Below, in pieces: positions 1 through 64,000 of a DNA stretch of 64,000 bases (positions are counted from its first letter, which is position 1; every line of letters begins with the position of its first letter). The DNA is from Gammaproteobacteria bacterium (GTDB lineage: Bacteria > Pseudomonadota > Gammaproteobacteria > RBG-16-57-12). Location of the stretch: positions 1 through 64,000 of the forward strand of contig JAKIVC010000007.1 of assembly GCA_021647245.1 (NCBI GenBank), given 5' to 3'. The notes below the pieces were generated by a model, which made no database searches, was not told where the DNA came from, and saw nothing but the letters and a program-made list of their open reading frames with translations. The translations under genes and the position numbers were made by a program.

Positions 1-2
1 GC

Positions 3-722
3 ATACAGGAAGACGGGCATTACAAAGGCAGCGAAAAGGGCACCCCGCAAGGCGGCGTCATTTCACCCTTGCTGGCGAATATCTATCTACACTATGTACT
101 GGATCTTTGGTTTGAGAAGCGTGTTAAGCGAAACTGCCGAGGCTATGCCCGACTGATTCGTTATGCGGATGATTATGTTGCCTGCTTCCAAAACGAGGTA
201 GAAGCAAAATGCTTTATGCAAGAGATGGAAGATCGTTTAAGTAAATTTCATTTAGAAGTTGCGCCAGAAAAGACCAAGCAGCTCGAATTTGGAATATTTG
301 CGCAATCAAAAGCAAAAGCCAGAGGAGAAAGAGCCGCTACGTTTGATTTTTTGGGTTTTACCCATTATTGCTCAAGCAGTCGAAATGGAAGGTACTTTCG
401 GATGAAACGGAAAACGATAAGCCAGCGTTTTACGGCAAAGTTGAAGGGGTATAAAGAGTGGTTGAAGGCGAATAGAGTACGCTCGACCGCAGACATCCTG
501 AAACAAACAGCCGCAAAATTGCGAGGCCATTTTGCCTACTATGGTGTAACGGATAACTACAAAAGCATCAAAAACTTTGCTTATCAGGTATTACTCACCT
601 TGTTGAAATGGCTAAATCGCCGAGGAAAACGAGGCTGTTATATCTGGGAGAAGTTCAATAAATTGCTTAAGTTGTTTCCATTACCCAAACCTCGAATTAT
701 GGTAAATCTATTGTCCTTTTGA
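3..722 (+). CDS. ltrA: Group II intron reverse transcriptase/maturase, C-terminal part
   Basis: This is the C-terminal ~240 residues of an intron-encoded protein that reverse-transcribes and helps splice its own intron. The frame is already open at base 3 and has no start in the window, so the gene is 5'-truncated by the window edge. Visible are RT block 4 (GTPQGGVISPLLANIYLHY) and the catalytic block 5 motif YADD (RYADDYV). These are followed by a thumb/maturase X-domain-like segment (HFAYYGVTDN). The protein ends in a short tail (KPRIMVNLLSF), and I see no clear HNH endonuclease domain. The catalytic YADD is intact, so this end of the enzyme could be functional. Confidence 0.9.
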   Translation: MQEDGHYKGSEKGTPQGGVISPLLANIYLHYVLDLWFEKRVKRNCRGYARLIRYADDYVACFQNEVEAKCFMQEMEDRLSKFHLEVAPEKTKQLEFGIFAQSKAKARGERAATFDFLGFTHYCSSSRNGRYFRMKRKTISQRFTAKLKGYKEWLKANRVRSTADILKQTAAKLRGHFAYYGVTDNYKSIKNFAYQVLLTLLKWLNRRGKRGCYIWEKFNKLLKLFPLPKPRIMVNLLSF

Positions 723-741
723 AGTGAAGTGTGTTGTCGAG

Positions 742-774
742 GAGCCGTGTGCGTAAATAGCGCAAGCACGGTTC
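742..774 (+). ncRNA. Group II intron domain V hairpin
   Basis: The 5' arm gagccgtg pairs with the 3' arm cacggttc (one G-U pair), and a second helix tgcg/cgca closes the apical loop. This is the size and shape of domain V, the catalytic core of group II introns. It lies 20 bases after the maturase stop, its expected place. I read the fold by eye; no covariance search was run. Confidence 0.8.
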
Positions 775-869
775 TGAGAGGGGTGTGGTAACAATGGTAG
801 AAGCAGGAAATCGGCCGTGTGATGGCCATCATGATCCTGATAAAGCTAGAGGAACCCATCTACTCGACC

Positions 870-1093
870 AAGTCTGTACATAATGAGTTAATGGTTTGTT
901 GTTTAGACCCCTTCTGCTTCTTTAACAGCGAAGAGAAGTGTTGCGAATGCCCCGCAGGCAAAGTCATGTGGTTAAAGAATGAAAAAAAGACAAACAGGGT
1001 AACGACAAAATCTTTTTTGAAGGCCGCATAAGCGACTGTCGACACTGCGAATTAAAAGAGCAGTGCATGAGAAAACCGGACTCGATTCATAAC
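870..1093 (+). pseudogene. IS1182-like transposase remnant, frameshifted
   Basis: Directly after the intron end, one frame reads CCECPAGKVMWLKNEKK. After the A-run at 982-988 the reading continues in another frame as DKQGNDKIFFEGRISDCRHC and then ELKEQCMRKPDSI. The cysteine-rich pattern CPAGK...FEGR..DCRHC....QCMR matches the zinc-ribbon-like region between the halves of the DDE domain in IS1182-type transposases. The gene has neither start nor catalytic acidic residues here and is broken by a frameshift at 982-989, so it is not functional. Family assignment rests on motif memory alone. Confidence 0.6.
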
Positions 1094-1105
1094 ATGATAA
1101 TACGC

Positions 1106-1141
1106 ACGCTGATCGCCATGGAGAGTGAAGGCGATCAGCGT
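1106..1141. repeat. 12-bp perfect inverted repeat (hairpin)
   Basis: Arms acgctgatcgcc (1106-1117) and ggcgatcagcgt (1130-1141) flank a 12-base loop. No T-tract follows, so it is not a standard intrinsic terminator. It lies between the transposase remnant and the DUF4399 gene. The remaining bases from 1142 to 1281 are AT-rich and carry no gene; they presumably hold the promoter of the next gene, but I could not pick convincing -35/-10 boxes. Confidence 0.6.
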
Positions 1142-1281
1142 AAGTCATACAATAAAAGGCAATATTGTATTTGCCCCCTTTTGGGGAAATTGTGGAATTT
1201 GATGGGCAGCAGGTTGTGGTAGAGTAGGCGACCTTATATTTAATTCGACTATTTAACCTTATTTTCTACAGGGAGAACGTG

Positions 1282-1701
1282 GTGAAACTTTTAAAAACAG
1301 CGGTGATTTGTATGGCGGCATTAATCTCATTTAATGCGTTGGCAAGTGATAAAACACCGTCGGCAGAAGGTGCTGTGGTTTACATCGTTTCACCAGCGAA
1401 TGGTGAAGTGGTCACCTCGCCAGTGAAGGTGGTATTTGGCCTGAGCGGCATGGGTGTTGCTCCTGCGGGCACCGAAAAAAAGAATACGGGTCATCATCAT
1501 CTGCTGGTTGATGGTAAAAAACTGCCGGCGATGGACAAGCGCATGGGCAAAGAGGTAAAACATTTTGGTGGTGGACAGACAGAAACCACACTGGAACTCG
1601 CCGCTGGAAAGCATACCTTGCAGCTGATTCTCGGTGACAAAGACCATGCGCCACACCAGCCGCCCGTAGTCTCCGCAGTGGTGACGATTGTAGTAAAATA
1701 A
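1282..1701 (+). CDS. DUF4399 periplasmic protein
   Basis: A 139-residue secreted protein. Residues 1-22 form a Sec signal peptide (KLLK, hydrophobic core, cleavage likely after NALA). The rest matches the DUF4399 family: a beta-rich start (VVYIVSPANGEVV), the His cluster NTGHHHLLVDG, and the conserved GKHTLQLILGDKDHAPHQPP near the C-terminus. The function of this family is not established; the histidines suggest a metal-binding role, which is inference. There are two in-frame GTG codons (1279, 1282). I chose 1282 because GGGAG at 1271-1275 is then six bases away. It is monocistronic, with a strong terminator right after it. Confidence 0.85.
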   Translation: MKLLKTAVICMAALISFNALASDKTPSAEGAVVYIVSPANGEVVTSPVKVVFGLSGMGVAPAGTEKKNTGHHHLLVDGKKLPAMDKRMGKEVKHFGGGQTETTLELAAGKHTLQLILGDKDHAPHQPPVVSAVVTIVVK

Positions 1702-1718
1702 CGTTTAACCGTTGTGGT

Positions 1719-1754
1719 GGCCGGGCAGCCTAATCGGTTGCCCGGCCTTTTTTT
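1719..1754 (+). terminator. Rho-independent terminator
   Basis: A 12-bp stem (ggccgggcagcc with ggttgcccggcc, one G-U pair) closes a 5-base loop (taatc) and is followed by seven T residues. It lies 17 bases after the DUF4399 stop and ends that transcript. Confidence 0.93.
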
Positions 1755-1810
1755 GAGAGTGGGAAAGCCGATGAGTGAAAATGAATAGAAGGGGCAAGTA
1801 TCATATTGCC

Positions 1811-1846
1811 CCCTAATCCCCAGATAGAAACAGGTATGCTGCACAA
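1811..1846 (+). repeat. Half-copy of palindromic repeat family 2
   Basis: This 36-base stretch differs at only three positions from 14402-14437, the left arm and inner part of the complete element near yebG. The matching right arm is absent, so this is a half-element or decayed copy. A small hairpin (ggggcaa 1791-1797 with ttgcccc 1806-1812) overlaps its left edge. Confidence 0.75.
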
Positions 1847-1907
1847 GTGCTTGACTCCACAGCAAAATAAAAAATAGCCGCCGAACTTGCGGGTGCGACT
1901 AATGTGT

Positions 1908-2102
1908 TTATTGCTTACATGGATTGCTCGCTGTCGGTCTTGGGTCAACCGGCTCTATCTCGCCAGCGGCGACATCATAAGCTAACCAAAGGTCAGCCAA
2001 CATACGTGCTTCGCTATCGGGTATTTGCGTTTGTAGTGCTTCAAGTTGATGCGTCGCATTGGCGGTCAGTGGCGACTGCGCGATAATATCCGCCGCAGGT
2101 GA
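1908..2102 (-). pseudogene. Orphan coding fragment next to repeat copy 1
   Basis: On the minus strand a protein-like frame reads into this interval from inside the adjacent repeat. Its unique part contains EALQTQIPDSEARMLADLW and ends in PTASNPCKQ before the stop at 1908-1910. Composition and amphipathic pattern look coding, but the only start codon lies within the repeat, so the original 5' end appears to have been replaced by the insertion. I do not recognise the family. It could also be a short chance frame. Confidence 0.3.
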
Positions 2103-2103
2103 G

Positions 2104-2272
2104 CCTAGGAGGCTGTCGGACTGAGGGTGAATCGACTGCGGAAAAGTCATCTCGGCCCATTTATCCGATCATTTTCGTTGAATATGCCCAATATTCGCCT
2201 CAAACGATCAAAAAAATGGACTCAAAATGGCTTTCCCTCGCTACGATCACCTAAGTCCGACAGCCTCCTAGG
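2104..2272 (+). mobile_element. MITE-like palindromic element, copy 1
   Basis: A 169-bp element bounded by perfect 19-bp terminal inverted repeats (cctaggaggctgtcggact and its complement). It encodes no transposase. Its interior is an imperfect palindrome centred on gaatatgcccaatattc, so a transcript could fold into one long hairpin. Copies 2 (7839-8007) and 3 (43425-43590, reversed) are about 90% similar by eye. It sits 50 bp downstream of recQ. The outer CTAG at both ends could be part of the repeat or a 4-bp target duplication. Confidence 0.88.
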
Positions 2273-2322
2273 TTCAGGTTGTATGTGGCGAGGGGCAGTT
2301 GAGTTATTTTCCGGATGTTATT

Positions 2323-4242
2323 TTATTCAGAACCCGCATGAGCCAGCAGTTGCTGAAAAGGTACCTCTGCCAGCGCACCAAATAGTGGGTGTTTTGTGAG
2401 TTTGGCGCGGCTCAATTTGGGTGAGGTGATGCCGCATAGAAAGCGGGCTAACGTATGTGGGTCATGCAGTAGCGGTGTTTCAGTCTGTAGATTCAAGGCT
2501 TGTTGCCAGGTGTTTTTATCAATGGCGATGGCGGAATGCGGTATCTCTTCGGCGGTTTTTCCTTTTAAGCACCAGGAGCAGTGGCCACAGGGCTGGTTTC
2601 GCGGGTCACCAAAATAAGTGGCCAGGAAGTTGACCTGACACTCTTGATAGTGGGCCAGTTCAAGCACTTGCTGCAAGCGTTTGATTTCACTGTTTTCGCG
2701 TTGTAGGGCGCGTTGATGCAGCTCTATTGCCAGTGCCTCAGTGCTCTCGGGGTCTTTGATTTTTTGATAGCGATTGCGCAGGCCGGATACTTTGACTTCC
2801 AGTAGATTTTGTTCGCTCAAATAGTCTAGTGCGCGAATGATGCGGTCTCGGGTTGTGTTGATGGTAGCGGCTGTTTGTTCAAGGTCAATGTTGAACCATA
2901 TTTTTGCCTTTTTTGCCTGCCTAAAAATATTGGCAATAAACGTTCGGCGTTCGCCTTCGAAGCGGTTGAGAATGTTATGAGAGTTCTGTAAGGGTTTAAA
3001 TTGGTACGTGGCGTAGAAGGGTGTTCCGCCTTTTAGGTAGCCATCCAGCTCTAGGTAAGTTAGCAGGGTACGCAGCACTAATGGGCGAATGTCATGTGTT
3101 GATGAGAGGCTGTATTGGCTGACGCTGAATTCACTTTCATATGAAAATAGTTCAGCGGTCAGGCTTTTTAGTGACCCTAAAGAGGGTGTGTCGCCATAAA
3201 TGAAGTTTTCGAGAACATTCAAATCATCTGCACAAACCAAGGTTTCACAAATGGAAGTGTCGCCATCACGGCCGGCGCGACCCATTTCCTGGGCAAAGTT
3301 TTCGAGGCTTTTAGGCAGGTTATAGTGGTAGACATAGCGAATATTTGATTTATCTACACCCATACCAAAAGCGATGGTGGCGACGACGATGCCGTTATCA
3401 GAGTTCATAAACCAATCTTGTGTATTGCTACGCTGTTCGCTCTTCATACCCGCGTGATAGGCCCGAGCGGGTAAACCTGCATCTGCCAGCTGCGCGGCGA
3501 CCTCTTCTGCGGTGTGTTGCAAGGTGACGTATATAATGGTGGGGCCGCTGGGCTGGTTTTGCAGGCGAGTTAAAAGTTGTTGGTCTCGTTTTTCATGGGT
3601 GACTGCGGTGGTGAGTACGGTTAAATTAGGGCGATAAAAGCCGGTGCAGATGGCATGGTTTGAGGTGATATCAAAAGCACGGCAGATATCTTCTTTCACT
3701 TTTGGTGTGGCGGTTGCGGTTAATGTGAGTACGCGCTCAGCACCGCAGCGCTTGGAGAATTCAGGTAGTTTTAGGTAGTCAGGCCGGAAGTTGTGCCCCC
3801 ATTCGGAGATGCAGTGTGCTTCATCAATCGCTAGCAGCGAAATAGGCAGCTGTTCAATGGTGGCCCGAAAACGCTCGTTATTGAAGCGTTCGGGTGCGAC
3901 ATAAAGCAGGCGCAGCTTCCCTGAGCGTGCCTGATTGAGCACCTCGTGATATTCGTCGGTGCTTAAGCTGGAGTCGAGGCGGGCGGCTACAATGTTTCGT
4001 TTTAATAAAGCATCAATCTGATCTTTCATTAATGCAATTAATGGGGAGACCACGAGTGTCAGCCCCGGTAGTAGTAGTGCGGGCAGTTGATAGCAGAGTG
4101 ATTTCCCTCCACCGGTTGGAAACAGCGCCAGCGCGGAGTGGCCCTCTAATAAAGATTCGATGACTTCACGCTGGCCTTCATTAAAGTGGTCGAAGCCAAA
4201 GTGTTGTTGTAATGACTCCTCAATGGATGAATTACGCTGCAT
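2323..4242 (-). CDS. recQ: RecQ-family ATP-dependent DNA helicase
   Basis: A 639-residue 3'-5' DNA helicase acting in recombination and replication-fork repair. Visible motifs: motif 0 (GFDHFNEGQ, 16-24), Walker A TGGGKS (43-48), DEAH (140-143) with the RecQ aromatic loop after it, motif V/VI (FGMGVDKSNIRYV, QEMGRAGRDG), and the zinc site C535/C552/C555/C558. There is no recognisable HRDC domain; the tail (LARFLCGITSPKLSRAKLT) is of the type seen in ~640-residue RecQ-like proteins. The frame is open upstream to 4374, but ATG 4242 has AGGAG eight bases before it and starts just ahead of motif 0, so I chose it. It is transcribed divergently from the lipoprotein gene at 4514. Confidence 0.92.
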   Translation of the reverse strand: MQRNSSIEESLQQHFGFDHFNEGQREVIESLLEGHSALALFPTGGGKSLCYQLPALLLPGLTLVVSPLIALMKDQIDALLKRNIVAARLDSSLSTDEYHEVLNQARSGKLRLLYVAPERFNNERFRATIEQLPISLLAIDEAHCISEWGHNFRPDYLKLPEFSKRCGAERVLTLTATATPKVKEDICRAFDITSNHAICTGFYRPNLTVLTTAVTHEKRDQQLLTRLQNQPSGPTIIYVTLQHTAEEVAAQLADAGLPARAYHAGMKSEQRSNTQDWFMNSDNGIVVATIAFGMGVDKSNIRYVYHYNLPKSLENFAQEMGRAGRDGDTSICETLVCADDLNVLENFIYGDTPSLGSLKSLTAELFSYESEFSVSQYSLSSTHDIRPLVLRTLLTYLELDGYLKGGTPFYATYQFKPLQNSHNILNRFEGERRTFIANIFRQAKKAKIWFNIDLEQTAATINTTRDRIIRALDYLSEQNLLEVKVSGLRNRYQKIKDPESTEALAIELHQRALQRENSEIKRLQQVLELAHYQECQVNFLATYFGDPRNQPCGHCSWCLKGKTAEEIPHSAIAIDKNTWQQALNLQTETPLLHDPHTLARFLCGITSPKLSRAKLTKHPLFGALAEVPFQQLLAHAGSE

Positions 4243-4513
4243 TTTATTGGCTCCTGATGCGTGTAATATTGGCGAAGCGTGGTAGCTCTTGCTGGGTTTT
4301 ACCATAACGAGAGCGCTGCTTTGTTCATTTGCCGCCACAATTCCGCCAGGTTTTAGCTCTTTTTTATCTTGCACCCTACTTGCGCAGAGTGCTCATGATA
4401 CGGGTAAGTGACGAACGAGCCAATGGGGGGTGGCTCTTTGTGAGCTTTTCAGCAAGCGACTAAGCGGTTCTATGTGCGATACTGGCTCTGAAAAATTATT
4501 TATTGGGGGGATA

Positions 4514-5422
4514 ATGAATAGGTTTTTATGTGTAGCTGCGCTAGCTATTTTGTTGTTGGGGTGTTCTGAGCCACCGGCTACATCGCCAGAGTCATCTACT
4601 TTGGCGGCCGCTGACGATGTAACGACGGAGCCTGCTGCGGTGGTGGAGGCTGCTACTGAGAAAGCCGTGGTTGTGGCTGCGGAGGTTAAGCCGACTCCAC
4701 GCTCTGCTGCTGTTTTGGCACTGCCCGCGCAGGTGAGCTCGAAGCAGGTGTTGCAGCAGGTGGTTGAGCAGAAAGAGCGAGCGGTTCAAGTTGTGAGTGA
4801 ACCAGCGGCCCCGGTACAGGTGGCGATGGTTGCTCCTGTGGCGGTGATTGAAGTGATTCCGAAAAGAGTCACGGTGGTTGAAGATGTGACGACGCAGCGG
4901 ATTTTAAGTGCGGCAGAGGCGAGGGATGTTGCTCAGCTACCGGAGACTGATCGCTACGTTAAGGTGGGCCAGAAGGGTGACTGGCAGTTGCCACAAGAGA
5001 GTCGTTGGAGTTGTATTCTGGATCGGGAAACGGGCTTGTTGTGGGAGACAAAGAGTCAGGGAAAGCTGCGTAATGCCGAATATGAGTATGTACAGTTGGG
5101 TGAGGGTGGTCGCTGTGATGGCGAGGATTGCCGTGTTGAGGCTTACCTAGAGAGGGTTAATCAGGCTAAGCTGTGTGGGCGCGATGATTGGCGTGTACCC
5201 AAGCGGCTAGAGCTGTTGCAGCTGGTGGATCATGCCTATCTGGACTCGATTCCCAGTATTGATATACGCTATTTTTCTAATACTCGGAAAGGGCGTTACT
5301 GGAGTTCAGATCACTTTGAGTATAGTGAAAAACATGCTTGGGCAGTGAGCTTTGAAGATGGGTTTGATCGTATTCACGCTATCGATAAAACGGCTCATCT
5401 ACGACTGGTGAGCGGTCAATAA
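4514..5422 (+). CDS. DUF1566 (Lcl C-terminal domain) lipoprotein
   Basis: A 302-residue predicted lipoprotein. The signal peptide ends in the lipobox LLLGC with Cys17 as the lipidated residue. Residues 20-140 are a low-complexity Ala/Val/Pro/Glu linker that could span part of the periplasm. Residues ~160-302 form a DUF1566/Lcl-type domain: ETGLLWETK, DDWRVPKRLELLQLVD, YWSSD, AWAVSFEDG, HLRLVSGQ, with Cys167, 201, 206 and 221 available for disulfides. The start at ATG 4514 is preferred over an upstream in-frame start because it begins the signal peptide and has a G-rich tract just upstream. The gene at 5439 follows after 16 bases and probably shares its mRNA. Function is unknown. Confidence 0.85.
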   Translation: MNRFLCVAALAILLLGCSEPPATSPESSTLAAADDVTTEPAAVVEAATEKAVVVAAEVKPTPRSAAVLALPAQVSSKQVLQQVVEQKERAVQVVSEPAAPVQVAMVAPVAVIEVIPKRVTVVEDVTTQRILSAAEARDVAQLPETDRYVKVGQKGDWQLPQESRWSCILDRETGLLWETKSQGKLRNAEYEYVQLGEGGRCDGEDCRVEAYLERVNQAKLCGRDDWRVPKRLELLQLVDHAYLDSIPSIDIRYFSNTRKGRYWSSDHFEYSEKHAWAVSFEDGFDRIHAIDKTAHLRLVSGQ

Positions 5423-5438
5423 CTGGAAAATAAACGCG

Positions 5439-6077
5439 ATGTGGAAGCTGCTTTGGTTATCTCTTTTTTTGCCCGTTATGGGTTGGGCTTCGGCTCCTGA
5501 GGTGCAGGCTATTTTGGGCAGTAAGGTTGTGGTGCAATATGAGGGGAGTCGTTTGACTCTGGCCCAGGGTGAGCTGCATAACGGTATAAAGCTGATCTCC
5601 ATCAAGGGTGAGCGGGTGACGCTAGAGGTGGCTGGTGAACAGGGGCACTATCTTCTTGGGGAGCGTCGCTCCATAAGCAGCCGCTTCTCCTCCCCAGAGC
5701 CTAAGGCGTTGCGTTTATATGCGGATAGCCTGGGCATGTATCGCACAAAGGGGAGTGTTAATGGCATCCCGATTGATTTTATGGTGGATACCGGTGCGAC
5801 ATCCATTGCCTTGAACTCCCGCGATGCCCGCCGTTTGGGAATTGATTACCGACGCTTGGGCACCAAGGTGATGTTGAGTACGGCCTCTAAGAGGGAGTGG
5901 GGTTACCGTGTGAGGTTGAACAAGGTTCAGGTCGGTAGCCTTGTTGTTTATGATGTGGTGGCGGTTGTGCTGGATAATAAACGATTCCCAGAGAAGGCCC
6001 TTTTGGGGATGAGCTTTTTAAATAAGGTTGATATGACCCGCAGTGGTAATTCACTGCTGCTGGAGGCGCGCTGGTAA
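5439..6077 (+). CDS. Retropepsin-like aspartic protease (TIGR02281 type)
   Basis: A 212-residue secreted protein. An N-terminal signal peptide (MWKLLWLSLFLPVMGWASA) is followed by a short beta domain. A single-lobe clan AA aspartic protease domain then spans ~residues 93-212. The catalytic motif is VDTGATSIAL with Asp117, and the conserved LLGMSFLN lies near the C-terminus. As in retroviral proteases, one lobe implies that a homodimer forms the active site. The natural substrate in bacteria is not established. It is probably co-transcribed with the lipoprotein upstream (16-bp gap) and converges on recN. Confidence 0.88.
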   Translation: MWKLLWLSLFLPVMGWASAPEVQAILGSKVVVQYEGSRLTLAQGELHNGIKLISIKGERVTLEVAGEQGHYLLGERRSISSRFSSPEPKALRLYADSLGMYRTKGSVNGIPIDFMVDTGATSIALNSRDARRLGIDYRRLGTKVMLSTASKREWGYRVRLNKVQVGSLVVYDVVAVVLDNKRFPEKALLGMSFLNKVDMTRSGNSLLLEARW

Positions 6078-6112
6078 CCGGTAGCAATTCAGTAAGCAGG
6101 TCTCCCGTAGGG

Positions 6113-7783
6113 TTAACGCGGTTGGCCTGATAACAGCATTTCACGAGCGTGAACCCGAGTCTGTTCGGTAATGGTGATGCCACCGAGCATTCTGGCCAGT
6201 TCATCGATGCGGGCATGCTGATCTAGCTCCACAAGGGTGGTAGTGGTGCTGCTTTTACCCGCTTTTTTGCACACTTGCAGGTGTTGGTTCCCTTGCGCGG
6301 CCACTTGTGGTTGGTGGGTGATGCAGAGCACTTGTCGTGACTCCCCCAATGCCCGCAACATCTGCCCGACAATTTCCGCTGTACCGCCGCCGATCCCCAC
6401 ATCCACCTCATCAAATATTACGGTGGTGATGCCATGTGCGCGACTGGCCACCACTTGAATGGCGAGGCTGATGCGTGAGAGTTCGCCGCCGGAGGCTATT
6501 TTATTCATGGGCTGTGCGGGTTGGCCCGGGTTGGTGCAGATTAGAAATTCAACGCGCTCTTGACCCTGTGGGGATGGCTCGTGGTGCGGGGTCATGGCGA
6601 TTTCAAAGCGGCTGCCGTTCATTGAGAGGCGTTGTAGGTTTTTGGTGACCGCTTTTTCCAGTTTTTTGGCGGCTTTTTGGCGCACCAGGGTGAGCTGCTC
6701 TGCTAGAGTGCGGTAGTGTGCGGTGGCGGTGGCTATCTCCTCTTCGAGTGAACCATACTTTACCTCTGCCGTTTCGATGTCACTCAGTTGCTGTTGTAAT
6801 TGGTGTAGCCGTTCAGCAAGCTGTTGTGGTTGGCAGTTGTGTTTGCGTGCCATCTCATGAAGTTCGCCCAGTCTGGCTTCTAGCTGTTGCAGTTGTTGTG
6901 GATCTATTTCGATGCGCTCTTGATAGTGGCGCAGCTCGGTTGCGGCTTCGTCCATTTGAATGGTGGCGCTGTCAAGCATTTCACAGATGGGTTGGAGCCT
7001 ATGGTCGATGGTTTGCAGCTCGTTCAACTCATGGGTGATGCGTTGGAGTTGCGTGGTGAGCGCAGCTTGCTCATCACCCTGTAGCTGGTGCAATGCCTGC
7101 TGACTCGACTCTAATAGACGATGGGCGTGGGCGAGGCGCTGGTGCTCTTTGTCCAGCTGTTCAAGCTCATCTGGCTGGGGGTTGAGGTTTTCGAGTTCGC
7201 GGGCCTGATAGCGCAGTAGTTCGAGTTTTGCATCGCGCTCCTGTTTGTCGTTACGCAACCTCTCCAGTTCTTGAGTGAGTTGTGACCAGTGACGATAAGC
7301 GTGGTCGATCTTTTTGAGTAGCGTGTTGTTACCCGCATATTGATCCAGTGTGTCGCGTTGCTGCTCGCGGCGCAGCAGTGCTTGGTGTGCATGTTGCCCA
7401 TGAATGTCCACCAGCATCTCACCTAGCTCTCGCAAGGTGGCCAAGGGTTGTGGGCGACCATTAATGTAGCCTTTTGAACGACCCTCTTTGGTCAGGGTGC
7501 GGCGGATAATGCACTCGCCCTCCATCTCCAACTCGTGGTCGAGTAGCCACTGTTGGGCTGCGGGTTCGTTGCGAAGATCAAAGTTGGCACTGATTTCGGC
7601 ACGGTCACAGCCGTGGCGAACCACGCCGCTTTCGGCGCGATCTCCCAACGCAAGGCTCAGGGCATCCAATATGATGGACTTGCCTGCTCCCGTCTCGCCG
7701 GTAAGGCAGCTCATGCCGGGGGCGAGATCGAGCTCTAGAAGATCAACGATGGCGAAGTTTCGGATCTGAATATGGCTTAACAT
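6113..7783 (-). CDS. recN: DNA repair protein RecN
   Basis: A 556-residue SMC-like ATPase that helps repair double-strand breaks. The Walker A is GETGAGKS (29-36) and the ABC signature is SGGELSR. The Walker B is VIFDEVDVGIGG and the D/H-loop region is CITHQPQVAAQG. The middle ~150-370 is rich in Gln, Leu and Glu heptads, as expected for the RecN coiled-coil arms. Length matches the family (E. coli 553). It lies downstream of nadK on the same strand, with repeat copy 2 between them. RecN is usually LexA-regulated; I see only one half-site (tacag) in the 55 bases upstream. Confidence 0.96.
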   Translation of the reverse strand: MLSHIQIRNFAIVDLLELDLAPGMSCLTGETGAGKSIILDALSLALGDRAESGVVRHGCDRAEISANFDLRNEPAAQQWLLDHELEMEGECIIRRTLTKEGRSKGYINGRPQPLATLRELGEMLVDIHGQHAHQALLRREQQRDTLDQYAGNNTLLKKIDHAYRHWSQLTQELERLRNDKQERDAKLELLRYQARELENLNPQPDELEQLDKEHQRLAHAHRLLESSQQALHQLQGDEQAALTTQLQRITHELNELQTIDHRLQPICEMLDSATIQMDEAATELRHYQERIEIDPQQLQQLEARLGELHEMARKHNCQPQQLAERLHQLQQQLSDIETAEVKYGSLEEEIATATAHYRTLAEQLTLVRQKAAKKLEKAVTKNLQRLSMNGSRFEIAMTPHHEPSPQGQERVEFLICTNPGQPAQPMNKIASGGELSRISLAIQVVASRAHGITTVIFDEVDVGIGGGTAEIVGQMLRALGESRQVLCITHQPQVAAQGNQHLQVCKKAGKSSTTTTLVELDQHARIDELARMLGGITITEQTRVHAREMLLSGQPR

Positions 7784-7838
7784 TAAGGCTCTGTATAAGG
7801 AAGTTGATTGGAGGGTATCTCTATTAATTTTGAGGTGC

Positions 7839-8007
7839 CCTAGGCGGCTGCTGGACTTAGGGTGAATCTACTGCGGAAAAGCCATTCAGGCCCATTTTTA
7901 CGATCTTTTTCGTTGAATATGCCCAATATTCGCCTCAAACGATCAAAAAAATGGACTCAAAATGGCTTTCCCTCGCTACGATCACCTTAGTCCGGCAGCC
8001 TCCTAGA
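7839..8007 (+). mobile_element. MITE-like palindromic element, copy 2
   Basis: Same orientation as copy 1, with more diverged ends (cctaggcggctgctggact against agtccggcagcctcctag). It begins two bases after the nadK stop codon (8009-8011 on the minus strand) and ends 55 bases before the recN start. It therefore fills the nadK-recN spacer and must be transcribed if the two genes share an mRNA. Confidence 0.88.
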
Positions 8008-8008
8008 A

Positions 8009-8890
8009 TTAACTGGGGCGCTCGCCCCAGTGTAGCTTGGCACGAAGTATATCAAAAAAATCGTACAGTTCGGGGTGTATCAGGCGAACGGGGTGCTCAG
8101 TTTTTTTGATCCGCAGCACATCGCCTATCTGTAAGCTGAGGCTGATCTGTCCGTCACAGGTGATTAACACCTCAGATTTTTCGTGATCGCATACCCTAAC
8201 CATAATAAGGCTGTCGCCAGAGACCACCAGCGGGCGGTTGCTCAGTGTGTGCGGGCAAATAGGCACCAGCGCCATGGCGTTTAATGAGGGGTGCAATATG
8301 GGGCCGCCGCTCGAAAGCGCATAAGCGGTTGAGCCGGTTGGTGTTGCAATCACCAGCCCATCTGCACGCATGATGGAGAGGAATTTTTGATCAACGGAGC
8401 ACTCCAGTTCAATCATTCGTGCAACATGTGATTTGTGAATAACCACGTCATTGAAGGCGTTGTTTTCGGAGAGTATTTCCCCCCCGCGCTCAATGGTGGT
8501 GTGCAGTAGAAAGCGGCTCTCTTCAACAAATTGACCACTCAAAACTTCATCAAGGGTCTCATCAATGTGCTCTTTGGATACATCGACCAGAAAGCCAAGA
8601 CGACCGAGATTAACCCCCAAAATGGGCACGTCAGCTGCGTTGAGCGAGCGTGCGGCATTGAGTAGCGTGCCATCACCGCCCACAACAATAACCAGGTCAC
8701 ACTCACTTCCGATGGTGGCGCGATCAACAGTCTCAAATTCAGTGCCGCTGATATCAGGGGCCGAGCCTTGGTCTACCAGTACGCGGCAGCCACGGCTTAG
8801 CAGGTAGTTGCCAACGGCAATGAGCGTGTCGCCACCGTGCTGGTCATTGTATTTGCCGATCAGGCCGATGGTGTTGAAGGTGTTTTCCAC
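8009..8890 (-). CDS. nadK: NAD kinase
   Basis: Phosphorylates NAD+ to NADP+. Using GTG 8890 the protein has 293 residues, the size of E. coli NadK. The catalytic GGDGT motif is at 71-75 (Asp73). The NNAFNDVVIHK segment and the glycine-rich GLVIATPTGSTAYALSSGGP that binds NAD follow. I prefer GTG 8890 over ATG 8905 because GGAGG stands eight bases before it and the resulting start (MENTFNTIGLIGKY) looks typical. The gene is divergent from grpE and upstream of recN, the common gammaproteobacterial arrangement. Confidence 0.95.
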   Translation of the reverse strand: MENTFNTIGLIGKYNDQHGGDTLIAVGNYLLSRGCRVLVDQGSAPDISGTEFETVDRATIGSECDLVIVVGGDGTLLNAARSLNAADVPILGVNLGRLGFLVDVSKEHIDETLDEVLSGQFVEESRFLLHTTIERGGEILSENNAFNDVVIHKSHVARMIELECSVDQKFLSIMRADGLVIATPTGSTAYALSSGGPILHPSLNAMALVPICPHTLSNRPLVVSGDSLIMVRVCDHEKSEVLITCDGQISLSLQIGDVLRIKKTEHPVRLIHPELYDFFDILRAKLHWGERPS

Positions 8891-9091
8891 AGCCGCCGCC
8901 TCCATTAATTTGAACTGCTTTTGATGTTAAGGATGCCCAATGACTCCTTAAATGAGTAGTGAAGGTTAGCACCATTGTGAGTTGGGTTAAATGGTTTCTG
9001 ACGTTTCCTATTTTGAATGCTCTTGAGGGGTTGAGGCGGGAAGCGTTGATTGAATTATTCATAAAAAGTGCAGAAAAAATGTGCGGAAGTG

Positions 9092-9118
9092 TTGAATTTG
9101 TAAAATTTGCCCTTATAT
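9092..9118 (+). promoter_or_regulatory. Candidate heat-shock (sigma-32) promoter for grpE
   Basis: TTGAAT (9092-9097), a 12-base spacer, then CCCTTATAT (9110-9118) resembles the sigma-32 consensus TTGAAA-N11..14-CCCCATAT. It lies 69 bases upstream of the grpE start, in the 296-bp nadK/grpE divergent region. grpE and dnaK are sigma-32 targets in enterics; the match here is by eye. Confidence 0.5.
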
Positions 9119-9186
9119 TTTCTGCAGCATAGTTCGTCAGATGATACCGCTATGGTGTCGCGCAAACACAATTGTCGGAGTCAAAC

Positions 9187-9810
9187 ATGTCAAATAAGAA
9201 GAAACATACAGATGAACAGCCGGAGAGTATTGAGGGTGTGATTGAGCCGTCGATGGATTCAGATCCTTCTGAGGCCGAAACGAATGACCTCGATGTTGCC
9301 GGTTTACAGCAGGCGTTATTGGCAGCTGAAGAGAAGGCCAATAATCATTATGAGCTGGCATTGCGCACTAAAGCAGAGGCAGAAAACCTTAAACGCCGCG
9401 CCGACCAAGATGTTGCAAAGGCACGCAAGTTTGCCCTGGACAAGTTTGTCGACTCACTGATTCCGGTGCTGGATAGCCTAGATATGAGCCTGCAAGCCGC
9501 AACGGGTAGCGATGAAAGTGTTGTCAAATTGCGTGAAGGCAATGAGATGACTTTGAAAATGTTTCTGGATGCATTACAGAAAAATGGTGTGCAACAGATT
9601 AATCCGGAAGGTGAACTCTTTAACCCTCAGCTGCATGAAGCGATGAGTATGCAAGAGAGTACAGAGCATGCGCCTAATAGCGTGATGGTGGTTTTTCAAA
9701 AGGGTTATGCGCTGAATGATCGCTTGATTCGCCCCGCTCGTGTTGTGGTTGCTAAGGCTGCCGTGGCAGCTGAAGATCCGGTGGGCGGAAAAATAGATGA
9801 GCAAGCATAA
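9187..9810 (+). CDS. grpE: Nucleotide exchange factor GrpE
   Basis: A 207-residue co-chaperone that releases ADP from DnaK. The acidic, disordered N-terminus is followed by the long dimerisation helix (LALRTKAEAENLKRRADQD). The C-terminal beta domain has the conserved segments MTLKMFLDALQKNGVQQI, FNPQLHEAMS and GYALNDRLIRPARVVVAK. ATG 9187 is chosen because GGAG (9177-9180) is six bases away; an in-frame TTG at 9172 lacks such a site. It is the first gene of a grpE-dnaK-dnaJ cluster and probably heat inducible. Confidence 0.96.
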   Translation: MSNKKKHTDEQPESIEGVIEPSMDSDPSEAETNDLDVAGLQQALLAAEEKANNHYELALRTKAEAENLKRRADQDVAKARKFALDKFVDSLIPVLDSLDMSLQAATGSDESVVKLREGNEMTLKMFLDALQKNGVQQINPEGELFNPQLHEAMSMQESTEHAPNSVMVVFQKGYALNDRLIRPARVVVAKAAVAAEDPVGGKIDEQA

Positions 9811-9920
9811 ATATACCTTGAAATTTAATTTCACTACCCCCATCAAGGGTATCAGGTAACGAATTAATACAATCGATATCAGTCGGTTGGTAACAAGCAT
9901 TAAAGAATTGGAGAGAGACA

Positions 9921-11858
9921 ATGGGAAAAATTATCGGTATAGATTTGGGTACCACAAATTCATGTGTATCTGTAATGGAGGATGGCAAGCCTCGTGTAAT
10001 TGAGAATGCTGAGGGTGATCGCACCACGCCTTCCGTTGTGGCGTATGCTGATGATGGCGAGGTGCTGGTGGGTCAGTCAGCAAAACGCCAAGCGGTAACC
10101 AATCCAAAAAATACACTGTTTGCTATCAAGCGTCTGATTGGCCGTCGCTTTAAAGACAAAGAAGTACAAAAAGATATCAAAATGGTTCCTTACTCCATCA
10201 TTGAAGCCGACAACGGCGATGCATGGGTTGATGTGAATGGCAAGAAGATGTCTGCACCCGAAGTTTCTGCTCGTATCTTGATGAAGATGAAGAAGACCGC
10301 AGAAGATTATTTGGGTGAGGAGGTTAAAGAAGCTGTTATTACTGTTCCGGCCTATTTTAACGACTCACAACGCCAGGCAACCAAGGATGCGGGTAAAATC
10401 GCCGGTTTGGAAGTTAAGCGTATTATTAACGAGCCAACGGCTGCGGCACTGGCTTATGGCATGGATAAGAAAGGTGGCGATCGCAAGATTGCAGTATATG
10501 ACCTGGGTGGCGGTACCTTCGATGTGTCAATTATCGAGATTGCAGAGATTGAAGGTGAGCACCAGATTGAAGTGCTCTCCACCAATGGTGATACTTTCTT
10601 GGGCGGTGAGGATTTTGACTCACGCCTGATTGAGTTCCTGGCTGAGGAGTTCAAAAAAGAGAGTGGTATCGATCTGCACAATGACCCCTTGGCGTTGCAG
10701 CGTCTGAAAGAGGCGGCTGAGAAGGCGAAAATTGAGCTTTCATCCGCACAGCAGACTGATGTTAATCTGCCTTATATTACCGCAGATGCAACGGGTCCCA
10801 AACATCTGAATGTGAAAGTCAGTCGCGCTAAGTATGAAGGGCTGGTAGAGGAGCTGATTACACGTACTATCGAGCCTTGTAAGACAGCCTTGAAAGATGC
10901 GGGCCTCTCGGCTTCTGATGTGGATGAGGTTATCTTGGTGGGTGGTCAAACCCGTATGCCTAAGGTTCAGGAAGCGGTGCAAAACTTCTTCGGCAAAGAG
11001 CCGCGTAAAGATGTGAATGCTGATGAAGCGGTGGCAGTGGGCGCCTCTATCCAAGGCGGAGTGCTGGGTGGTGAAGTTAAAGATGTATTGCTGCTGGATG
11101 TTACGCCGCTCTCTCTGGGTATTGAGACCATGGGTGGTGTTATGACCAAGCTTATCGAGAAGAATACAACTATTCCTACCAAGGCATCGCAGACCTTCTC
11201 TACCGCAGAAGATAACCAGACAGCGGTTACCGTACATGTGCTACAAGGTGAGCGTGAAATGGCATCTGCCAACAAGTCGCTGGGTCGTTTTGATTTGGGT
11301 GATATCGCGCCTGCACCACGGGGTGTACCGCAGGTTGAAGTCTCTCTTGATATCGATGCCAATGGTATCTTGAATGTCTCTGCTAAGGATAAGGCGACCG
11401 GAAAAGAGACCTCTATCGTCATTAAAGCCTCTTCAGGCCTTTCGGATGAAGAAGTTGAAAAGATGGTGCGTGATGCAGAAACTCATGCAGAAGAGGATAA
11501 AAAGTTTCATGAGTTGGTAATGGTGCGTAACACCGCAGATCAGATGCTCCATGCCTGCAAAAAGTCCATGGGTGAGCTGGGCGAAGATAAGATGGAAGCG
11601 GGTGAAAAAGAGAAGATCGACGCGGCCATTGCTGAGCTGGAAGAGGCGATGAAGGGCAATGAAAAAGAGACTATTGAGGCCAAAACCACTGCGCTTACCG
11701 AAGCCTCGGGTGAAATGATGCAGCGTGTTTATGCGCAACAAACGGGCGCAGAAGGCGGCGATCAACCTGCAGCGGGCGATGATAGCTCAAATACAAAAGC
11801 CAAGGACGACAATGTGGTTGATGCTGAGTTTGAAGAAGTTAAAGACGATAAAAAGTAA
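9921..11858 (+). CDS. dnaK: Chaperone protein DnaK (Hsp70)
   Basis: A 645-residue ATP-dependent chaperone. The actin-like ATPase domain begins [20 protein letters not shown] and includes [29 protein letters not shown] and [15 protein letters not shown] conserved linker [15 protein letters not shown] leads into the substrate-binding domain. The helical lid ends in the acidic tail [15 protein letters not shown] typical of bacterial DnaK. Length is close to E. coli DnaK (638). A strong GGAGAGAG Shine-Dalgarno precedes ATG 9921. It works with GrpE upstream and DnaJ downstream. Confidence 0.98.
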
Positions 11859-11864
11859 TTAACA

Positions 11865-11918
11865 GGTAACAGGGTGTTGCGGGCGGGCGCGGGCGTGAAA
11901 ACGTTTGCGCCTGTTACC
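11865..11918 (+). other. dnaK-dnaJ intergenic hairpin
   Basis: Arms ggtaacagg (11865-11873) and cctgttacc (11910-11918) enclose a GC-rich interior with further pairing (gcgc...gcgc). It starts six bases after the dnaK stop and has no T-tract. A second 6-bp hairpin (gccctc/gagggc) lies at 11950-11973. Such structures can protect or partly terminate the upstream message and so lower dnaJ relative to dnaK; this role is inference. Confidence 0.5.
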
Positions 11919-12020
11919 GTATATGGATACCTGAATGTGGATGTTTAACGCCCTCTCTGAGTGAAACGAGGGCTGAACTCACAAGGCAGGTGAATAGTGA
12001 AATTTTTGCTGGTTTGAAAT

Positions 12021-13142
12021 ATGTCAAAACGTGATTATTACGAAGTGCTCGCTGTCTCCAAGACGGTGAGCGGGCCTGAGTTGAAAAAAGCTTTTCGCCG
12101 CGCCGCGCACAAATACCACCCCGATCGGAACCCGGACAATGAAGAGGCATTAGAAAAATTCAAAGAGGCCAAAGAGGCCTACGAGATACTTGCCGATGCC
12201 CAAAAGCGTTCCGCTTACGATCAATTTGGTCATGCGGGTGTTGATCCGTCAATGGGCGCTGGTGGGGCGGGTGCCTCTAATTTTAGTGATGTATTTGGCG
12301 ATGTATTTGGCGATATTTTTGGTGGCGGTGGTCGAGGCCAGCAGGTACGTCGTGGTGCGGATTTGCGCTACAATCTTGAGCTCACACTTGAAGAAGCAGT
12401 GCACGGCACCAGTATCAATATCGAGGTGGCAACCCATGTGAAGTGCGGTACCTGCAACGGTAGTGGCGCAAAAAAAGGCACCTCACCTGTGACCTGTACC
12501 ACCTGTGGCGGTCATGGTCAGGTGCGGATGCAGCAGGGGTTTTTCTCGTTGCAGCAAACTTGCCCACACTGTAACGGCTCTGGGCAGAGCATCAAGGATC
12601 CTTGCGGCAGTTGCCATGGCAAAGGGCATGTGCGTAAAAACAAAAAACTCTCGGTTAAGGTGCCTGCTGGTGTTGATAATGGCGACCGGATTCGTCTTTC
12701 AGGTGAGGGTGAGATAGGTGATCATGGCGCGCCGCCGGGTGATCTATATGTACAGGTTAGCGTTAAAGAGCACGCGATTTTTGTGCGTGATGGCAATGAT
12801 ATCTTCTGCGAGGTGCCCATCAGCTTTGTGAGCGCCACTTTGGGGGGTGAGCTTGAAGTGCCGACCCTTGATGGGCGTGTGAAACTGAAAATTCCCGCAG
12901 AGACTCAAAGTGGTCGCATGTTTAGAATGCGCGGCAAAGGGGTGAAGTCCGTTCGTGGTGGCGGAGTCGGTGACTTGCTCTGTCGGGTCGAAGTAGAGAC
13001 ACCGGTTAATTTGAGCGCTCGACAGAAAGAGCTGCTGCGGGAGTTTGAATCTGAAACCGATAGCAGCCATAGCAAACACAGCCCCAAGGCGAGCTCTTGG
13101 TTGGGGCAGGTGAAGCGCTTTTTTGAAGAGATGAAGCCCTAA
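12021..13142 (+). CDS. dnaJ: Chaperone protein DnaJ (Hsp40)
   Basis: A 373-residue type I J-protein that delivers substrates to DnaK and stimulates its ATPase. The J domain carries the HPD tripeptide at 33-35. A Gly/Phe-rich region follows (~72-105, [20 protein letters not shown]). Four CxxCxGxG zinc repeats come next: [24 protein letters not shown] and CGSCHGKG. The C-terminal substrate domains include [19 protein letters not shown]. All key residues are present. It is probably co-transcribed with dnaK across a structured 162-bp spacer. Confidence 0.97.
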
Positions 13143-14000
<858 letters not shown>

Positions 14001-14046
14001 TCACATTGATGGCCCGGTTGGTGGTGTGGACTCGCCAATCGGTTGA

Positions 14047-14328
14047 TTACGTTTTGGCGCTTGCCTCGGCTGCATCATCATTTTGCAGCGTGATCTCACC
14101 TAATGCTGCGCAGTCACCTTTGCATGCACGCACGATAAGATCTTTGTTTTTGGCGAGAAGAATGCCAAAAGCTTCCGCTTGTTTCGGCTCAATCCCTGAA
14201 ATCTGTTTTTCCATTAAGGCAGTAAACTGCTCACCCAATTCAAGCATTTTGTCGTGTGCTTCGGCTTCTTTTTTACTATTGAACATACTATTGTCCCTGT
14301 CACAAAGCCACATTGCGATAACGGCCAT
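14047..14328 (-). CDS. yebG: YebG-family SOS-inducible protein
   Basis: A 93-residue small protein of the YebG family (PF07130). It begins MAVIAMWLCDRDNSMFNSKK, followed by the conserved EAEAHDKMLELGEQF segment. YebG is a LexA-controlled protein of unclear biochemical role in E. coli. I chose ATG 14328, which matches the family N-terminus; the frame is open to 14394 but that would read through the LexA operator. The promoter region carries a perfect LexA box at 14361-14376, 33 bases before the start, so SOS induction is well supported. Confidence 0.88.
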   Translation of the reverse strand: MAVIAMWLCDRDNSMFNSKKEAEAHDKMLELGEQFTALMEKQISGIEPKQAEAFGILLAKNKDLIVRACKGDCAALGEITLQNDDAAEASAKT

Positions 14329-14360
14329 GGTTTTTCTCACTCTATTTATATGAATGGATA

Positions 14361-14376
14361 CTGTATATGTATACAG
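14361..14376 (-). promoter_or_regulatory. LexA (SOS) box controlling yebG
   Basis: The 16-mer CTGTATATGTATACAG matches the gammaproteobacterial LexA consensus CTGT-N8-ACAG, with an AT-rich alternating core close to the strong consensus and matching outer bases (tA...Tg). It lies just upstream of a gene known to be LexA-regulated in E. coli. Confidence 0.92.
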
Positions 14377-14401
14377 TGTTTGTTTCAACCCCAATCTCAG
14401 G

Positions 14402-14482
14402 CCCTAATCCCCCGATAGAAACCCGTATGCTGCACAAACGATTGGTTTTACATCATCTCGTGCTTCTATCGGGGGATTAGGG
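14402..14482. repeat. Palindromic repeat family 2, complete copy
   Basis: An 81-bp element with perfect 19-bp inverted arms (ccctaatcccccgatagaa at 14402-14420 and its complement at 14464-14482) around a 43-base centre. The left arm plus centre recurs at 1811-1846 with three differences. It encodes nothing and resembles REP/MITE-type elements. It starts 26 bases upstream of the yebG LexA box. The following 14483-14700 shows no gene; it must contain the carA promoter, but I could not assign boxes reliably. Confidence 0.85.
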
Positions 14483-14711
14483 TCTGCTGAGTGGCGTAAA
14501 ATAATGTGCACGATATTGGTTTGCAGTGGAGTAAAAAACAGTAAGCCGTACCCACAGGCTCAGCGGTTGCTTTTTATTTTGCTGCTTTCCAACTAATTTG
14601 GGCTATTTGAGGCTCATTTCATATTGGACAAGGCGGGTGATGGACAAGAAGGGGGACTCTGTCGTAGAATATCGCACACTTACGATCTATATAAAAAAGC
14701 AATATACAAGG

Positions 14712-14745
14712 AGCGGATGAGCCTGTTAGGTATCATCCGCTTTTT
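14712..14745 (+). terminator. Candidate transcription attenuator upstream of carA
   Basis: A 9-bp perfect stem (agcggatga 14712-14720 with tcatccgct 14733-14741) has a 12-base loop and leads straight into a T5 run. This is a normal intrinsic terminator shape, but it lies only 22 bases before the carA start and overlaps a 12-codon ORF. That layout suggests conditional termination (attenuation) rather than the end of an upstream unit. Confidence 0.7.
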
Positions 14746-14755
14746 GTGCATCTAG
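14717..14755 (+). CDS. Possible carAB leader peptide
   Basis: A 12-codon ORF ([12 protein letters not shown]) begins at ATG 14717 after AAGGAG (14708-14713; spacing only three bases). It ends at TAG 14753-14755, directly before the carA Shine-Dalgarno GGAGG (14757-14761). It spans the whole attenuator hairpin, so a ribosome translating it would melt the stem. In enterobacterial pyrBI and pyrE, coupled translation of a leader controls termination; a similar pyrimidine or arginine control is inferred here. There is only one arginine codon and no marked U-tract before the hairpin. Confidence 0.45.
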
Positions 14756-14766
14756 CGGAGGTTATC

Positions 14767-15897
14767 TTGAGAAAACCGGCCCTTTTAGCATTAGAAGATG
14801 GCTCCCTGTTTTGGGGTGAGATGATTGGCTTTGAAGGACAAAGTGTTGGTGAGGTGGTGTTTAATACCTCGTTAACCGGCTATCAAGAGATCTTGACTGA
14901 TCCGTCCTATGCAAAGCAGATCATTACCCTAACTTATCCACATATTGGAAGTGTGGGTGTTAATAGCGAAGATGAGGAGAGCGGTGGCGTTGCCGCCAGT
15001 GGCCTGGTTATTCGTGATTTGCCAGCACTTGCAAGCAACTGGCGCAGTGAGATGTCGCTCGACGAATATCTGCGTCAACATCAGGTGGTTGCGATTGCTG
15101 GCATTGATACGCGCCGTTTGACGCGCATTTTGCGTGATAAAGGGGCGCAAGGTGGCTGCATTGTTGTGGGTGATCAGATTGATGAAAAAAAGGCTGTTGC
15201 GGCAGCCAGTGCATTCCCTGGTTTGAAGGGGATGGATTTAGCAAAAGAGGTGACGTGCGACGCGGCCAGTGAGTGGCGCGAAGGCGAGTGGACGTTGAGC
15301 GACGGCTTTGTTACGCCAGACATTCATGCCTATCACGTTGTTGCGTATGACTTTGGTGTTAAACGTAATATTTTGCGGATGCTGGCCTCCCGAGGCTGTC
15401 GATTGACGGTGGTGCCTGCTAAAACCACCGCTGCGGAAGTTTTGGCGCTTAATCCGGACGGTGTTTTTCTCTCAAATGGTCCGGGTGATCCTGAACCCTG
15501 TGGCTATGCCATTGAGTCGGTCAAAGCTATTCTCGATAAAGGCATTCCAACCTTTGGGATCTGTTTGGGGTATCAGTTATTGGCGCTTGCCAGTGGTGCA
15601 AAAAGCGTAAAAATGAAGTTTGGTCACCACGGGGGTAACCACCCGGTGCAAGATGACAGCAGCAAGCGGGTGATGATTACGGCACAAAATCATGGTTTTG
15701 CTGTGGATGAAGAGACGCTTCCCGCTAATCTGAAGGCAACTCATCGCTCACTCTTTGATGGCTCGTTGCAGGGAATACACCGTACCGATTGTCCGGCATT
15801 CGGTTTTCAGGGTCATCCTGAGGCAAGTCCGGGGCCCCATGATGTGGCCCCTCTTTTTGACCACTTTATTGATCTGATTGAACAGCACAGCAAATAA
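14767..15897 (+). CDS. carA: Carbamoyl-phosphate synthase, small (glutaminase) subunit
   Basis: Hydrolyses glutamine and feeds ammonia to CarB for carbamoyl phosphate, the precursor of pyrimidines and arginine. The N-terminal CPSase domain ([17 protein letters not shown]) is followed by a class I glutamine amidotransferase. Its nucleophile Cys266 lies in [10 protein letters not shown], and the catalytic His/Glu pair lies in [12 protein letters not shown] chose TTG 14767 (376 residues) because GGAGG is five bases upstream and the protein then starts [13 protein letters not shown], as in the family. A GTG at 14746 would overlap the hairpin T-run. It is followed 10 bases later by carB. Confidence 0.95.
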
Positions 15898-15907
15898 GAG
15901 CCAAGCC

Positions 15908-18900
15908 ATGCCAAAACGTAGCGATTTAAACACTATTATGATCCTTGGAGCAGGGCCGATTGTTATCGGTCAGGCCTGTGAATTTGACTATTCGGGTGTG
16001 CAAGCGTGTAAGGCGTTGCGTGAAGAGGGTTACCGTGTGGTGCTGGTGAACTCCAACCCAGCGACCATCATGACAGACCCCGACACGGCTGATGCGACTT
16101 ACATCGAGCCAATTCATTGGGAAACGGTTGCTAAAATCATCGAAAAAGAGCGCCCGGATGCGTTGCTGCCCACTATGGGCGGCCAAACTTCACTGAATTG
16201 TGCGCTGGATCTTGATCGTGAAGGGGTGCTGGCTAAGTTTGATGTGGAGCTGATCGGCGCTAAAAAAGAGGCGATCGATAAGGCGGAAGACCGTGATAAG
16301 TTTCGCAAAGCGATGGTCAAAATCGGTCTGGATATGCCCAAGTCGGATGTTGCGCATAACCTGGAAGAGGCGCTTAAGGTTCAGGCCACTGTTGGTTTTC
16401 CGACCATCATCCGGCCATCGTTTACCTTGGGCGGCAGCGGCGGCGGTATTGCCTATAATAAACAAGAGTTTTTACAAATTTGTGAGCATGGGCTGGACCT
16501 ATCACCGACCAATGAGCTGCTCATTGAAGAGTCCATTATCGGCTGGAAAGAGTTCGAGATGGAGGTGGTGCGTGATCACAAAGATAACTGCATCATCATC
16601 TGCTCCATCGAAAACCTGGATCCGATGGGTGTGCATACAGGCGACTCGATTACCGTAGCACCGGCGCAGACGCTGACCGATAAAGAGTATCAGATTATGC
16701 GTAACGCCTCTTTGGCAGTACTGCGTGAAATTGGTGTGGATACGGGGGGCTCTAATGTGCAGTTTGCGATCCATCCAGAGACGGGCCGCATGATCATTAT
16801 TGAGATGAATCCCCGAGTGTCGCGCTCTTCAGCACTTGCCTCTAAGGCGACTGGTTTTCCGATTGCTAAAATAGCCGCTAAGCTGGCAGTGGGCTATACC
16901 CTGGATGAGTTGAGTAATGATATTACCGCAGGTGCTATGCCGGCTTCATTTGAGCCCAGTATTGATTATGTCGTCACCAAAGTACCCCGCTTTACCTTCG
17001 AAAAATTTCCGACTGCGGATGATCGTTTAAATACACAGATGAAGTCTGTGGGTGAAGTGATGGCTATTGGGCGTACATTCCAAGAGTCGCTACAAAAAGC
17101 ACTGCGTGGCTTGGAGACGGGCAAGGATGGGCTTAATAGTATTGCTGATTTGCAGGCTGATGATCTTGAGTCGACCCTACAGCACGAGCTTAGCCTGCCA
17201 GGGCCAGAGCGCCTCTGGTATGTGGGCGATGCTTTTCGTGCGGGCTATACGCTGGATGCGGTGCATGAAACTTCGCACATTGATCGCTGGTTTTTGGTGC
17301 AGATTAAAGAGCTTATCGATATTGAAGCCGAGTTGAAAAGTAAGTCACTCTCGGATTTGGATAAAAATCGGCTCTACCGGCTCAAACAAAAAGGTTTTTC
17401 AGACAGTCGCTTGGCGACACTGCTGGCGAGCACCCAAAAAGAGGTACGCAACCGTCGTAAGGAGCTGGGTGTTAAGCCGGTTTATAAGCGGGTGGACACG
17501 TGTGCTGCTGAGTTTGTTTCAGACACCGCCTATCTGTATTCAACCTATGAGGAGGAGTGCGAAGCGGTCCCCACAAACCGTGATAAAATAATGGTGCTGG
17601 GTGGTGGTCCGAATCGCATTGGCCAGGGAATTGAGTTTGATTATTGCTGCGTGCACGCGGCTTTTGCCATGCGTGACGATGGCTATGAAACCATAATGGT
17701 TAACTGCAATCCTGAAACAGTTTCCACTGACTACGACACCTCTGACCGGCTCTATTTTGAGCCATTGACCCTAGAGGATGTGCTTGAGATTATCGAGGTC
17801 GAACAGCCCAAAGGAGTCATTGTCCAATACGGTGGACAGACACCGTTGAAGCTGGCTCGTGACCTTGATGCAGCGGGTGCGCCGATTGTGGGCACATCTC
17901 CTGACTGTATTGATCTGGCAGAAGACCGCGAACGGTTCCAACAGTTGATTGAAAAACTGGGTCTGTTACAGCCACCTAATCGTACCGCCCGTGATCCCGA
18001 GGTCGCGGTTAAATTGGCGGAGGAGATCGGTTATCCGCTGGTGGTTCGTCCATCCTATGTGCTCGGTGGTCGGGCGATGGAGATCGTATATAAAGAAGAT
18101 GAGCTGAGACGCTATATGCGTGAGGCTGTCTCTGTTTCAAACAACTCTCCGGTACTGCTTGATCGCTTCCTGGATGATGCTATTGAGGTCGATGTGGATG
18201 CGATCTGTGATGGTGATGATGTGCTGATTGGTGGCATTATGCAGCATATTGAGCAGGCGGGTGTGCACTCCGGTGATTCGGCCTGTTCGTTGCCACCGTA
18301 TGATTTGCCCGCCGAGATTCAGGATCAGCTACGTCTGCAGGTTGCTAAAATGGCTAAAGCGTTAAACGTAGTCGGCTTAATGAATACGCAATTTGCGGTG
18401 CAGGGTGGAAAAATATTTGTACTCGAAGTCAATCCACGCGCTTCACGGACTGTTCCGTTCGTCTCCAAGGCGATCAATCGTCCACTGGCCAAGATTGCAG
18501 CCCGCTGCATGGTCGGTCAGAAGTTGTCTGATCAAGGGATGTTGGATGAGGTTGTTCCGCCTTACTACTCGGTTAAAGAGGCTGTTTTCCCCTTCATTAA
18601 GTTTCGGGGTGTTGATCCTATTTTGAGCCCTGAGATGAAGTCAACGGGTGAAGTGATGGGGGTGGCAAAAAGCTTTGGTGAAGCCTTTGCAAAGGCGCAG
18701 TTGGGCGCGGGTGAAGTGCTGCCACACGACGGTGGACGCGCCTTTTTGAGTGTGCGAAATATTGATAAGCAGCATGTAGCTGAAGTGGCGCGCTCTTTAA
18801 TTGAAGAGGGTTTTACACTTTTTGCTACCAGAGGCACCAAGGCGGTATTGGATGAGGCAGAGGTGGCTTGTGAGCGTGTTAAAAAAGTGACGGAAGGTCG

Positions 18901-19129
18901 TCCGAATATTGTTGATATGATCAAAAATGATGAAATTAATTATATTGTGAATACCGTAGAGGGCAAAAAAGCGACCGCTGACTCATTTGAGATACGTCGG
19001 GAAGCCTTGCAACATAAGGTGAGTTACACTACTACGATTGCGGGTGCTAAGGCGACCTGCGCGGCATTAAAAGAGTTAGACAACTGGAGCGTTAATCGCT
19101 TGCAAGATCTGCATGAGGAATTGAAGTAA
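15908..19129 (+). CDS. carB: Carbamoyl-phosphate synthase, large subunit
   Basis: 1073 residues, identical in length to E. coli CarB. It uses two ATP, bicarbonate and ammonia from CarA. Two homologous ATP-grasp halves are visible: [20 protein letters not shown] begins the first and [20 protein letters not shown] the second. Both contain the NPE/NPA signature segments and [17 protein letters not shown]-type metal-binding strands. The C-terminal MGS-like domain ([14 protein letters not shown]) is the allosteric site for UMP and ornithine in E. coli. The start ATG 15908 is the usual MPKRSDL. It ends overlapping the greA start by one base. Confidence 0.98.
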
Positions 19130-19605
19130 TGGTAAGTTATCCAATGACATTGCAGGGCGCTGAAAAATTGCGCCTTGAGTTGAGTGAATTAAAATCGGTG
19201 GCACGGCCAGAGGTTATTCAGGCGATTGCAGATGCGCGTGAGCACGGCGACCTGAAAGAGAATGCTGAATACCATGCGGCCCGTGAGCAGCAGGGTTTTA
19301 TTGAAGCACGTATTGCGGATATTGAAGGCAAGCTTTCAAATGCACAGGTGATCGATATTTTGGAGTTAACGCCAAATGGGAAAGTTGTTTTTGGCGCGAC
19401 GGTTGGTCTGGTAAATGAAGAGACCGGCGAAGAGGTGACTTATCAGATCGTGGGTGATGATGAGGCGGATATTAAAGAGGGTAAGATCTCAGTTAACTCG
19501 CCCGTTGCCAGGGCATTGATCGGCAAAGTGGAAGAGGATATCGCTTCCGTTAATGCCCCGGGCGGTCTTATTGAGTATGAAGTTATCTCTGTTAAATATA
19601 TTTAG
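19129..19605 (+). CDS. greA: Transcription elongation factor GreA
   Basis: A 158-residue factor that rescues backtracked RNA polymerase by stimulating transcript cleavage. The N-terminal coiled coil has the acidic tip within [20 protein letters not shown]; the C-terminal FKBP-like domain includes [20 protein letters not shown] and [10 protein letters not shown]. Length matches E. coli (158). ATG overlaps the carB stop (taATG), so translation is probably coupled; carA-carB-greA is a common arrangement. Confidence 0.97.
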
Positions 19606-19635
19606 AGACCTCTGCACGAATAATGAATAAACATT

Positions 19636-19727
19636 GATTGCTCAGGAGATATATCCTCTATTGTCCATTATTACGGACACAGAGTTCTTTCGTAAATATC
19701 CCTGCGAAACCAATACCCTGAGCAATC
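19636..19727. repeat. Inverted repeat between greA and DUF4149 gene
   Basis: Arms gattgctcagg (19636-19646) and cctgagcaatc (19717-19727) form an 11-bp perfect inverted repeat spanning 92 bp. The interior has another small repeat (gtcc...ggac) but no T-tract. It may be a decayed mobile repeat or a large weak stem-loop. It ends 13 bases before the chosen start of the next gene. Confidence 0.5.
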
Positions 19728-19740
19728 TTTGCGCAAATTA

Positions 19741-20220
19741 ATGGAATCCCCAGATTTAATGAACACGGCCTCCCAATATTTAGAACGCCTTCTGTTGACG
19801 GTATGGGTAGGTGCTACCTGGACGGTGGGGTACCTGGTTGCCCCACTGCTATTTCGGTTGCTTGATGACCGTATGGTGGCAGGACAGCTGATGGGTGAGA
19901 TGTTTGGCTTGGTACATATTATAGGTGCGGTGTGCGGTGGCTTGTTGCTGTTGATGGCATGGGCACATTTTGGCCGCCGCACTCTTTACGCTTGGCAGAT
20001 GTGGGTGTTGGTGGTGATGTTGCTGTTAATCGCCATCATAGAACTCTCTATTCGCCCGCAGATGGTGGAGATGAAAGCTCAGGGTCTGTACTCTAGCGCA
20101 CAGTTTGCCGCCGAGTTTGGGCGGCTCCATGGTATCTCTTCAGTCTGCTACCTGGTGAACAGCCTGCTGGGGCTGCTGCTGATAATGACCGGTGTTCGAG
20201 GGGTTAAGCCGGTAGCTTGA
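19741..20220 (+). CDS. DUF4149 membrane protein
   Basis: About 159 residues with four predicted transmembrane helices: LLLTVWVGATWTVGYLVAP, HIIGAVCGGLLLLMAWA, WQMWVLVVMLLLIAIIE and VCYLVNSLLGLLLIMTG. A basic loop and a LHGISS segment before the last helix fit the DUF4149 family of inner-membrane proteins, whose function is unknown. The start is uncertain (TTG 19729, ATG 19741 or ATG 19759); none has a strong Shine-Dalgarno. Its last 17 bases overlap the 3' end of the convergent yhbY. Confidence 0.8.
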   Translation: MESPDLMNTASQYLERLLLTVWVGATWTVGYLVAPLLFRLLDDRMVAGQLMGEMFGLVHIIGAVCGGLLLLMAWAHFGRRTLYAWQMWVLVVMLLLIAIIELSIRPQMVEMKAQGLYSSAQFAAEFGRLHGISSVCYLVNSLLGLLLIMTGVRGVKPVA

Positions 20221-20497
20221 TGGTGGGCTCTTTTGCTGGCTTGTAAAAAACAGCAATATGTCCGATGCGCTGAACCAGTAGCGCATTGCCCTGTAGGCAA
20301 ACCTCATCAATCATGGCTTTGCGCTCATCACGCGCTTCTGCGTTCACTCTAACTTTGATAAGCTCGTGGTGTTCGAGCTGATCGATGATTTCATTGAGTA
20401 CATTTTCAGTGAGCCCATTGTTGCCAATGATGACGACAGGTTTTAGTTTATGGGCCAGATTACGCAGCTGGCTGATTTGGTTTCGATTAAGTTTCAT
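20204..20497 (-). CDS. yhbY: Ribosome-associated CRM-domain RNA-binding protein YhbY
   Basis: A 97-residue protein consisting of one CRM domain. The family signature runs LNRNQISQLRNLAHKLKPVV, then the GNNGLTENV loop (a variant of GxxG), HELIKVRVNAE and LVQRIGHIAVFYK. In E. coli YhbY associates with pre-50S subunits. ATG 20497 gives the normal N-terminus; a longer frame to 20518 is less likely. It starts 28 bases from the divergent small gene at 20526, so the promoters must overlap. Confidence 0.93.
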   Translation of the reverse strand: MKLNRNQISQLRNLAHKLKPVVIIGNNGLTENVLNEIIDQLEHHELIKVRVNAEARDERKAMIDEVCLQGNALLVQRIGHIAVFYKPAKEPTIKLPA

Positions 20498-20525
20498 AAT
20501 AGTATCAACATATGGCAATGGAAAA

Positions 20526-20789
20526 GTGACGGATAGTGTACCTCATAAGAGCAAAGGCGTAGTAGTAGAACCGAGTCCACTTAACCATATTAAGCTGGAG
20601 TTGGGGCTGGTGCTCTGTGTCGCCGTATTGGTTTTGCTGCTCTCATCATCGTTTAGCGAGTCGTTGATTGTACAGTTGATGATTCTCCTTGGTTATGGTG
20701 TGGTTGCGAGTGGCTGGCTGATATGGCGTATTCGCAGGACAGTGCAGGGGCTGACGGAAAAGAGTAATGGTAAAGATCACAACCAATAA
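20526..20789 (+). CDS. Small two-helix membrane protein, unrecognised
   Basis: An 87-residue hypothetical protein. Two hydrophobic segments are clear: [17 protein letters not shown] (~residues 24-40) and [20 protein letters not shown] (~48-67). The remainder is a basic tail [21 protein letters not shown]. The start GTG 20526 is the first in-frame start clear of the yhbY coding region; a weak GGAA precedes it. The last 23 bases overlap rlmE, suggesting translational coupling to that rRNA methyltransferase. I do not recognise a family. Codon use and the overlap make a real gene likely. Confidence 0.6.
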
Positions 20790-21408
20790 GAAAATGGCCG
20801 CCAGTAGCCGCCGCTGGTTAGAGGAGCACCTGAATGATGAGTTTGTGCTGCGAGCCAAAAGAGAGGGTTACCGTTCAAGGGCGGTTTACAAGCTGCTTGA
20901 GATTGATGATAAAGATAAATTGCTGCGCCCAGGTATGACGGTGGTTGACCTGGGTGCTGCCCCCGGCGGCTGGTCACAGGTTGCGTGTCGCCGTCTTGGT
21001 AAGCGTGGCCGGGTGCTGGCGCTTGATATTCTGGAGATGGATTCGCTGGCGGGGGTTGAGTTCATACAGGGCGACTTTCGCGAGGATGAGGCGATTAATG
21101 GCTTGATGGAAATGCTGGGGGATTCGGCCGTAGACCTTGTAATGTCGGATATGGCCCCCAATATGTCTGGGGTGCGTGATATGGATAAGACACGCGCCAT
21201 GTATCTGGTCGAGCTGGCGTTTGAGCTTGCGCGGCAGATTTTGCGTCCAGGTGGTGATCTGCTCATGAAGGTGTTTCAAGGGCCAGGGTACGATCAATTG
21301 ATAAAAGAGTTGCGTCACAGCTTTGGCAAAGTGGTCACCCGAAAGCCGAAGGCTTCTAGGGATAGATCGTCAGAGGTCTATTTATTGGCTCGTGGCTTTA
21401 GGTTATAG
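20767..21408 (+). CDS. rlmE: 23S rRNA (U2552-2'-O) methyltransferase RlmE
   Basis: A 213-residue FtsJ/RrmJ-family SAM-dependent enzyme that methylates U2552 in the A-loop of 23S rRNA late in 50S assembly. Motifs: [13 protein letters not shown] (catalytic Lys region), the SAM motif [15 protein letters not shown], catalytic Asp in [11 protein letters not shown], and catalytic Lys in LLMKVFQG. Length fits the family (209 in E. coli). rlmE next to ftsH is the standard arrangement; here the gap is 103 bases and contains a hairpin. Confidence 0.96.
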
Positions 21409-21418
21409 TCAGGCTGAC

Positions 21419-21448
21419 ACCGTTGCACTTTAACTTATGCAACGGTTT
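21419..21448 (+). terminator. Hairpin between rlmE and ftsH (weak terminator)
   Basis: A 9-bp stem (accgttgca with tgcaacggt), a 10-base loop and only three T residues follow the rlmE stop. It may attenuate or process the rlmE-ftsH message rather than end it completely. Confidence 0.5.
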
Positions 21449-21511
21449 CAAATTACAGAATTTTAGTGAATTAGCAGGGTTTACCGTTATAGGTAACAAG
21501 AGGTTAGTGTC

Positions 21512-23461
21512 TTGAACGATTTTGGTAAGAATTTGATGTTGTGGGTTGTGATCGCAGTTGTGCTGATTTCAGTCTTCAATAGTTTTAGTGCCCAAAAAAC
21601 GGGTTCGCCACGTCATTTGCAATACTCACAGTTTATCAGTGATGTGCATCAGGGTAAGGTCACTTCGGTGCTTGTTGAAGGGCGTACTATTAAAGGCATG
21701 ATGACAAGTGGTGAAAACTTTACGACCTATAGCCCAGGAGATAGTGGCCTTATAGGGGATTTGCTGAATAATGGCGTCGCTATTGATGCCAAACCACCCG
21801 AGCAGCAGGGTATTCTGATGCAAATTTTCATCTCATGGTTTCCAATGCTGCTATTGATTGGTGTCTGGGTCTTCTTTATGCGTCAGATGCAAGGTGGTGG
21901 TGCGGGTGGCCGTGGTGCGATGTCATTTGGCAAAAGCAAGGCGCGCATGCTGGGCGAAGATCAGGTGAAAATTACTTTTAATGATGTGGCCGGCTGTGAC
22001 GAAGCGAAAGAAGATGTGGAAGAGCTGGTTGAGTTTCTGCGTGATCCGGGTAAATTCCAGAAGCTGGGCGGAAAAATTCCACGTGGTGTATTGATGGTTG
22101 GCCCGCCAGGTACCGGTAAGACTTTGCTGGCAAAGGCGATTGCAGGTGAAGCGAAGGTGCCTTTCTTTACCATTTCGGGCTCTGATTTTGTCGAAATGTT
22201 TGTCGGTGTCGGCGCATCACGGGTGCGTGATATGTTTGAGCAAGCGAAAAAAACCTCGCCTTGCATTATCTTTATTGATGAGATTGATGCGGTGGGTCGC
22301 CATCGTGGCGCAGGGCTGGGCGGTGGACATGATGAGCGTGAACAGACACTGAACCAGTTGCTGGTAGAGATGGATGGTTTTGAAGGGAATGATGGGGTGA
22401 TCGTTATCGCTGCAACCAATCGCCCTGATGTACTTGATCCGGCATTATTACGCCCTGGGCGTTTTGATCGTCAAGTGATGGTTGGCTTGCCAGATGTACG
22501 TGGCCGTGAACAGATTTTGAAGGTTCATATGCGCAAGGTGCCGCTAGACGAAGATGTAAAGCCCAGTATTATTGCCCGGGGTACACCGGGGTTCTCGGGT
22601 GCGGACCTGGCAAACCTAGTAAACGAGTCTGCACTGTTTGCTGCTCGTAAGGGCAAGCGTCTGGTGAATATGGATGATATTGAGCGAGCCAAAGATAAAA
22701 TAATGATGGGCGCTGAGCGTAAGTCGATGGTAATGAGTGACGCAGAGAAAAAGCTCACCGCCTACCATGAGGCGGGACACGCGATTATTGGGCGATTGGT
22801 TCCTGAACATGATCCTGTACACAAAGTCTCCATTATTCCCCGGGGTCGCGCATTAGGTGTGACACTGTTTTTGCCAGAAGATGATCGTTACAGTTACAAC
22901 AAAACTCGCTTGGAGAGCCAGCTCTCCACACTCTATGGTGGCCGAGTTGCCGAAGAGTTGGTTTTTGGTGCAGACCAGGTGACCACGGGCGCTTCGAATG
23001 ATATTCAGCGTGCTACCGAGATATCTCGAAATATGGTAACGAAGTGGGGGCTCTCTGAGCGCTTAGGGCCACTCACTTATAGTGAAGATGATGGCGAAGT
23101 GTTTTTGGGCCACTCTGTCGGTAAGCAGAAGACGGTTTCTGATGAGACGGCTCATATTATCGATGAAGAAGTTCGAAGTATCATTGATCGTAATTACCTT
23201 CGTGCGGAGAAGCTTTTGTCAGACAACATGGATAAGCTGCATGTGATGGCTGAAACACTGATTAAATATGAGACAATCGATCGGCCACAAATTGACGATA
23301 TCATGGAAGGAAAAACACCACGGCCACCGCAAGCCTGGAGTAAGGACGCCAAGTCAGATGATGAGGGTGGTGATAAAAAGGCTGATGATGAGTCGGAGGG
23401 TGCTGATAAGCCAGCCGCTTCAAGTGATACAAAAATTGGTGGCGAAGCAGGTGAGCATTAA
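21512..23461 (+). CDS. ftsH: ATP-dependent zinc metalloprotease FtsH
   Basis: A 649-residue membrane-anchored AAA protease for quality control of membrane proteins and regulators such as LpxC and sigma-32. Two N-terminal transmembrane helices ([18 protein letters not shown] and [18 protein letters not shown]) flank a periplasmic domain. The AAA module has Walker A GPPGTGKT and Walker [14 protein letters not shown]. The protease has the zinc motif HEAGH. The tail after residue ~600 is a long acidic, Lys/Asp-rich extension. Start TTG 21512 gives the family N-terminus [13 protein letters not shown], with AGAGG upstream. Confidence 0.97.
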
Positions 23462-23472
23462 GAGAAGGTAGT

Positions 23473-24306
23473 ATGTTGCTCAAATTGGATTGTGCAGGTC
23501 GAGTCCTCGACCTGCGACACCCTCGTGTGATGGGTATTCTTAATATCACCCCCGACTCTTTTTCAGACGGGGGTGATTTTTTAGGTTATGAGTCCGCATT
23601 GCAACACGCAAGAAAAATGGTTGCTGACGGCGCTGATATGATTGATGTCGGTGGTGAGTCTACGCGTCCCGGGGCAGTAGCGGTTTCAGAGCAGCAAGAG
23701 CTTGATCGTGTTTTACCACTGATTGAAGCGTTGGTGGCTGAAGTGGCAGTACCTATTTCGATTGATACCAGCAAGGCGCAGGTGATGCGTGAGGCGGTCT
23801 CTGCCGGTGCTGGATTTATTAACGATGTTAATGCGCTTCGCTCTGAAGGCGCGTTAGCAACGGCTGCGGCACTTGCTGTGCCTGTCTGTCTGATGCATAG
23901 GCAAGGACCCCCTTCGATAATGCAGAAGTCTCCCTCATATGATAATGTTTTTCTTGAGGTGCAGACGTTCTTGCGCGAGCGTGTCATGGTTTGCGAGGAA
24001 GCTGGAATTCCCGCTCAGCGGCTCGTTATTGATCCGGGTTTTGGTTTTGGCAAAACCCTCAAACATAACCTTACGCTGTTTAATGGGTTGCAGCGGTTTG
24101 TTGATACGGGTATTCCCGTTATGGTCGGTGTGTCCAGGAAGAGCATGATCGGCGAGCTGCTTAATGCGCCAGTAGCTGAACGACTGCAGGGCGGTCTAAC
24201 ACTAGCGACATTGGCCGCATGGTGGGGTGCCGCCATTATTCGAACCCATGATGTAAAAGAAACCATAGATACATTGAAGATTTGCAGAGTCCTAAAGGGT
24301 GTGTAA
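23473..24306 (+). CDS. folP: Dihydropteroate synthase
   Basis: A 277-residue TIM-barrel enzyme that joins p-aminobenzoate to dihydropterin pyrophosphate in folate synthesis; it is the sulfonamide target. Signatures: [17 protein letters not shown] near the N-terminus, [39 protein letters not shown] and [18 protein letters not shown] Shine-Dalgarno precedes ATG 23473. It lies between ftsH (11-bp gap) and glmM (5-bp gap), the usual gammaproteobacterial operon. Confidence 0.97.
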
Positions 24307-24311
24307 GGGAA

Positions 24312-25664
24312 ATGATGAATAAACAATATTTTGGTACAGATGGGATTCGTGGTCGAGTGGGTGATGATCTGTTTACACCCGAGTTTGTAATGAAGCTGGG
24401 CTGGGCTGCCGGACGAGTGCTGTCGAAGAGTGGTGTCGGTACGGTTTTGATTGGTAAAGATACTCGAATATCCGGGTATATGTTTGAATCTGCTCTCGAA
24501 GCGGGGCTCTCCGCATCAGGTGTCGATATCGAGCTGCTGGGGCCGATGCCCACCCCCGCAGTTGCCTACCTGACGCGCACGCTCAATGCGGTGGCAGGTG
24601 TGGTGATAAGTGCGTCCCATAATCCATATTATGATAATGGTATTAAGTTCTTTTCATCCGAAGGTACCAAGCTCTCTGATGAAATCGAACTGAAGATAGA
24701 AGCTGAAATAAATAAAACGATGGTAACGGTGCCATCCGCTAAGCTGGGTAAGGCACGGCGTATCACCGATGCTTGTGGTCGTTATATTGAGCTGTGTAAG
24801 TCGACGGTGCCATCACGATTACGTTTGGCGGGACTGAAAATTGTCGTTGATTGTGCAAATGGCGCCACTTATCACATTGCCCCCAACGTTTTTAGAGAGC
24901 TGGGTGCCGATGTTGTCGAAGTGGCGGCTGAGCCCAATGGTCTGAATATTAATGATGGCTGCGGCTCCACCCATATTGAGCACCTTCAAGGGGCTGTGTT
25001 GGCCCATGAGGCAGACTTGGGTATCGCATTGGATGGCGATGGCGACCGGGTGATTATGGTTGACCATACGGGCGATGTGATCGATGGCGACGAAATCATC
25101 TATATTATTGCCAGATCGCGCCAGCGCACCGGGCAGCTGACAGGTGCTGTTGTCGGCACCTTGATGAGCAATTTGGGGCTTGAGATAGCACTGAATGAAC
25201 TCGGCTTAGACTTTGAGCGTGTTGCGGTGGGTGATCGATACGTGATGCAGCGCTTGCAAGAGAGAGAGTGGGTGATCGGTGGCGAATCCTCTGGCCATAT
25301 TCTGTGTCTGGATCGCTGTACTACCGGTGATGGTATTGTCGCCGCGTTACAGGTGGTCGCGGAGGTGGTTGATACCAATACCACACTCCACACATTGAAA
25401 TCTGCAATGAACAAATGTCCGCAAAAGATGATTAATGTTCGCATCTCCTCACGGGTGAATATCTCTTCAAATAAAGTTATCCAGGCGGCCGTGGCCAGTG
25501 CTGAGCAGCGTTTAGCTGCCTCTGGCCGCGTGTTGCTACGTACTTCAGGTACTGAACCGCTGGTGCGGGTGATGGTTGAGGGGCAAAACCTTGATCAGGT
25601 TCTATCTGAGGTAGAAAAGCTGGCTGATGTGGTTGAAAAAGAGCTCGACGGGGAAATAGTATAA
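24312..25664 (+). CDS. glmM: Phosphoglucosamine mutase
   Basis: 450 residues; converts glucosamine-6-phosphate to glucosamine-1-phosphate for peptidoglycan and LPS precursors. The N-terminus [17 protein letters not shown] is characteristic. The active-site phosphoserine is Ser102 in [13 protein letters not shown]. The metal-binding loop is LDGDGDRV, and the sugar-binding region is GGESSGHIL. The C-terminal phosphate loop is [12 protein letters not shown]. Two ATG codons (24312, 24315) are possible starts after AAGGGA. Confidence 0.97.
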
Positions 25665-25835
25665 TCTGCAAGCATTATTCTTGAGATACCGCGTGGTATC
25701 CGTTGAAAAATAAGGAAACTGTGCGGTGATCGTGAGAATTGGTGCGCTTAAGTTGATAAACGCATTGATTTTATTTGTAGCTACCGTTAAGCTGCGAACC
25801 GCTTCAGTAAATAGTGTCAACAGCGAGGGCTTTAC

Positions 25836-26591
25836 ATGCGTCAACCATTGGTAGCTGGAAATTGGAAACTGAACGGCACACTTGCCAGTATCAAGGATCT
25901 GGTTGAGGGGCTGAAGTCGGGTGTTGATAGTATTGGAAATGTTGAGATGGCTGTCTGCCCTCCATTTGTGTATATTCCAGAAGTCAGCTCGCTACTTGCG
26001 GGTAGTAAAATAGCCATCGGTGCGCAAAATATGAGCCGCCACGCAGCGGGTGCTTATACCGGGGAGGTCTCCGGAATCATGTTGAATGATTTTGGTGTGA
26101 AGTATGCCCTGGTCGGTCATTCTGAGCGGCGTGCCAGCTACGGTGAAACAGATGAAAAAGCGGCGCGAAAGTTCGTTGCTGTAAAAGAGAATGGCTTGGT
26201 GCCGATTCTCTGTGTGGGTGAAACACTGGTTGAATATGAGCGTGGTAATACCTTTGGTGTTGTAAAACGTCAAATTGACGCGGTTCTGGATTTTTTTGGT
26301 GTTGAGGCCTTCTCTGGCGCCGTGATTGCGTACGAGCCAGTGTGGGCGATTGGTACCGGCAAAACAGCTACACCCGAACAAGCACAATCAGTGCACGAGT
26401 ATATTCGGGGCCGTATCGCACGTTGTGATGAAGAGATTGCATCACGCATACAGATTCTTTATGGTGGCAGTGTTAAGGCTGCCAATGCAAAAGACCTCTT
26501 TTCTCAGCCCGATATCGATGGTGGTCTGGTGGGAGGGGCATCACTTGATGCCGATGAGTTTGTTGCAATTTGTGCCGCAGCAAATAGATAA
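25836..26591 (+). CDS. tpiA: Triosephosphate isomerase
   Basis: A 251-residue TIM barrel that interconverts dihydroxyacetone phosphate and glyceraldehyde-3-phosphate. Catalytic residues are in place: Lys11 in NWKLNG, His95 in VGHSERR and Glu167 in AYEPVWAIGTG, followed by the phosphate loop LYGGSVKAANA. GAGG lies upstream of ATG 25836. The 171-bp spacer after glmM holds a small hairpin (gatacc/ggtatc, 25684-25699) but no clear terminator. Confidence 0.97.
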   Translation: MRQPLVAGNWKLNGTLASIKDLVEGLKSGVDSIGNVEMAVCPPFVYIPEVSSLLAGSKIAIGAQNMSRHAAGAYTGEVSGIMLNDFGVKYALVGHSERRASYGETDEKAARKFVAVKENGLVPILCVGETLVEYERGNTFGVVKRQIDAVLDFFGVEAFSGAVIAYEPVWAIGTGKTATPEQAQSVHEYIRGRIARCDEEIASRIQILYGGSVKAANAKDLFSQPDIDGGLVGGASLDADEFVAICAAANR

Positions 26592-26619
26592 AATATTCCT
26601 TGAGTTAGGTTGATCGTAA

Positions 26620-26991
26620 ATGTTTACAACAGTCGTACTAAGTGTTCATGTGCTGGTTGCAATTGCAGTGGTTGGGTTTGTTCTGCTACAACAGGGTAAA
26701 GGCGCTGATGCGGGCGCTGGCTTTGGTGCAGGCGCATCAGGCACTGTGTTTGGTAGCAGTGGCTCTTCAAACTTCCTCTCCCGTACAACAGCGGCACTTG
26801 CGACACTTTTTTTTGCTACAAGCCTGACACTGGCCTATTTTTCGGGTACAACTACTGTCTCCGAAAGTGTGCTGGATCAGGTGGAAATACAGCCTGTTAG
26901 GGAGAGTGACGTACCGAGTATGGGTGGAACGATGAATGATGCTGTGCCATTCGATGTTCCTGCTAAGGATGGCATTCCCGCAGTACAGTAA
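26620..26991 (+). CDS. secG: Protein-export membrane protein SecG
   Basis: A 123-residue auxiliary subunit of the SecYEG translocon. Two transmembrane helices are seen: VLSVHVLVAIAVVGFVLLQQ and TAALATLFFATSLTLAYF. Between them is the conserved QQGKGADAGAGFGAGASGTV loop. The hydrophilic C-terminal tail is of variable type. It lies between tpiA and a leucine tRNA gene, the classic tpiA-secG-tRNA-Leu order. Confidence 0.96.
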   Translation: MFTTVVLSVHVLVAIAVVGFVLLQQGKGADAGAGFGAGASGTVFGSSGSSNFLSRTTAALATLFFATSLTLAYFSGTTTVSESVLDQVEIQPVRESDVPSMGGTMNDAVPFDVPAKDGIPAVQ

Positions 26992-27032
26992 AGCCCCTGA
27001 TGGCAGGGCAGAAGTTTGAATTGTTTTAAATA

Positions 27033-27117
27033 GCCGATGTGGTGAAATTGGTAGACACGCTACCTTGAGGGGGTAGTGGCGAGAGCTGTGCCGGTTCGAC
27101 TCCGGCCATCGGCACCA
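27033..27117 (+). tRNA. leuU: tRNA-Leu (anticodon GAG)
   Basis: An 85-nt class II tRNA with a 7-bp acceptor stem (gccgatg/catcggc), anticodon stem ctacc/ggtag holding the loop ttgaggg (anticodon GAG), a long variable arm, T loop ttcgact and encoded CCA. It closely resembles E. coli leuU, which is also beside secG. The 94 bases to nuoA hold no other gene. Confidence 0.96.
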
Positions 27118-27211
27118 AACAATTAAATGTATTTAAAAGCTTACACCCGTGTCTTAAAGGGTACAGCTTAGGTGACATGCTGATAACAAAACAAAGGGGA
27201 AAACCTGGCCA

Positions 27212-27568
27212 ATGTTGACAGAATATCTACCCATTCTTATTTTTCTAATATTTGGCGTTATCTTTGGCGTGGTGCCCATTGCTCTTGGGTATTATGCAGG
27301 GCCAAATAATCCTGATGATGCAAAGCTATCCCCCTACGAGTGCGGCTTTGAGGCATTTGAAGATTCTCGCACAAAGTTTGATGTGCGATTTTATCTTGTT
27401 GCAATCCTATTTATTATTTTTGATTTGGAAATCGCCTTCTTGTTTCCATGGGCCGTTGTTCTAGAAGAGATAGGTATGTTTGGCTATCTGGCAATGACGA
27501 TGTTTCTTGGGATTTTGGTGATTGGATTTATTTACGAGTGGAAGAAAGGGGCCTTGGAGTGGGAATAG
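27212..27568 (+). CDS. nuoA: NADH-quinone oxidoreductase subunit A
   Basis: A 118-residue membrane subunit of complex I with three transmembrane helices. The conserved loop between helix 1 and 2 is visible: [20 protein letters not shown] (quinone-tunnel region), followed by [15 protein letters not shown]. First gene of the 14-gene nuo operon, with AAAGGGG upstream; its stop overlaps the nuoB start by 10 bases. Confidence 0.96.
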
Positions 27569-28038
27569 AAGGTATCCTAAAAAAAGGCATCGTGACCACC
27601 AGTGCTGATAAATTAATCAACTGGGCGCGTACCGGTTCGCTTTGGCCAATGACATTTGGTTTGGCTTGCTGCGCTGTCGAGATGATGCACGCCGGAGCGT
27701 CGCGTTACGATCTGGATCGTTTTGGCATTATTTTTCGCCCGAGCCCGCGCCAATCAGATGTGATGATTGTTGCCGGAACCCTGGTGAATAAAATGGCACC
27801 CGCACTGCGCAAAGTTTATGATCAAATGGCTGAGCCGCGCTGGGTGATCTCAATGGGTTCATGTGCAAACGGTGGCGGTTACTACCACTACTCATACGCG
27901 GTCGTTCGTGGCTGCGATCGCATCGTACCAGTCGATATCTATATTCCAGGCTGCCCACCAACGGCTGAAGCACTGCTGTATGGGATTATCCAGTTGCAGA
28001 ATAAGATTAAAAGAACGAATACAATTGCTCGTTTGTAA
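27559..28038 (+). CDS. nuoB: NADH-quinone oxidoreductase subunit B
   Basis: A 159-residue peripheral subunit that binds cluster N2, the last Fe-S centre before quinone. Cluster ligands: the tandem cysteines in LACCAVEMM, the cysteine in [10 protein letters not shown] and that in [11 protein letters not shown]. The start GTG 27559 gives the family N-terminus [19 protein letters not shown]; the longer upstream frame is only read-through of nuoA DNA in another frame. It overlaps nuoA by 10 bases. Confidence 0.95.
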
Positions 28039-28062
28039 AAAGAACACATAGAGACTTTAACT

Positions 28063-28755
28063 ATGGGTAACGAAAATACAAAGTTGGCGTCGCAATTAAG
28101 CGAGCAATTTGATGGTTTGATAGAATCCTCAGTTGTCGCTTTAGGTGAAACCACCATTGAAATATCAAGTAGCAATATGTTGCAGATATTTCAAACGCTG
28201 CGTGATGAGTCTGCATTTAATTTCGATCAATTGATCGACCTTTGTGGTGTGGACTACTCAGCATACGGCTGTGCCGAGTGGGAGACTGTTGCGGCGACTG
28301 CCGAGGGGTTTAGTCGCGGCGTTGAACGTGACCAAACCGGTGTTCCAGCGTTCGAGAAATCGGCTTGGACTAAACCACGATTTGCGGTGGTTTATCACCT
28401 TCTTTCCGTTGCTAACAATCAACGCCTGCGGGTTAGGGTGTTTGCTGATGATACGGTGCCGCAAGTTGAATCAGTCACCTCTATCTGGAGTTGTGCAGAT
28501 TGGTTTGAGCGTGAGGCATTTGACCTCTATGGCATCCTGTTTGCGGGTCATCCTGATCTGCGTCGCCTATTGACCGATTATGGGTTTATTGGCCACCCCT
28601 TCCGCAAAGATTTCCCACTGCTTGGTACCGTAGAGATGCGTTACGATGACGAGAAAAAACGTGTCGTTTATGAGCCGTTACAGACAGAGCTTCGTGTGCT
28701 TGTTCCTCGTGTGATTCGCGATGATCGCTATAACGAAACTGCCGAGGAAAAATAG
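28063..28755 (+). CDS. nuoC: NADH-quinone oxidoreductase subunit C
   Basis: A 230-residue subunit of the peripheral arm (30 kDa type). Recognisable segments are [51 protein letters not shown] and [13 protein letters not shown]. nuoC is separate from nuoD here, unlike the fused nuoCD of E. coli. nuoD begins one base after its stop. Confidence 0.95.
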
Positions 28756-28756
28756 C

Positions 28757-30010
28757 ATGTCGGAGATTCGCAACTACACTCTTAATTTCGGCCCTCAGCA
28801 TCCCTCAGCTCATGGTGTATTACGTCTGGTGCTGGAGATGAATGGTGAGACCATTGAGCGGGCTGATCCCCATATTGGCCTACTGCATCGCGGTACTGAG
28901 AAGCTGGCGGAAACAAAACCATTTAACTCCAATTTGCCTTATATGGATCGTCTAGATTACGTCTCGATGATGTGTAATGAGCACGCCTATGTGATGTGCT
29001 TGGAAAAAATGCTTGGCTTGGAAGTGCCCGAGCGGGCACAGTACATCCGTGTAATGTTTGATGAAATTACGCGCATTTTGAATCACCTGCTGTGGTTAGG
29101 TGCGCATGCACTGGATATTGGGGCCATGACTGTGTTCCTCTACGCATTTCGTGAACGCGAAGACCTGATGGATTGCTATGAAGCGGTCTCGGGTGCGCGA
29201 CTTCATGCCGCCTATTACCGTGTGGGCGGCGTTTATCGGGACCTCCCCGGTAACATGCCGCACTACGAACCTTCCAAGTGGCACAATGCCAAGGAAGTGG
29301 CAAAGATGAATGAAAATCGCCAGGGATCTTTGCTCGATTTTATCGAAGATTTTACGGCGCGCTTCCCGACTTATGTTGATGAATATGAAACGCTACTGAC
29401 CGATAATCGAATCTGGAAGCAACGTACCGTGGGTATCGGTGTGGTGACACCTGAGCGTGCATTACAACTAGGCTTTACCGGGCCGATGATTCGAGGCTCA
29501 GGTATCGAGTGGGATCTGCGCAAAAAACAACCTTACGAAGTATATGACAAGCTGGATTTTGATATTCCAGTGGGTAAAGAGGGTGACTGCTACGATCGCT
29601 ATCTGGTACGCGTTGAAGAGATGCGCCAGTCAAACCACATTATCAAACAATGTGTTACGTGGCTTCGCAACAATCCGGGGCCGGTTATATTGCAGGATCA
29701 CCGCTTTGCAGCTCCTGCCCGTGAGGAGATGAAGGGTGATATGGAGTCGTTGATTCACCACTTTAAGCTCTTTACCGAGGGTTACTGCGTGCCTGCGGGC
29801 GAGGCGTATGCGGCTGTTGAACACCCCAAGGGTGAGTTTGGTATCTATATGGTTTCAGACGGCGCCAATAAACCTTATCGGATAAAAATAAGAGCACCCG
29901 GTTTTGCTCATATTGCTGCAACAGATGAGATGTCACGTGGCCACATGCTGGCTGATGTGGTTGCTGTGATCGGGACGCAAGATATTGTATTTGGGGAGGT
30001 TGACCGTTGA
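28757..30010 (+). CDS. nuoD: NADH-quinone oxidoreductase subunit D
   Basis: A 417-residue 49-kDa type subunit that forms the quinone-binding cavity with NuoB. Start [20 protein letters not shown] is diagnostic; further signatures are [23 protein letters not shown] and [19 protein letters not shown] 28757 sits directly after the nuoC stop; an upstream in-frame start lies within nuoC and is unlikely. Its stop overlaps the nuoE start. Confidence 0.96.
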
Positions 30011-30501
30011 GCTCACAGACTACTACCACTCTTTCTGACGCTGTCATCGCTGAGATCGATAAGTGTGTTGCTAAGTACCCGGCAGAGCAGAAACAGTCTG
30101 CTGTGATGGGTGCTCTTCATTTGGTTCAGGATGCAAGTGATGGCTCGCTGACAACAGAACTAATGGATGCGGTGGCTGATTATCTTGAAATGCCTGCCAT
30201 TGCTGTCTATGAGGTGGCGACGTTCTACTCAATGTATGAACTCAAGCCTGTTGGTAAGCACAAAATTTCTATTTGTACCAATATCTCTTGCCTTCTCTGT
30301 GGCTCAGACAAAATTGTTGATCATCTCAATGATAAGTTGGGTATTAAATTTGGTCAGACGACCGGTGATGGGCAATTTACTCTGAAAGAGGTTGAGTGCC
30401 TTGGTGCATGCGGTGGGGCGCCAATGTTTCAGATTGGCAAGACATATTACGAGAATCTGACCGCTGAAAAAGTAGATCAGATTCTGGATAGCTTGGATTA
30501 A
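30007..30501 (+). CDS. nuoE: NADH-quinone oxidoreductase subunit E
   Basis: A 164-residue 24-kDa thioredoxin-like subunit binding the [2Fe-2S] cluster N1a. Ligands fall in [12 protein letters not shown] and [14 protein letters not shown]. The start is TTG 30007, which overlaps the nuoD stop (TTGA) and has GGGAGG seven bases upstream; ATG codons further in would truncate the helical N-terminus. Translational coupling with nuoD is likely. Confidence 0.94.
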
Positions 30502-30505
30502 TATT

Positions 30506-31783
30506 ATGGCAAATGAAGTCTGCTTCCGGCTCAATCACCTTGATAAGTCATGGACGCTCGATGTCTATCAGGCAAACGGTGGTTATGATGTGTGGAAAAA
30601 AATCCTGAAGGAAAAAACCTCTCCGGATGAAATTATTGATGAGTTGAAAATATCCGCTCTTCGTGGTCGAGGTGGTGCAGGCTTCCCAACGGGCTTGAAG
30701 TGGAGCTTTATGCCACGTAACACGCCGGGACAAAAATATATTGTTTGTAACTCGGATGAGGGTGAGCCAGGAACATTCAAAGACCGTGATATTCTCCGTT
30801 ACAACCCGCACCAGCTGATTGAGGGTATGGCAATTGCTGGCTATACAATCGGTGCTACCCAAGGATATAACTATATTCGTGGTGAGTTTTATGAGCCAAT
30901 TGAGCGTTTCCAGTCAGCGATTGAAGAGGCGCGTTCAGCCGGGCTTCTCGGTAAAAATATTATGGGTTCAGGTATCGATTTTGACCTTGAATTTCATGCA
31001 GGCGGCGGTGCTTATGTTTGTGGTGAAGAGACGGCACTGATAGAGTCGATAGAGGGTAAAAAAGGTCAGCCGCGCTTCAAGCCACCCTTTCCGGCAAGCT
31101 TCGGCCTCTATGGCTGCCCAACGACGATTAACAACACCGAAACACTGGCTTCTGTGCCAATGATTCTTAAAAATGGTGGCAAGTGGTTCCTTGAGCTGGG
31201 CAAGCCAAATAATGGCGGCAGTAAGATTTTTGCAGTATCTGGCCATGTTAACAAACCTGGCAATTATGAAGTGCCAATGGGCACGCCATTTTCTGCGCTG
31301 CTTGAAATGGCCGGTGGTGTGCGTGACGGCCATAAGCTTAAGGCTGTCATTCCTGGTGGCTCATCGACGCCTATTCTGCCAGGTGATGTGATGATGGATG
31401 CCACTATGGATTATGATGGTATATCCAAAGCAGGCTCTATGCTGGGTGCTGGATCTGTCATCGTGATTGATGACTCGACCTGCATGGTCAAGGCGCTGGC
31501 GCGCATATCTTATTTCTACTACGAAGAGTCATGTGGGCAGTGCACCCCGTGCCGTGAAGGTACGGGTTGGTTGTCACGCATTGTCAACCGGATAGAGAAT
31601 GGTCAAGGTCGTCCAGAAGATCTGGACCTCCTTTGCAATGTCTCTAGGGCGATAGAGGGGCATACTATATGTGCCTTGGGCGAAGCTGCTGCGGCTCCGG
31701 TTACTAGTTTTGTTAAGCAGTTCCGTGAAGAGTTTGAATACCACATCGAACACAAAAAGTGTATGGTCGGTGGAGCCGGTTAA
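30506..31783 (+). CDS. nuoF: NADH-quinone oxidoreductase subunit F
   Basis: A 425-residue 51-kDa subunit that binds NADH, FMN and the [4Fe-4S] cluster N3. The nucleotide/flavin motifs are [17 protein letters not shown] and [17 protein letters not shown]; a conserved [17 protein letters not shown] segment follows. The N3 ligands lie in [12 protein letters not shown] plus a later cysteine in [12 protein letters not shown]. Four bases separate it from nuoE. Confidence 0.97.
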
Positions 31784-31838
31784 TCGTCGGTAATGAATAA
31801 TGAGGCATCGCCTCCCTAACGGTAGATTTTGATTGGAT

Positions 31839-34214
31839 ATGACTACAGTAAATATCGAAATCGATGGTAAAAAAGTAGAAGCCCGTAACGGCTTGATGCT
31901 TATTGAGGCTGCTGATGAGGCTGGAATCGATATTCCTCGCTTCTGCTACCACAAAAAACTCTCGATTGCAGCAAATTGCCGCATGTGTTTAGTTGAGGTT
32001 GAGAAAGCTGCAAAGCCCCTTCCAGCATGTGCTACGCCGGTGACGGATGGAATGAGAATCTTCACTCGTTCACCTCGAGCGATCAATGCGCAAAAAGGTG
32101 TGATGGAGTTTTTACTCATAAATCACCCTCTTGATTGCCCTATCTGCGACCAAGGTGGTGAGTGTGAGTTGCAGGATATTGCAGTCAACTATGGCAATAG
32201 CGAGTCAAAATTCCGAGAAAATAAGCGAATTGTTACTGATAAGGATATCGGCCCGCTGATCGCAACCGATATGACGCGCTGTATTCACTGTACTCGCTGT
32301 GTTCGTTTCGGCGATGAAATTGCAGGTGTCCGCGAAATAGGCTCTACGGGGCGTGGCGAGCATATGGAAATTGGCACCTACATTGCGGGAAGTGTCACCT
32401 CGGAGGTTTCCGGTAATGTTATCGATCTCTGTCCGGTAGGCGCGCTGACCTCAAAACCTTACCGTTATAGTGCCCGAGCGTGGGAGTTGACGGTTGCTCC
32501 AGCGATAGCTGCTCACGACTGCCTAGGCTCTAATGTTTTGGTTCATAGCCTAAACAATGAAGTGCTCCGCGTAGTACCCCGCGATAATGAAGCCATAAAT
32601 GAGTCATGGATATCAGATCGTGACCGGTTCTCATATGAGGGAGCCAGTAGTGATGAGCGCTTAACCACACCGATGATCAAGGTCGACGGTGAGTGGCAAG
32701 AGACGGATTGGAATACCGCACTTGAAAATGCTTCGAGAGGAATTCAGTCGGTTGTCGATGCTGCGGGTGCTGAAGAGTTGGGTTGCCTTACATCGCCTAA
32801 TTCAACAGTTGAAGAGCTCTACCTTGCACAAAAATTGATGCGCGGGCTCGGTAGCCACAATATTGATCACCGTCTACGCCAAAATGATTTTGCTGATCAG
32901 GACGGCGCCCCCCCTTTCCCATACCTTGGTATGTCGCTCGAGGAGTTGGAACTGTTAGATGGCGGGTTGTTGATAGGTACTAACCTTCGTAAAGACCAGC
33001 CGATTGCAGCACTCAAGCTGCGAGCCGCATCATTGAATGGCTCGCAATTTTGTACGCTAAATCCGGTTGACTATGATTTCAATTTTACGGTGGCAACATC
33101 TGTTGTTGTTATACCCTCTAAAATGGTTGCACGGCTGGCCTCGGTTGCAAAATCGTTACTTGAAATTACAGGTAATGCAGCTTCTGGCATTGCGGCAGAA
33201 ATTATTCTTGATGCCAGTGTTGATGATGCCTCAAAGGCAATAGCAGACAACTTACACTCATCAAATAACTCGGCAGTTATTCTCGGCAGCTATGCCTCAC
33301 ACCATCCCCAGGCATCTACCTTGCGTGCACTCGCCAGTGTGATTGCTGGAGAGAGTGGTAGTTCGGTTGGCTCGCTAAGTGACGGTTGCAATGGGTCGGG
33401 TGCTTGGATGGCGGGTGCTGTACCTCACCGGTTGGCAGCGGGTAAGAGATCTCCATCGATCGGCTTGAACGCAAAAACGATGCTGGAAAAGCCACGTAAA
33501 GGCTATCTTCTGCTAGGTGTCGAGCCGTCTCTGGATTGTGCTGGTGGTATTACAGTAGAGAAAGCTGTTGCAACGGCTGATTACACAGTGGCATTAACAG
33601 CCTATCGGAGTGCATCACTTGATGCGTGTGCTGATGTGCTACTGCCGATCGTACCGCTGACAGAGACATCTGGCTCTTTAGTTAATATAGAAGGGCGTAT
33701 GCAGTCTTTTTCTGCTGCGGTGATGCCAAAGGGCGATTCACGCCCTGCATGGAAAGTGCTTCGCGTACTGGGTAATATTTTTGATCTCGAAGGGTTTGAG
33801 TATCTCTCCAGTAGTGACGTGAGCCAAGAGTTGCAAGCGTTGATATCGAACTTGAAGCCAACGAGCAAAGGGGTATCGACACTCTCTGATGATGTCGCTG
33901 TGGTTGAAGGCTTGCAGAGAGTAACCGAGTGTGCGAGCTACTCTGGGGACGCGCAGCTTCGTCGTTCTCCCAGCTTGCAACAGACCAGCGATGCCTTATC
34001 TTGCTTAGCGGTGCAGCTTAGTCGCGCTACAGCAGAGAAGAGTGGTGTGCTGGATTGTACGCGTCTGCTGCTTAAGCAGGGTGAGTTGGAAATAGATATA
34101 CCAATGGTTATAAATGATCGTGTTGCTGATGGCGCACTCTTGGTATACAGTGGCCTGCCGCAGACATCGGGTCTTGCCGCAGATTTTTCACCAATAACAA
34201 TTAAAAAAGCTTAA
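31839..34214 (+). CDS. nuoG: NADH-quinone oxidoreductase subunit G
   Basis: A 791-residue 75-kDa subunit carrying several Fe-S clusters. The N-terminal ferredoxin domain has CYHKKLSIAANCRMC. Next comes the His-Cys cluster region CDQGGECELQD, then HCTRCVRFGDEIAG and the [4Fe-4S] region ending CPVGALTSKPYR. The C-terminal two thirds is a molybdopterin-oxidoreductase-like fold without cofactor, as is normal for complex I. ATG 31839 is preferred to TTG 31833. The C-terminal ~200 residues look less conserved. Confidence 0.95.
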   Translation: MTTVNIEIDGKKVEARNGLMLIEAADEAGIDIPRFCYHKKLSIAANCRMCLVEVEKAAKPLPACATPVTDGMRIFTRSPRAINAQKGVMEFLLINHPLDCPICDQGGECELQDIAVNYGNSESKFRENKRIVTDKDIGPLIATDMTRCIHCTRCVRFGDEIAGVREIGSTGRGEHMEIGTYIAGSVTSEVSGNVIDLCPVGALTSKPYRYSARAWELTVAPAIAAHDCLGSNVLVHSLNNEVLRVVPRDNEAINESWISDRDRFSYEGASSDERLTTPMIKVDGEWQETDWNTALENASRGIQSVVDAAGAEELGCLTSPNSTVEELYLAQKLMRGLGSHNIDHRLRQNDFADQDGAPPFPYLGMSLEELELLDGGLLIGTNLRKDQPIAALKLRAASLNGSQFCTLNPVDYDFNFTVATSVVVIPSKMVARLASVAKSLLEITGNAASGIAAEIILDASVDDASKAIADNLHSSNNSAVILGSYASHHPQASTLRALASVIAGESGSSVGSLSDGCNGSGAWMAGAVPHRLAAGKRSPSIGLNAKTMLEKPRKGYLLLGVEPSLDCAGGITVEKAVATADYTVALTAYRSASLDACADVLLPIVPLTETSGSLVNIEGRMQSFSAAVMPKGDSRPAWKVLRVLGNIFDLEGFEYLSSSDVSQELQALISNLKPTSKGVSTLSDDVAVVEGLQRVTECASYSGDAQLRRSPSLQQTSDALSCLAVQLSRATAEKSGVLDCTRLLLKQGELEIDIPMVINDRVADGALLVYSGLPQTSGLAADFSPITIKKA

Positions 34215-34245
34215 TTAAGCTGTGTTTCAGGGGTGAGAGGGTTTA

Positions 34246-35304
34246 ATGATTGAGACATTGCAAAATTTGTTGAGTTTCCTGCCTGAGGTGGCTCAGAGTT
34301 TAGTCATCATTTCGGTGAAGATTCTTGCGATTGTGCTGCCTATAATGGGAGCCGTGGCCTATTTGACTTTGGCAGAGCGAAAAGTTATCAGCTATATACA
34401 GGTTCGAATTGGCCCAAATAGGGTCGGGCCTCGTGGTTTGCTGCAGCCGATCGCTGATGCGCTTAAGTTGATTATGAAAGAAGTGATTGTGCCTGCTCAG
34501 GCAAACAAAAAGCTGTTCATGATCGCGCCGGTTTTAGCCTTTGCGCCCGCAATAGCAGCATGGGCTGTTGTGCCATTTGATGAAGGCATGGTTCTGTCGA
34601 ATATTGATGCATCGCTACTCTATATACTGGCAATTACTTCAATGGCTGTTTATGGCGTTATTCTCGCCGGCTGGGCATCCAATTCAAAATATGCATTCCT
34701 AGGCGCAATGCGGTCTGCAGCGCAGATAGTGTCGTATGAAATAGCAATGGGCTTTGCACTGGTGACGGTGCTTATGGCCGCAGGCAGCCTGAATCTAACC
34801 GAAATTGTAAACGCCCAGCAGGGCGGTGTATGGATGTGGTTCTTCATTCCGCTATGGCCAATGTTCCTTGTCTATTACATTTCGGGATTAGCCGAAACTA
34901 ACCGCGCTCCTTTTGACGTTGCTGAGGGTGAATCTGAAATTGTCGCTGGCTTCCATGTGGAATATTCCGGTATGACATTTTCAATATTCTTCCTTGCTGA
35001 ATATGCAAATATGATATTGATCGCGCTGTTAACCGCGCTGATGTTTTGCGGAGGCTGGTTATCACCTTTCCAAGGCATTCCAGTATTGGAAGATATGTTT
35101 AGCTGGGTACCGGGGATTATCTGGTTGCTGCTTAAGACAAGCTTCTTCCTGTTCTTATTCCTTTGGTTCCGTGCAACCTTCCCACGTTACCGTTATGACC
35201 AAATCATGCGATTGGGTTGGAAAGTGTTAATCCCGATCACTATTTTCTGGGTGTTGCTGCTTGGTTTGGCTATTGTTGAAGGCTGGGGCCCCTGGTTCGG
35301 CTAG
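34246..35304 (+). CDS. nuoH: NADH-quinone oxidoreductase subunit H
   Basis: A 352-residue multi-helix membrane subunit that links the peripheral arm and the quinone site to the proton channels. Signatures: [20 protein letters not shown] near the N-terminus, [17 protein letters not shown] and [20 protein letters not shown]. About eight hydrophobic helices are visible. GAGAGGG lies before ATG 34246. Confidence 0.96.
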
Positions 35305-35322
35305 GGGTTGGAGAAGAGATCT

Positions 35323-35811
35323 ATGACTGCTATTAAACACTTTTTTAAGACTTTTTTCCTTTGGGAACTTGTGCTTGGTCTTAAGCTGACGGGTAAATAC
35401 CTGTTTGCTCGTAAGATCACGGTTCAGTACCCAGAAGAGAAAACACCCCAGTCTAATCGTTTTCGTGGTTTGCATGCGCAACGTCGCTACGCAAATGGTG
35501 AGGAGCGCTGTATTGCGTGTAAGCTTTGTGAGGCGGTCTGTCCAGCGCTGGCCATCACTATTGATATGGAGGAGCGCGAAGATGGCTCCCGCCGTACTAC
35601 CCGTTATGATATTGACCTCTCTAAATGTATTTTTTGCGGCTTTTGTGAAGAGTCGTGCCCAGTTGATGCGATTGTTGAAACGCGTCATTTCGAGTACTGT
35701 GGCGATGTCCGCGAAGATCTGCTCATGACAAAAGAGAAGCTTTTGGCTGTTGGTGACCGCTTTGAAACAGAAATTGCAAATGATCGCGCTTCAGATGCGC
35801 AGTATCGCTAA
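35323..35811 (+). CDS. nuoI: NADH-quinone oxidoreductase subunit I
   Basis: A 162-residue ferredoxin-like subunit with two [4Fe-4S] clusters (N6a, N6b). The two motifs are [12 protein letters not shown] and [18 protein letters not shown]. The N-terminal amphipathic helix anchors it to the membrane. ATG 35323 has GGAGAAGAG upstream, which decides the start over an earlier in-frame codon at 35308. Confidence 0.96.
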
Positions 35812-35832
35812 TTAACCTAATGGCGCAATATT

Positions 35833-36450
35833 ATGGCTTTTGAACTGATCATATTTTATATCTTTTCCACGATACTTGTGGGTTCTGCGCTTGCGGTTAT
35901 TACCGTACGAAACCCCATATATGCCGCGCTCTTTTTAGTGCTCGCTTTCTTCACTTGTGCGGGCGTTTGGTTGTTGCTTGAAGCGGAGTTCCTTGCCATA
36001 ACGCTGGTACTTGTCTATGTCGGTGCGGTAATGGTGCTGTTCCTTTTTGTCGTAATGATGCTCGATATAAATTTGGCGCCACTGAAAGAGGGGTTTATAA
36101 GATTCCTTCCGGTTGGTATTGCGGTGGGTGTCATTATCCTTATCCAGATGGCAATGATTCTTGGTCCAGAAAACTTTGGCCTGGAGAAGTTCGCAACGCC
36201 AATGGGGCAGGGTGAGGATTACAGTAATACAAAGGCTCTTGGGCGTATCTTATATACTACATATGTCTACCCCTTTGAGATTGCTGCCGTTATTCTGTTA
36301 GTCGCTATTATTGCTGCCATCACACTAACGTTGCGAAAACGTCCTGATTCTAAATCGCAAAATGTTGCTGATCAGGTGAAAGTACGCCGTGAAGACCGTG
36401 TTCGATTGGTTAAGATGTCCGCAACAAAAAAAGATGAGGTACAGTCATGA
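35833..36450 (+). CDS. nuoJ: NADH-quinone oxidoreductase subunit J
   Basis: A 205-residue membrane subunit with five transmembrane helices. The conserved third-helix region [20 protein letters not shown] is visible. The hydrophilic C-terminus ([20 protein letters not shown]) is basic and variable. Its last four bases overlap the nuoK start (ATGA). Confidence 0.95.
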
Positions 36451-36752
36451 TTACGTTGTCCCATTTCCTCATTTTGAGTGCAATACTATTTTGCATCAGC
36501 ATGGCGGGTATTTTTATAAACCGTAAAAATATTATTATTTTATTGATGGCCATCGAGCTGATGTTGCTCGCGGTTAATATCAATTTTGTTGCCTTTTCAT
36601 ACTATCTCAATGACTTGGCGGGTCAGGTTTTTGTCTTTTTCATATTGACCGTTGCCGCGGCTGAGGCCGCTATCGGACTCGCCATTCTTGTAGTGCTATT
36701 CCGTAATAAGCGCACTATCAATGTTGACAGCCTTGATTCTCTGAAGGGATAA
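36447..36752 (+). CDS. nuoK: NADH-quinone oxidoreductase subunit K
   Basis: A 101-residue, three-helix MrpC-like subunit. The two conserved intramembrane glutamates are present in [16 protein letters not shown] and [17 protein letters not shown]. It overlaps nuoJ by four bases and precedes nuoL by two bases. Confidence 0.96.
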
Positions 36753-36754
36753 CG

Positions 36755-38719
36755 ATGACAGACTCTATGCATAACGTTTATCTCGCTATTGTGTTGGCAC
36801 CACTGATTGGTGCGATCATCGCAGGTCTGTTTGGTAAGCAGATCGGTCGATCAGGCGCGCACTGGGTGACTAATATCGGTGTGGCGGTCTCTTTTCTTCT
36901 CTCTGTTGTTGTTTTTAAGCACATTATAATTGACGGTGCGGAGAGCTATAATGCATCCGTTTATACTTGGTTGATCAGTGATGGTATAAAGTTTGAAATC
37001 GGTTTTTTGGTTGATGAGCTGACAGCGATGATGATGATTGTCGTGACTTTCATATCTTTGATGGTACATATTTACACCATCGGCTATATGAAAGATGACC
37101 CCGGTTACCAACGTTTTTTCAGTTACATATCACTATTTACTTTCTCCATGCTGACCCTGGTGATGGCTAATAACTTCATGCAGCTTTTCTTTGGCTGGGA
37201 AGCCGTGGGGTTGGTCTCGTATCTACTGATTGGGTTCTGGTATAAAAAAGAGACCGCAATCTATGCAAACTTAAAAGCATTTTTGGTTAACCGAGTGGGT
37301 GATTTTGGCTTCCTGCTGGGTATCGCCGCTGTGCTTATGTACTTCAATACCCTCGACTATGCCGAGGTGTTTGATGTGGCACCGATGATGGCTGACTTAA
37401 CAATACAGGTGATACCAGGCTTGGACTGGTCACTGATGACCGTCATTTGTATCCTACTGTTTATTGGCGCGATGGGTAAATCTGCGCAGGTACCACTTCA
37501 CGTTTGGCTTCCTGATTCCATGGAAGGCCCTACACCGATTTCTGCACTGATACACGCCGCCACCATGGTAACGGCGGGTATCTACATGGTTGCACGGATG
37601 TCACCACTTTATGAGCAATCAACCACTGCGTTGAGCTTTATTCTGGTGATTGGTGCAATAACGGCACTCTCGATGGGCTTTCTCGGTATTATCCAAAACG
37701 ACATCAAGCGAGTTATAGCTTATTCAACGCTTTCTCAGCTGGGCTATATGACGGTGGCGCTGGGTGCATCTGCTTACGCCGCAGGCGTGTTCCATCTAAT
37801 GACGCATGCGTTTTTCAAAGCACTGCTGTTTCTTGCTGCAGGGTCGGTGATTATCGCGATGCATCATGAACAAGATATTCGCAAGATGGGAGGGTTGAAA
37901 AAGTACCTGCCAATTACCTATGGGGCAATGTTGGTCGGCTCCCTTGCGTTGATCGGCTTTCCATTTTTCTCAGGTTTTTTCTCTAAAGATGCCATTATTG
38001 AGGCGGTACGCCACTCAGAAATAGCCGGAGCGGGTTTTGCTTATGTGTGTATCTTGTTGGGCGTATTTGTTACCGCGTTCTACAGTTTTCGCATGTTCTT
38101 TTTGGTGTTCCATGGTAAAGAGCGTATGGATGAACACACCAAACAACACCTACATGAGTCACCCAAGGTCGTTACTTGGCCGCTGATAGCTCTTGCGATA
38201 CCATCCGTTCTCGCCGGTGGTTATTTTATTGGCCCCATGCTATTTGGTGATTTTTTCGGCAACTCAATCTATGTTTCTCCGGAACGCGATACGTTGGCAA
38301 TTGTAGGCGGTTATTACACAGGTGTAGTCGGCTTTGTAGCGCATGCGTTCGCAGGCCCTGCTATTTATCTTGCCGCGGGAGGGGTTGGCTTGGCCTGGTT
38401 CCTCTATATAAAGCGTCGCGATTTACCCGGAAAAATCCAGAAAACATTTAAGCCCATTAATACGATCCTCGAAAATAATTACGGCTTTGATCGCTTTAAT
38501 GAAGTGTTTTTTGCCAATGGATCACGGATGCTGGGTCGCTTCTTCTGGAAGGTGGGTGATGTGATGATTATTGACGGCATAATGGTCAATGGAACCGCAA
38601 ATGCTGTAGGTTGGATTGCCGCGAAGGCTCGCCGCATTCAGACCGGTTACCTCTATCACTATGCATTCTCAATGATTATTGGTCTGTTGTTGTTGCTGAG
38701 CTGGATTTTGCTCAAGTAA
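36755..38719 (+). CDS. nuoL: NADH-quinone oxidoreductase subunit L
   Basis: A 654-residue antiporter-like subunit at the distal end of the membrane arm, pumping protons. Signatures: FFGWEAVGLVSYLLIGFWY, KSAQVPLHVWLPDSMEGPTP and SALIHAATMVTAGIYMVAR. Conserved histidines and lysines follow (MTHAFFKALLFLAAGSVI). The long C-terminal lateral helix region (after ~residue 520) ends in a final transmembrane anchor. AAGGGA precedes ATG 36755. Confidence 0.97.
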   Translation: MTDSMHNVYLAIVLAPLIGAIIAGLFGKQIGRSGAHWVTNIGVAVSFLLSVVVFKHIIIDGAESYNASVYTWLISDGIKFEIGFLVDELTAMMMIVVTFISLMVHIYTIGYMKDDPGYQRFFSYISLFTFSMLTLVMANNFMQLFFGWEAVGLVSYLLIGFWYKKETAIYANLKAFLVNRVGDFGFLLGIAAVLMYFNTLDYAEVFDVAPMMADLTIQVIPGLDWSLMTVICILLFIGAMGKSAQVPLHVWLPDSMEGPTPISALIHAATMVTAGIYMVARMSPLYEQSTTALSFILVIGAITALSMGFLGIIQNDIKRVIAYSTLSQLGYMTVALGASAYAAGVFHLMTHAFFKALLFLAAGSVIIAMHHEQDIRKMGGLKKYLPITYGAMLVGSLALIGFPFFSGFFSKDAIIEAVRHSEIAGAGFAYVCILLGVFVTAFYSFRMFFLVFHGKERMDEHTKQHLHESPKVVTWPLIALAIPSVLAGGYFIGPMLFGDFFGNSIYVSPERDTLAIVGGYYTGVVGFVAHAFAGPAIYLAAGGVGLAWFLYIKRRDLPGKIQKTFKPINTILENNYGFDRFNEVFFANGSRMLGRFFWKVGDVMIIDGIMVNGTANAVGWIAAKARRIQTGYLYHYAFSMIIGLLLLLSWILLK

Positions 38720-38747
38720 TCAAATAATAAAAAAGGTTATGATTTAA

Positions 38748-40262
38748 ATGTCAGATTTGCCACTACTCAGTCTGGTTATTTGGGTGCCGATTATCGGAGC
38801 CCTGTTTGTACTTGCCTGTCATTCAGAGGAGAAAGCACCGCTTGCGCGAATTCTGGCGCTGACTGTTGCGGTTGTGACCTTTTTCTTATCTATATTGCTC
38901 TATACAGGTTTTGATCTGACCACGCACGAGATGCAGTTTGTTGAGCATGTTTCGTGGATTCCCGCATTCAATGTCTTTTACCACCTCGGTGTCGATGGTA
39001 TCTCAATGCCGTTGATTATTTTGACAACCTTTTCCACGGTTTTAGTGGTATTGGCAGGATGGGAAGTTATCAAGCACAAGCCCGCACTCTACATGGGCTC
39101 ATTCTTGATTATGATGGGTTTCATGAACGGTGTTTTTGCAGCACTTGATGCGGTCTTGTTCTATGTGTTTTGGGAAGCGCTGCTGATTCCAATGTTTCTT
39201 GTTATTGGTATCTGGGGCGGCCCTCGCCGGGTTTATGCGACGATCAAGTTTTTCTTATATACCTTTTTTGGCTCAGTGTTCATGCTGATTGCACTGATCT
39301 ACATGTATATGGAGTCAGGTAGCTTCTCTATTCTTGGTATGCAGGATATGTCGCTGGGCATGACGGCGCAGATATGGATATTCCTGGCATTCCTGATTGC
39401 ATTTGCAGTCAAGGTTCCTATGTGGCCGGTGCATACTTGGTTGCCTGATGCGCACGTGGAAGCGCCGACAGGTGGGTCGGTTATTCTGGCCGCTATTATG
39501 CTTAAACTAGGTGCTTATGGCTTCTTGAGGTTCAGTTTGCCGATAACCCCGGATGCGAGTGCTGATCTGGCATGGCTGGTGATTGCCCTCTCATTGATCG
39601 GAATCGTCTATATCGGTTTTGTTGCGCTGGCACAATCCGATATGAAAAAACTAGTAGCATACTCATCTATCGCCCATATGGGCTTTGTAACACTAGGCCT
39701 CTTTGTGCCATTCTTGATTTTTTCCAATACTGGCTCGATGTCAGGTGCAGCGTTGGGACTGGAAGGCGCGATGGTTCAGATGATCTCCCATGGTTTTGTC
39801 TCGGGTGCCATGTTCCTCTGTATAGGGGTTCTATACGATCGTATGCATAGCCGAGAAATCAGCTCTTATGGGGGAGTGGCCGAGAAAATGCCATGGTTTG
39901 CAGCCTTTGCAGTTTTATTCGCCATGGCCAATGCCGGGTTACCTGGAACATCCGGATTTGTTGGGGAGTTTATGGTTATCCTTAGCGCATTTAAAGCCAA
40001 CTTCTGGATTGCCTTTTTGGCAGGAACAACGCTGATTATCGGTGCGGCATATACACTATGGATGATTAAGCGAGTCTTCTTTGGTGAGGTCAGCAATGAA
40101 AATGTAGAAAAACTTGAAGATTTGAACAAGCGAGAGTTTTTCATATTAGCCACCCTGGCCATTGCGGTACTTGTGCTGGGTATATGGCCAGCACCGTTAC
40201 TTGAAGTGATGCACCCAACTGTAGATAATCTGATTTACCAAATCAGCAGCTCTAAACTATAA
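38748..40262 (+). CDS. nuoM: NADH-quinone oxidoreductase subunit M
   Basis: A 504-residue antiporter-like proton-pumping subunit with ~14 helices. Visible motifs are FYVFWEALLIPMFLVIGIWG, VKVPMWPVHTWLPDAHVEAP and LLVAYSSIAHMGFV-type (KKLVAYSSIAHMGFVTLG). The conserved Glu and Lys residues of the half-channels are present. It starts 28 bases after nuoL. Confidence 0.97.
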   Translation: MSDLPLLSLVIWVPIIGALFVLACHSEEKAPLARILALTVAVVTFFLSILLYTGFDLTTHEMQFVEHVSWIPAFNVFYHLGVDGISMPLIILTTFSTVLVVLAGWEVIKHKPALYMGSFLIMMGFMNGVFAALDAVLFYVFWEALLIPMFLVIGIWGGPRRVYATIKFFLYTFFGSVFMLIALIYMYMESGSFSILGMQDMSLGMTAQIWIFLAFLIAFAVKVPMWPVHTWLPDAHVEAPTGGSVILAAIMLKLGAYGFLRFSLPITPDASADLAWLVIALSLIGIVYIGFVALAQSDMKKLVAYSSIAHMGFVTLGLFVPFLIFSNTGSMSGAALGLEGAMVQMISHGFVSGAMFLCIGVLYDRMHSREISSYGGVAEKMPWFAAFAVLFAMANAGLPGTSGFVGEFMVILSAFKANFWIAFLAGTTLIIGAAYTLWMIKRVFFGEVSNENVEKLEDLNKREFFILATLAIAVLVLGIWPAPLLEVMHPTVDNLIYQISSSKL

Positions 40263-40281
40263 CAAGGTCGAGTAATAGAGT

Positions 40282-41715
40282 ATGAATTTTGAAGTGCCGA
40301 ATTTTACGCCTGCGATACCTGAGATGTTTGTGCTCGGTATGGCGTGTGTCATCCTGTTATTAGATTTGTTCGTTACGGATAAAGGGCGTGTACTGACCTA
40401 TATTCTGTCGCTGGCAACGCTCGCCATAGCGGCGGTCTTAACCATAACGCTACACAGTCCTGAGCCAGTTTACACCTTCAGTGGTAGCTATGTTGCAGAT
40501 CCTATGTCAGCACTGCTAAAGGTGTTCATCTATCTGACAACTGCATGTGTTCTGATCTATTCACGGGATTATCTACTTCAGCGTGACCTGCTCAAGGGCG
40601 AGTTTTACGTTCTCTCACTGTTTGCTGTGCTGGGTATGATGATTATGGTCTCAGCCCACAGCTTTATTACTATTTACCTTGGTCTAGAGCTACTTTCGCT
40701 CTGCCTATACGCCATGGTTGCGTTGAATCGTGACTCAGAAGCTTCGACGGAAGCCGCCATGAAGTACTTTATTTTGGGTGCCCTGGCATCCGGCCTTCTG
40801 CTCTATGGTATGTCGATACTCTATGGTATGACCGGATCATTGGATATTGCGGTTGTCGGCGAGAGAGTGATGGCCGCTGACCACAATAATATTGTACTGA
40901 TCTTTGGTCTGGTATTTGTGATTATTGGTCTTGCATTTAAGTTAGGTGCGGTTCCTTTCCACATGTGGATTCCTGATGTTTATCACGGTGCTCCCACGCC
41001 CGTAACACTGTTTATTGGTACTGCTCCGAAATTAGCAGCATTTGCAATGGTGATGCGTATGCTTGTTGAGGGAATGCAAGGGCTGCATGTTCACTGGCAA
41101 GAGATGTTGATTATATTGGCTATTTTGTCTATGGGTGTCGGTAATATAATCGCAATCGCGCAGGGCAATATTAAGCGGATGCTGGCTTACTCAACCATCG
41201 CACATGTTGGTTTTATACTGCTTGGTGTGATGACAGGTACTACCTTCGGTTACTCAGCTGCGATGTTCTATGTTATCTCCTATGTCATTATGGGGCTAGG
41301 TGGCTTCGGTATGATTATTTTACTGAGTCGCCAAGGTTTCGAAGCTGACAAGATTGATGACTTCAAAGGCTTGAACGACAGAAGCCCATGGTTTGCTCTT
41401 ATGATGATGATTCTCATGCTCTCTATGGCAGGTGTTCCACCCGCTCTGGGATTCTACGCAAAGCTGGCCGTGCTTGAGTCAGTGGTTAGTGCGGGCTTTG
41501 TCTGGTTGGCTGTGCTTGCGGTTATCTTCTCTATTGTCGGTGCCTTTTATTACCTTCGAGTCATTAAAGTGATGTATTTCGATAAGGCGGAGGACACTAA
41601 CCCTATTGTTGCTGGGAGCGATATGAAGATTGTATTGAGTCTCAACTCATTGGCTGTATTGGCGCTTGGGATATTTCCGGCGGGGCTGATGACGCTCTGT
41701 ATGACAGCATTATAG
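40282..41715 (+). CDS. nuoN: NADH-quinone oxidoreductase subunit N
   Basis: A 477-residue antiporter-like subunit, last gene of nuoA-N. Motifs: [38 protein letters not shown] and [19 protein letters not shown]. All 14 subunits are therefore present and intact. The 239 bases after it (41716-41954) hold no recognisable gene before the next tRNA, nor a strong terminator. Confidence 0.97.
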
Positions 41716-41954
41716 ATATAAAACCACATGGCAGGATGAGTGTCAGACGCTTGGCGAAAGCAGAGGGGCTATGATTTACTTTGAATGATCTTGCTTAGTG
41801 GGTGTGGATGTGGTCTACTGCACCACCTGTTTTAGAGGTCGTGCTAGGTTTGGCCTTCGTGTTACAATAAATACAACTATCTTAACACCTGCTAAATGAC
41901 AGCCTCTTGTGATGGCAAGGAGTGTTTGTAAGCGGTGTGGAACAAGTTTAAAAA

Positions 41955-42039
<85 letters not shown>

Positions 42040-42047
42040 TATTATCG

Positions 42048-42075
42048 AAAGAGCTCTTTATGAGCTCTTTTTTTT
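42048..42075 (+). terminator. Rho-independent terminator after tRNA-Leu
   Basis: A 9-bp perfect stem (aaagagctc with gagctcttt), 5-base loop tttat and a run of eight T. It lies eight bases after the tRNA CCA and 37 bases before the tig start. Confidence 0.92.
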
Positions 42076-42111
42076 ACGTTAATGTAATGAGTTTTTCTTA
42101 AGGAGTATCTT

Positions 42112-43392
42112 ATGCAGGTTTCAGTAGAAACAACATCCGTTCTAGAGCGCCGCATGAAGGTCGAGGTCCCTGAGGAGCGTATCAAGTCTGAAGTTGACAG
42201 CCGCTTGAAATCAATTGCGCGAACAGCACGTATCGATGGTTTTCGTGCGGGTAAAGTACCCATGAACGTCATTAGAAAGCGTCACCATGGCCAAGTGTTG
42301 CAAGAGGTTATTGGTGAGGTTATTCAAAGTACATTCTATGAGGCGATTACAAACGAAAAGTTACAGCCTGTCGGTTCACCCTCAATCGACCCACAGCCAT
42401 TGGCAGAAGATGGTGGGCTTTTATATATTGCAACCTTCGAGGTGTACCCTGATGTGACCCTCGCGGCAATGGAGTCACTGACGGTCGAGAAGCCAGTGGT
42501 TGAAATCTCAGCGCCTGATATTGATGCCATGATTGACAAGGTGCGCAAGCAGCGCTCTGCCTGGCAGGTGGTTGAGCGTGCGGCTACCGATAAAGATCGT
42601 GTTAATATCGACTTTAAAGGCTCTATAGATGGTGAGGAGTTTGCGGGTGGTGCAGCGGAAAAGATGCCAGTAGAGCTTGGGGCTGGGCGTATGATTGCTG
42701 GGTTTGAAGATCAACTGGTTGGAGCTGTAGCCGGTGAAGAGCGCACCTTGGATCTCAGTTTTCCAGAAGCGTACCATGCCAAAGAGATGGCTGGAAAACC
42801 CGTCCAGTTTGCAGTTACTGTAAACACAGTCGAAGAGCCTGCTATTGCGGCACTTGATGAGGAGTTTGTTAAATCACTTGGTATAGAAAGCGGCAGTGTT
42901 GATGAGCTGCGTGCGCAAATAGCAAAAAGTATGCAGCTTGAACTTGATAATGCATTGCGTGCAGCGCTTAAGAGGCAAGTGACAGAGAAGTTGTTTGAAA
43001 TTAATGAGGTAGCGGTGCCCAATGCGCTAATTGAGCAAGATGTACAAGCATCTGCCGAGCGTTCAAATACTCCGCTCGAAAACGTGAGTGATGAGCAGCG
43101 CGCAGAAATGGCTGAAGCATCAAAGAAACGCGTTGCCATCGGCCTGATATTCTCTAAAATTATCAAAGAAAATAACCTAAGCGTAACGCCTGAGCGGTTA
43201 CGGGCTGAAGTTGAAAAAATGGCGTCGACTTATGATGATCCACAGCAGGTTATTGATTGGTACTTCAATGATGCAGGTAGACGCTCAGATGTAGAGGCAG
43301 TTGTTTTGGAAGATATGATTGTTGACTTCGTTCTCGATGCGGTTAAAGTGACTGAAGTGCCGTCGACTTTTGATGAGATGGTTAAATCTTAA
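42112..43392 (+). CDS. tig: Trigger factor (ribosome-associated chaperone)
   Basis: A 426-residue chaperone and prolyl isomerase that binds at the ribosome exit tunnel. The ribosome-binding signature GFRAGKVPMNV sits near residue 43-53. The FKBP-type PPIase domain (~155-240) includes NIDFKGSIDGEEFAGG and GFEDQLVGAVAGEERTL. A long helical C-terminal domain follows. AAGGAG precedes ATG 42112. It heads tig-clpP-clpX-lon-hupB, a widely conserved order, but repeat DNA of 399 bp now separates it from clpP. Confidence 0.97.
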   Translation: MQVSVETTSVLERRMKVEVPEERIKSEVDSRLKSIARTARIDGFRAGKVPMNVIRKRHHGQVLQEVIGEVIQSTFYEAITNEKLQPVGSPSIDPQPLAEDGGLLYIATFEVYPDVTLAAMESLTVEKPVVEISAPDIDAMIDKVRKQRSAWQVVERAATDKDRVNIDFKGSIDGEEFAGGAAEKMPVELGAGRMIAGFEDQLVGAVAGEERTLDLSFPEAYHAKEMAGKPVQFAVTVNTVEEPAIAALDEEFVKSLGIESGSVDELRAQIAKSMQLELDNALRAALKRQVTEKLFEINEVAVPNALIEQDVQASAERSNTPLENVSDEQRAEMAEASKKRVAIGLIFSKIIKENNLSVTPERLRAEVEKMASTYDDPQQVIDWYFNDAGRRSDVEAVVLEDMIVDFVLDAVKVTEVPSTFDEMVKS

Positions 43393-43424
43393 GGGAACTC
43401 TGATTAAGTCTGGTTAGATTTCAG

Positions 43425-43590
43425 CTAGGAGGCTGTCGGGCTTAGGTGATCGTAGCGAGGGAAAGCCATTTTGAGTCCGTTTTTTTGATTGTTTGAGGCG
43501 AATATTGAGCATATTCAACGAAAATGATCGGAGAAATGGGCCTGAATGGCTTTTCCGCAGTAGATTCACTCTAAGTCCGACAGTCTCCTG
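43425..43590 (-). mobile_element. MITE-like palindromic element, copy 3
   Basis: The same ~168-bp repeat as at 2104 and 7839, in the opposite orientation. Its ends are ctaggaggctgtcgggctta and the partly diverged taagtccgacagtctcctg; the outer CTAG is lost on the right. It lies 33 bases after the tig stop. A short frame inside copies 1 and 3 (FSLNM-NIRLK-SKK-TQNGF) stays open only because the element is conserved. Confidence 0.88.
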
Positions 43591-43591
43591 A

Positions 43592-43735
43592 TATGTATTA
43601 ACTCGCAACTCATTATTCCAGAAGTCTTTTTTTATGGAATAATGATTGTCTAATACCATCGGACTTTATGTATTTACTCGTCAACAATCCATATTATGGA
43701 TAATTAAGCTGGTGGCGAGTTAATACATAAAGTCT
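43592..43735. repeat. Nested palindromes upstream of clpP
   Basis: Three related 14-19 bp arms occur: tatgtattaactcgc (43592-43606), a direct near-copy at 43662-43680, and the inverted form at 43715-43735. Inside is an 11-bp hairpin tcattattcca/tggaataatga (43610-43645) and a smaller one tccatattatgga. A second short palindromic element may have inserted right beside repeat copy 3. The clpP promoter must lie within or after this block. Confidence 0.7.
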
Positions 43736-43791
43736 AGCACAAAATAATCATGAATTATTCGGGCTAATTAGCCTAGAAAAGAAAAGGTGTT

Positions 43792-44403
43792 ATGAAGGAT
43801 ATTCAAAGTGGCCTAGTGCCGATGGTGGTCGAGCAAACTGCTCGAGGTGAGCGATCGTATGATATTTACTCTCGCTTGCTAAAAGAGCGGGTTATATTTC
43901 TGGTTGGCCCGGTGGAAGATTATATGGCCAACCTGATTGTGGCACAGCTACTTTTTCTGGAGTCTGAAAATCCAGAAAAAGATATTCACCTCTATATCAA
44001 CTCTCCAGGTGGCTCCGTGACGGCAGGTATGTCGATCTACGACACGATGCAGTTTATCAAATGCGATGTGAGCAGTATGTGTATCGGCCAAGCGGCAAGT
44101 ATGGGTGCGCTCCTCCTTGCGGGTGGTGCTGAGGGAAAACGTTTTGCGTTACCTCACTCACGAGTCATGATTCACCAGCCACTTGGTGGTTTCCAAGGGC
44201 AGGCCTCAGATATTGAAATCCATGCCAGGGAGATCCTGCAAATCCGCGATCGCCTCAATAATGTCCTTTCTAGCCACACAGGACAACCTTTGGATGTTAT
44301 CGCAAAAGATACCGACCGGGATAATTTCATGAGTGCGGCAGAAGCTAAAGAGTATGGCTTAATCGACGAAGTACTTGATAAGCGAGCAGTAACGGCTGAG
44401 TAG
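43792..44403 (+). CDS. clpP: ATP-dependent Clp protease proteolytic subunit
   Basis: A 203-residue serine protease that assembles into a 14-mer and degrades substrates fed by ClpX or ClpA. The nucleophile is Ser103 in [14 protein letters not shown] and the catalytic His128 is in [13 protein letters not shown]. Other conserved elements are [14 protein letters not shown] and [23 protein letters not shown] precedes ATG 43792. clpX follows after 76 bases. Confidence 0.98.
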
Positions 44404-44479
44404 AATGCCCCTGTGCGTGAATCATTTGTGCTTGTTAGAGAGTGATGAGATTAACCTGTATACCAGTAAGGCCTAAGAG

Positions 44480-45763
44480 ATGAGTGACGATAAACAGAAT
44501 TCAGGCGATGATGATAAGCTGCTCTACTGTTCATTTTGTGGGAAAAGCCAGCATGAAGTTCGTAAGCTGATTGCTGGCCCTTCCGTCTATGTATGTGATG
44601 AGTGTGTTGAACTCTGTAACGAAATTATTCGTGAAGAGATTGATGAGCAGGCACCGGATGATGACAGTGAGAGGCTGCCAACTCCACATGAAATAAGTCA
44701 GCGCCTTAATGAGTATGTTATCGGCCAAGAACGAGCCAAAAAAGTGCTCTCTGTAGCGGTCTATAACCACTACAAGAGACTAAAAAGCTTGATTAAGGGC
44801 GATGAGGTTGAGTTGTCCAAGAGCAATATCTTGTTGATCGGGCCTACTGGCAGCGGAAAAACTCTATTGGCTGAGACCCTTGCACGCCTGCTTAATGTTC
44901 CTTTTACAATTGCCGATGCTACCTCGTTAACGGAAGCGGGTTATGTTGGTGAAGATGTAGAAAATATCATCCAGAAGCTTCTTCAAAAGTGTGATTATGA
45001 TGTCGAGCGAGCCCAGACGGGCATTGTCTACCTAGATGAAATTGATAAAATTTCCCGCAAATCAGATAACCCCTCAATTACCCGTGATGTCTCCGGTGAA
45101 GGCGTTCAGCAGGCCCTGTTAAAGCTGATCGAAGGCACGGTGGCGTCTGTTCCCCCTCAAGGGGGGCGTAAACATCCTCAGCAAGAGTTTTTGCAGGTGA
45201 ATACATCTAATATTCTCTTTATCTGTGGCGGTGCATTTGATGGTCTAGAGAAAGTGATTCGGGATCGAACTGAAAAATCTGGTATTGGTTTTTCCGCGCA
45301 AGTGAAGGGCGATAGTGAACATGAAGCTCCTGGCGTAGCGCTTGCCGATGTTGAGCCTGATGACCTGGTTCGTTTTGGGCTGATTCCGGAGTTTGTTGGA
45401 CGACTGCCTGTTATTGCTACCCTGGAACAGCTGGACGAAGAGGCGTTTATTCAGATCCTGACGGAGCCTAAAAATGCACTGATCAAACAGTATGCACGTC
45501 TATTTGAGATGGAGGGGTGTGACTTAGAGTTTCGTGATGATGCGTTGCATGCAGTAGCGAAAAAAGGAATGAAACGTAAAACGGGTGCGCGAGGACTTCG
45601 TTCAATCATGGAGAATATACTGCTAGATACAATGTATGATATTCCATCAATGCAAGATGTTTCCAAGGTCGTCATTGATGCCGATGTTGTCTCTGGCGAT
45701 TCAAAGCCACTGTTGGTTCATGATGGTGGTGAGCAAGCACCCCGGGTGGCGGCTAAGAACTAA
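44480..45763 (+). CDS. clpX: Clp protease ATP-binding subunit ClpX
   Basis: A 427-residue AAA+ unfoldase that recognises tagged proteins and feeds ClpP. The N-terminal zinc-binding domain has [11 protein letters not shown] and VCDECVELC. Walker A is [11 protein letters not shown] and Walker [11 protein letters not shown]. The IGF-type loop that docks ClpP is present in GIGFSAQV. The sensor-2 region is [15 protein letters not shown]. Length matches the family (424 in E. coli). Confidence 0.98.
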
Positions 45764-45778
45764 ATTTTCAGCTAAGGG

Positions 45779-45807
45779 TTGATTTGCAAAGAATCTATCG
45801 CCATTCT
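45779..45807 (+). promoter_or_regulatory. Possible heat-shock promoter for lon
   Basis: TTGATT (45779-45784), a 14-base spacer and CGCCATTCT (45799-45807) loosely resemble a sigma-32 promoter. lon is sigma-32 dependent in enterics. The match is weak and read by eye. Confidence 0.3.
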
Positions 45808-45869
45808 AGGGCAATGTAGTTTTAAGTAGTCTCCATTGAACTGGAGAGACCAGAGAGGATTCTTTGCAA
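45784..45869 (+). promoter_or_regulatory. Inverted repeat spanning the lon leader and start codon
   Basis: ttgcaaagaatc (45784-45795) is perfectly complementary to gattctttgcaa (45858-45869). The right arm runs from the end of the lon Shine-Dalgarno (GAGAGGA) through the first base of its ATG. Between the arms a second hairpin (tctcca/tggaga) stands next to the Shine-Dalgarno. In an mRNA read through from clpX the lon start would be paired; in one starting after ~45800 it would be free. Confidence 0.6.
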
Positions 45870-48289
45870 TGCCCCAAAAAGATAAATCATCAGAAATAAT
45901 CGAAGACCAGCTGCTTGCAGTACCTGTTCTTCCGCTGCGTGATGTTGTTGTCTACCCCTACATGGTGATTCCTCTCTTTGTCGGCAGAGAAAAGTCGATC
46001 AAGTCATTAGAAGCCGCAATGAAAGATGATAAGCAGGTGCTGCTTGTTGCCCAGCAAAATGCCTCAGATGATGACCCCACCCCTGACGATGTCTACCGCA
46101 TCGGTACACTGGCAAATATTCTTCAGCTCTTGAAACTGCCTGATGGCACGATCAAGGTATTGGTCGAGGGCGGTGAGCGTGCCAAAATCATCCACTTTTT
46201 GGCTTCAGATGATTACTTTAAAGCACAGGTGACCACCTTTTCTGCTCATGATCTAGATGAGCGTGAAGTGGAAGTTTTGACCCGCTCTGTGCTGGCTCAA
46301 TTCGATCAATATGTGAAGCTCAACAAAAAAATCCCGCCCGAAATACTCTCATCGCTATCCGGTATTGATGATCCTGCGCGTTTGGCAGATACCATCGCAG
46401 CTCATATGTCACTGAAGATTGCTGAAAAGCAAAAACTACTTGAAACAGAAGATGTGCGTGAACGGCTGGAACTAACGATTGGCTTCATGGAAAATGAGAT
46501 TGACCTTCTCGAAGTCGAGAGGCGCATTCGTGGCCGAGTTAAGCGGCAAATGGAGAAGAACCAACGCGAATACTATTTGAATGAGCAGATGAAGGCTATT
46601 CAGAAAGAGCTAGGTGAGATGGATGAAGCGCAGAGTGAAATCGACGAGTTATCATCTAAAATTAAAGCGGCAGGCATGAGTAAAGTGGCCACCGAGAAGG
46701 CCAATGCTGAGCTGAACAAGCTGAAAATGATGTCACCCATGTCGGCTGAGGCGACCGTGGTTCGAAATTATATTGAGTGGTTGACAGGGGTTCCTTGGAA
46801 AAAACGGACAAAAGTCAGAAATGACCTGGTTCGTGCGCAAAAAGTACTCGACGAAGATCACTATGGCCTGAGTGAAGTAAAAGAGCGCATACTGGAGTAC
46901 CTTGCAGTCCAGCAGCGTGTTGGCAAAGTTAAAGGTGCCATATTGTGCTTGGTGGGGCCACCTGGTGTGGGAAAGACTTCGTTGGGTCAATCCATAGCTC
47001 GAGCAACTAATAGAAAGTTTGTACGCATGGCTCTCGGCGGCGTTCGTGATGAAGCTGAGATTCGTGGGCACCGACGTACCTATATTGGCTCAATGCCAGG
47101 AAAAATTGTACAAAGCTTATCCAAAATAAAGGTCAAAAACCCGCTTTTCTTATTGGATGAAATTGACAAAATGTCCGCTGACTCCCGTGGTGACCCATCA
47201 TCAGCGATGCTCGAAGTGCTCGATCCGGAACAAAATAATAGCTTTGCAGACCACTATTTGGAAGTTGATTACGACCTCTCTGATGTGATGTTCATTGCGA
47301 CCTCCAACTCAATGAACATACCCGGCCCCCTCCTAGATCGTATGGAAGTTATTCGAATTCCGGGTTACACCGAAGATGAAAAGTTTAATATCGCATCGCG
47401 CTATTTATTGCCAAAACAGATGAAAAGTAATGGGCTCAAGGAGTCGGAGATAACCATTGCTGAGGATGCCATTCGCGATGTTATTCGCTACTACACACGA
47501 GAGGCTGGGGTGCGTAACCTAGAGCGTGAACTTGCTAAAATCTGCCGCCGTGTGGTTAAAAAGGCGTTGCTTTCAGCTGACAAGGCGACAACTGTTGAGG
47601 TCAGTGCTGCTAATCTTGAGGATTACCTGGGCGTACAGCGCTTTCGCTACGGAGAGGCAGAGGAGGATGACCGTATCGGTCAGGTGAATGGGCTGGCGTG
47701 GACTGAGGCAGGTGGAGACCTGCTGACGATTGAAACAGCCGTTGTTGCAGGTAAAGGTAAACAGTTTCTTACCGGCAAGCTGGGTGACGTGATGAAGGAG
47801 TCGATTCAGGCGGCTTTGACCGTGGTACGCAGTCGAACCACCGCATTAGGTATTGCTGCGGATTTTGCCGATCAAAATGATATACACATTCATGTTCCTG
47901 AAGGGGCAATTCCCAAAGATGGACCTAGCGCGGGCGTTGGCATGTGTACCGCGCTGGTTTCGGCTCTGACAAATATCCCTGTAAAGGCGGATGTAGCAAT
48001 GACGGGTGAAATTACTCTGAGAGGCGAGGTGCTGCCAATTGGTGGGCTCAAAGAGAAACTGCTGGCGGCTCATCGCGGTGGTATAAAAACAGTCATTATC
48101 CCGGATGAAAACCGGCGTGACCTAAAAGAGATACCCGATAATATTCTCAAGTATGTGGATGTGCACCCTGTTAAGTGGATTGATGAGGTGTTTGCGTTGG
48201 CACTCAAGGTTATGCCCGTGCCCAGTGCGGACTTGAAAAAAACAGAGAGCAGTGCGAAAACAAGTGTACAAAGCAGGCAAGCCCACTGA
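45869..48289 (+). CDS. lon: ATP-dependent Lon protease
   Basis: An 806-residue homohexameric AAA+ serine protease that degrades misfolded and regulatory proteins. The N-terminal LON substrate-binding domain ([19 protein letters not shown]) is followed by coiled coil and AAA module. Walker A is GPPGVGKTS and Walker [11 protein letters not shown]. The protease domain has the catalytic serine in [11 protein letters not shown] and the Lys in [18 protein letters not shown] 45869 gives the normal N-terminus MPQKDKSSE; a TTG at 45836 would add residues not seen in the family. The tail is Ser/Lys rich. Confidence 0.97.
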
Positions 48290-48372
48290 GCGCCGTGTAG
48301 TCTGGTTTTGTGAGTAATTGCGTGATATTTGAGCAAATAACATGAAATATCAGCCACTATTGGGTATACCTG

Positions 48373-48402
48373 TTGACGCAAGCGGCTTGTAGTTGATATA
48401 AA
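48373..48402 (+). promoter_or_regulatory. Candidate sigma-70 promoter for hupB
   Basis: TTGACG (48373-48378) and TATAAA (48397-48402) are separated by 18 bases in the 202-bp lon-hupB spacer. The -35 is one base from consensus. The start site would fall about 80 bases upstream of the hupB ATG. Confidence 0.5.
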
Positions 48403-48491
48403 CGCAACACTGAAGCTGTATATGAATTGTTAACACCATAAAAACGGGCGTAGAAATTGCGCCTATCAAGCAATAAAAAAGGGGATTGAAA

Positions 48492-48767
48492 ATGAATAAA
48501 ACTGAACTAGTTGATGCAGTAGCTGAAAGTGCAGATTTGTCAAAAGCTTCTGCTGCTCGTGCAGTAGATGCCACTCTGGCAGCGATCAGTGGAACACTTG
48601 CGCAAGGTGATCAAGTTGCGTTGATTGGCTTTGGTACATTCTTGGTTCGTGATCGTGCAGCTCGCACTGGTCGAAACCCCCGTACCGGTGATAGCATCGA
48701 TATACCTGCAGCTAAAATTCCAGCATTTAAGCCGGGTAAAGCGTTAAAAGATGCGGTTAATAAGTAG
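48492..48767 (+). CDS. hupB: DNA-binding protein HU (beta-type)
   Basis: A 91-residue histone-like nucleoid protein that bends DNA without sequence specificity. Start [19 protein letters not shown], the [21 protein letters not shown] beta-arm region and [11 protein letters not shown] at the end are diagnostic. I chose ATG 48492 rather than the TTG at 48486. Its place directly after lon is the usual position of hupB. Confidence 0.96.
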
Positions 48768-48861
48768 ACGTAAGCTTTGGGTGTTCTGCCTGGCTGTTCG
48801 AGTATTACCCCTCTAGTTTAGGGTTGCCGTCCCAGCTCAGCTTACACCCGATCGAACACCT

Positions 48862-48938
48862 GGAGTGGTAGTTCAGTTGGTTAGAATACCGGCCTGTCAC
48901 GCCGGGGGTCGCGGGTTCGAGTCCCGTCCACTCCGCCA
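48862..48938 (+). tRNA. aspT: tRNA-Asp (anticodon GUC)
   Basis: A 77-nt tRNA with acceptor stem ggagtgg/ccactcc, D loop with agttggt, anticodon loop ctgtcac (GUC), T arm gcggg-ttcgagt-cccgt and encoded CCA. It is nearly identical to E. coli tRNA-Asp. Confidence 0.97.
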
Positions 48939-48949
48939 ATATTAAAGAG

Positions 48950-48982
48950 AAAGGGTGCTTCGTTCGACGGGTGCCCTTTTTT
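48950..48982 (+). terminator. Rho-independent terminator after tRNA-Asp
   Basis: A 9-bp stem (aaagggtgc with gtgcccttt, two G-U pairs), loop of ~11 bases and a T-rich run through 48982. It sits 12 bases after the tRNA and separates it from ppiD. Confidence 0.8.
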
Positions 48983-49018
48983 CATATCTAAATTCAGACA
49001 ACATGAGTTGTACTAACA

Positions 49019-50920
49019 ATGCTTGATTTTATTCGTAGTCGCGCCCAAACGTGGGTTGCATGGGTGATCGTTGGACTGATCATTGTTCCTTTTGCGCTGT
49101 GGGGGATTGGTGATTATGCCACGGGCGGTGCGGAAGATAATGTGGCAACAATTAATGATGTGAATATCTCGCAACGAGAGTTTCAGCGTGCCTACTATCA
49201 ACAAGAGCAGCGTTTAAAGCAGATGCTGGGTGAAAATTACGATGCCAGCCTGTTTGAGGATCAGATGCGAAGAAGTGTTCTTGAGGGGATGATTTCTCAA
49301 GAGTTGATGGTTCAGACTGCGCGGGATGAAGGCCTGCAAGTTGGCGCAGCCCAGTTGGCAGCAGTTATCCAGAGTGTTTCATCATTTCAAGAAGGTGGCG
49401 CATTCAATCGTGCAACATATGAATCCACGCTGAAAATGCAGGGCCAATCAGCGGCTTATTTTGAGTCACGTGTCGCTAGGGATCTGTTGTCACAGCAGCT
49501 TTATGCCGCGTTACACGACTCTGCAATTGTTACTGACTATGATGTCGACATGCTGCTTAAGCTAGAGCGTCAACAACGTGAGGTCAGTTATGTCCAAATA
49601 CCCGCAGCACGTTTCCTTGCCGATGCTGTTATCAGTAATGATGATATTGAATCACAGTATAGTGCGAGTATCGATCGCTATAAAATGCCCGAGAAGGTGG
49701 ATGTCGAATACCTTGAGCTTTCGATTGAATCGCTTCAGAGCAGTGTCGATATAAGTGAGCGTGCTCTTGAGGAAGCCTACCAGAATCAAAAAGAGGCACT
49801 GGCCACTCCTGAACAGCGCCGTGCGAGCCATATATTGATTGAAATACCCTTTGAAGCAAGTGCTGAAGAGAAACGGCTGGCTGAGGAGAAGGCGAATGAT
49901 TTGCTGGCTAGACTGAATGGAGGTGACTCGTTTGAAGCCTTAGCTAGAGAGTTTTCTGATGACCTTGGTTCATCTGAGCTGGGTGGAGATCTGGGGTTTT
50001 TTCGTCGTGGCGATATGGTGCCTGAATTTGATACAAAAGTTTTTTCTATGAATGTGGGGGAGGTAAGCGAGCTGGTTGCGACTGAATTTGGTTACCACAT
50101 TATCCGTCTCGATGAAGTTGAAAAAGGTGAGACGCCCGCCTTCGCAGAAGTTAAAGATGTGCTGCTCGCCGAACTGAAACAGAGCGAAGCTGAGCGTCTG
50201 TACTATGATATGGCCGATCAGCTGACCAATATGGTATTTGAGTATCCGGATAATCTGGAAATCGCCGCGGATGAGTTGGGCCTTAAAATCAGTAAAGCAG
50301 AAGGTATTACACGCAACGGTGCCCAGGGCATATTGGCAAACCCTTTGATCGTAAGGGCACTATTTTCTGATGAGGTTTTGAAAGAGAGATTAAACAGTGA
50401 GCCGATAGATATTGGGAATGATCACTTGATTGTGGTTCGTGTCAGTGATTACACACCCGCGCAGGCTAAACCACTGAATGCCGTGCGGGATGAAATTATC
50501 GAATGGTTGACCCGCCAATACGCGGAGTCCAAGGCACAGACGCTGGGTGAGGAGCTGCTTGCAAAGGTTGAGTCTAATGCTGGTTTTTCGGCGCTTGCTG
50601 AAGCGTTTGCTGTGGAATGGGTTGAGCTGGGTTTGATCGAGCGAGGTACTGCCTCGGTTAATCGGCTGATCTCAAAGCGTGCCTTTGAATTGCCCCGTGT
50701 CTCTGCCGGTGAGATAAGCGCAGGAACCGTTTCGCTGGGTGGTGACTATGCGGTGGTGGTGGTCAAGTCGATTAAGCCCTATGAAGCGGATCAAATCAGT
50801 GCTGCTGATCGTGCGGCAATGCGCCAACAGCTCATGAGTATTCGTGGCAATGCTGATTATGAAGCCTTTTCACAAGGACTAAGAGAGGCCTCTTCCGTTG
50901 TTATACGCCTGGAGGAGTAG
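49019..50920 (+). CDS. ppiD: Periplasmic peptidyl-prolyl isomerase PpiD
   Basis: A 633-residue membrane-anchored periplasmic chaperone acting near the Sec translocon. One N-terminal transmembrane helix (VAWVIVGLIIVPFALWGIG, ~13-31) is followed by a SurA-like chaperone region. A parvulin PPIase domain spans ~266-366 (RRASHILIEIP, FSDDLGSSELGGDLGFFRRG, TEFGYHIIRLDEV). A second helical part continues to the C-terminus. The position after hupB (with tRNA-Asp between) matches E. coli-type order. The Shine-Dalgarno is weak. Confidence 0.94.
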   Translation: MLDFIRSRAQTWVAWVIVGLIIVPFALWGIGDYATGGAEDNVATINDVNISQREFQRAYYQQEQRLKQMLGENYDASLFEDQMRRSVLEGMISQELMVQTARDEGLQVGAAQLAAVIQSVSSFQEGGAFNRATYESTLKMQGQSAAYFESRVARDLLSQQLYAALHDSAIVTDYDVDMLLKLERQQREVSYVQIPAARFLADAVISNDDIESQYSASIDRYKMPEKVDVEYLELSIESLQSSVDISERALEEAYQNQKEALATPEQRRASHILIEIPFEASAEEKRLAEEKANDLLARLNGGDSFEALAREFSDDLGSSELGGDLGFFRRGDMVPEFDTKVFSMNVGEVSELVATEFGYHIIRLDEVEKGETPAFAEVKDVLLAELKQSEAERLYYDMADQLTNMVFEYPDNLEIAADELGLKISKAEGITRNGAQGILANPLIVRALFSDEVLKERLNSEPIDIGNDHLIVVRVSDYTPAQAKPLNAVRDEIIEWLTRQYAESKAQTLGEELLAKVESNAGFSALAEAFAVEWVELGLIERGTASVNRLISKRAFELPRVSAGEISAGTVSLGGDYAVVVVKSIKPYEADQISAADRAAMRQQLMSIRGNADYEAFSQGLREASSVVIRLEE

Positions 50921-51113
50921 CCCACTAGGAAGCTGAAGGCGGCTGGAGTGCAGACCGCTATGATCAGACAACCCGTGCCATTCCTATAGCACTTGTTGTA
51001 TATGCCTCACTGTTTACTGCTAAGCGCACTATAATTTAAGTGGAATTGAGTGTTGTTTGCGCCAGCAATCTACACTTAGATAGGTTTATGTGCGTACGCT
51101 GGGGGTTAGGGGT

Positions 51114-51491
51114 ATGTTGGTGAAGTGGTTTTATTTATCACTGGGGCTTCTTTTTTTGGCGCTTGCCTTGGTGGGGGTGCTACTGCCTGGTTTGCCCACA
51201 ACCCCCTTTATTTTGCTGGCTGCGGGTTGTTTTGCAAAGTCATCCTCGCGGCTCTATAACGGGTTATTGGGTAACCGCCTGTTTGGGCCGATGATTCGCG
51301 ACTGGGAAGCTCACCGCGCCATCAGCCGTCGGGTGCGAAATATCGCGATGGCCTCCATGCTGTTTATGGGGGGGGTCTCTATATTTTTTATACTGGACCA
51401 ACTCTTTATCCAGTTACTGGTCGCTGCCATGGTTTTCATTGGAAGCTATGTAGTAATGCGTATTCGACTGACAGAATTGAGAGCAGATTAG
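51114..51491 (+). CDS. ybaN: DUF454/YbaN-family inner-membrane protein
   Basis: A 125-residue protein with about four transmembrane stretches. The family signature LLPGLPTTPFILLAAGCFAKSS is clear (residues ~20-40), followed by a cytoplasmic basic loop (DWEAHRAISRRVRN). Function is unknown; in E. coli ybaN lies near priC and apt. Start ATG 51114 is preferred over GTG 51090 because the signal-anchor helix begins just after it. A TATAAT box about 90 bases upstream may be its promoter. Confidence 0.85.
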   Translation: MLVKWFYLSLGLLFLALALVGVLLPGLPTTPFILLAAGCFAKSSSRLYNGLLGNRLFGPMIRDWEAHRAISRRVRNIAMASMLFMGGVSIFFILDQLFIQLLVAAMVFIGSYVVMRIRLTELRAD

Positions 51492-51544
51492 GCTTGTCTG
51501 CTCTTCGTTATGTGAGCTAAACCCTGTTATTTTTGGAGTTAAAA

Positions 51545-52057
51545 TTGAAAAAATTTGAACACTTTCTAGAGATGGTCATCTTTAACAGCCGTTGGCTGTT
51601 GGTGCCTTATTATCTTGGTTTGGTTTTTGCAATCGCACTACTCTTGGTGAAGTTTGTTAAAGAGTTTATTGGCTTTGCAACGATGGTTTTTACCGGTACC
51701 GGCACAGATGTCATTATTGGTATTCTTACGCTGGTAGATGTGGTATTGCTTTCAAACCTGCTGCTGATTATTGTTTTTGCCGGTTATGAAAATTTTGTAT
51801 CTAAAATTGATACCGGTGATAGTGAAGATCGTCCATCTTGGATGGGTTCTGTTAGCTTCTCAGATCTGAAAATGAAATTGATTGGCTCGATCGTTGCGAT
51901 CTCAGGTATTGAACTACTGAAGGCATTTGTTGCCGTTGGCGATGGCAGTCTTACCAATGAAGATCTCGCCTGGAAGGTCGGAATTCACTTGGTCTTTGTG
52001 GTGACCGGATTGCTGTTTGCGCTGTCGGATTGGTTAACCAGTAATAAGAAAAAATAA
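51545..52057 (+). CDS. yqhA: UPF0114/YqhA-family membrane protein
   Basis: A 170-residue protein of the YqhA family (TIGR00645). The N-terminus FEHFLEMVIFNSRWLLVPYY, a second helix LGLVFAIALLLVKFV and a conserved segment FVSKIDTGDSEDRPSWMGSV match family memory; four transmembrane helices are seen. Function is not established. TTG 51545 is chosen since GGAG lies six bases upstream and the protein then begins near the family start. Confidence 0.85.
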   Translation: MKKFEHFLEMVIFNSRWLLVPYYLGLVFAIALLLVKFVKEFIGFATMVFTGTGTDVIIGILTLVDVVLLSNLLLIIVFAGYENFVSKIDTGDSEDRPSWMGSVSFSDLKMKLIGSIVAISGIELLKAFVAVGDGSLTNEDLAWKVGIHLVFVVTGLLFALSDWLTSNKKK

Positions 52058-52099
52058 GTAGTCGCTGCTCGCTTTAGTTAGCGAGCGCAAGGGGATCTG

Positions 52100-52489
52100 A
52101 TGAAATTACTGTTACTTGTTTTCTCTTTAGTTTTAATCCAGGGGTGTACCAGTACACCCGATCGGCTTCATAATCTGGATATGTCGCTTATTGGTTATGA
52201 AAAAGCGCTACGCTGGGGACATGAAGATACACTGACTGGCTTCATGGCTTCTGGGCAGTCGATTAATACTGATTTGATTAAGCGCTTCAATCAGATCGAT
52301 ATCGCGGGTTATAACACCCTGGGGCGTACTCTTTCTGAGGATCTTAACCGGGCAGAGTTAACCGTGACGATTGATTACATTGATAAAGAGTCGATGAGTG
52401 TGCGCGATGTGATTGACAAGCAGGTTTGGGTTTACGACGAAGAGGTGGGGCGTTGGTTATTAGTGAGCACACTACCCTATTTCAAATAA
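52100..52489 (+). CDS. Small lipoprotein of unknown function
   Basis: A 129-residue predicted lipoprotein. MKLLLLVFSLVLIQGC is a short signal peptide with lipobox LIQGC (Cys16). The mature part has a helical start (LIGYEKALRWGHEDTLTGF) and a beta-rich end (LTVTIDYIDK, QVWVYDEEVGRWLLVS), resembling small NTF2-like or DUF lipoproteins, but I cannot name the family. AAGGGG precedes the ATG. It follows yqhA by 42 bases and may share its transcript. It converges on dusA. Confidence 0.8.
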   Translation: MKLLLLVFSLVLIQGCTSTPDRLHNLDMSLIGYEKALRWGHEDTLTGFMASGQSINTDLIKRFNQIDIAGYNTLGRTLSEDLNRAELTVTIDYIDKESMSVRDVIDKQVWVYDEEVGRWLLVSTLPYFK

Positions 52490-52570
52490 AATAGGGGTGC
52501 TTAGTGTATCCACCTTTTTTTCACTTCTCTCTTTCCTTTCCAGCCCCGCCTGTGCAGAGACCTCACTAAG

Positions 52571-53569
52571 TTACACATAGGGCTTATCAGTCTCGTTAAC
52601 TGAAATAAAGGATGCGGCTGTTCTTATGACACGGCTATCGGCACCTGACCGGTGAGCATTTTCACTTAGATGGCGACGCCAGGCACGTGCTCCAGGCATT
52701 CCCTGAAAGAGCCCCAGTATATGGCGAGTGATCTGATTTAACCGAACCCCACTCTTTAACTTCTGCTCTACATAGGGGTAAAAAAGCGCTAAAATTTCCA
52801 TTCGACTGAGTGGTGTAGTGGTGTTTTGGTAAAGGCGTTGATCTACCTGTGAAAGGATATAGGGGTTGTGGTAGGCTTCTCGGCCAATCATGACACCATC
52901 AACTTGCTCAAGGTGGGCAGCGGCTTCGTCGACTGTCTTAATGCCTCCATTGATACTGATCTGTAGCTGCGGGAAGTCACTTTTTAGTTGATAAACCCGT
53001 GGGTAGTTTAGTGGTGGGATTTCCCTGTTTTCTTTTGGGCTGAGACCACTTAGCCAGGCTTTGCGGGCATGGATAATGAAATGTTGGCATTGAGTTTGCG
53101 CAACCGTATCAATAAATTGATGTAAAAAGGGGTAGTCATCCTGTTGGTCTATGCCGGTACGGGTTTTTATTGTCACCGGTATCTGCACGGCGTGGCTTAT
53201 TGCATCAACACACTCAGCGACCAACGTGGCATCAGCCATCAGGCAGGCACCAAATCGCCCCTCTTGTACCCGGTCACTTGGGCAGCCCACATTAAGGTTG
53301 ATCTCATCATACCCATACTGCTCCACGATACGGGCGCACTCCGCTAGGTGACGGGGGTTGCTGCCGCCTAGCTGAATGGAGAGTGGGTGCTCACGTTCAT
53401 CAAACGCTAATAGGTAGTCACGGTCACCTTTTAGAATGGCCCCGCAGGTGATCATTTCTGTGTGGAGTTGGGTCTGCTGGGTGATTAGACGCATGAAGTA
53501 GCGGTAATGTCGATCACTCCAGTCGAGCATAGGTGCGATCGAGATGCGATGATGGGGTATTGGAGGCAT
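52571..53569 (-). CDS. dusA: tRNA-dihydrouridine(20/20a) synthase DusA
   Basis: A 332-residue FMN- and NADPH-dependent enzyme that reduces uridines in the tRNA D loop. The N-terminus RISIAPMLDWSDRHYRYFMR is typical of DusA. The catalytic Cys96 is in NLNVGCPSDRVQEGRFGACL, and the FMN phosphate region is INGGIKTVDEA and DGVMIGREAYHNPY. The TIM-barrel core and C-terminal helical domain are complete. No clear Shine-Dalgarno precedes ATG 53569. Confidence 0.96.
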   Translation of the reverse strand: MPPIPHHRISIAPMLDWSDRHYRYFMRLITQQTQLHTEMITCGAILKGDRDYLLAFDEREHPLSIQLGGSNPRHLAECARIVEQYGYDEINLNVGCPSDRVQEGRFGACLMADATLVAECVDAISHAVQIPVTIKTRTGIDQQDDYPFLHQFIDTVAQTQCQHFIIHARKAWLSGLSPKENREIPPLNYPRVYQLKSDFPQLQISINGGIKTVDEAAAHLEQVDGVMIGREAYHNPYILSQVDQRLYQNTTTPLSRMEILALFYPYVEQKLKSGVRLNQITRHILGLFQGMPGARAWRRHLSENAHRSGADSRVIRTAASFISVNETDKPYV

Positions 53570-53741
53570 TTGAGTGTTGAGTGCAGTCAGTTTAAGGTGC
53601 TCAGTATACGGTGAGTTGAGTTGTTTTGCAGGTCAGTTTTGTGGTTCGTCATGCAGCGCTCGCTTAGTGTGGATGTTTCATAGCGTTAGGTGTGGGTGCA
53701 AGAGGGAAGAATAGATGAGTCGTTTGGGCTAATATTTTGTC

Positions 53742-54527
53742 ATGAGGTTGGTTGATAGTCACTGTCACTTGGATTTTACGGTTTTTGAAAATGACCGTGA
53801 AGCGCTGCTGGCCAGATGTCGCCGACAAAAGATAACCGGCTTTGTTGTGCCGGGCGTTAATGCCGAGGGCTGGCCCGCATTGATCGATTTAGTGGATAAA
53901 ACCGAGGGCATGTATGGTGCGTTGGGACTGCATCCGTTATTTATGTCACAGCATCGCACAGAGGACCTGGTACGACTGAGGTCATTGCTTGGCTGTTGGC
54001 GTGCGGTGGCGGTCGGTGAGATCGGGCTTGATTTTTATCATGGTAAGGGCAAAGCGGTAGAGCAGACCATGCTTTTTGAGTCGCAATTATTGATGGCTAA
54101 AGCGTTTCGCTTGCCGGTAATGCTTCATGTGCGAAAGGCTCATGATCAAGTTTTGGCGCTGTTGCGGCGCATTCGTCCAGACGGTGGTATTGTGCACGCA
54201 TTTTCGGGTAGCGAGCAGCAGGCTCAGCAGTATATTGCGTTGGGTTTCTCTCTGGGCGTGGGCGGTGCGGCTACTTATGAGCGGGCGAAACGTTTACGGC
54301 GTACATTGTCTCAACTGCCTTTGACCTCTTTGGTATTGGAGAGCGATTCACCCGATATGCTGCCCGCAGGTACGGCGCGAGGGGGGCGTAATACCCCGCT
54401 CTGTTTACTGCCGGTTGTGAAGGTACTGTCTGAGTTGCACCAGTGTTCGGTTGCTCATATTGCCTATCAAACCACAAATAATGTGGCTTCGCTCCTTAAA
54501 TTGCCATTGGGTAGCAAGAGTCCATAG
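53742..54527 (+). CDS. TatD-family metal-dependent hydrolase (YjjV-like)
   Basis: A 261-residue amidohydrolase-fold protein of the TatD DNase family. Metal ligands are visible: His7 and His9 in DSHCHLD, Glu in AVGEIGLDFYHGK, His in MLHVRKAHD, His in IVHAFSGS and Asp in ESDSPDMLPAG. The sequence between them resembles the YjjV branch more than TatD or YcfH. Members are metal-dependent nucleases; the physiological substrate is not settled. No strong Shine-Dalgarno precedes the ATG. The T2SS operon begins 69 bases downstream. Confidence 0.9.
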   Translation: MRLVDSHCHLDFTVFENDREALLARCRRQKITGFVVPGVNAEGWPALIDLVDKTEGMYGALGLHPLFMSQHRTEDLVRLRSLLGCWRAVAVGEIGLDFYHGKGKAVEQTMLFESQLLMAKAFRLPVMLHVRKAHDQVLALLRRIRPDGGIVHAFSGSEQQAQQYIALGFSLGVGGAATYERAKRLRRTLSQLPLTSLVLESDSPDMLPAGTARGGRNTPLCLLPVVKVLSELHQCSVAHIAYQTTNNVASLLKLPLGSKSP

Positions 54528-54596
54528 CTCTATGGACAGGAAACATGTCATAATTCAGTTAGTTTGTAATGACAACAGCAGGGTGTTAGGAATTCA

Positions 54597-55469
54597 ATGA
54601 CAGGGGATTTTATAAAGCTATGGCAGCGTGCGTCACAGTCGTCATTGCCAACGCTGATTTTTGTGGCTCTTATCCTGTTGTTAGCCTATCAGCTTGCCTG
54701 TTCGACGTGGTATTGGCTCTCCCCCCCCTGGCAAAATAGAGGCTATGTGGCTGTCGAAAAAAATGAGCATACGTACAGTGATCTGGCTGTTTTAGATATC
54801 AACGCAATCTCCCGTTATCAGCTTTTTGGAAAACGGCTTCAGCATGTCGCTGAGGCGACTGAGCCGGTTGTTGCGCCTGAGACAAAACTTAAGCTTGAAC
54901 TGCGTGGTGTTATTGCCACTGGTGACTCTTTTGGTGCGGCCATTATTGCGGACGATAGGCGGCGTGAAGGGTACTACCGTATTGGTGATGAGCTGCCTGG
55001 CGGGGTAGGGCTGCATGAGGTTTTTGCTGATAGAGTTATTCTGGATCGCGATGGTGTATATGAAACATTAACGCTACCCAGCAAGCGTATGTCGTTTACG
55101 GATACAAAAGAGCGCGGTCGCTCAACACGGGCCAGTACGGCCATCAGCGAGGAGGCTACACAGCTTCTGCACAATTATCGAGAGCTGCTACTGAATGACC
55201 CTCAGCAGTTAATAGGGGCTGTGCGCACCTTCCCGGTGAGACGGAATGGGCAGCTGGTGGGATACCGCATTGCGCCGGGGCGAGATAGAAGCTTATTGAA
55301 CAAGTTTGGTTTGCGCCCGGGGGATATCGTGACCACAGTGAATGGTATTTCACTTAATAGTCCCGCTAACGGTTTGGCGGTGATGCAAAAACTTAATAGT
55401 GCTCAATCTCTTTCACTGGAAGTGGAGAGAAATGGTCGAAATCAATCTTTCCAGTTCTCACTGGAGTAA
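54597..55469 (+). CDS. gspC: Type II secretion protein C
   Basis: A 290-residue bitopic inner-membrane protein that links the T2SS platform to the outer-membrane secretin. One transmembrane helix (TLIFVALILLLAYQLACS, ~19-36) is followed by the HR domain (~95-160, LELRGVIATGDSFGAAIIAD). A C-terminal PDZ-like domain (~215-290) contains LLNKFGLRPGDIVTTVNGIS. The gene opens gspC-L; TAGGA lies upstream of ATG 54597. Confidence 0.93.
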   Translation: MTGDFIKLWQRASQSSLPTLIFVALILLLAYQLACSTWYWLSPPWQNRGYVAVEKNEHTYSDLAVLDINAISRYQLFGKRLQHVAEATEPVVAPETKLKLELRGVIATGDSFGAAIIADDRRREGYYRIGDELPGGVGLHEVFADRVILDRDGVYETLTLPSKRMSFTDTKERGRSTRASTAISEEATQLLHNYRELLLNDPQQLIGAVRTFPVRRNGQLVGYRIAPGRDRSLLNKFGLRPGDIVTTVNGISLNSPANGLAVMQKLNSAQSLSLEVERNGRNQSFQFSLE

Positions 55470-55478
55470 CAAGTCAGC

Positions 55479-57512
55479 ATGTCAGGAAATTCTATGGGAC
55501 AGACCGGTAAAAACAGAGCGATACACTCTCGGTTTTGGAAAAAAACAGCCATCATCGTTGCACTCTGTCTGCTTTCGGGTGGGGTTCAGGCGGCCATTAC
55601 CTTGAACCTCAAGGATGCCGAAATTGGTGCGGTGGTTGAGATGGTCTCAAAAGAGACCGGTAAAAACTTTGTGGTAGACCCTCGGGTCAAGGGCAAGGTG
55701 ACAGTGATCTCATCCCACCCCATGGAGAAAGAGCAGCTGTATGAGGTGTTTCTTTCACTTCTGGATGTGCATGGCTTTGCCGCAGTGGAGAGTGGTGACA
55801 TTATTAAAATAGTCCCGGCAGCCAATGCAAAACACATTGGTGGCGATGTGCGCTCGAAGGTGACAACCGGTGATGCCCACGTTACCCGTGTGGTGCAAAT
55901 TCAGAACGTCTCAGGCGCTCAGTTGGTGCCGATTTTGCGCCCACTTGTGCCCCCCCAGGGGCACTTGGCTGCCCATGCACAGAGTAATAGCCTGATTATC
56001 TCCAGCCGAGCCTCTACGGTTGAGCGCTTGCTGTCGATTATCAAACGCATTGACCTCCCCTCCAGTGGGGCCATTGAAATTGTACCGTTGCAACACGCGT
56101 CTGCCACGGAAGTGGTGCGGGTGTTAACGAGCCTGCAACAGCAAGGGCGCAAGGCGGACCCGCAAGCCACCGCATCCACCCTGGTGGCTGATGAGCGAAC
56201 CAACAGCATATTACTGGGTGGTGACCCTACTGAGCGATTACGTCTGCGAGCATTAATTACCCATCTGGATTCACCCACAGAAAATATTGGTAACACTCAT
56301 GTTATCTATCTGAAATTTGCAAAAGCGAAAGAGTTGTTGACGGTGCTGACGGGGGTTGCTGAAGGACAGGTCAAGGGGAACAGTGGCAGTAAAACACCCA
56401 CTGCTACGGCAAAAAATAATTTTCAAATTCAGGCGGATGAAAACACCAATGCACTGGTGATTACCGCTTCACCTGAGATGTTTCGCTCGCTGCGCTCAGT
56501 GATTCAAAAGTTGGATATACGACGTGCCCAGGTCTTGATTGAGGCGGTGATTGCTGAGGTGCAGATGGACAAAACTGCAGAGCTGGGTGTGCAGTGGCTG
56601 GTTGGCAGCAAGGGAAGCGGTGTTGCGCCTGTCGGGGTGGTGAACTTTGGTGGCTCCGGATCCAGTATTGTCGGCTTGGCAGCGGCAGCCGCTTCAGGTG
56701 GGGCGGTAGTGCCTAGCATACAAGGGGCACTGTTTGGCGCAGGTCGTATGAGTGACAATGGCGTGAGCTTTGCCGCACTGATTCGTGCGCTGGACGGTAG
56801 TGGTGCTTCCAATGTGCTCTCTACACCCAATATTGTGACCTTGGATAATCAGGAGGCCGAAATTGTTGTCGGTCAAACGGTTCCCTTTTTGACGGGTTCT
56901 TACACGAGTACGGGAGCCAGCTCCTCAGCCACCAACCCTTTTCAAACCATCAAACGTGAAAATGTCGGTTTGACGCTAAAGGTGCTACCGCAAATTAATG
57001 CGGGTAACTCGGTAAAGCTCGATATAGAACAGAAGGTGGATAGCCTGGCCGCCAGCGCAGTCAATGCGGCTGATATTATTACCAACACCCGCTCCTTTAA
57101 AACCAGTGTTATTGTGGATGACGGTAAAATGATTGTTCTGGGTGGCCTGATCAAGGATGAGTTGATTGAGAGCGAGCAAAAGGTACCACTGTTGGGTGAT
57201 ATTCCACTGTTGGGGGCGCTGTTTCGACACAAACAAACCACTAAGCTTAAGACAAATCTTATGGTTTTCCTCAAACCCACGGTGTTGCGTACCAGTAATG
57301 ACAGTGTGAGAGCAACCAACGAAAAGTATAACGCTATCCGCCAGTACCAAATGCAACACGGTAGTCGTGGTGTGGGGTTAATGCCTGAAGAGACCGCACC
57401 TCTGCTGATAGAAGACGAGCCTGGATTGCGTTATCAAACGACCCCAGCCCCCTCTGGCAAGGTGGAGAAGGTAGATGACTTCCTAGAGAGTGATATTTTT
57501 GTCGATGGATGA
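55479..57512 (+). CDS. gspD: Type II secretion secretin GspD
   Basis: A 677-residue outer-membrane secretin forming the exit pore. The signal peptide ends around VQA (residue ~38). Periplasmic N0 (ITLNLKDAEIGAVVEMVSKE) and repeated N1-N3 domains (VVQIQNVSGAQLVPILRPLV, VIYLKFAKAKELLTVLTGV) follow. The C-terminal secretin domain has VLSTPNIVTLDNQEAEIVVG, VPFLTGSYTS, the IKRENVGLTLKVLPQIN strand and GGLIKDELIESEQKVPLLGD. The segment after ~640 may be the S domain. It overlaps gspE by eight bases. Confidence 0.96.
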   Translation: MSGNSMGQTGKNRAIHSRFWKKTAIIVALCLLSGGVQAAITLNLKDAEIGAVVEMVSKETGKNFVVDPRVKGKVTVISSHPMEKEQLYEVFLSLLDVHGFAAVESGDIIKIVPAANAKHIGGDVRSKVTTGDAHVTRVVQIQNVSGAQLVPILRPLVPPQGHLAAHAQSNSLIISSRASTVERLLSIIKRIDLPSSGAIEIVPLQHASATEVVRVLTSLQQQGRKADPQATASTLVADERTNSILLGGDPTERLRLRALITHLDSPTENIGNTHVIYLKFAKAKELLTVLTGVAEGQVKGNSGSKTPTATAKNNFQIQADENTNALVITASPEMFRSLRSVIQKLDIRRAQVLIEAVIAEVQMDKTAELGVQWLVGSKGSGVAPVGVVNFGGSGSSIVGLAAAAASGGAVVPSIQGALFGAGRMSDNGVSFAALIRALDGSGASNVLSTPNIVTLDNQEAEIVVGQTVPFLTGSYTSTGASSSATNPFQTIKRENVGLTLKVLPQINAGNSVKLDIEQKVDSLAASAVNAADIITNTRSFKTSVIVDDGKMIVLGGLIKDELIESEQKVPLLGDIPLLGALFRHKQTTKLKTNLMVFLKPTVLRTSNDSVRATNEKYNAIRQYQMQHGSRGVGLMPEETAPLLIEDEPGLRYQTTPAPSGKVEKVDDFLESDIFVDG

Positions 57513-59016
57513 GCAGCAGCCTAAAGCGGTAGACCACAGTATCAGCTTCCTGCCGAGAGTCCCCTTTGCATTTGCCAAGCGCCACGGTGTGCTGCTGAAT
57601 GGATATGATGGTGCGGCTGCATCGGTGGTTTGTCGCGAGGGTGTGGCGAGTCAGGCCATTACAGAGTTACAGCGCTTTCTGGAGTGCCCCATGGCGCTAG
57701 AAGAGGTGCCGCTGGCCGAGTTTGATGTGCGGCTGCAAAAACAGTACGAACTCGGCTCTGAGCAGGCGATTACCGCCGCTGATGATATTGATGAAGACCT
57801 TGACCTGTTTCAGGTTGCAGACCAGCTGCCTGAGCCGGAAGATCTACTCGAAAGTGAAGATGATGCTCCCATTATTCGCCTGATCAATGCGCTGCTGGCG
57901 CAGGCGATCAAAGAGGGCTCCTCGGATATTCATATCGAGCCTTACGAAAAACATATGGTGGTGCGTTTTCGTATTGATGGTGTGCTGCGCGAAGTGCTGC
58001 GCCCCAAACGGGTATTAGCGCCGCTGTTGGTCTCCCGTATTAAGGTAATGGCGCGGCTCGATATTGCTGAAAAACGCCTGCCACAAGATGGGCGCATCTC
58101 ATTAAAAATAGCCGGTAGAGCTGTCGACGTGCGGGTCTCCACACTGCCGACTGGGCAAGGTGAGCGGGTGGTGATGCGTCTATTGGATAAACAGGCGGGG
58201 TGCTTAACACTTGAGCAGTTGGGCATGGAGGCAGGTGCAATGGCGGGGATGGATCGCATTATCCACAAGCCCCATGGTGTTCTGCTGGTAACCGGGCCGA
58301 CCGGATCGGGCAAATCAACCACGCTCTACGCCTCTCTGATGCGCATTAATAATAACCAGCGAAATATCATGACCGTTGAAGACCCCATCGAGTATTCATT
58401 GGAAGGGGTGAGTCAGACCAATGTTAACACTAAGGTGAACATGAGCTTTGCCCGTGGTTTACGGGCTATTTTACGCCAGGATCCCGATGTGGTGATGGTG
58501 GGCGAGGTGCGTGACCTGGAGACCGCAGAGATTGCAGTTCAGGCCAGTTTGACAGGGCACCTGGTAATGTCCACCTTGCATACCAACAGTGCGGTGGGTG
58601 CTGTGACCCGTTTGCGTGATATGGGGGTTGAGCCATTTTTACTCTCTTCCAGCCTGTTAGGCGTGCTGGCACAGCGTCTGGTGCGGGTGCTCTGCACACG
58701 CTGTAAAGAGGTGCGAACAGCCTCTGAGGTGGATTGCCGCACCCTGAGTGTTGAGTGTGAAATACCACCGGAGCTCTGTTATCCCGCAGGCTGCGATCAT
58801 TGTGGTCAGACAGGATACATTGGTCGAACCGGAATCTACGAGTTGATCGAGATGGATGAGACGCTGCGTGTCATGATTCACGATGGTGCGGGTGAACATC
58901 AAATGGAGGCCTATGCACACCAACACTCAAAAACCATTTTCCAGGATGGTGTGCGCCGGGTGCTTGCGGGCGAAACCTCACTGGAAGAGGTGTTGCGAGT
59001 AACACGCGAGGATTAA
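57505..59016 (+). CDS. gspE: Type II secretion ATPase GspE
   Basis: A 503-residue cytoplasmic ATPase that powers pseudopilus assembly. The N-terminal domain that contacts GspL is followed by the PAS-like HIHIEP-type motif (SSDIHIEPYEKH, ~139-150). Walker A is GPTGSGKST (264-272), the Asp box MTVEDPIEY, and the Walker B region PDVVMVGEVRD. The tetracysteine zinc motif CTRCK...CDHCGQTGYIGRTGI is intact. ATG 57505 overlaps the gspD stop; an in-frame GTG at 57490 is less likely. Confidence 0.96.
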   Translation: MDEQQPKAVDHSISFLPRVPFAFAKRHGVLLNGYDGAAASVVCREGVASQAITELQRFLECPMALEEVPLAEFDVRLQKQYELGSEQAITAADDIDEDLDLFQVADQLPEPEDLLESEDDAPIIRLINALLAQAIKEGSSDIHIEPYEKHMVVRFRIDGVLREVLRPKRVLAPLLVSRIKVMARLDIAEKRLPQDGRISLKIAGRAVDVRVSTLPTGQGERVVMRLLDKQAGCLTLEQLGMEAGAMAGMDRIIHKPHGVLLVTGPTGSGKSTTLYASLMRINNNQRNIMTVEDPIEYSLEGVSQTNVNTKVNMSFARGLRAILRQDPDVVMVGEVRDLETAEIAVQASLTGHLVMSTLHTNSAVGAVTRLRDMGVEPFLLSSSLLGVLAQRLVRVLCTRCKEVRTASEVDCRTLSVECEIPPELCYPAGCDHCGQTGYIGRTGIYELIEMDETLRVMIHDGAGEHQMEAYAHQHSKTIFQDGVRRVLAGETSLEEVLRVTRED

Positions 59017-59019
59017 GCC

Positions 59020-60234
59020 ATGGCTGCATTCGAATATTTAGCAGTGGATGAAGCGGGCCGTGAACAAAAAGGCGTGCTGGAGGGGGATGCGCCACGACAG
59101 ATTCGCCAGCAGTTGCGGGAAAAGGGCTGGATGCCGCTTGAGGTAAATGCGGTTAAACAGAAGGTGAGCCGTCGCGGCTTTAGTTTGAGCCGCCCCTCGC
59201 GTATTTCGAATAATGATCTGGCGATGATTACTCGTCAATTGGCGACCCTGATTCGTTCCGGGGTGCCCGTTGAAGAGTCCTTGCGTATCGCATCGCAACA
59301 GGCCAGCAAGGGGCGCTCCCAATCAGTATTGGTGGCGATTCGCTCCCGTGTGCTTGAGGGGCACGGGCTGGCTGCTGGCATGAGTGAATTTCCACAAATA
59401 TTCTCAGAAATGTACCGGGCAACGGTTGCCGCAGGCGAGCAGTCTGGGCACCTGGAGTTGGTATTGGAACGTCTGGCTGACTACGCTGAAGGTGCATTGC
59501 AGGTAGGGCAGAAGATGATGCTGGCGTTGATCTACCCTTTGGCGCTCACACTGGTGGCATTGGGAGCTATTATGTTTCTAACCGCTTACGTCGTGCCACA
59601 GGTTGTAGAGGTGTTTGAGGGGCTTGATAAAGCGCTCCCCCCCTTGACCATTGCGGTGATTGGGGCAAGTGATATCATTCGTGGCTACTGGCTGATTATG
59701 CTGATCATCCTTATGTTGGGTGTCGCAGGCTTCAAATACCTGTTGCGGATGCTCTCCTTTCGTCGCCAGTTTCACCACATCTTGCTGCGTATTCCCGTGG
59801 TTTCAAAAGTTTTAAAAGGGGTAGACGCTTCACGCTTTGCGCGTACCTTCGGTACACTACTGGGCGCGGGTGTGCCTGCGCTTGAGGCAATGAATATTTC
59901 GGCCCAGGTGATGTCTAACATCCCGATGCGTGATGCGATACAAAAAGGTGCGAGAAAACTGCGTGAAGGCGCGAGTCTGCAAGTGGCACTGGGTACGGGT
60001 GGTTATTTCCCGCCGATCATGCTGCACCTGGTCGCAAGTGGCGAGGCGAGTGGCAATGTAGAAGAGATGCTGTTTCGTTCAGCAGAAACCCTTGAGCGCG
60101 AGCTGGATACACTGCGCGGTACCTTATTAGGCTTTATGGAGCCGCTGATCATTTTGTTAATGGGTGGTTTGGTGATGGTGATTGTAATGGCGATATTGAT
60201 GCCGATCCTTGATCTTAATCAGCTCATTCAATAA
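59020..60234 (+). CDS. gspF: Type II secretion inner-membrane protein GspF
   Basis: A 404-residue platform protein. Two homologous cytoplasmic domains are seen (FEYLAVDEAGREQKGVLEGD, LATLIRSGVPVEESLRIAS and FGTLLGAGVPALEAMNIS). Three transmembrane helices occur at ~170-190, ~220-240 and the C-terminus (PLIILLMGGLVMVIVMAIL). GAGGA ends gspE and serves ATG 59020 three bases after its stop. Confidence 0.96.
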   Translation: MAAFEYLAVDEAGREQKGVLEGDAPRQIRQQLREKGWMPLEVNAVKQKVSRRGFSLSRPSRISNNDLAMITRQLATLIRSGVPVEESLRIASQQASKGRSQSVLVAIRSRVLEGHGLAAGMSEFPQIFSEMYRATVAAGEQSGHLELVLERLADYAEGALQVGQKMMLALIYPLALTLVALGAIMFLTAYVVPQVVEVFEGLDKALPPLTIAVIGASDIIRGYWLIMLIILMLGVAGFKYLLRMLSFRRQFHHILLRIPVVSKVLKGVDASRFARTFGTLLGAGVPALEAMNISAQVMSNIPMRDAIQKGARKLREGASLQVALGTGGYFPPIMLHLVASGEASGNVEEMLFRSAETLERELDTLRGTLLGFMEPLIILLMGGLVMVIVMAILMPILDLNQLIQ

Positions 60235-60252
60235 TCAACTTAGGAAAGGCAT

Positions 60253-60687
60253 ATGAACTTTAAAAGAGAGCAGCAACGTGGCTTTACGTTGATAGAGCTG
60301 ATCGTTGTTATCGTTATTCTCGGGGTGCTGGCCACGATTGTGGTTCCCAAAGTAATGGATCGCCCCGATGATGCGCGTATTGCAAAAGCAAAACAGGATA
60401 TCCGGGCACTACAGACCGCTCTGGATCTGTACAAACTGGATAACTACAACCACCCCAGTACTGATCAGGGGTTAGAAGCATTGGTGAGCAAGCCAGCAGG
60501 CTCTCCCGCCCCCAAAAACTGGAAAAGCGGGGGTTATCTGGATCGCCTGCCAAAAGATCCGTGGGGTAATGAATATCTCTACCTGAAGCCCGGTAGCCGC
60601 GGAGGTGCGGTTGATATCTATTCATTGGGTGCAGATGGTCGCCAGGGGGGAGAGGGTGCAGATGCGGATGTGGGTAATTGGGAGTAA
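60253..60687 (+). CDS. gspG: Type II secretion major pseudopilin GspG
   Basis: A 144-residue major pseudopilin. The prepilin leader is cleaved by GspO between Gly10 and Phe11 (QRG/FTLIELIVV), with the conserved Glu at +5. The C-terminal calcium-binding beta region is present (KDPWGNEYLYL, DIYSLGADGRQGGEG). AGGAAAGG precedes ATG 60253. Confidence 0.97.
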   Translation: MNFKREQQRGFTLIELIVVIVILGVLATIVVPKVMDRPDDARIAKAKQDIRALQTALDLYKLDNYNHPSTDQGLEALVSKPAGSPAPKNWKSGGYLDRLPKDPWGNEYLYLKPGSRGGAVDIYSLGADGRQGGEGADADVGNWE

Positions 60688-60710
60688 AAATAAGCAGCGG
60701 GAACTGTCCA

Positions 60711-61247
60711 GTGGCTGACTCGGCATCGAGTGGCGAGCAGTCGGGCTTTACCTTGCTTGAACTGTTGGTAGTGATTGTCATTATTGGCATCATGGCAAGC
60801 TTTGTGGTGCTCTCCATTGGCTTGGGCCATAATGATGAGGTCAAGCAAGAGGCGCGTCGTGTGCAAGCCCTGATTGAGCTGGCAGCTCAGGAGAGTTTGC
60901 TGGGTGGCCGCGAATTTGGGGTTCGTTTTAATCCACAGGGTTACCGCTTCTATACGCTTAATGTGGGGGAGGAGCGGTCAGAGTGGCTGCCTGTGGTTGA
61001 TGATGAGCATTTGAGCCAACCCCGCAAGTTGTCAGAACAGATTGAGTTGGAGCTCTATGTGGAGGGTTCGATTGTTGCAATTGAAAAACCACTGGAGAAG
61101 GGTGTACATGTTTTTTTACTCTCAAGTGGCGAAATGACCCCATTTGAGTTGTTGATCAAACAGTACGAGAGCGGGCAGGTCTATTATTTGACCGGCTCAA
61201 TTACCGGCAAGCTAGCGTTACAACTGAATGATGCAGATGATGCGTAA
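60711..61247 (+). CDS. gspH: Type II secretion minor pseudopilin GspH
   Basis: A 178-residue minor pseudopilin. The prepilin cleavage site lies at SG/FTLLELLVVIVI with Glu at +5, followed by a hydrophobic helix and a beta-rich globular part. I chose GTG 60711, which yields a 12-residue leader and has GGGA nine bases upstream. A TTG at 60678, overlapping gspG, would give a 23-residue leader. Its stop overlaps gspI. Confidence 0.88.
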   Translation: MADSASSGEQSGFTLLELLVVIVIIGIMASFVVLSIGLGHNDEVKQEARRVQALIELAAQESLLGGREFGVRFNPQGYRFYTLNVGEERSEWLPVVDDEHLSQPRKLSEQIELELYVEGSIVAIEKPLEKGVHVFLLSSGEMTPFELLIKQYESGQVYYLTGSITGKLALQLNDADDA

Positions 61248-61608
61248 CCAGCGTGGCTTTACCCTGATTGAAATTATGGTGGCGCTGTCAATTCTGGCGA
61301 TTTCGATGGTCGCGATCTACAAATCAGTCGCGGGTTATGTGAATAATGCCGGCTACCTCGAACAGCGCACCTTTGCCCAATGGGCCGCCGTTAATATTGC
61401 AGATGAGATGCGCTTGAGGTCACCTTGGCCTGATCTGGGGAAAAGTGATGGTGAGTTAGTCGGCTTTGCCGGACATGACTGGTTCTGGCGTGTAGTGGTG
61501 CTGAAGAATGAAGCGGCATGGATGCGCACTGTTGAGGTGAAGGTTTTTGTCGATGAAGAGGCTGATAATGCGCTTGGCCGGATCACTTTTTACGTTGTGA
61601 AACCCTGA
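61228..61608 (+). CDS. gspI: Type II secretion minor pseudopilin GspI
   Basis: A 126-residue minor pseudopilin of the tip complex. Leader cleavage is expected at NQRG/FTLIEIMVALSILAIS with Glu at +5. The family strand pattern continues through FFWR-like DWFWRVVVLKNEA. Four ATG codons at 61228-61240 could serve as start. It overlaps gspH and shares a base with gspJ (tgATG). Confidence 0.92.
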   Translation: MMQMMRNQRGFTLIEIMVALSILAISMVAIYKSVAGYVNNAGYLEQRTFAQWAAVNIADEMRLRSPWPDLGKSDGELVGFAGHDWFWRVVVLKNEAAWMRTVEVKVFVDEEADNALGRITFYVVKP

Positions 61609-62228
61609 TGTTGCCTGTCGACCACAAACAGCGAGGCTTCACCCTGTTGGAGCTGATTATCGCCATCTCTATCTTTGGTGTGATTATGGTGATGGCGTAT
61701 GGCGCGTTGCGTCACATTGCTGATACCGCGCACCACCTTGAACAGCGCAGTGAGCAACTGGCCGATCTACAGCGTGCTTTTTTTATTATCAGCAAAGATT
61801 TTCAACTACTGGCTGACCGTAAAATACGTGACCAGTTCGGTGACGAGCAGCCCGCGCTGATCGTCGACGAAGAGGGGCGTGTTGAATTTACCCGCTCGGG
61901 TTGGCGTAACCCACTGGGGCAGTTGCGCTCCAGTTTACAGCGCGTCGCCTACCATCTGGAGGAGGGCGTGCTCTACCGTGACTACTGGCGTGTGCTGGAT
62001 CGTGCACAAGATAGTGAGCCGTTGCGCAGCGACTTGATAAAAAATGTGGAAAAGTTTGCAGTCGAGCTGTTGCCGCCGCAGGGCGAAGAGTGGAAATCTA
62101 TCTGGCCACCCTACAATAATAACCCCGATCAAGTGACCGCCTCACTGCCAAAAATGGTTAAGGTCACGTTGAGCTTGGAGGGGGTGGGCGATGTGTGGCG
62201 ATTTTACTCGGTGGTGCAGGATGAGTAG
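61608..62228 (+). CDS. gspJ: Type II secretion minor pseudopilin GspJ
   Basis: A 206-residue minor pseudopilin. Leader MLPVDHKQRG is followed by cleavage before FTLLELIIAISIFGVIMV with Glu at +5. Typical GspJ segments follow: DLQRAFFIISKDFQLLADR and RVEFTRSGWRNP. It overlaps gspI by one base and gspK by eight. Confidence 0.95.
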   Translation: MLPVDHKQRGFTLLELIIAISIFGVIMVMAYGALRHIADTAHHLEQRSEQLADLQRAFFIISKDFQLLADRKIRDQFGDEQPALIVDEEGRVEFTRSGWRNPLGQLRSSLQRVAYHLEEGVLYRDYWRVLDRAQDSEPLRSDLIKNVEKFAVELLPPQGEEWKSIWPPYNNNPDQVTASLPKMVKVTLSLEGVGDVWRFYSVVQDE

Positions 62229-63192
62229 CGTGATGGTATCACCCTACAACCAGCGAGGCGTTGCCCTGTTGACGGTGGTGCTGGTGGTCTCTATTGTCAC
62301 GGTACTGGCAACTGCGATGGCGAGCCGCCAGCAGATGGATATCCGTCGAGCCGCCAACGTGCTCGCCATTGATCAGCTTGACCAGTATGCGCGGGGTGCC
62401 GAGCTCATCGCCGCATGGGGCTTGCAAGAGGATATCACCGCAAACGAGGGTGCGCAGTACGATACACCGGATGAAACATGGGCAATGCCGGTGGGGTTTG
62501 AGGTTGAAAATGGTAGCGTGGGCGGTCAGGTCGTGGATCTTAATCGCTACCTTAATATCAACAACCTGGTGGATGATGATGGTCAACCGGTGACACCTGA
62601 AATAGAGCGGATGAAAAGATTGTTTGATGCGCTAGGGCAGAACACCTCATTGGTTGATGCACTGGTTGACTGGATTGATCCAGACCAGCAAGTGTTCGGA
62701 CTGGGTGGCGCAGAAGATGGTGAATATTTGTTGATGAAGCCGCCTTATCGCGCGGCTAACCGGGCGATGCTCTCCATCAGTGAGCTGCAACTCGTTCAAG
62801 GGTTTACCCCAGAAGTGCGGCGTGAGTTGGTGGATGACGATGGTCATCCGCTGTTGACCGTGTTTCCGGGTGAAAATAACAGCAAGGTGAATGTGAATAC
62901 GGCAGCGTGGCAAATTATCCAAGCATCACTTAAGGGTATGGGTGATGGTGATGCCGATACACTGGCCTCTGAAGAGTATGAAAAGTTATCAGACTTTATG
63001 GCGGAGCCAGTGGTTAATCAAGCGCCCAACAGGGGGGATGCAGAGCAGATGCTGGATGTAAGTAGTCACTATTTTTTACTTGATGGTTTTATCACGTTTG
63101 GTAACCGCAATCTGGCTCTGTATAGTGTGTTAAAACGAAATAATAGCACCGGTAAAAGTACTGTGATCTATCGCAGCCAAGGGGTTAATTAA
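62221..63192 (+). CDS. gspK: Type II secretion minor pseudopilin GspK
   Basis: A 323-residue large pseudopilin that caps the pseudopilus. The leader ends at NQRG before VALLTVVLVVSIVTVLA. The usual Glu at +5 is absent (Thr), which is normal for GspK and marks it as the tip. The saposin-like/alpha domain includes VDLNRYLNINNLVDDD, VDALVDWIDPDQQ and SKVNVNTA. ATG 62221 overlaps gspJ; an earlier in-frame start is unlikely. Confidence 0.95.
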   Translation: MSSVMVSPYNQRGVALLTVVLVVSIVTVLATAMASRQQMDIRRAANVLAIDQLDQYARGAELIAAWGLQEDITANEGAQYDTPDETWAMPVGFEVENGSVGGQVVDLNRYLNINNLVDDDGQPVTPEIERMKRLFDALGQNTSLVDALVDWIDPDQQVFGLGGAEDGEYLLMKPPYRAANRAMLSISELQLVQGFTPEVRRELVDDDGHPLLTVFPGENNSKVNVNTAAWQIIQASLKGMGDGDADTLASEEYEKLSDFMAEPVVNQAPNRGDAEQMLDVSSHYFLLDGFITFGNRNLALYSVLKRNNSTGKSTVIYRSQGVN

Positions 63193-64000
63193 TGTCGGAT
63201 CATTTTTTCCTGCGATTGGAACCGCATGAGCTTGATAGTGAAGAGCCCCAAGCCACCTGGTATCACGCGGGCCAAACGGGTCAGGGGCGGCTGGCTGAAG
63301 CCGCTGAAGCGGCCCACGGTTTTCATATTACTGTGATCGTACCGGGGCAGTTATGCACCGCCACCCAGGTCTCTCTACCGGGAGTCAGTCGCAGCCGACT
63401 GGCCAAAGCCACCCCTTTTGCCTTGGAAGAGCAGCTGGTTGACGATGTTGATGAGCTGCACTTTTCACTGGGTGAGGCAACGGATGGCACGGTCCCGGTT
63501 GTAGTGATCAAGCGTGTGGTGTTGGAGCAGTGGCTGGCGTTGTTAGAGCGCTACAATATGACACCGCATAAAATTATCCCCGATTATTTTGCAATACCCT
63601 GCCCACCGCAGGGGTGGCACCTCTGGTTTGATGAGCCGGGGGTTATGTTGCGTTACGGCCGTGCAGCTGGGCTGCGAATGATGTTGACGACTCCTCTGTT
63701 TATATTACAGCGCCTCTACGATGAAGTGGGGCAAAAACCAGAGCAGCTTTTGGTGAGTGGTGATTATGAAGCGCTACAAGATGAGCTGCTTGAGTGGTGC
63801 CAACAGAACGAGATTGAACTGATTCAAGGGGAGAGCTCACCGCAGCTACTACAGACAGCGGCCGCTAATGTACCGAACGGTGAGGTGATTAATCTGCTGC
63901 AAGGTGATTATAGCCATCAAGAAAAAATGAGCCGACAGTGGCGCCCCTGGTGGCCAGCCGTCGCCGTACTGGCCATGATGGCACTCTTTCAGCTTATCTC
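63192..64000 (+). CDS. gspL: Type II secretion protein GspL (3' end outside window)
   Basis: The first 269 codons of an actin-like inner-membrane protein that anchors GspE. It starts at ATG 63192, overlapping the gspK stop by one base. The cytoplasmic domain includes ATPFALEEQLVDDVDELHFS, a GspL hallmark, and RYNMTPHKIIPDYFAIPCP. A transmembrane segment begins near the edge (WWPAVAVLAMMALFQLI). The frame stays open to the window end, so the gene is truncated only by the window. Confidence 0.93.
   Translation, partial: MSDHFFLRLEPHELDSEEPQATWYHAGQTGQGRLAEAAEAAHGFHITVIVPGQLCTATQVSLPGVSRSRLAKATPFALEEQLVDDVDELHFSLGEATDGTVPVVVIKRVVLEQWLALLERYNMTPHKIIPDYFAIPCPPQGWHLWFDEPGVMLRYGRAAGLRMMLTTPLFILQRLYDEVGQKPEQLLVSGDYEALQDELLEWCQQNEIELIQGESSPQLLQTAAANVPNGEVINLLQGDYSHQEKMSRQWRPWWPAVAVLAMMALFQLI

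Follow-up and report, generated by a model that had tools for sequence, protein, structure and literature searches.

A palindromic mobile element with IS1182-type ends whose core is probably a conserved one-strand RNA

INTRODUCTION

Spacers in a 64 000-nt stretch of gammaproteobacterial DNA (the window, as the whole stretch is called here) carry three copies of a palindromic repeat. Bacterial MITEs are usually seen as decayed transposons, and their hairpins as by-products. Is this repeat such a remnant, or does its long hairpin serve a purpose and, if so, does it serve the host genes after which it stands or the element itself? The original prediction saw in the repeat a MITE whose transcribed hairpin acts on host mRNA, as proposed for ERIC or BIME. 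From comparison of sequences we find it rather probable that the repeat is a non-autonomous MITE with IS1182-type ends and that its core would be a rod-like structured RNA conserved on one strand.

RESULTS

The three elements, expected to be ~90% alike, are real: each is 167 bp long, and copies 2 and 3 are 91–92% identical to copy 1. Their sites had been given correctly, with edges off by 1–2 bases. Copy 1 (2105–2271, fold strand minus) lies ~51 bp past the stop codon of a minus-strand gene, presumably recQ-like; copy 2 (7840–8006, fold strand minus) lies 2 bp past the stop codon of a minus-strand gene, presumably nadK-like, and ahead of a gene which we take to be recN-like (these names were read from translations, with no family search); copy 3 (43425–43591, fold strand plus) lies 32 bp past a plus-strand stop codon. 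A position directly after stop codons, as predicted, is therefore only loosely true.

Terminal inverted repeats of ~19 bp were indeed present, the perfect repeat in copy 1 being 18 bp long, CTAGGAGGCTGTCGGACT. The outer end of this copy at 2105–2126 (plus strand), a terminal repeat of the IS1182 type, begins with CTAG and makes a helix of ~22 pairs; the opposite outer end is at 2250–2271 (minus strand). Ends like CTAGGAGGCTGTCGGACT (up to three mismatches) occur six times in the window versus a mean of 0.01 in shuffled sequences. The whole length had been described as an imperfect palindrome, and copy 1 shares 72% identity with its reverse complement. Folding as RNA, proposed as a check, gave –91.2 kcal/mol for the minus strand of copy 1 versus –44.3 for shuffles (z = –12.7); the plus strand gave –75.2 kcal/mol (z = –10.0), and copy 3 gave –91.8 kcal/mol (z = –11.5). 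That the elements contain no transposase was borne out as well, as their 167 bp have no coding capacity. Copy 3 runs directly into a second palindromic repeat (43592–43738, plus strand) with the end AAAGTCTAG; the two are fused, the right edge of copy 3 reading TGA instead of TAG at the junction, and the fused unit is found elsewhere in the genome.

Searching the element's own genome (2.57 Mb in 64 contigs) for further copies, on which the original prediction had staked itself, we saw 40 matches with at least 90% identity; a covariance model recognized 42 full-length places (counted from the table of matches). About 11 contigs stop ~120 to 145 bases inside a copy, presumably where the assembly broke at the repeat, so the true copy number is probably above 42. 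End sites with up to three mismatches numbered 109 in this genome versus 8 for a reversed control pattern. Solo ends were observed at L037, L038, L039 and L045–L049, each with one terminal repeat, 18 to 50 element bases and the other end absent; they could have come from deletion or from one-ended events.

A phage search with one query gave no match, and plasmid matches were confined to Pseudomonas sp. MPC6 and P. frederiksbergensis. On the MPC6 plasmid (L031, ~3957–4137) the element directly adjoins another CTAG-flanked end, GACAGGCTGCTAG, as if the edge CTAG of one element had been the target of the next.

Ends of the IS1182 family

The ends of the element match those of the IS1182 family: CTAG, then (G/C)AG(G/C)CTGTCGGACTTA. 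A full-length IS with the element's ends, which the original prediction proposed to look for, was found in the own genome and in others. In Endozoicomonas ascidiicola the IS end equals the element end over 21 of 21 bases. In the own genome a complete IS stands on one contig and encodes a 453-aa transposase, which scores 375 bits with the NCBIfam IS1182 model (cut-off 270) and also matches PF05598 and PF13751; the ends of this intact IS, CTAG-CAGCCTGTCGGACTTA, and those of the element, CTAG-GAGGCTGTCGGACTTA, have 14 of 16 end bases in common. Another, in genome G440, is described below. The IS of the own genome splits a sulfate-permease gene, the first half matching PF00916 and the second half having no Pfam match; read by eye, the permease frame continues across a single CTAG, which indicates that CTAG is duplicated when the IS inserts.

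Among transposase homologues in named genomes, 80 loci were kept out of 286 and the ends examined at 39; a by-eye count found CTAG(C/G)AG...CTGTCGG ends in 35 of these 39 IS1182 loci. As to the elements, only 18 of 39 own copies keep an intact CTAG on both sides, as do 62 of 96 diverse ones; counting copies with CTAG at one or both ends gives 34 of 39 and 84 of 96. We thus saw short, non-coding, multi-copy elements with IS1182 terminal repeats and a CTAG edge, features of a MITE mobilized by IS1182; the MITE reading holds, with protein-free copies whose ends match full-length IS1182 elements in the own and in other genomes. A dyad-symmetric target reaching beyond CTAG was considered and rejected, since flanks of the 39 own copies gave 3.0 matches of 12 versus 3.18 when shuffled (p = 0.77).

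An IS1182-like remnant at 870–1093 of the window had been named as a candidate source. IS1182 is the likely source family, as judged by the shared ends; the remnant as source is not supported: compared with four proteins, it matches an IS1182 protein over only 21 residues (E 0.002), and this protein is 26–28% identical to the clade whose ends fit. Today an intact IS1182 is missing from most genomes rich in the element: a transposase scoring over the cut-off was present in 3 of 16, two of the three having been picked for carrying one. Carriers of IS1182 are not enriched for the element either, with 8 of 31 named carriers (E. ascidiicola, E. acroporae, Massilia glaciei, Gallionella, Zoogloea, Amphritea and two Halomonas) having matches versus 87 of 369 genomes of the own class. 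Movers that are gained and lost again, or the help of other transposases, would account for this.

Exchange of ends

Many copies carry ends of another kind (type B): CTAGGAG(G/C)(C/T)TGTCCGAGAATAG. The intact IS1182-family element of G440 has type B ends, and its protein is 34% identical to that of the first IS over 351 residues; each of the two end types can thus be assigned to an IS1182 group. In genomes G219 and G078, a full-length IS with type B ends was also looked for, but no two of the listed end sites were spaced 1–3 kb from each other.

A tree of the core was built from 96 copies and 123 columns; 89 rows were counted, six rows of unclear end type and L215 being left out. The end type changed at least nine times on this tree, versus 23 or more in 200 shuffles. 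Since the tree is poorly resolved elsewhere and its bootstrap unsettled, the figure of nine is rough; the firm cases are two well-supported clades which contain both end types, in E. acroporae (100/98) and in G055 (99/99). One and the same core is found with either of two IS1182 end types, and its ends can be exchanged.

A fold conserved in diverse genomes

The covariance model, built from 25 copies with a fold of ~168 nt, matched in those 87 of 369 genomes of the own class, in 70 of 272 genera. In a sample of the phylum, 46 of 299 genomes had matches, 42 of them from another class and 40 of those in one family (counted from the table). Nearly all full copies are 166–169 nt long.

In 30 diverse copies, compensatory double changes were seen at 53 of 63 pairs versus 33 in shuffles, and 93.8% of the cells were paired versus 74.7% in shuffles and 35–50% for slid structures; the structure was predicted from the alignment that was tested, which favours this structure over slid ones and does not account for the double changes. 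On none of five measures of covariation and pairing did any of 500 shuffles reach as high. These data show a predicted fold kept by compensatory change across very diverse genomes.

Known RNA families with a role, named beforehand as a possible identity of the sequence, gave no match in Rfam 15: with the gathering cut-offs of the families, the window and 15 loci yielded only tRNA and group II intron, and at E values up to 10, six loci gave no convincing match over an element. The group II intron end (RF00029, 44.6 bits) is at 740–868 of the window, behind a reverse-transcriptase-like frame that enters from the window start.

Signal of one strand

The same strand folds better in every copy of four overlapping sets of 25, 23, 30 and 69 copies. 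For the set of 69 the best strand per match was taken; L071 (N), the second L185 match, L201, L249–L251 and L256, all short or partial, and the Endozoicomonas copies L257 and L262 were left out. As a G-U-aware fold could bias such a comparison, we used strand-neutral pairs, predicted without G-U on both strands. The interior of the element had 119 G-U versus 22 A-C cells at these pairs; 29 interior positions leaned to G-U and 7 the other way (sign test, p = 0.0003, which is indicative only, as the copies are related). In the terminal repeats, G-U exceeded A-C in the diverse set (24 versus 6), while the set dominated by the own genus had no asymmetry (21 versus 20). At columns 31–142, G-U is the commonest pair, present in 23 of 30 copies. 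An excess of G-U on one strand is what is expected for RNA.

One could see in all this an ordinary MITE, a deleted or assembled IS1182 derivative without RNA function, whose palindrome persists via recent master copies. IS1182-type ends with CTAG edges, the high identity of copies within one genome and the lack of a consistent orientation to genes (see below) would agree with such an origin; it would leave unexplained, however, why pairs are kept by double changes over very diverse copies, why the length is constant and why G-U so far exceeds A-C on one strand. Furthermore, no IS1182 end among those read runs on into the core, which gives no sign of a simple internal deletion of these elements. 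We consider this explanation unlikely.

Next in order, and also improbable, is a fold of single-stranded DNA, for example of the lagging strand at replication, which would guide transposition; G-T is tolerated in DNA too, so the same strand asymmetry fits. In G358, where origin and terminus are clear from GC skew, the fold sense was that of the lagging strand in 36 of 58 cases, and in G124 in 16 of 28, as such a fold would have it; neither count is significant, however (p = 0.087 and p = 0.57), and RNA is the better fit to positions where G-U is the commonest pair. Moreover, the transposases of IS1182 are DDE enzymes working on double-stranded DNA.

Gene context and orientation

Genes were called by two home-made callers, of which the codon-scored one was used and the length-only one set aside. 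The latter put 6 of 40 own-genome elements inside ORFs and the former 0 of 39; with codon-scored calls, none of 141 copies (sets of 39, 58 and 44) was inside a gene. Rarity of CTAG as the cause of intergenic siting was rejected: 58 of 66 window CTAG sites outside the elements are in ORFs, about the coding share of 0.905. As CTAG is common in ORFs, avoidance of genes needs selection or some other preference.

Between tandem genes, the fold strand ran with the genes or against them in 8:11 cases in the own genome; two complete genomes together gave 23:7, and other loci 8:18. The overall 39:36 means that there was no consistent orientation to genes in tandem contexts. The complete genome G358, with 18 to 4 co-directional, is unlike the other genomes, which could be lineage-specific. 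The lack of a consistent orientation counts against a general function in the mRNA of the host; the likely beneficiary would then be the element itself.

An ERIC- or BIME-like action on host mRNA, which the original prediction had proposed, is thus neither shown nor favoured: an element of the ERIC/YPAL kind, placed after stop codons, co-transcribed and stabilizing or cutting the neighbour's mRNA, would fit the absence of copies from genes, the three window copies, each of which lies behind a gene that runs in the direction of its fold strand, and the bias in G358, and it is the least probable of the three alternatives, as the other sets lean the opposite way and a search around copy 1 for an intrinsic terminator or a terminator-like tail found none.

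DISCUSSION

Comparison with known repeats

We compared the element with repeat families as they are described in parts of PMC2759123, PMC2229807, PMC2267715 and PMC2847712. Like IS-derived MITEs in general, it is short and protein-free and has IS-type terminal repeats and many copies, the target edge being CTAG in the IS1182 case. Simple MITEs have only their ends in common with the source; the element, in addition, has its core conserved in many families as the RNA fold of one strand and occurs with two IS1182 end types.

YPAL or RU-2 of Yersinia (~168 bp), in the descriptions of PMC2759123 and PMC2229807, is an intergenic long hairpin of nearly equal length; unlike the element, it lacks CTAG, and PMC2229807 gives it a terminal repeat of only 7 bp and target duplications of 3–26 bp. 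Comparison with the published RU-2 repeat revealed no similarity, as nhmmer had no hit and the best blastn match was nine bases. ERIC (RU-1) of enterobacteria resembles the element as an imperfect full-length palindrome in spacers, with a possible RNA hairpin; the element, of 166–169 bp with CTAG edges, is set apart from it by the description in PMC2759123, where ERIC has 127 bp, TA ends and a TA duplication.

PMC2229807 further describes NEMIS/Correia of Neisseria, MITEs with RNA hairpins proposed to be cut by RNase III, and RUP of S. pneumoniae, a MITE whose ends match IS630-Spn1; both differ from the element in ends, lengths and hosts, and the sections on them tell of no deep covariation or exchange of ends. 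Bor-2, a 167-bp intergenic stem-loop family of Bordetella bronchiseptica, is listed in a table of PMC2267715; judged by this table description, it shares length, intergenic place and predicted stem-loop with the element and may be an earlier sighting of the family in one species.

Among open-licence PMC papers (without supplements, judged by titles and the starts of abstracts) we found no description of the family, and six 14-base end strings occurred there only in papers unrelated by title. Rfam 15 and this open-licence literature, taken alone, suggest a mobile RNA family that is uncatalogued.

What is new is a MITE core with the behaviour, as far as alignments can tell, of a mobile RNA that is conserved and whose IS1182 ends can be exchanged. 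Covariation, strand polarity and exchange of ends together indicate a specific RNA that persists under changing ends. One could go further and regard the element as a widespread mobile non-coding RNA family: a ~120-nt one-strand core present in two classes of the phylum would be the lasting hereditary unit, carried to dozens of sites per genome by IS1182 ends that can be exchanged. We offer this wider reading tentatively. If true, an uncatalogued structured RNA is present, often in many copies, in nearly a quarter of the sampled genomes of the class (87 of 369), and genomes with dozens of copies offer a way to test if a bacterial MITE depends on its RNA.

Possible mechanism and variants

For the MITE with a conserved RNA core, we infer the role of the RNA as follows. 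IS1182 transposases very probably move the element in trans to CTAG sites; the fold would likely act as RNA, produced by read-through from neighbouring promoters. Selection on this RNA might serve the element itself, which would stay movable or have its insertions tolerated; as insertions have no consistent orientation to genes, such selection would be for the element and not for the neighbouring gene. The recognizer could perhaps be a protein or nuclease acting at two conserved internal loops, UCGUAGCGAG/CCGCAGUAGA and GAGGC/AACGA. A form of 83 bp in Halomonas sp. Y3 (L249, 1501–1583), reduced to the terminal repeats plus the first internal loop, points to this loop as the minimal requirement.

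Mobility also extends to composites. The second palindromic repeat (~150 bp) has 13 full copies and partial ones in the own genome. Ten copies, including that of the window, have the whole fused unit in common while their outer flanks differ, and one more shares the first junction bases only; one inner junction, different outer flanks and the end AAAGTCTAG indicate that the composite moved as one.

Further shortened forms, of 129 and 83 nt and still matching the model end to end, were seen in Zoogloea (L250, L256) and Halomonas ventosae (L251). In G055, four copies (L083, L204, L209 and L211) have 47 to 70 nt inserted in one arm by the first internal loop.
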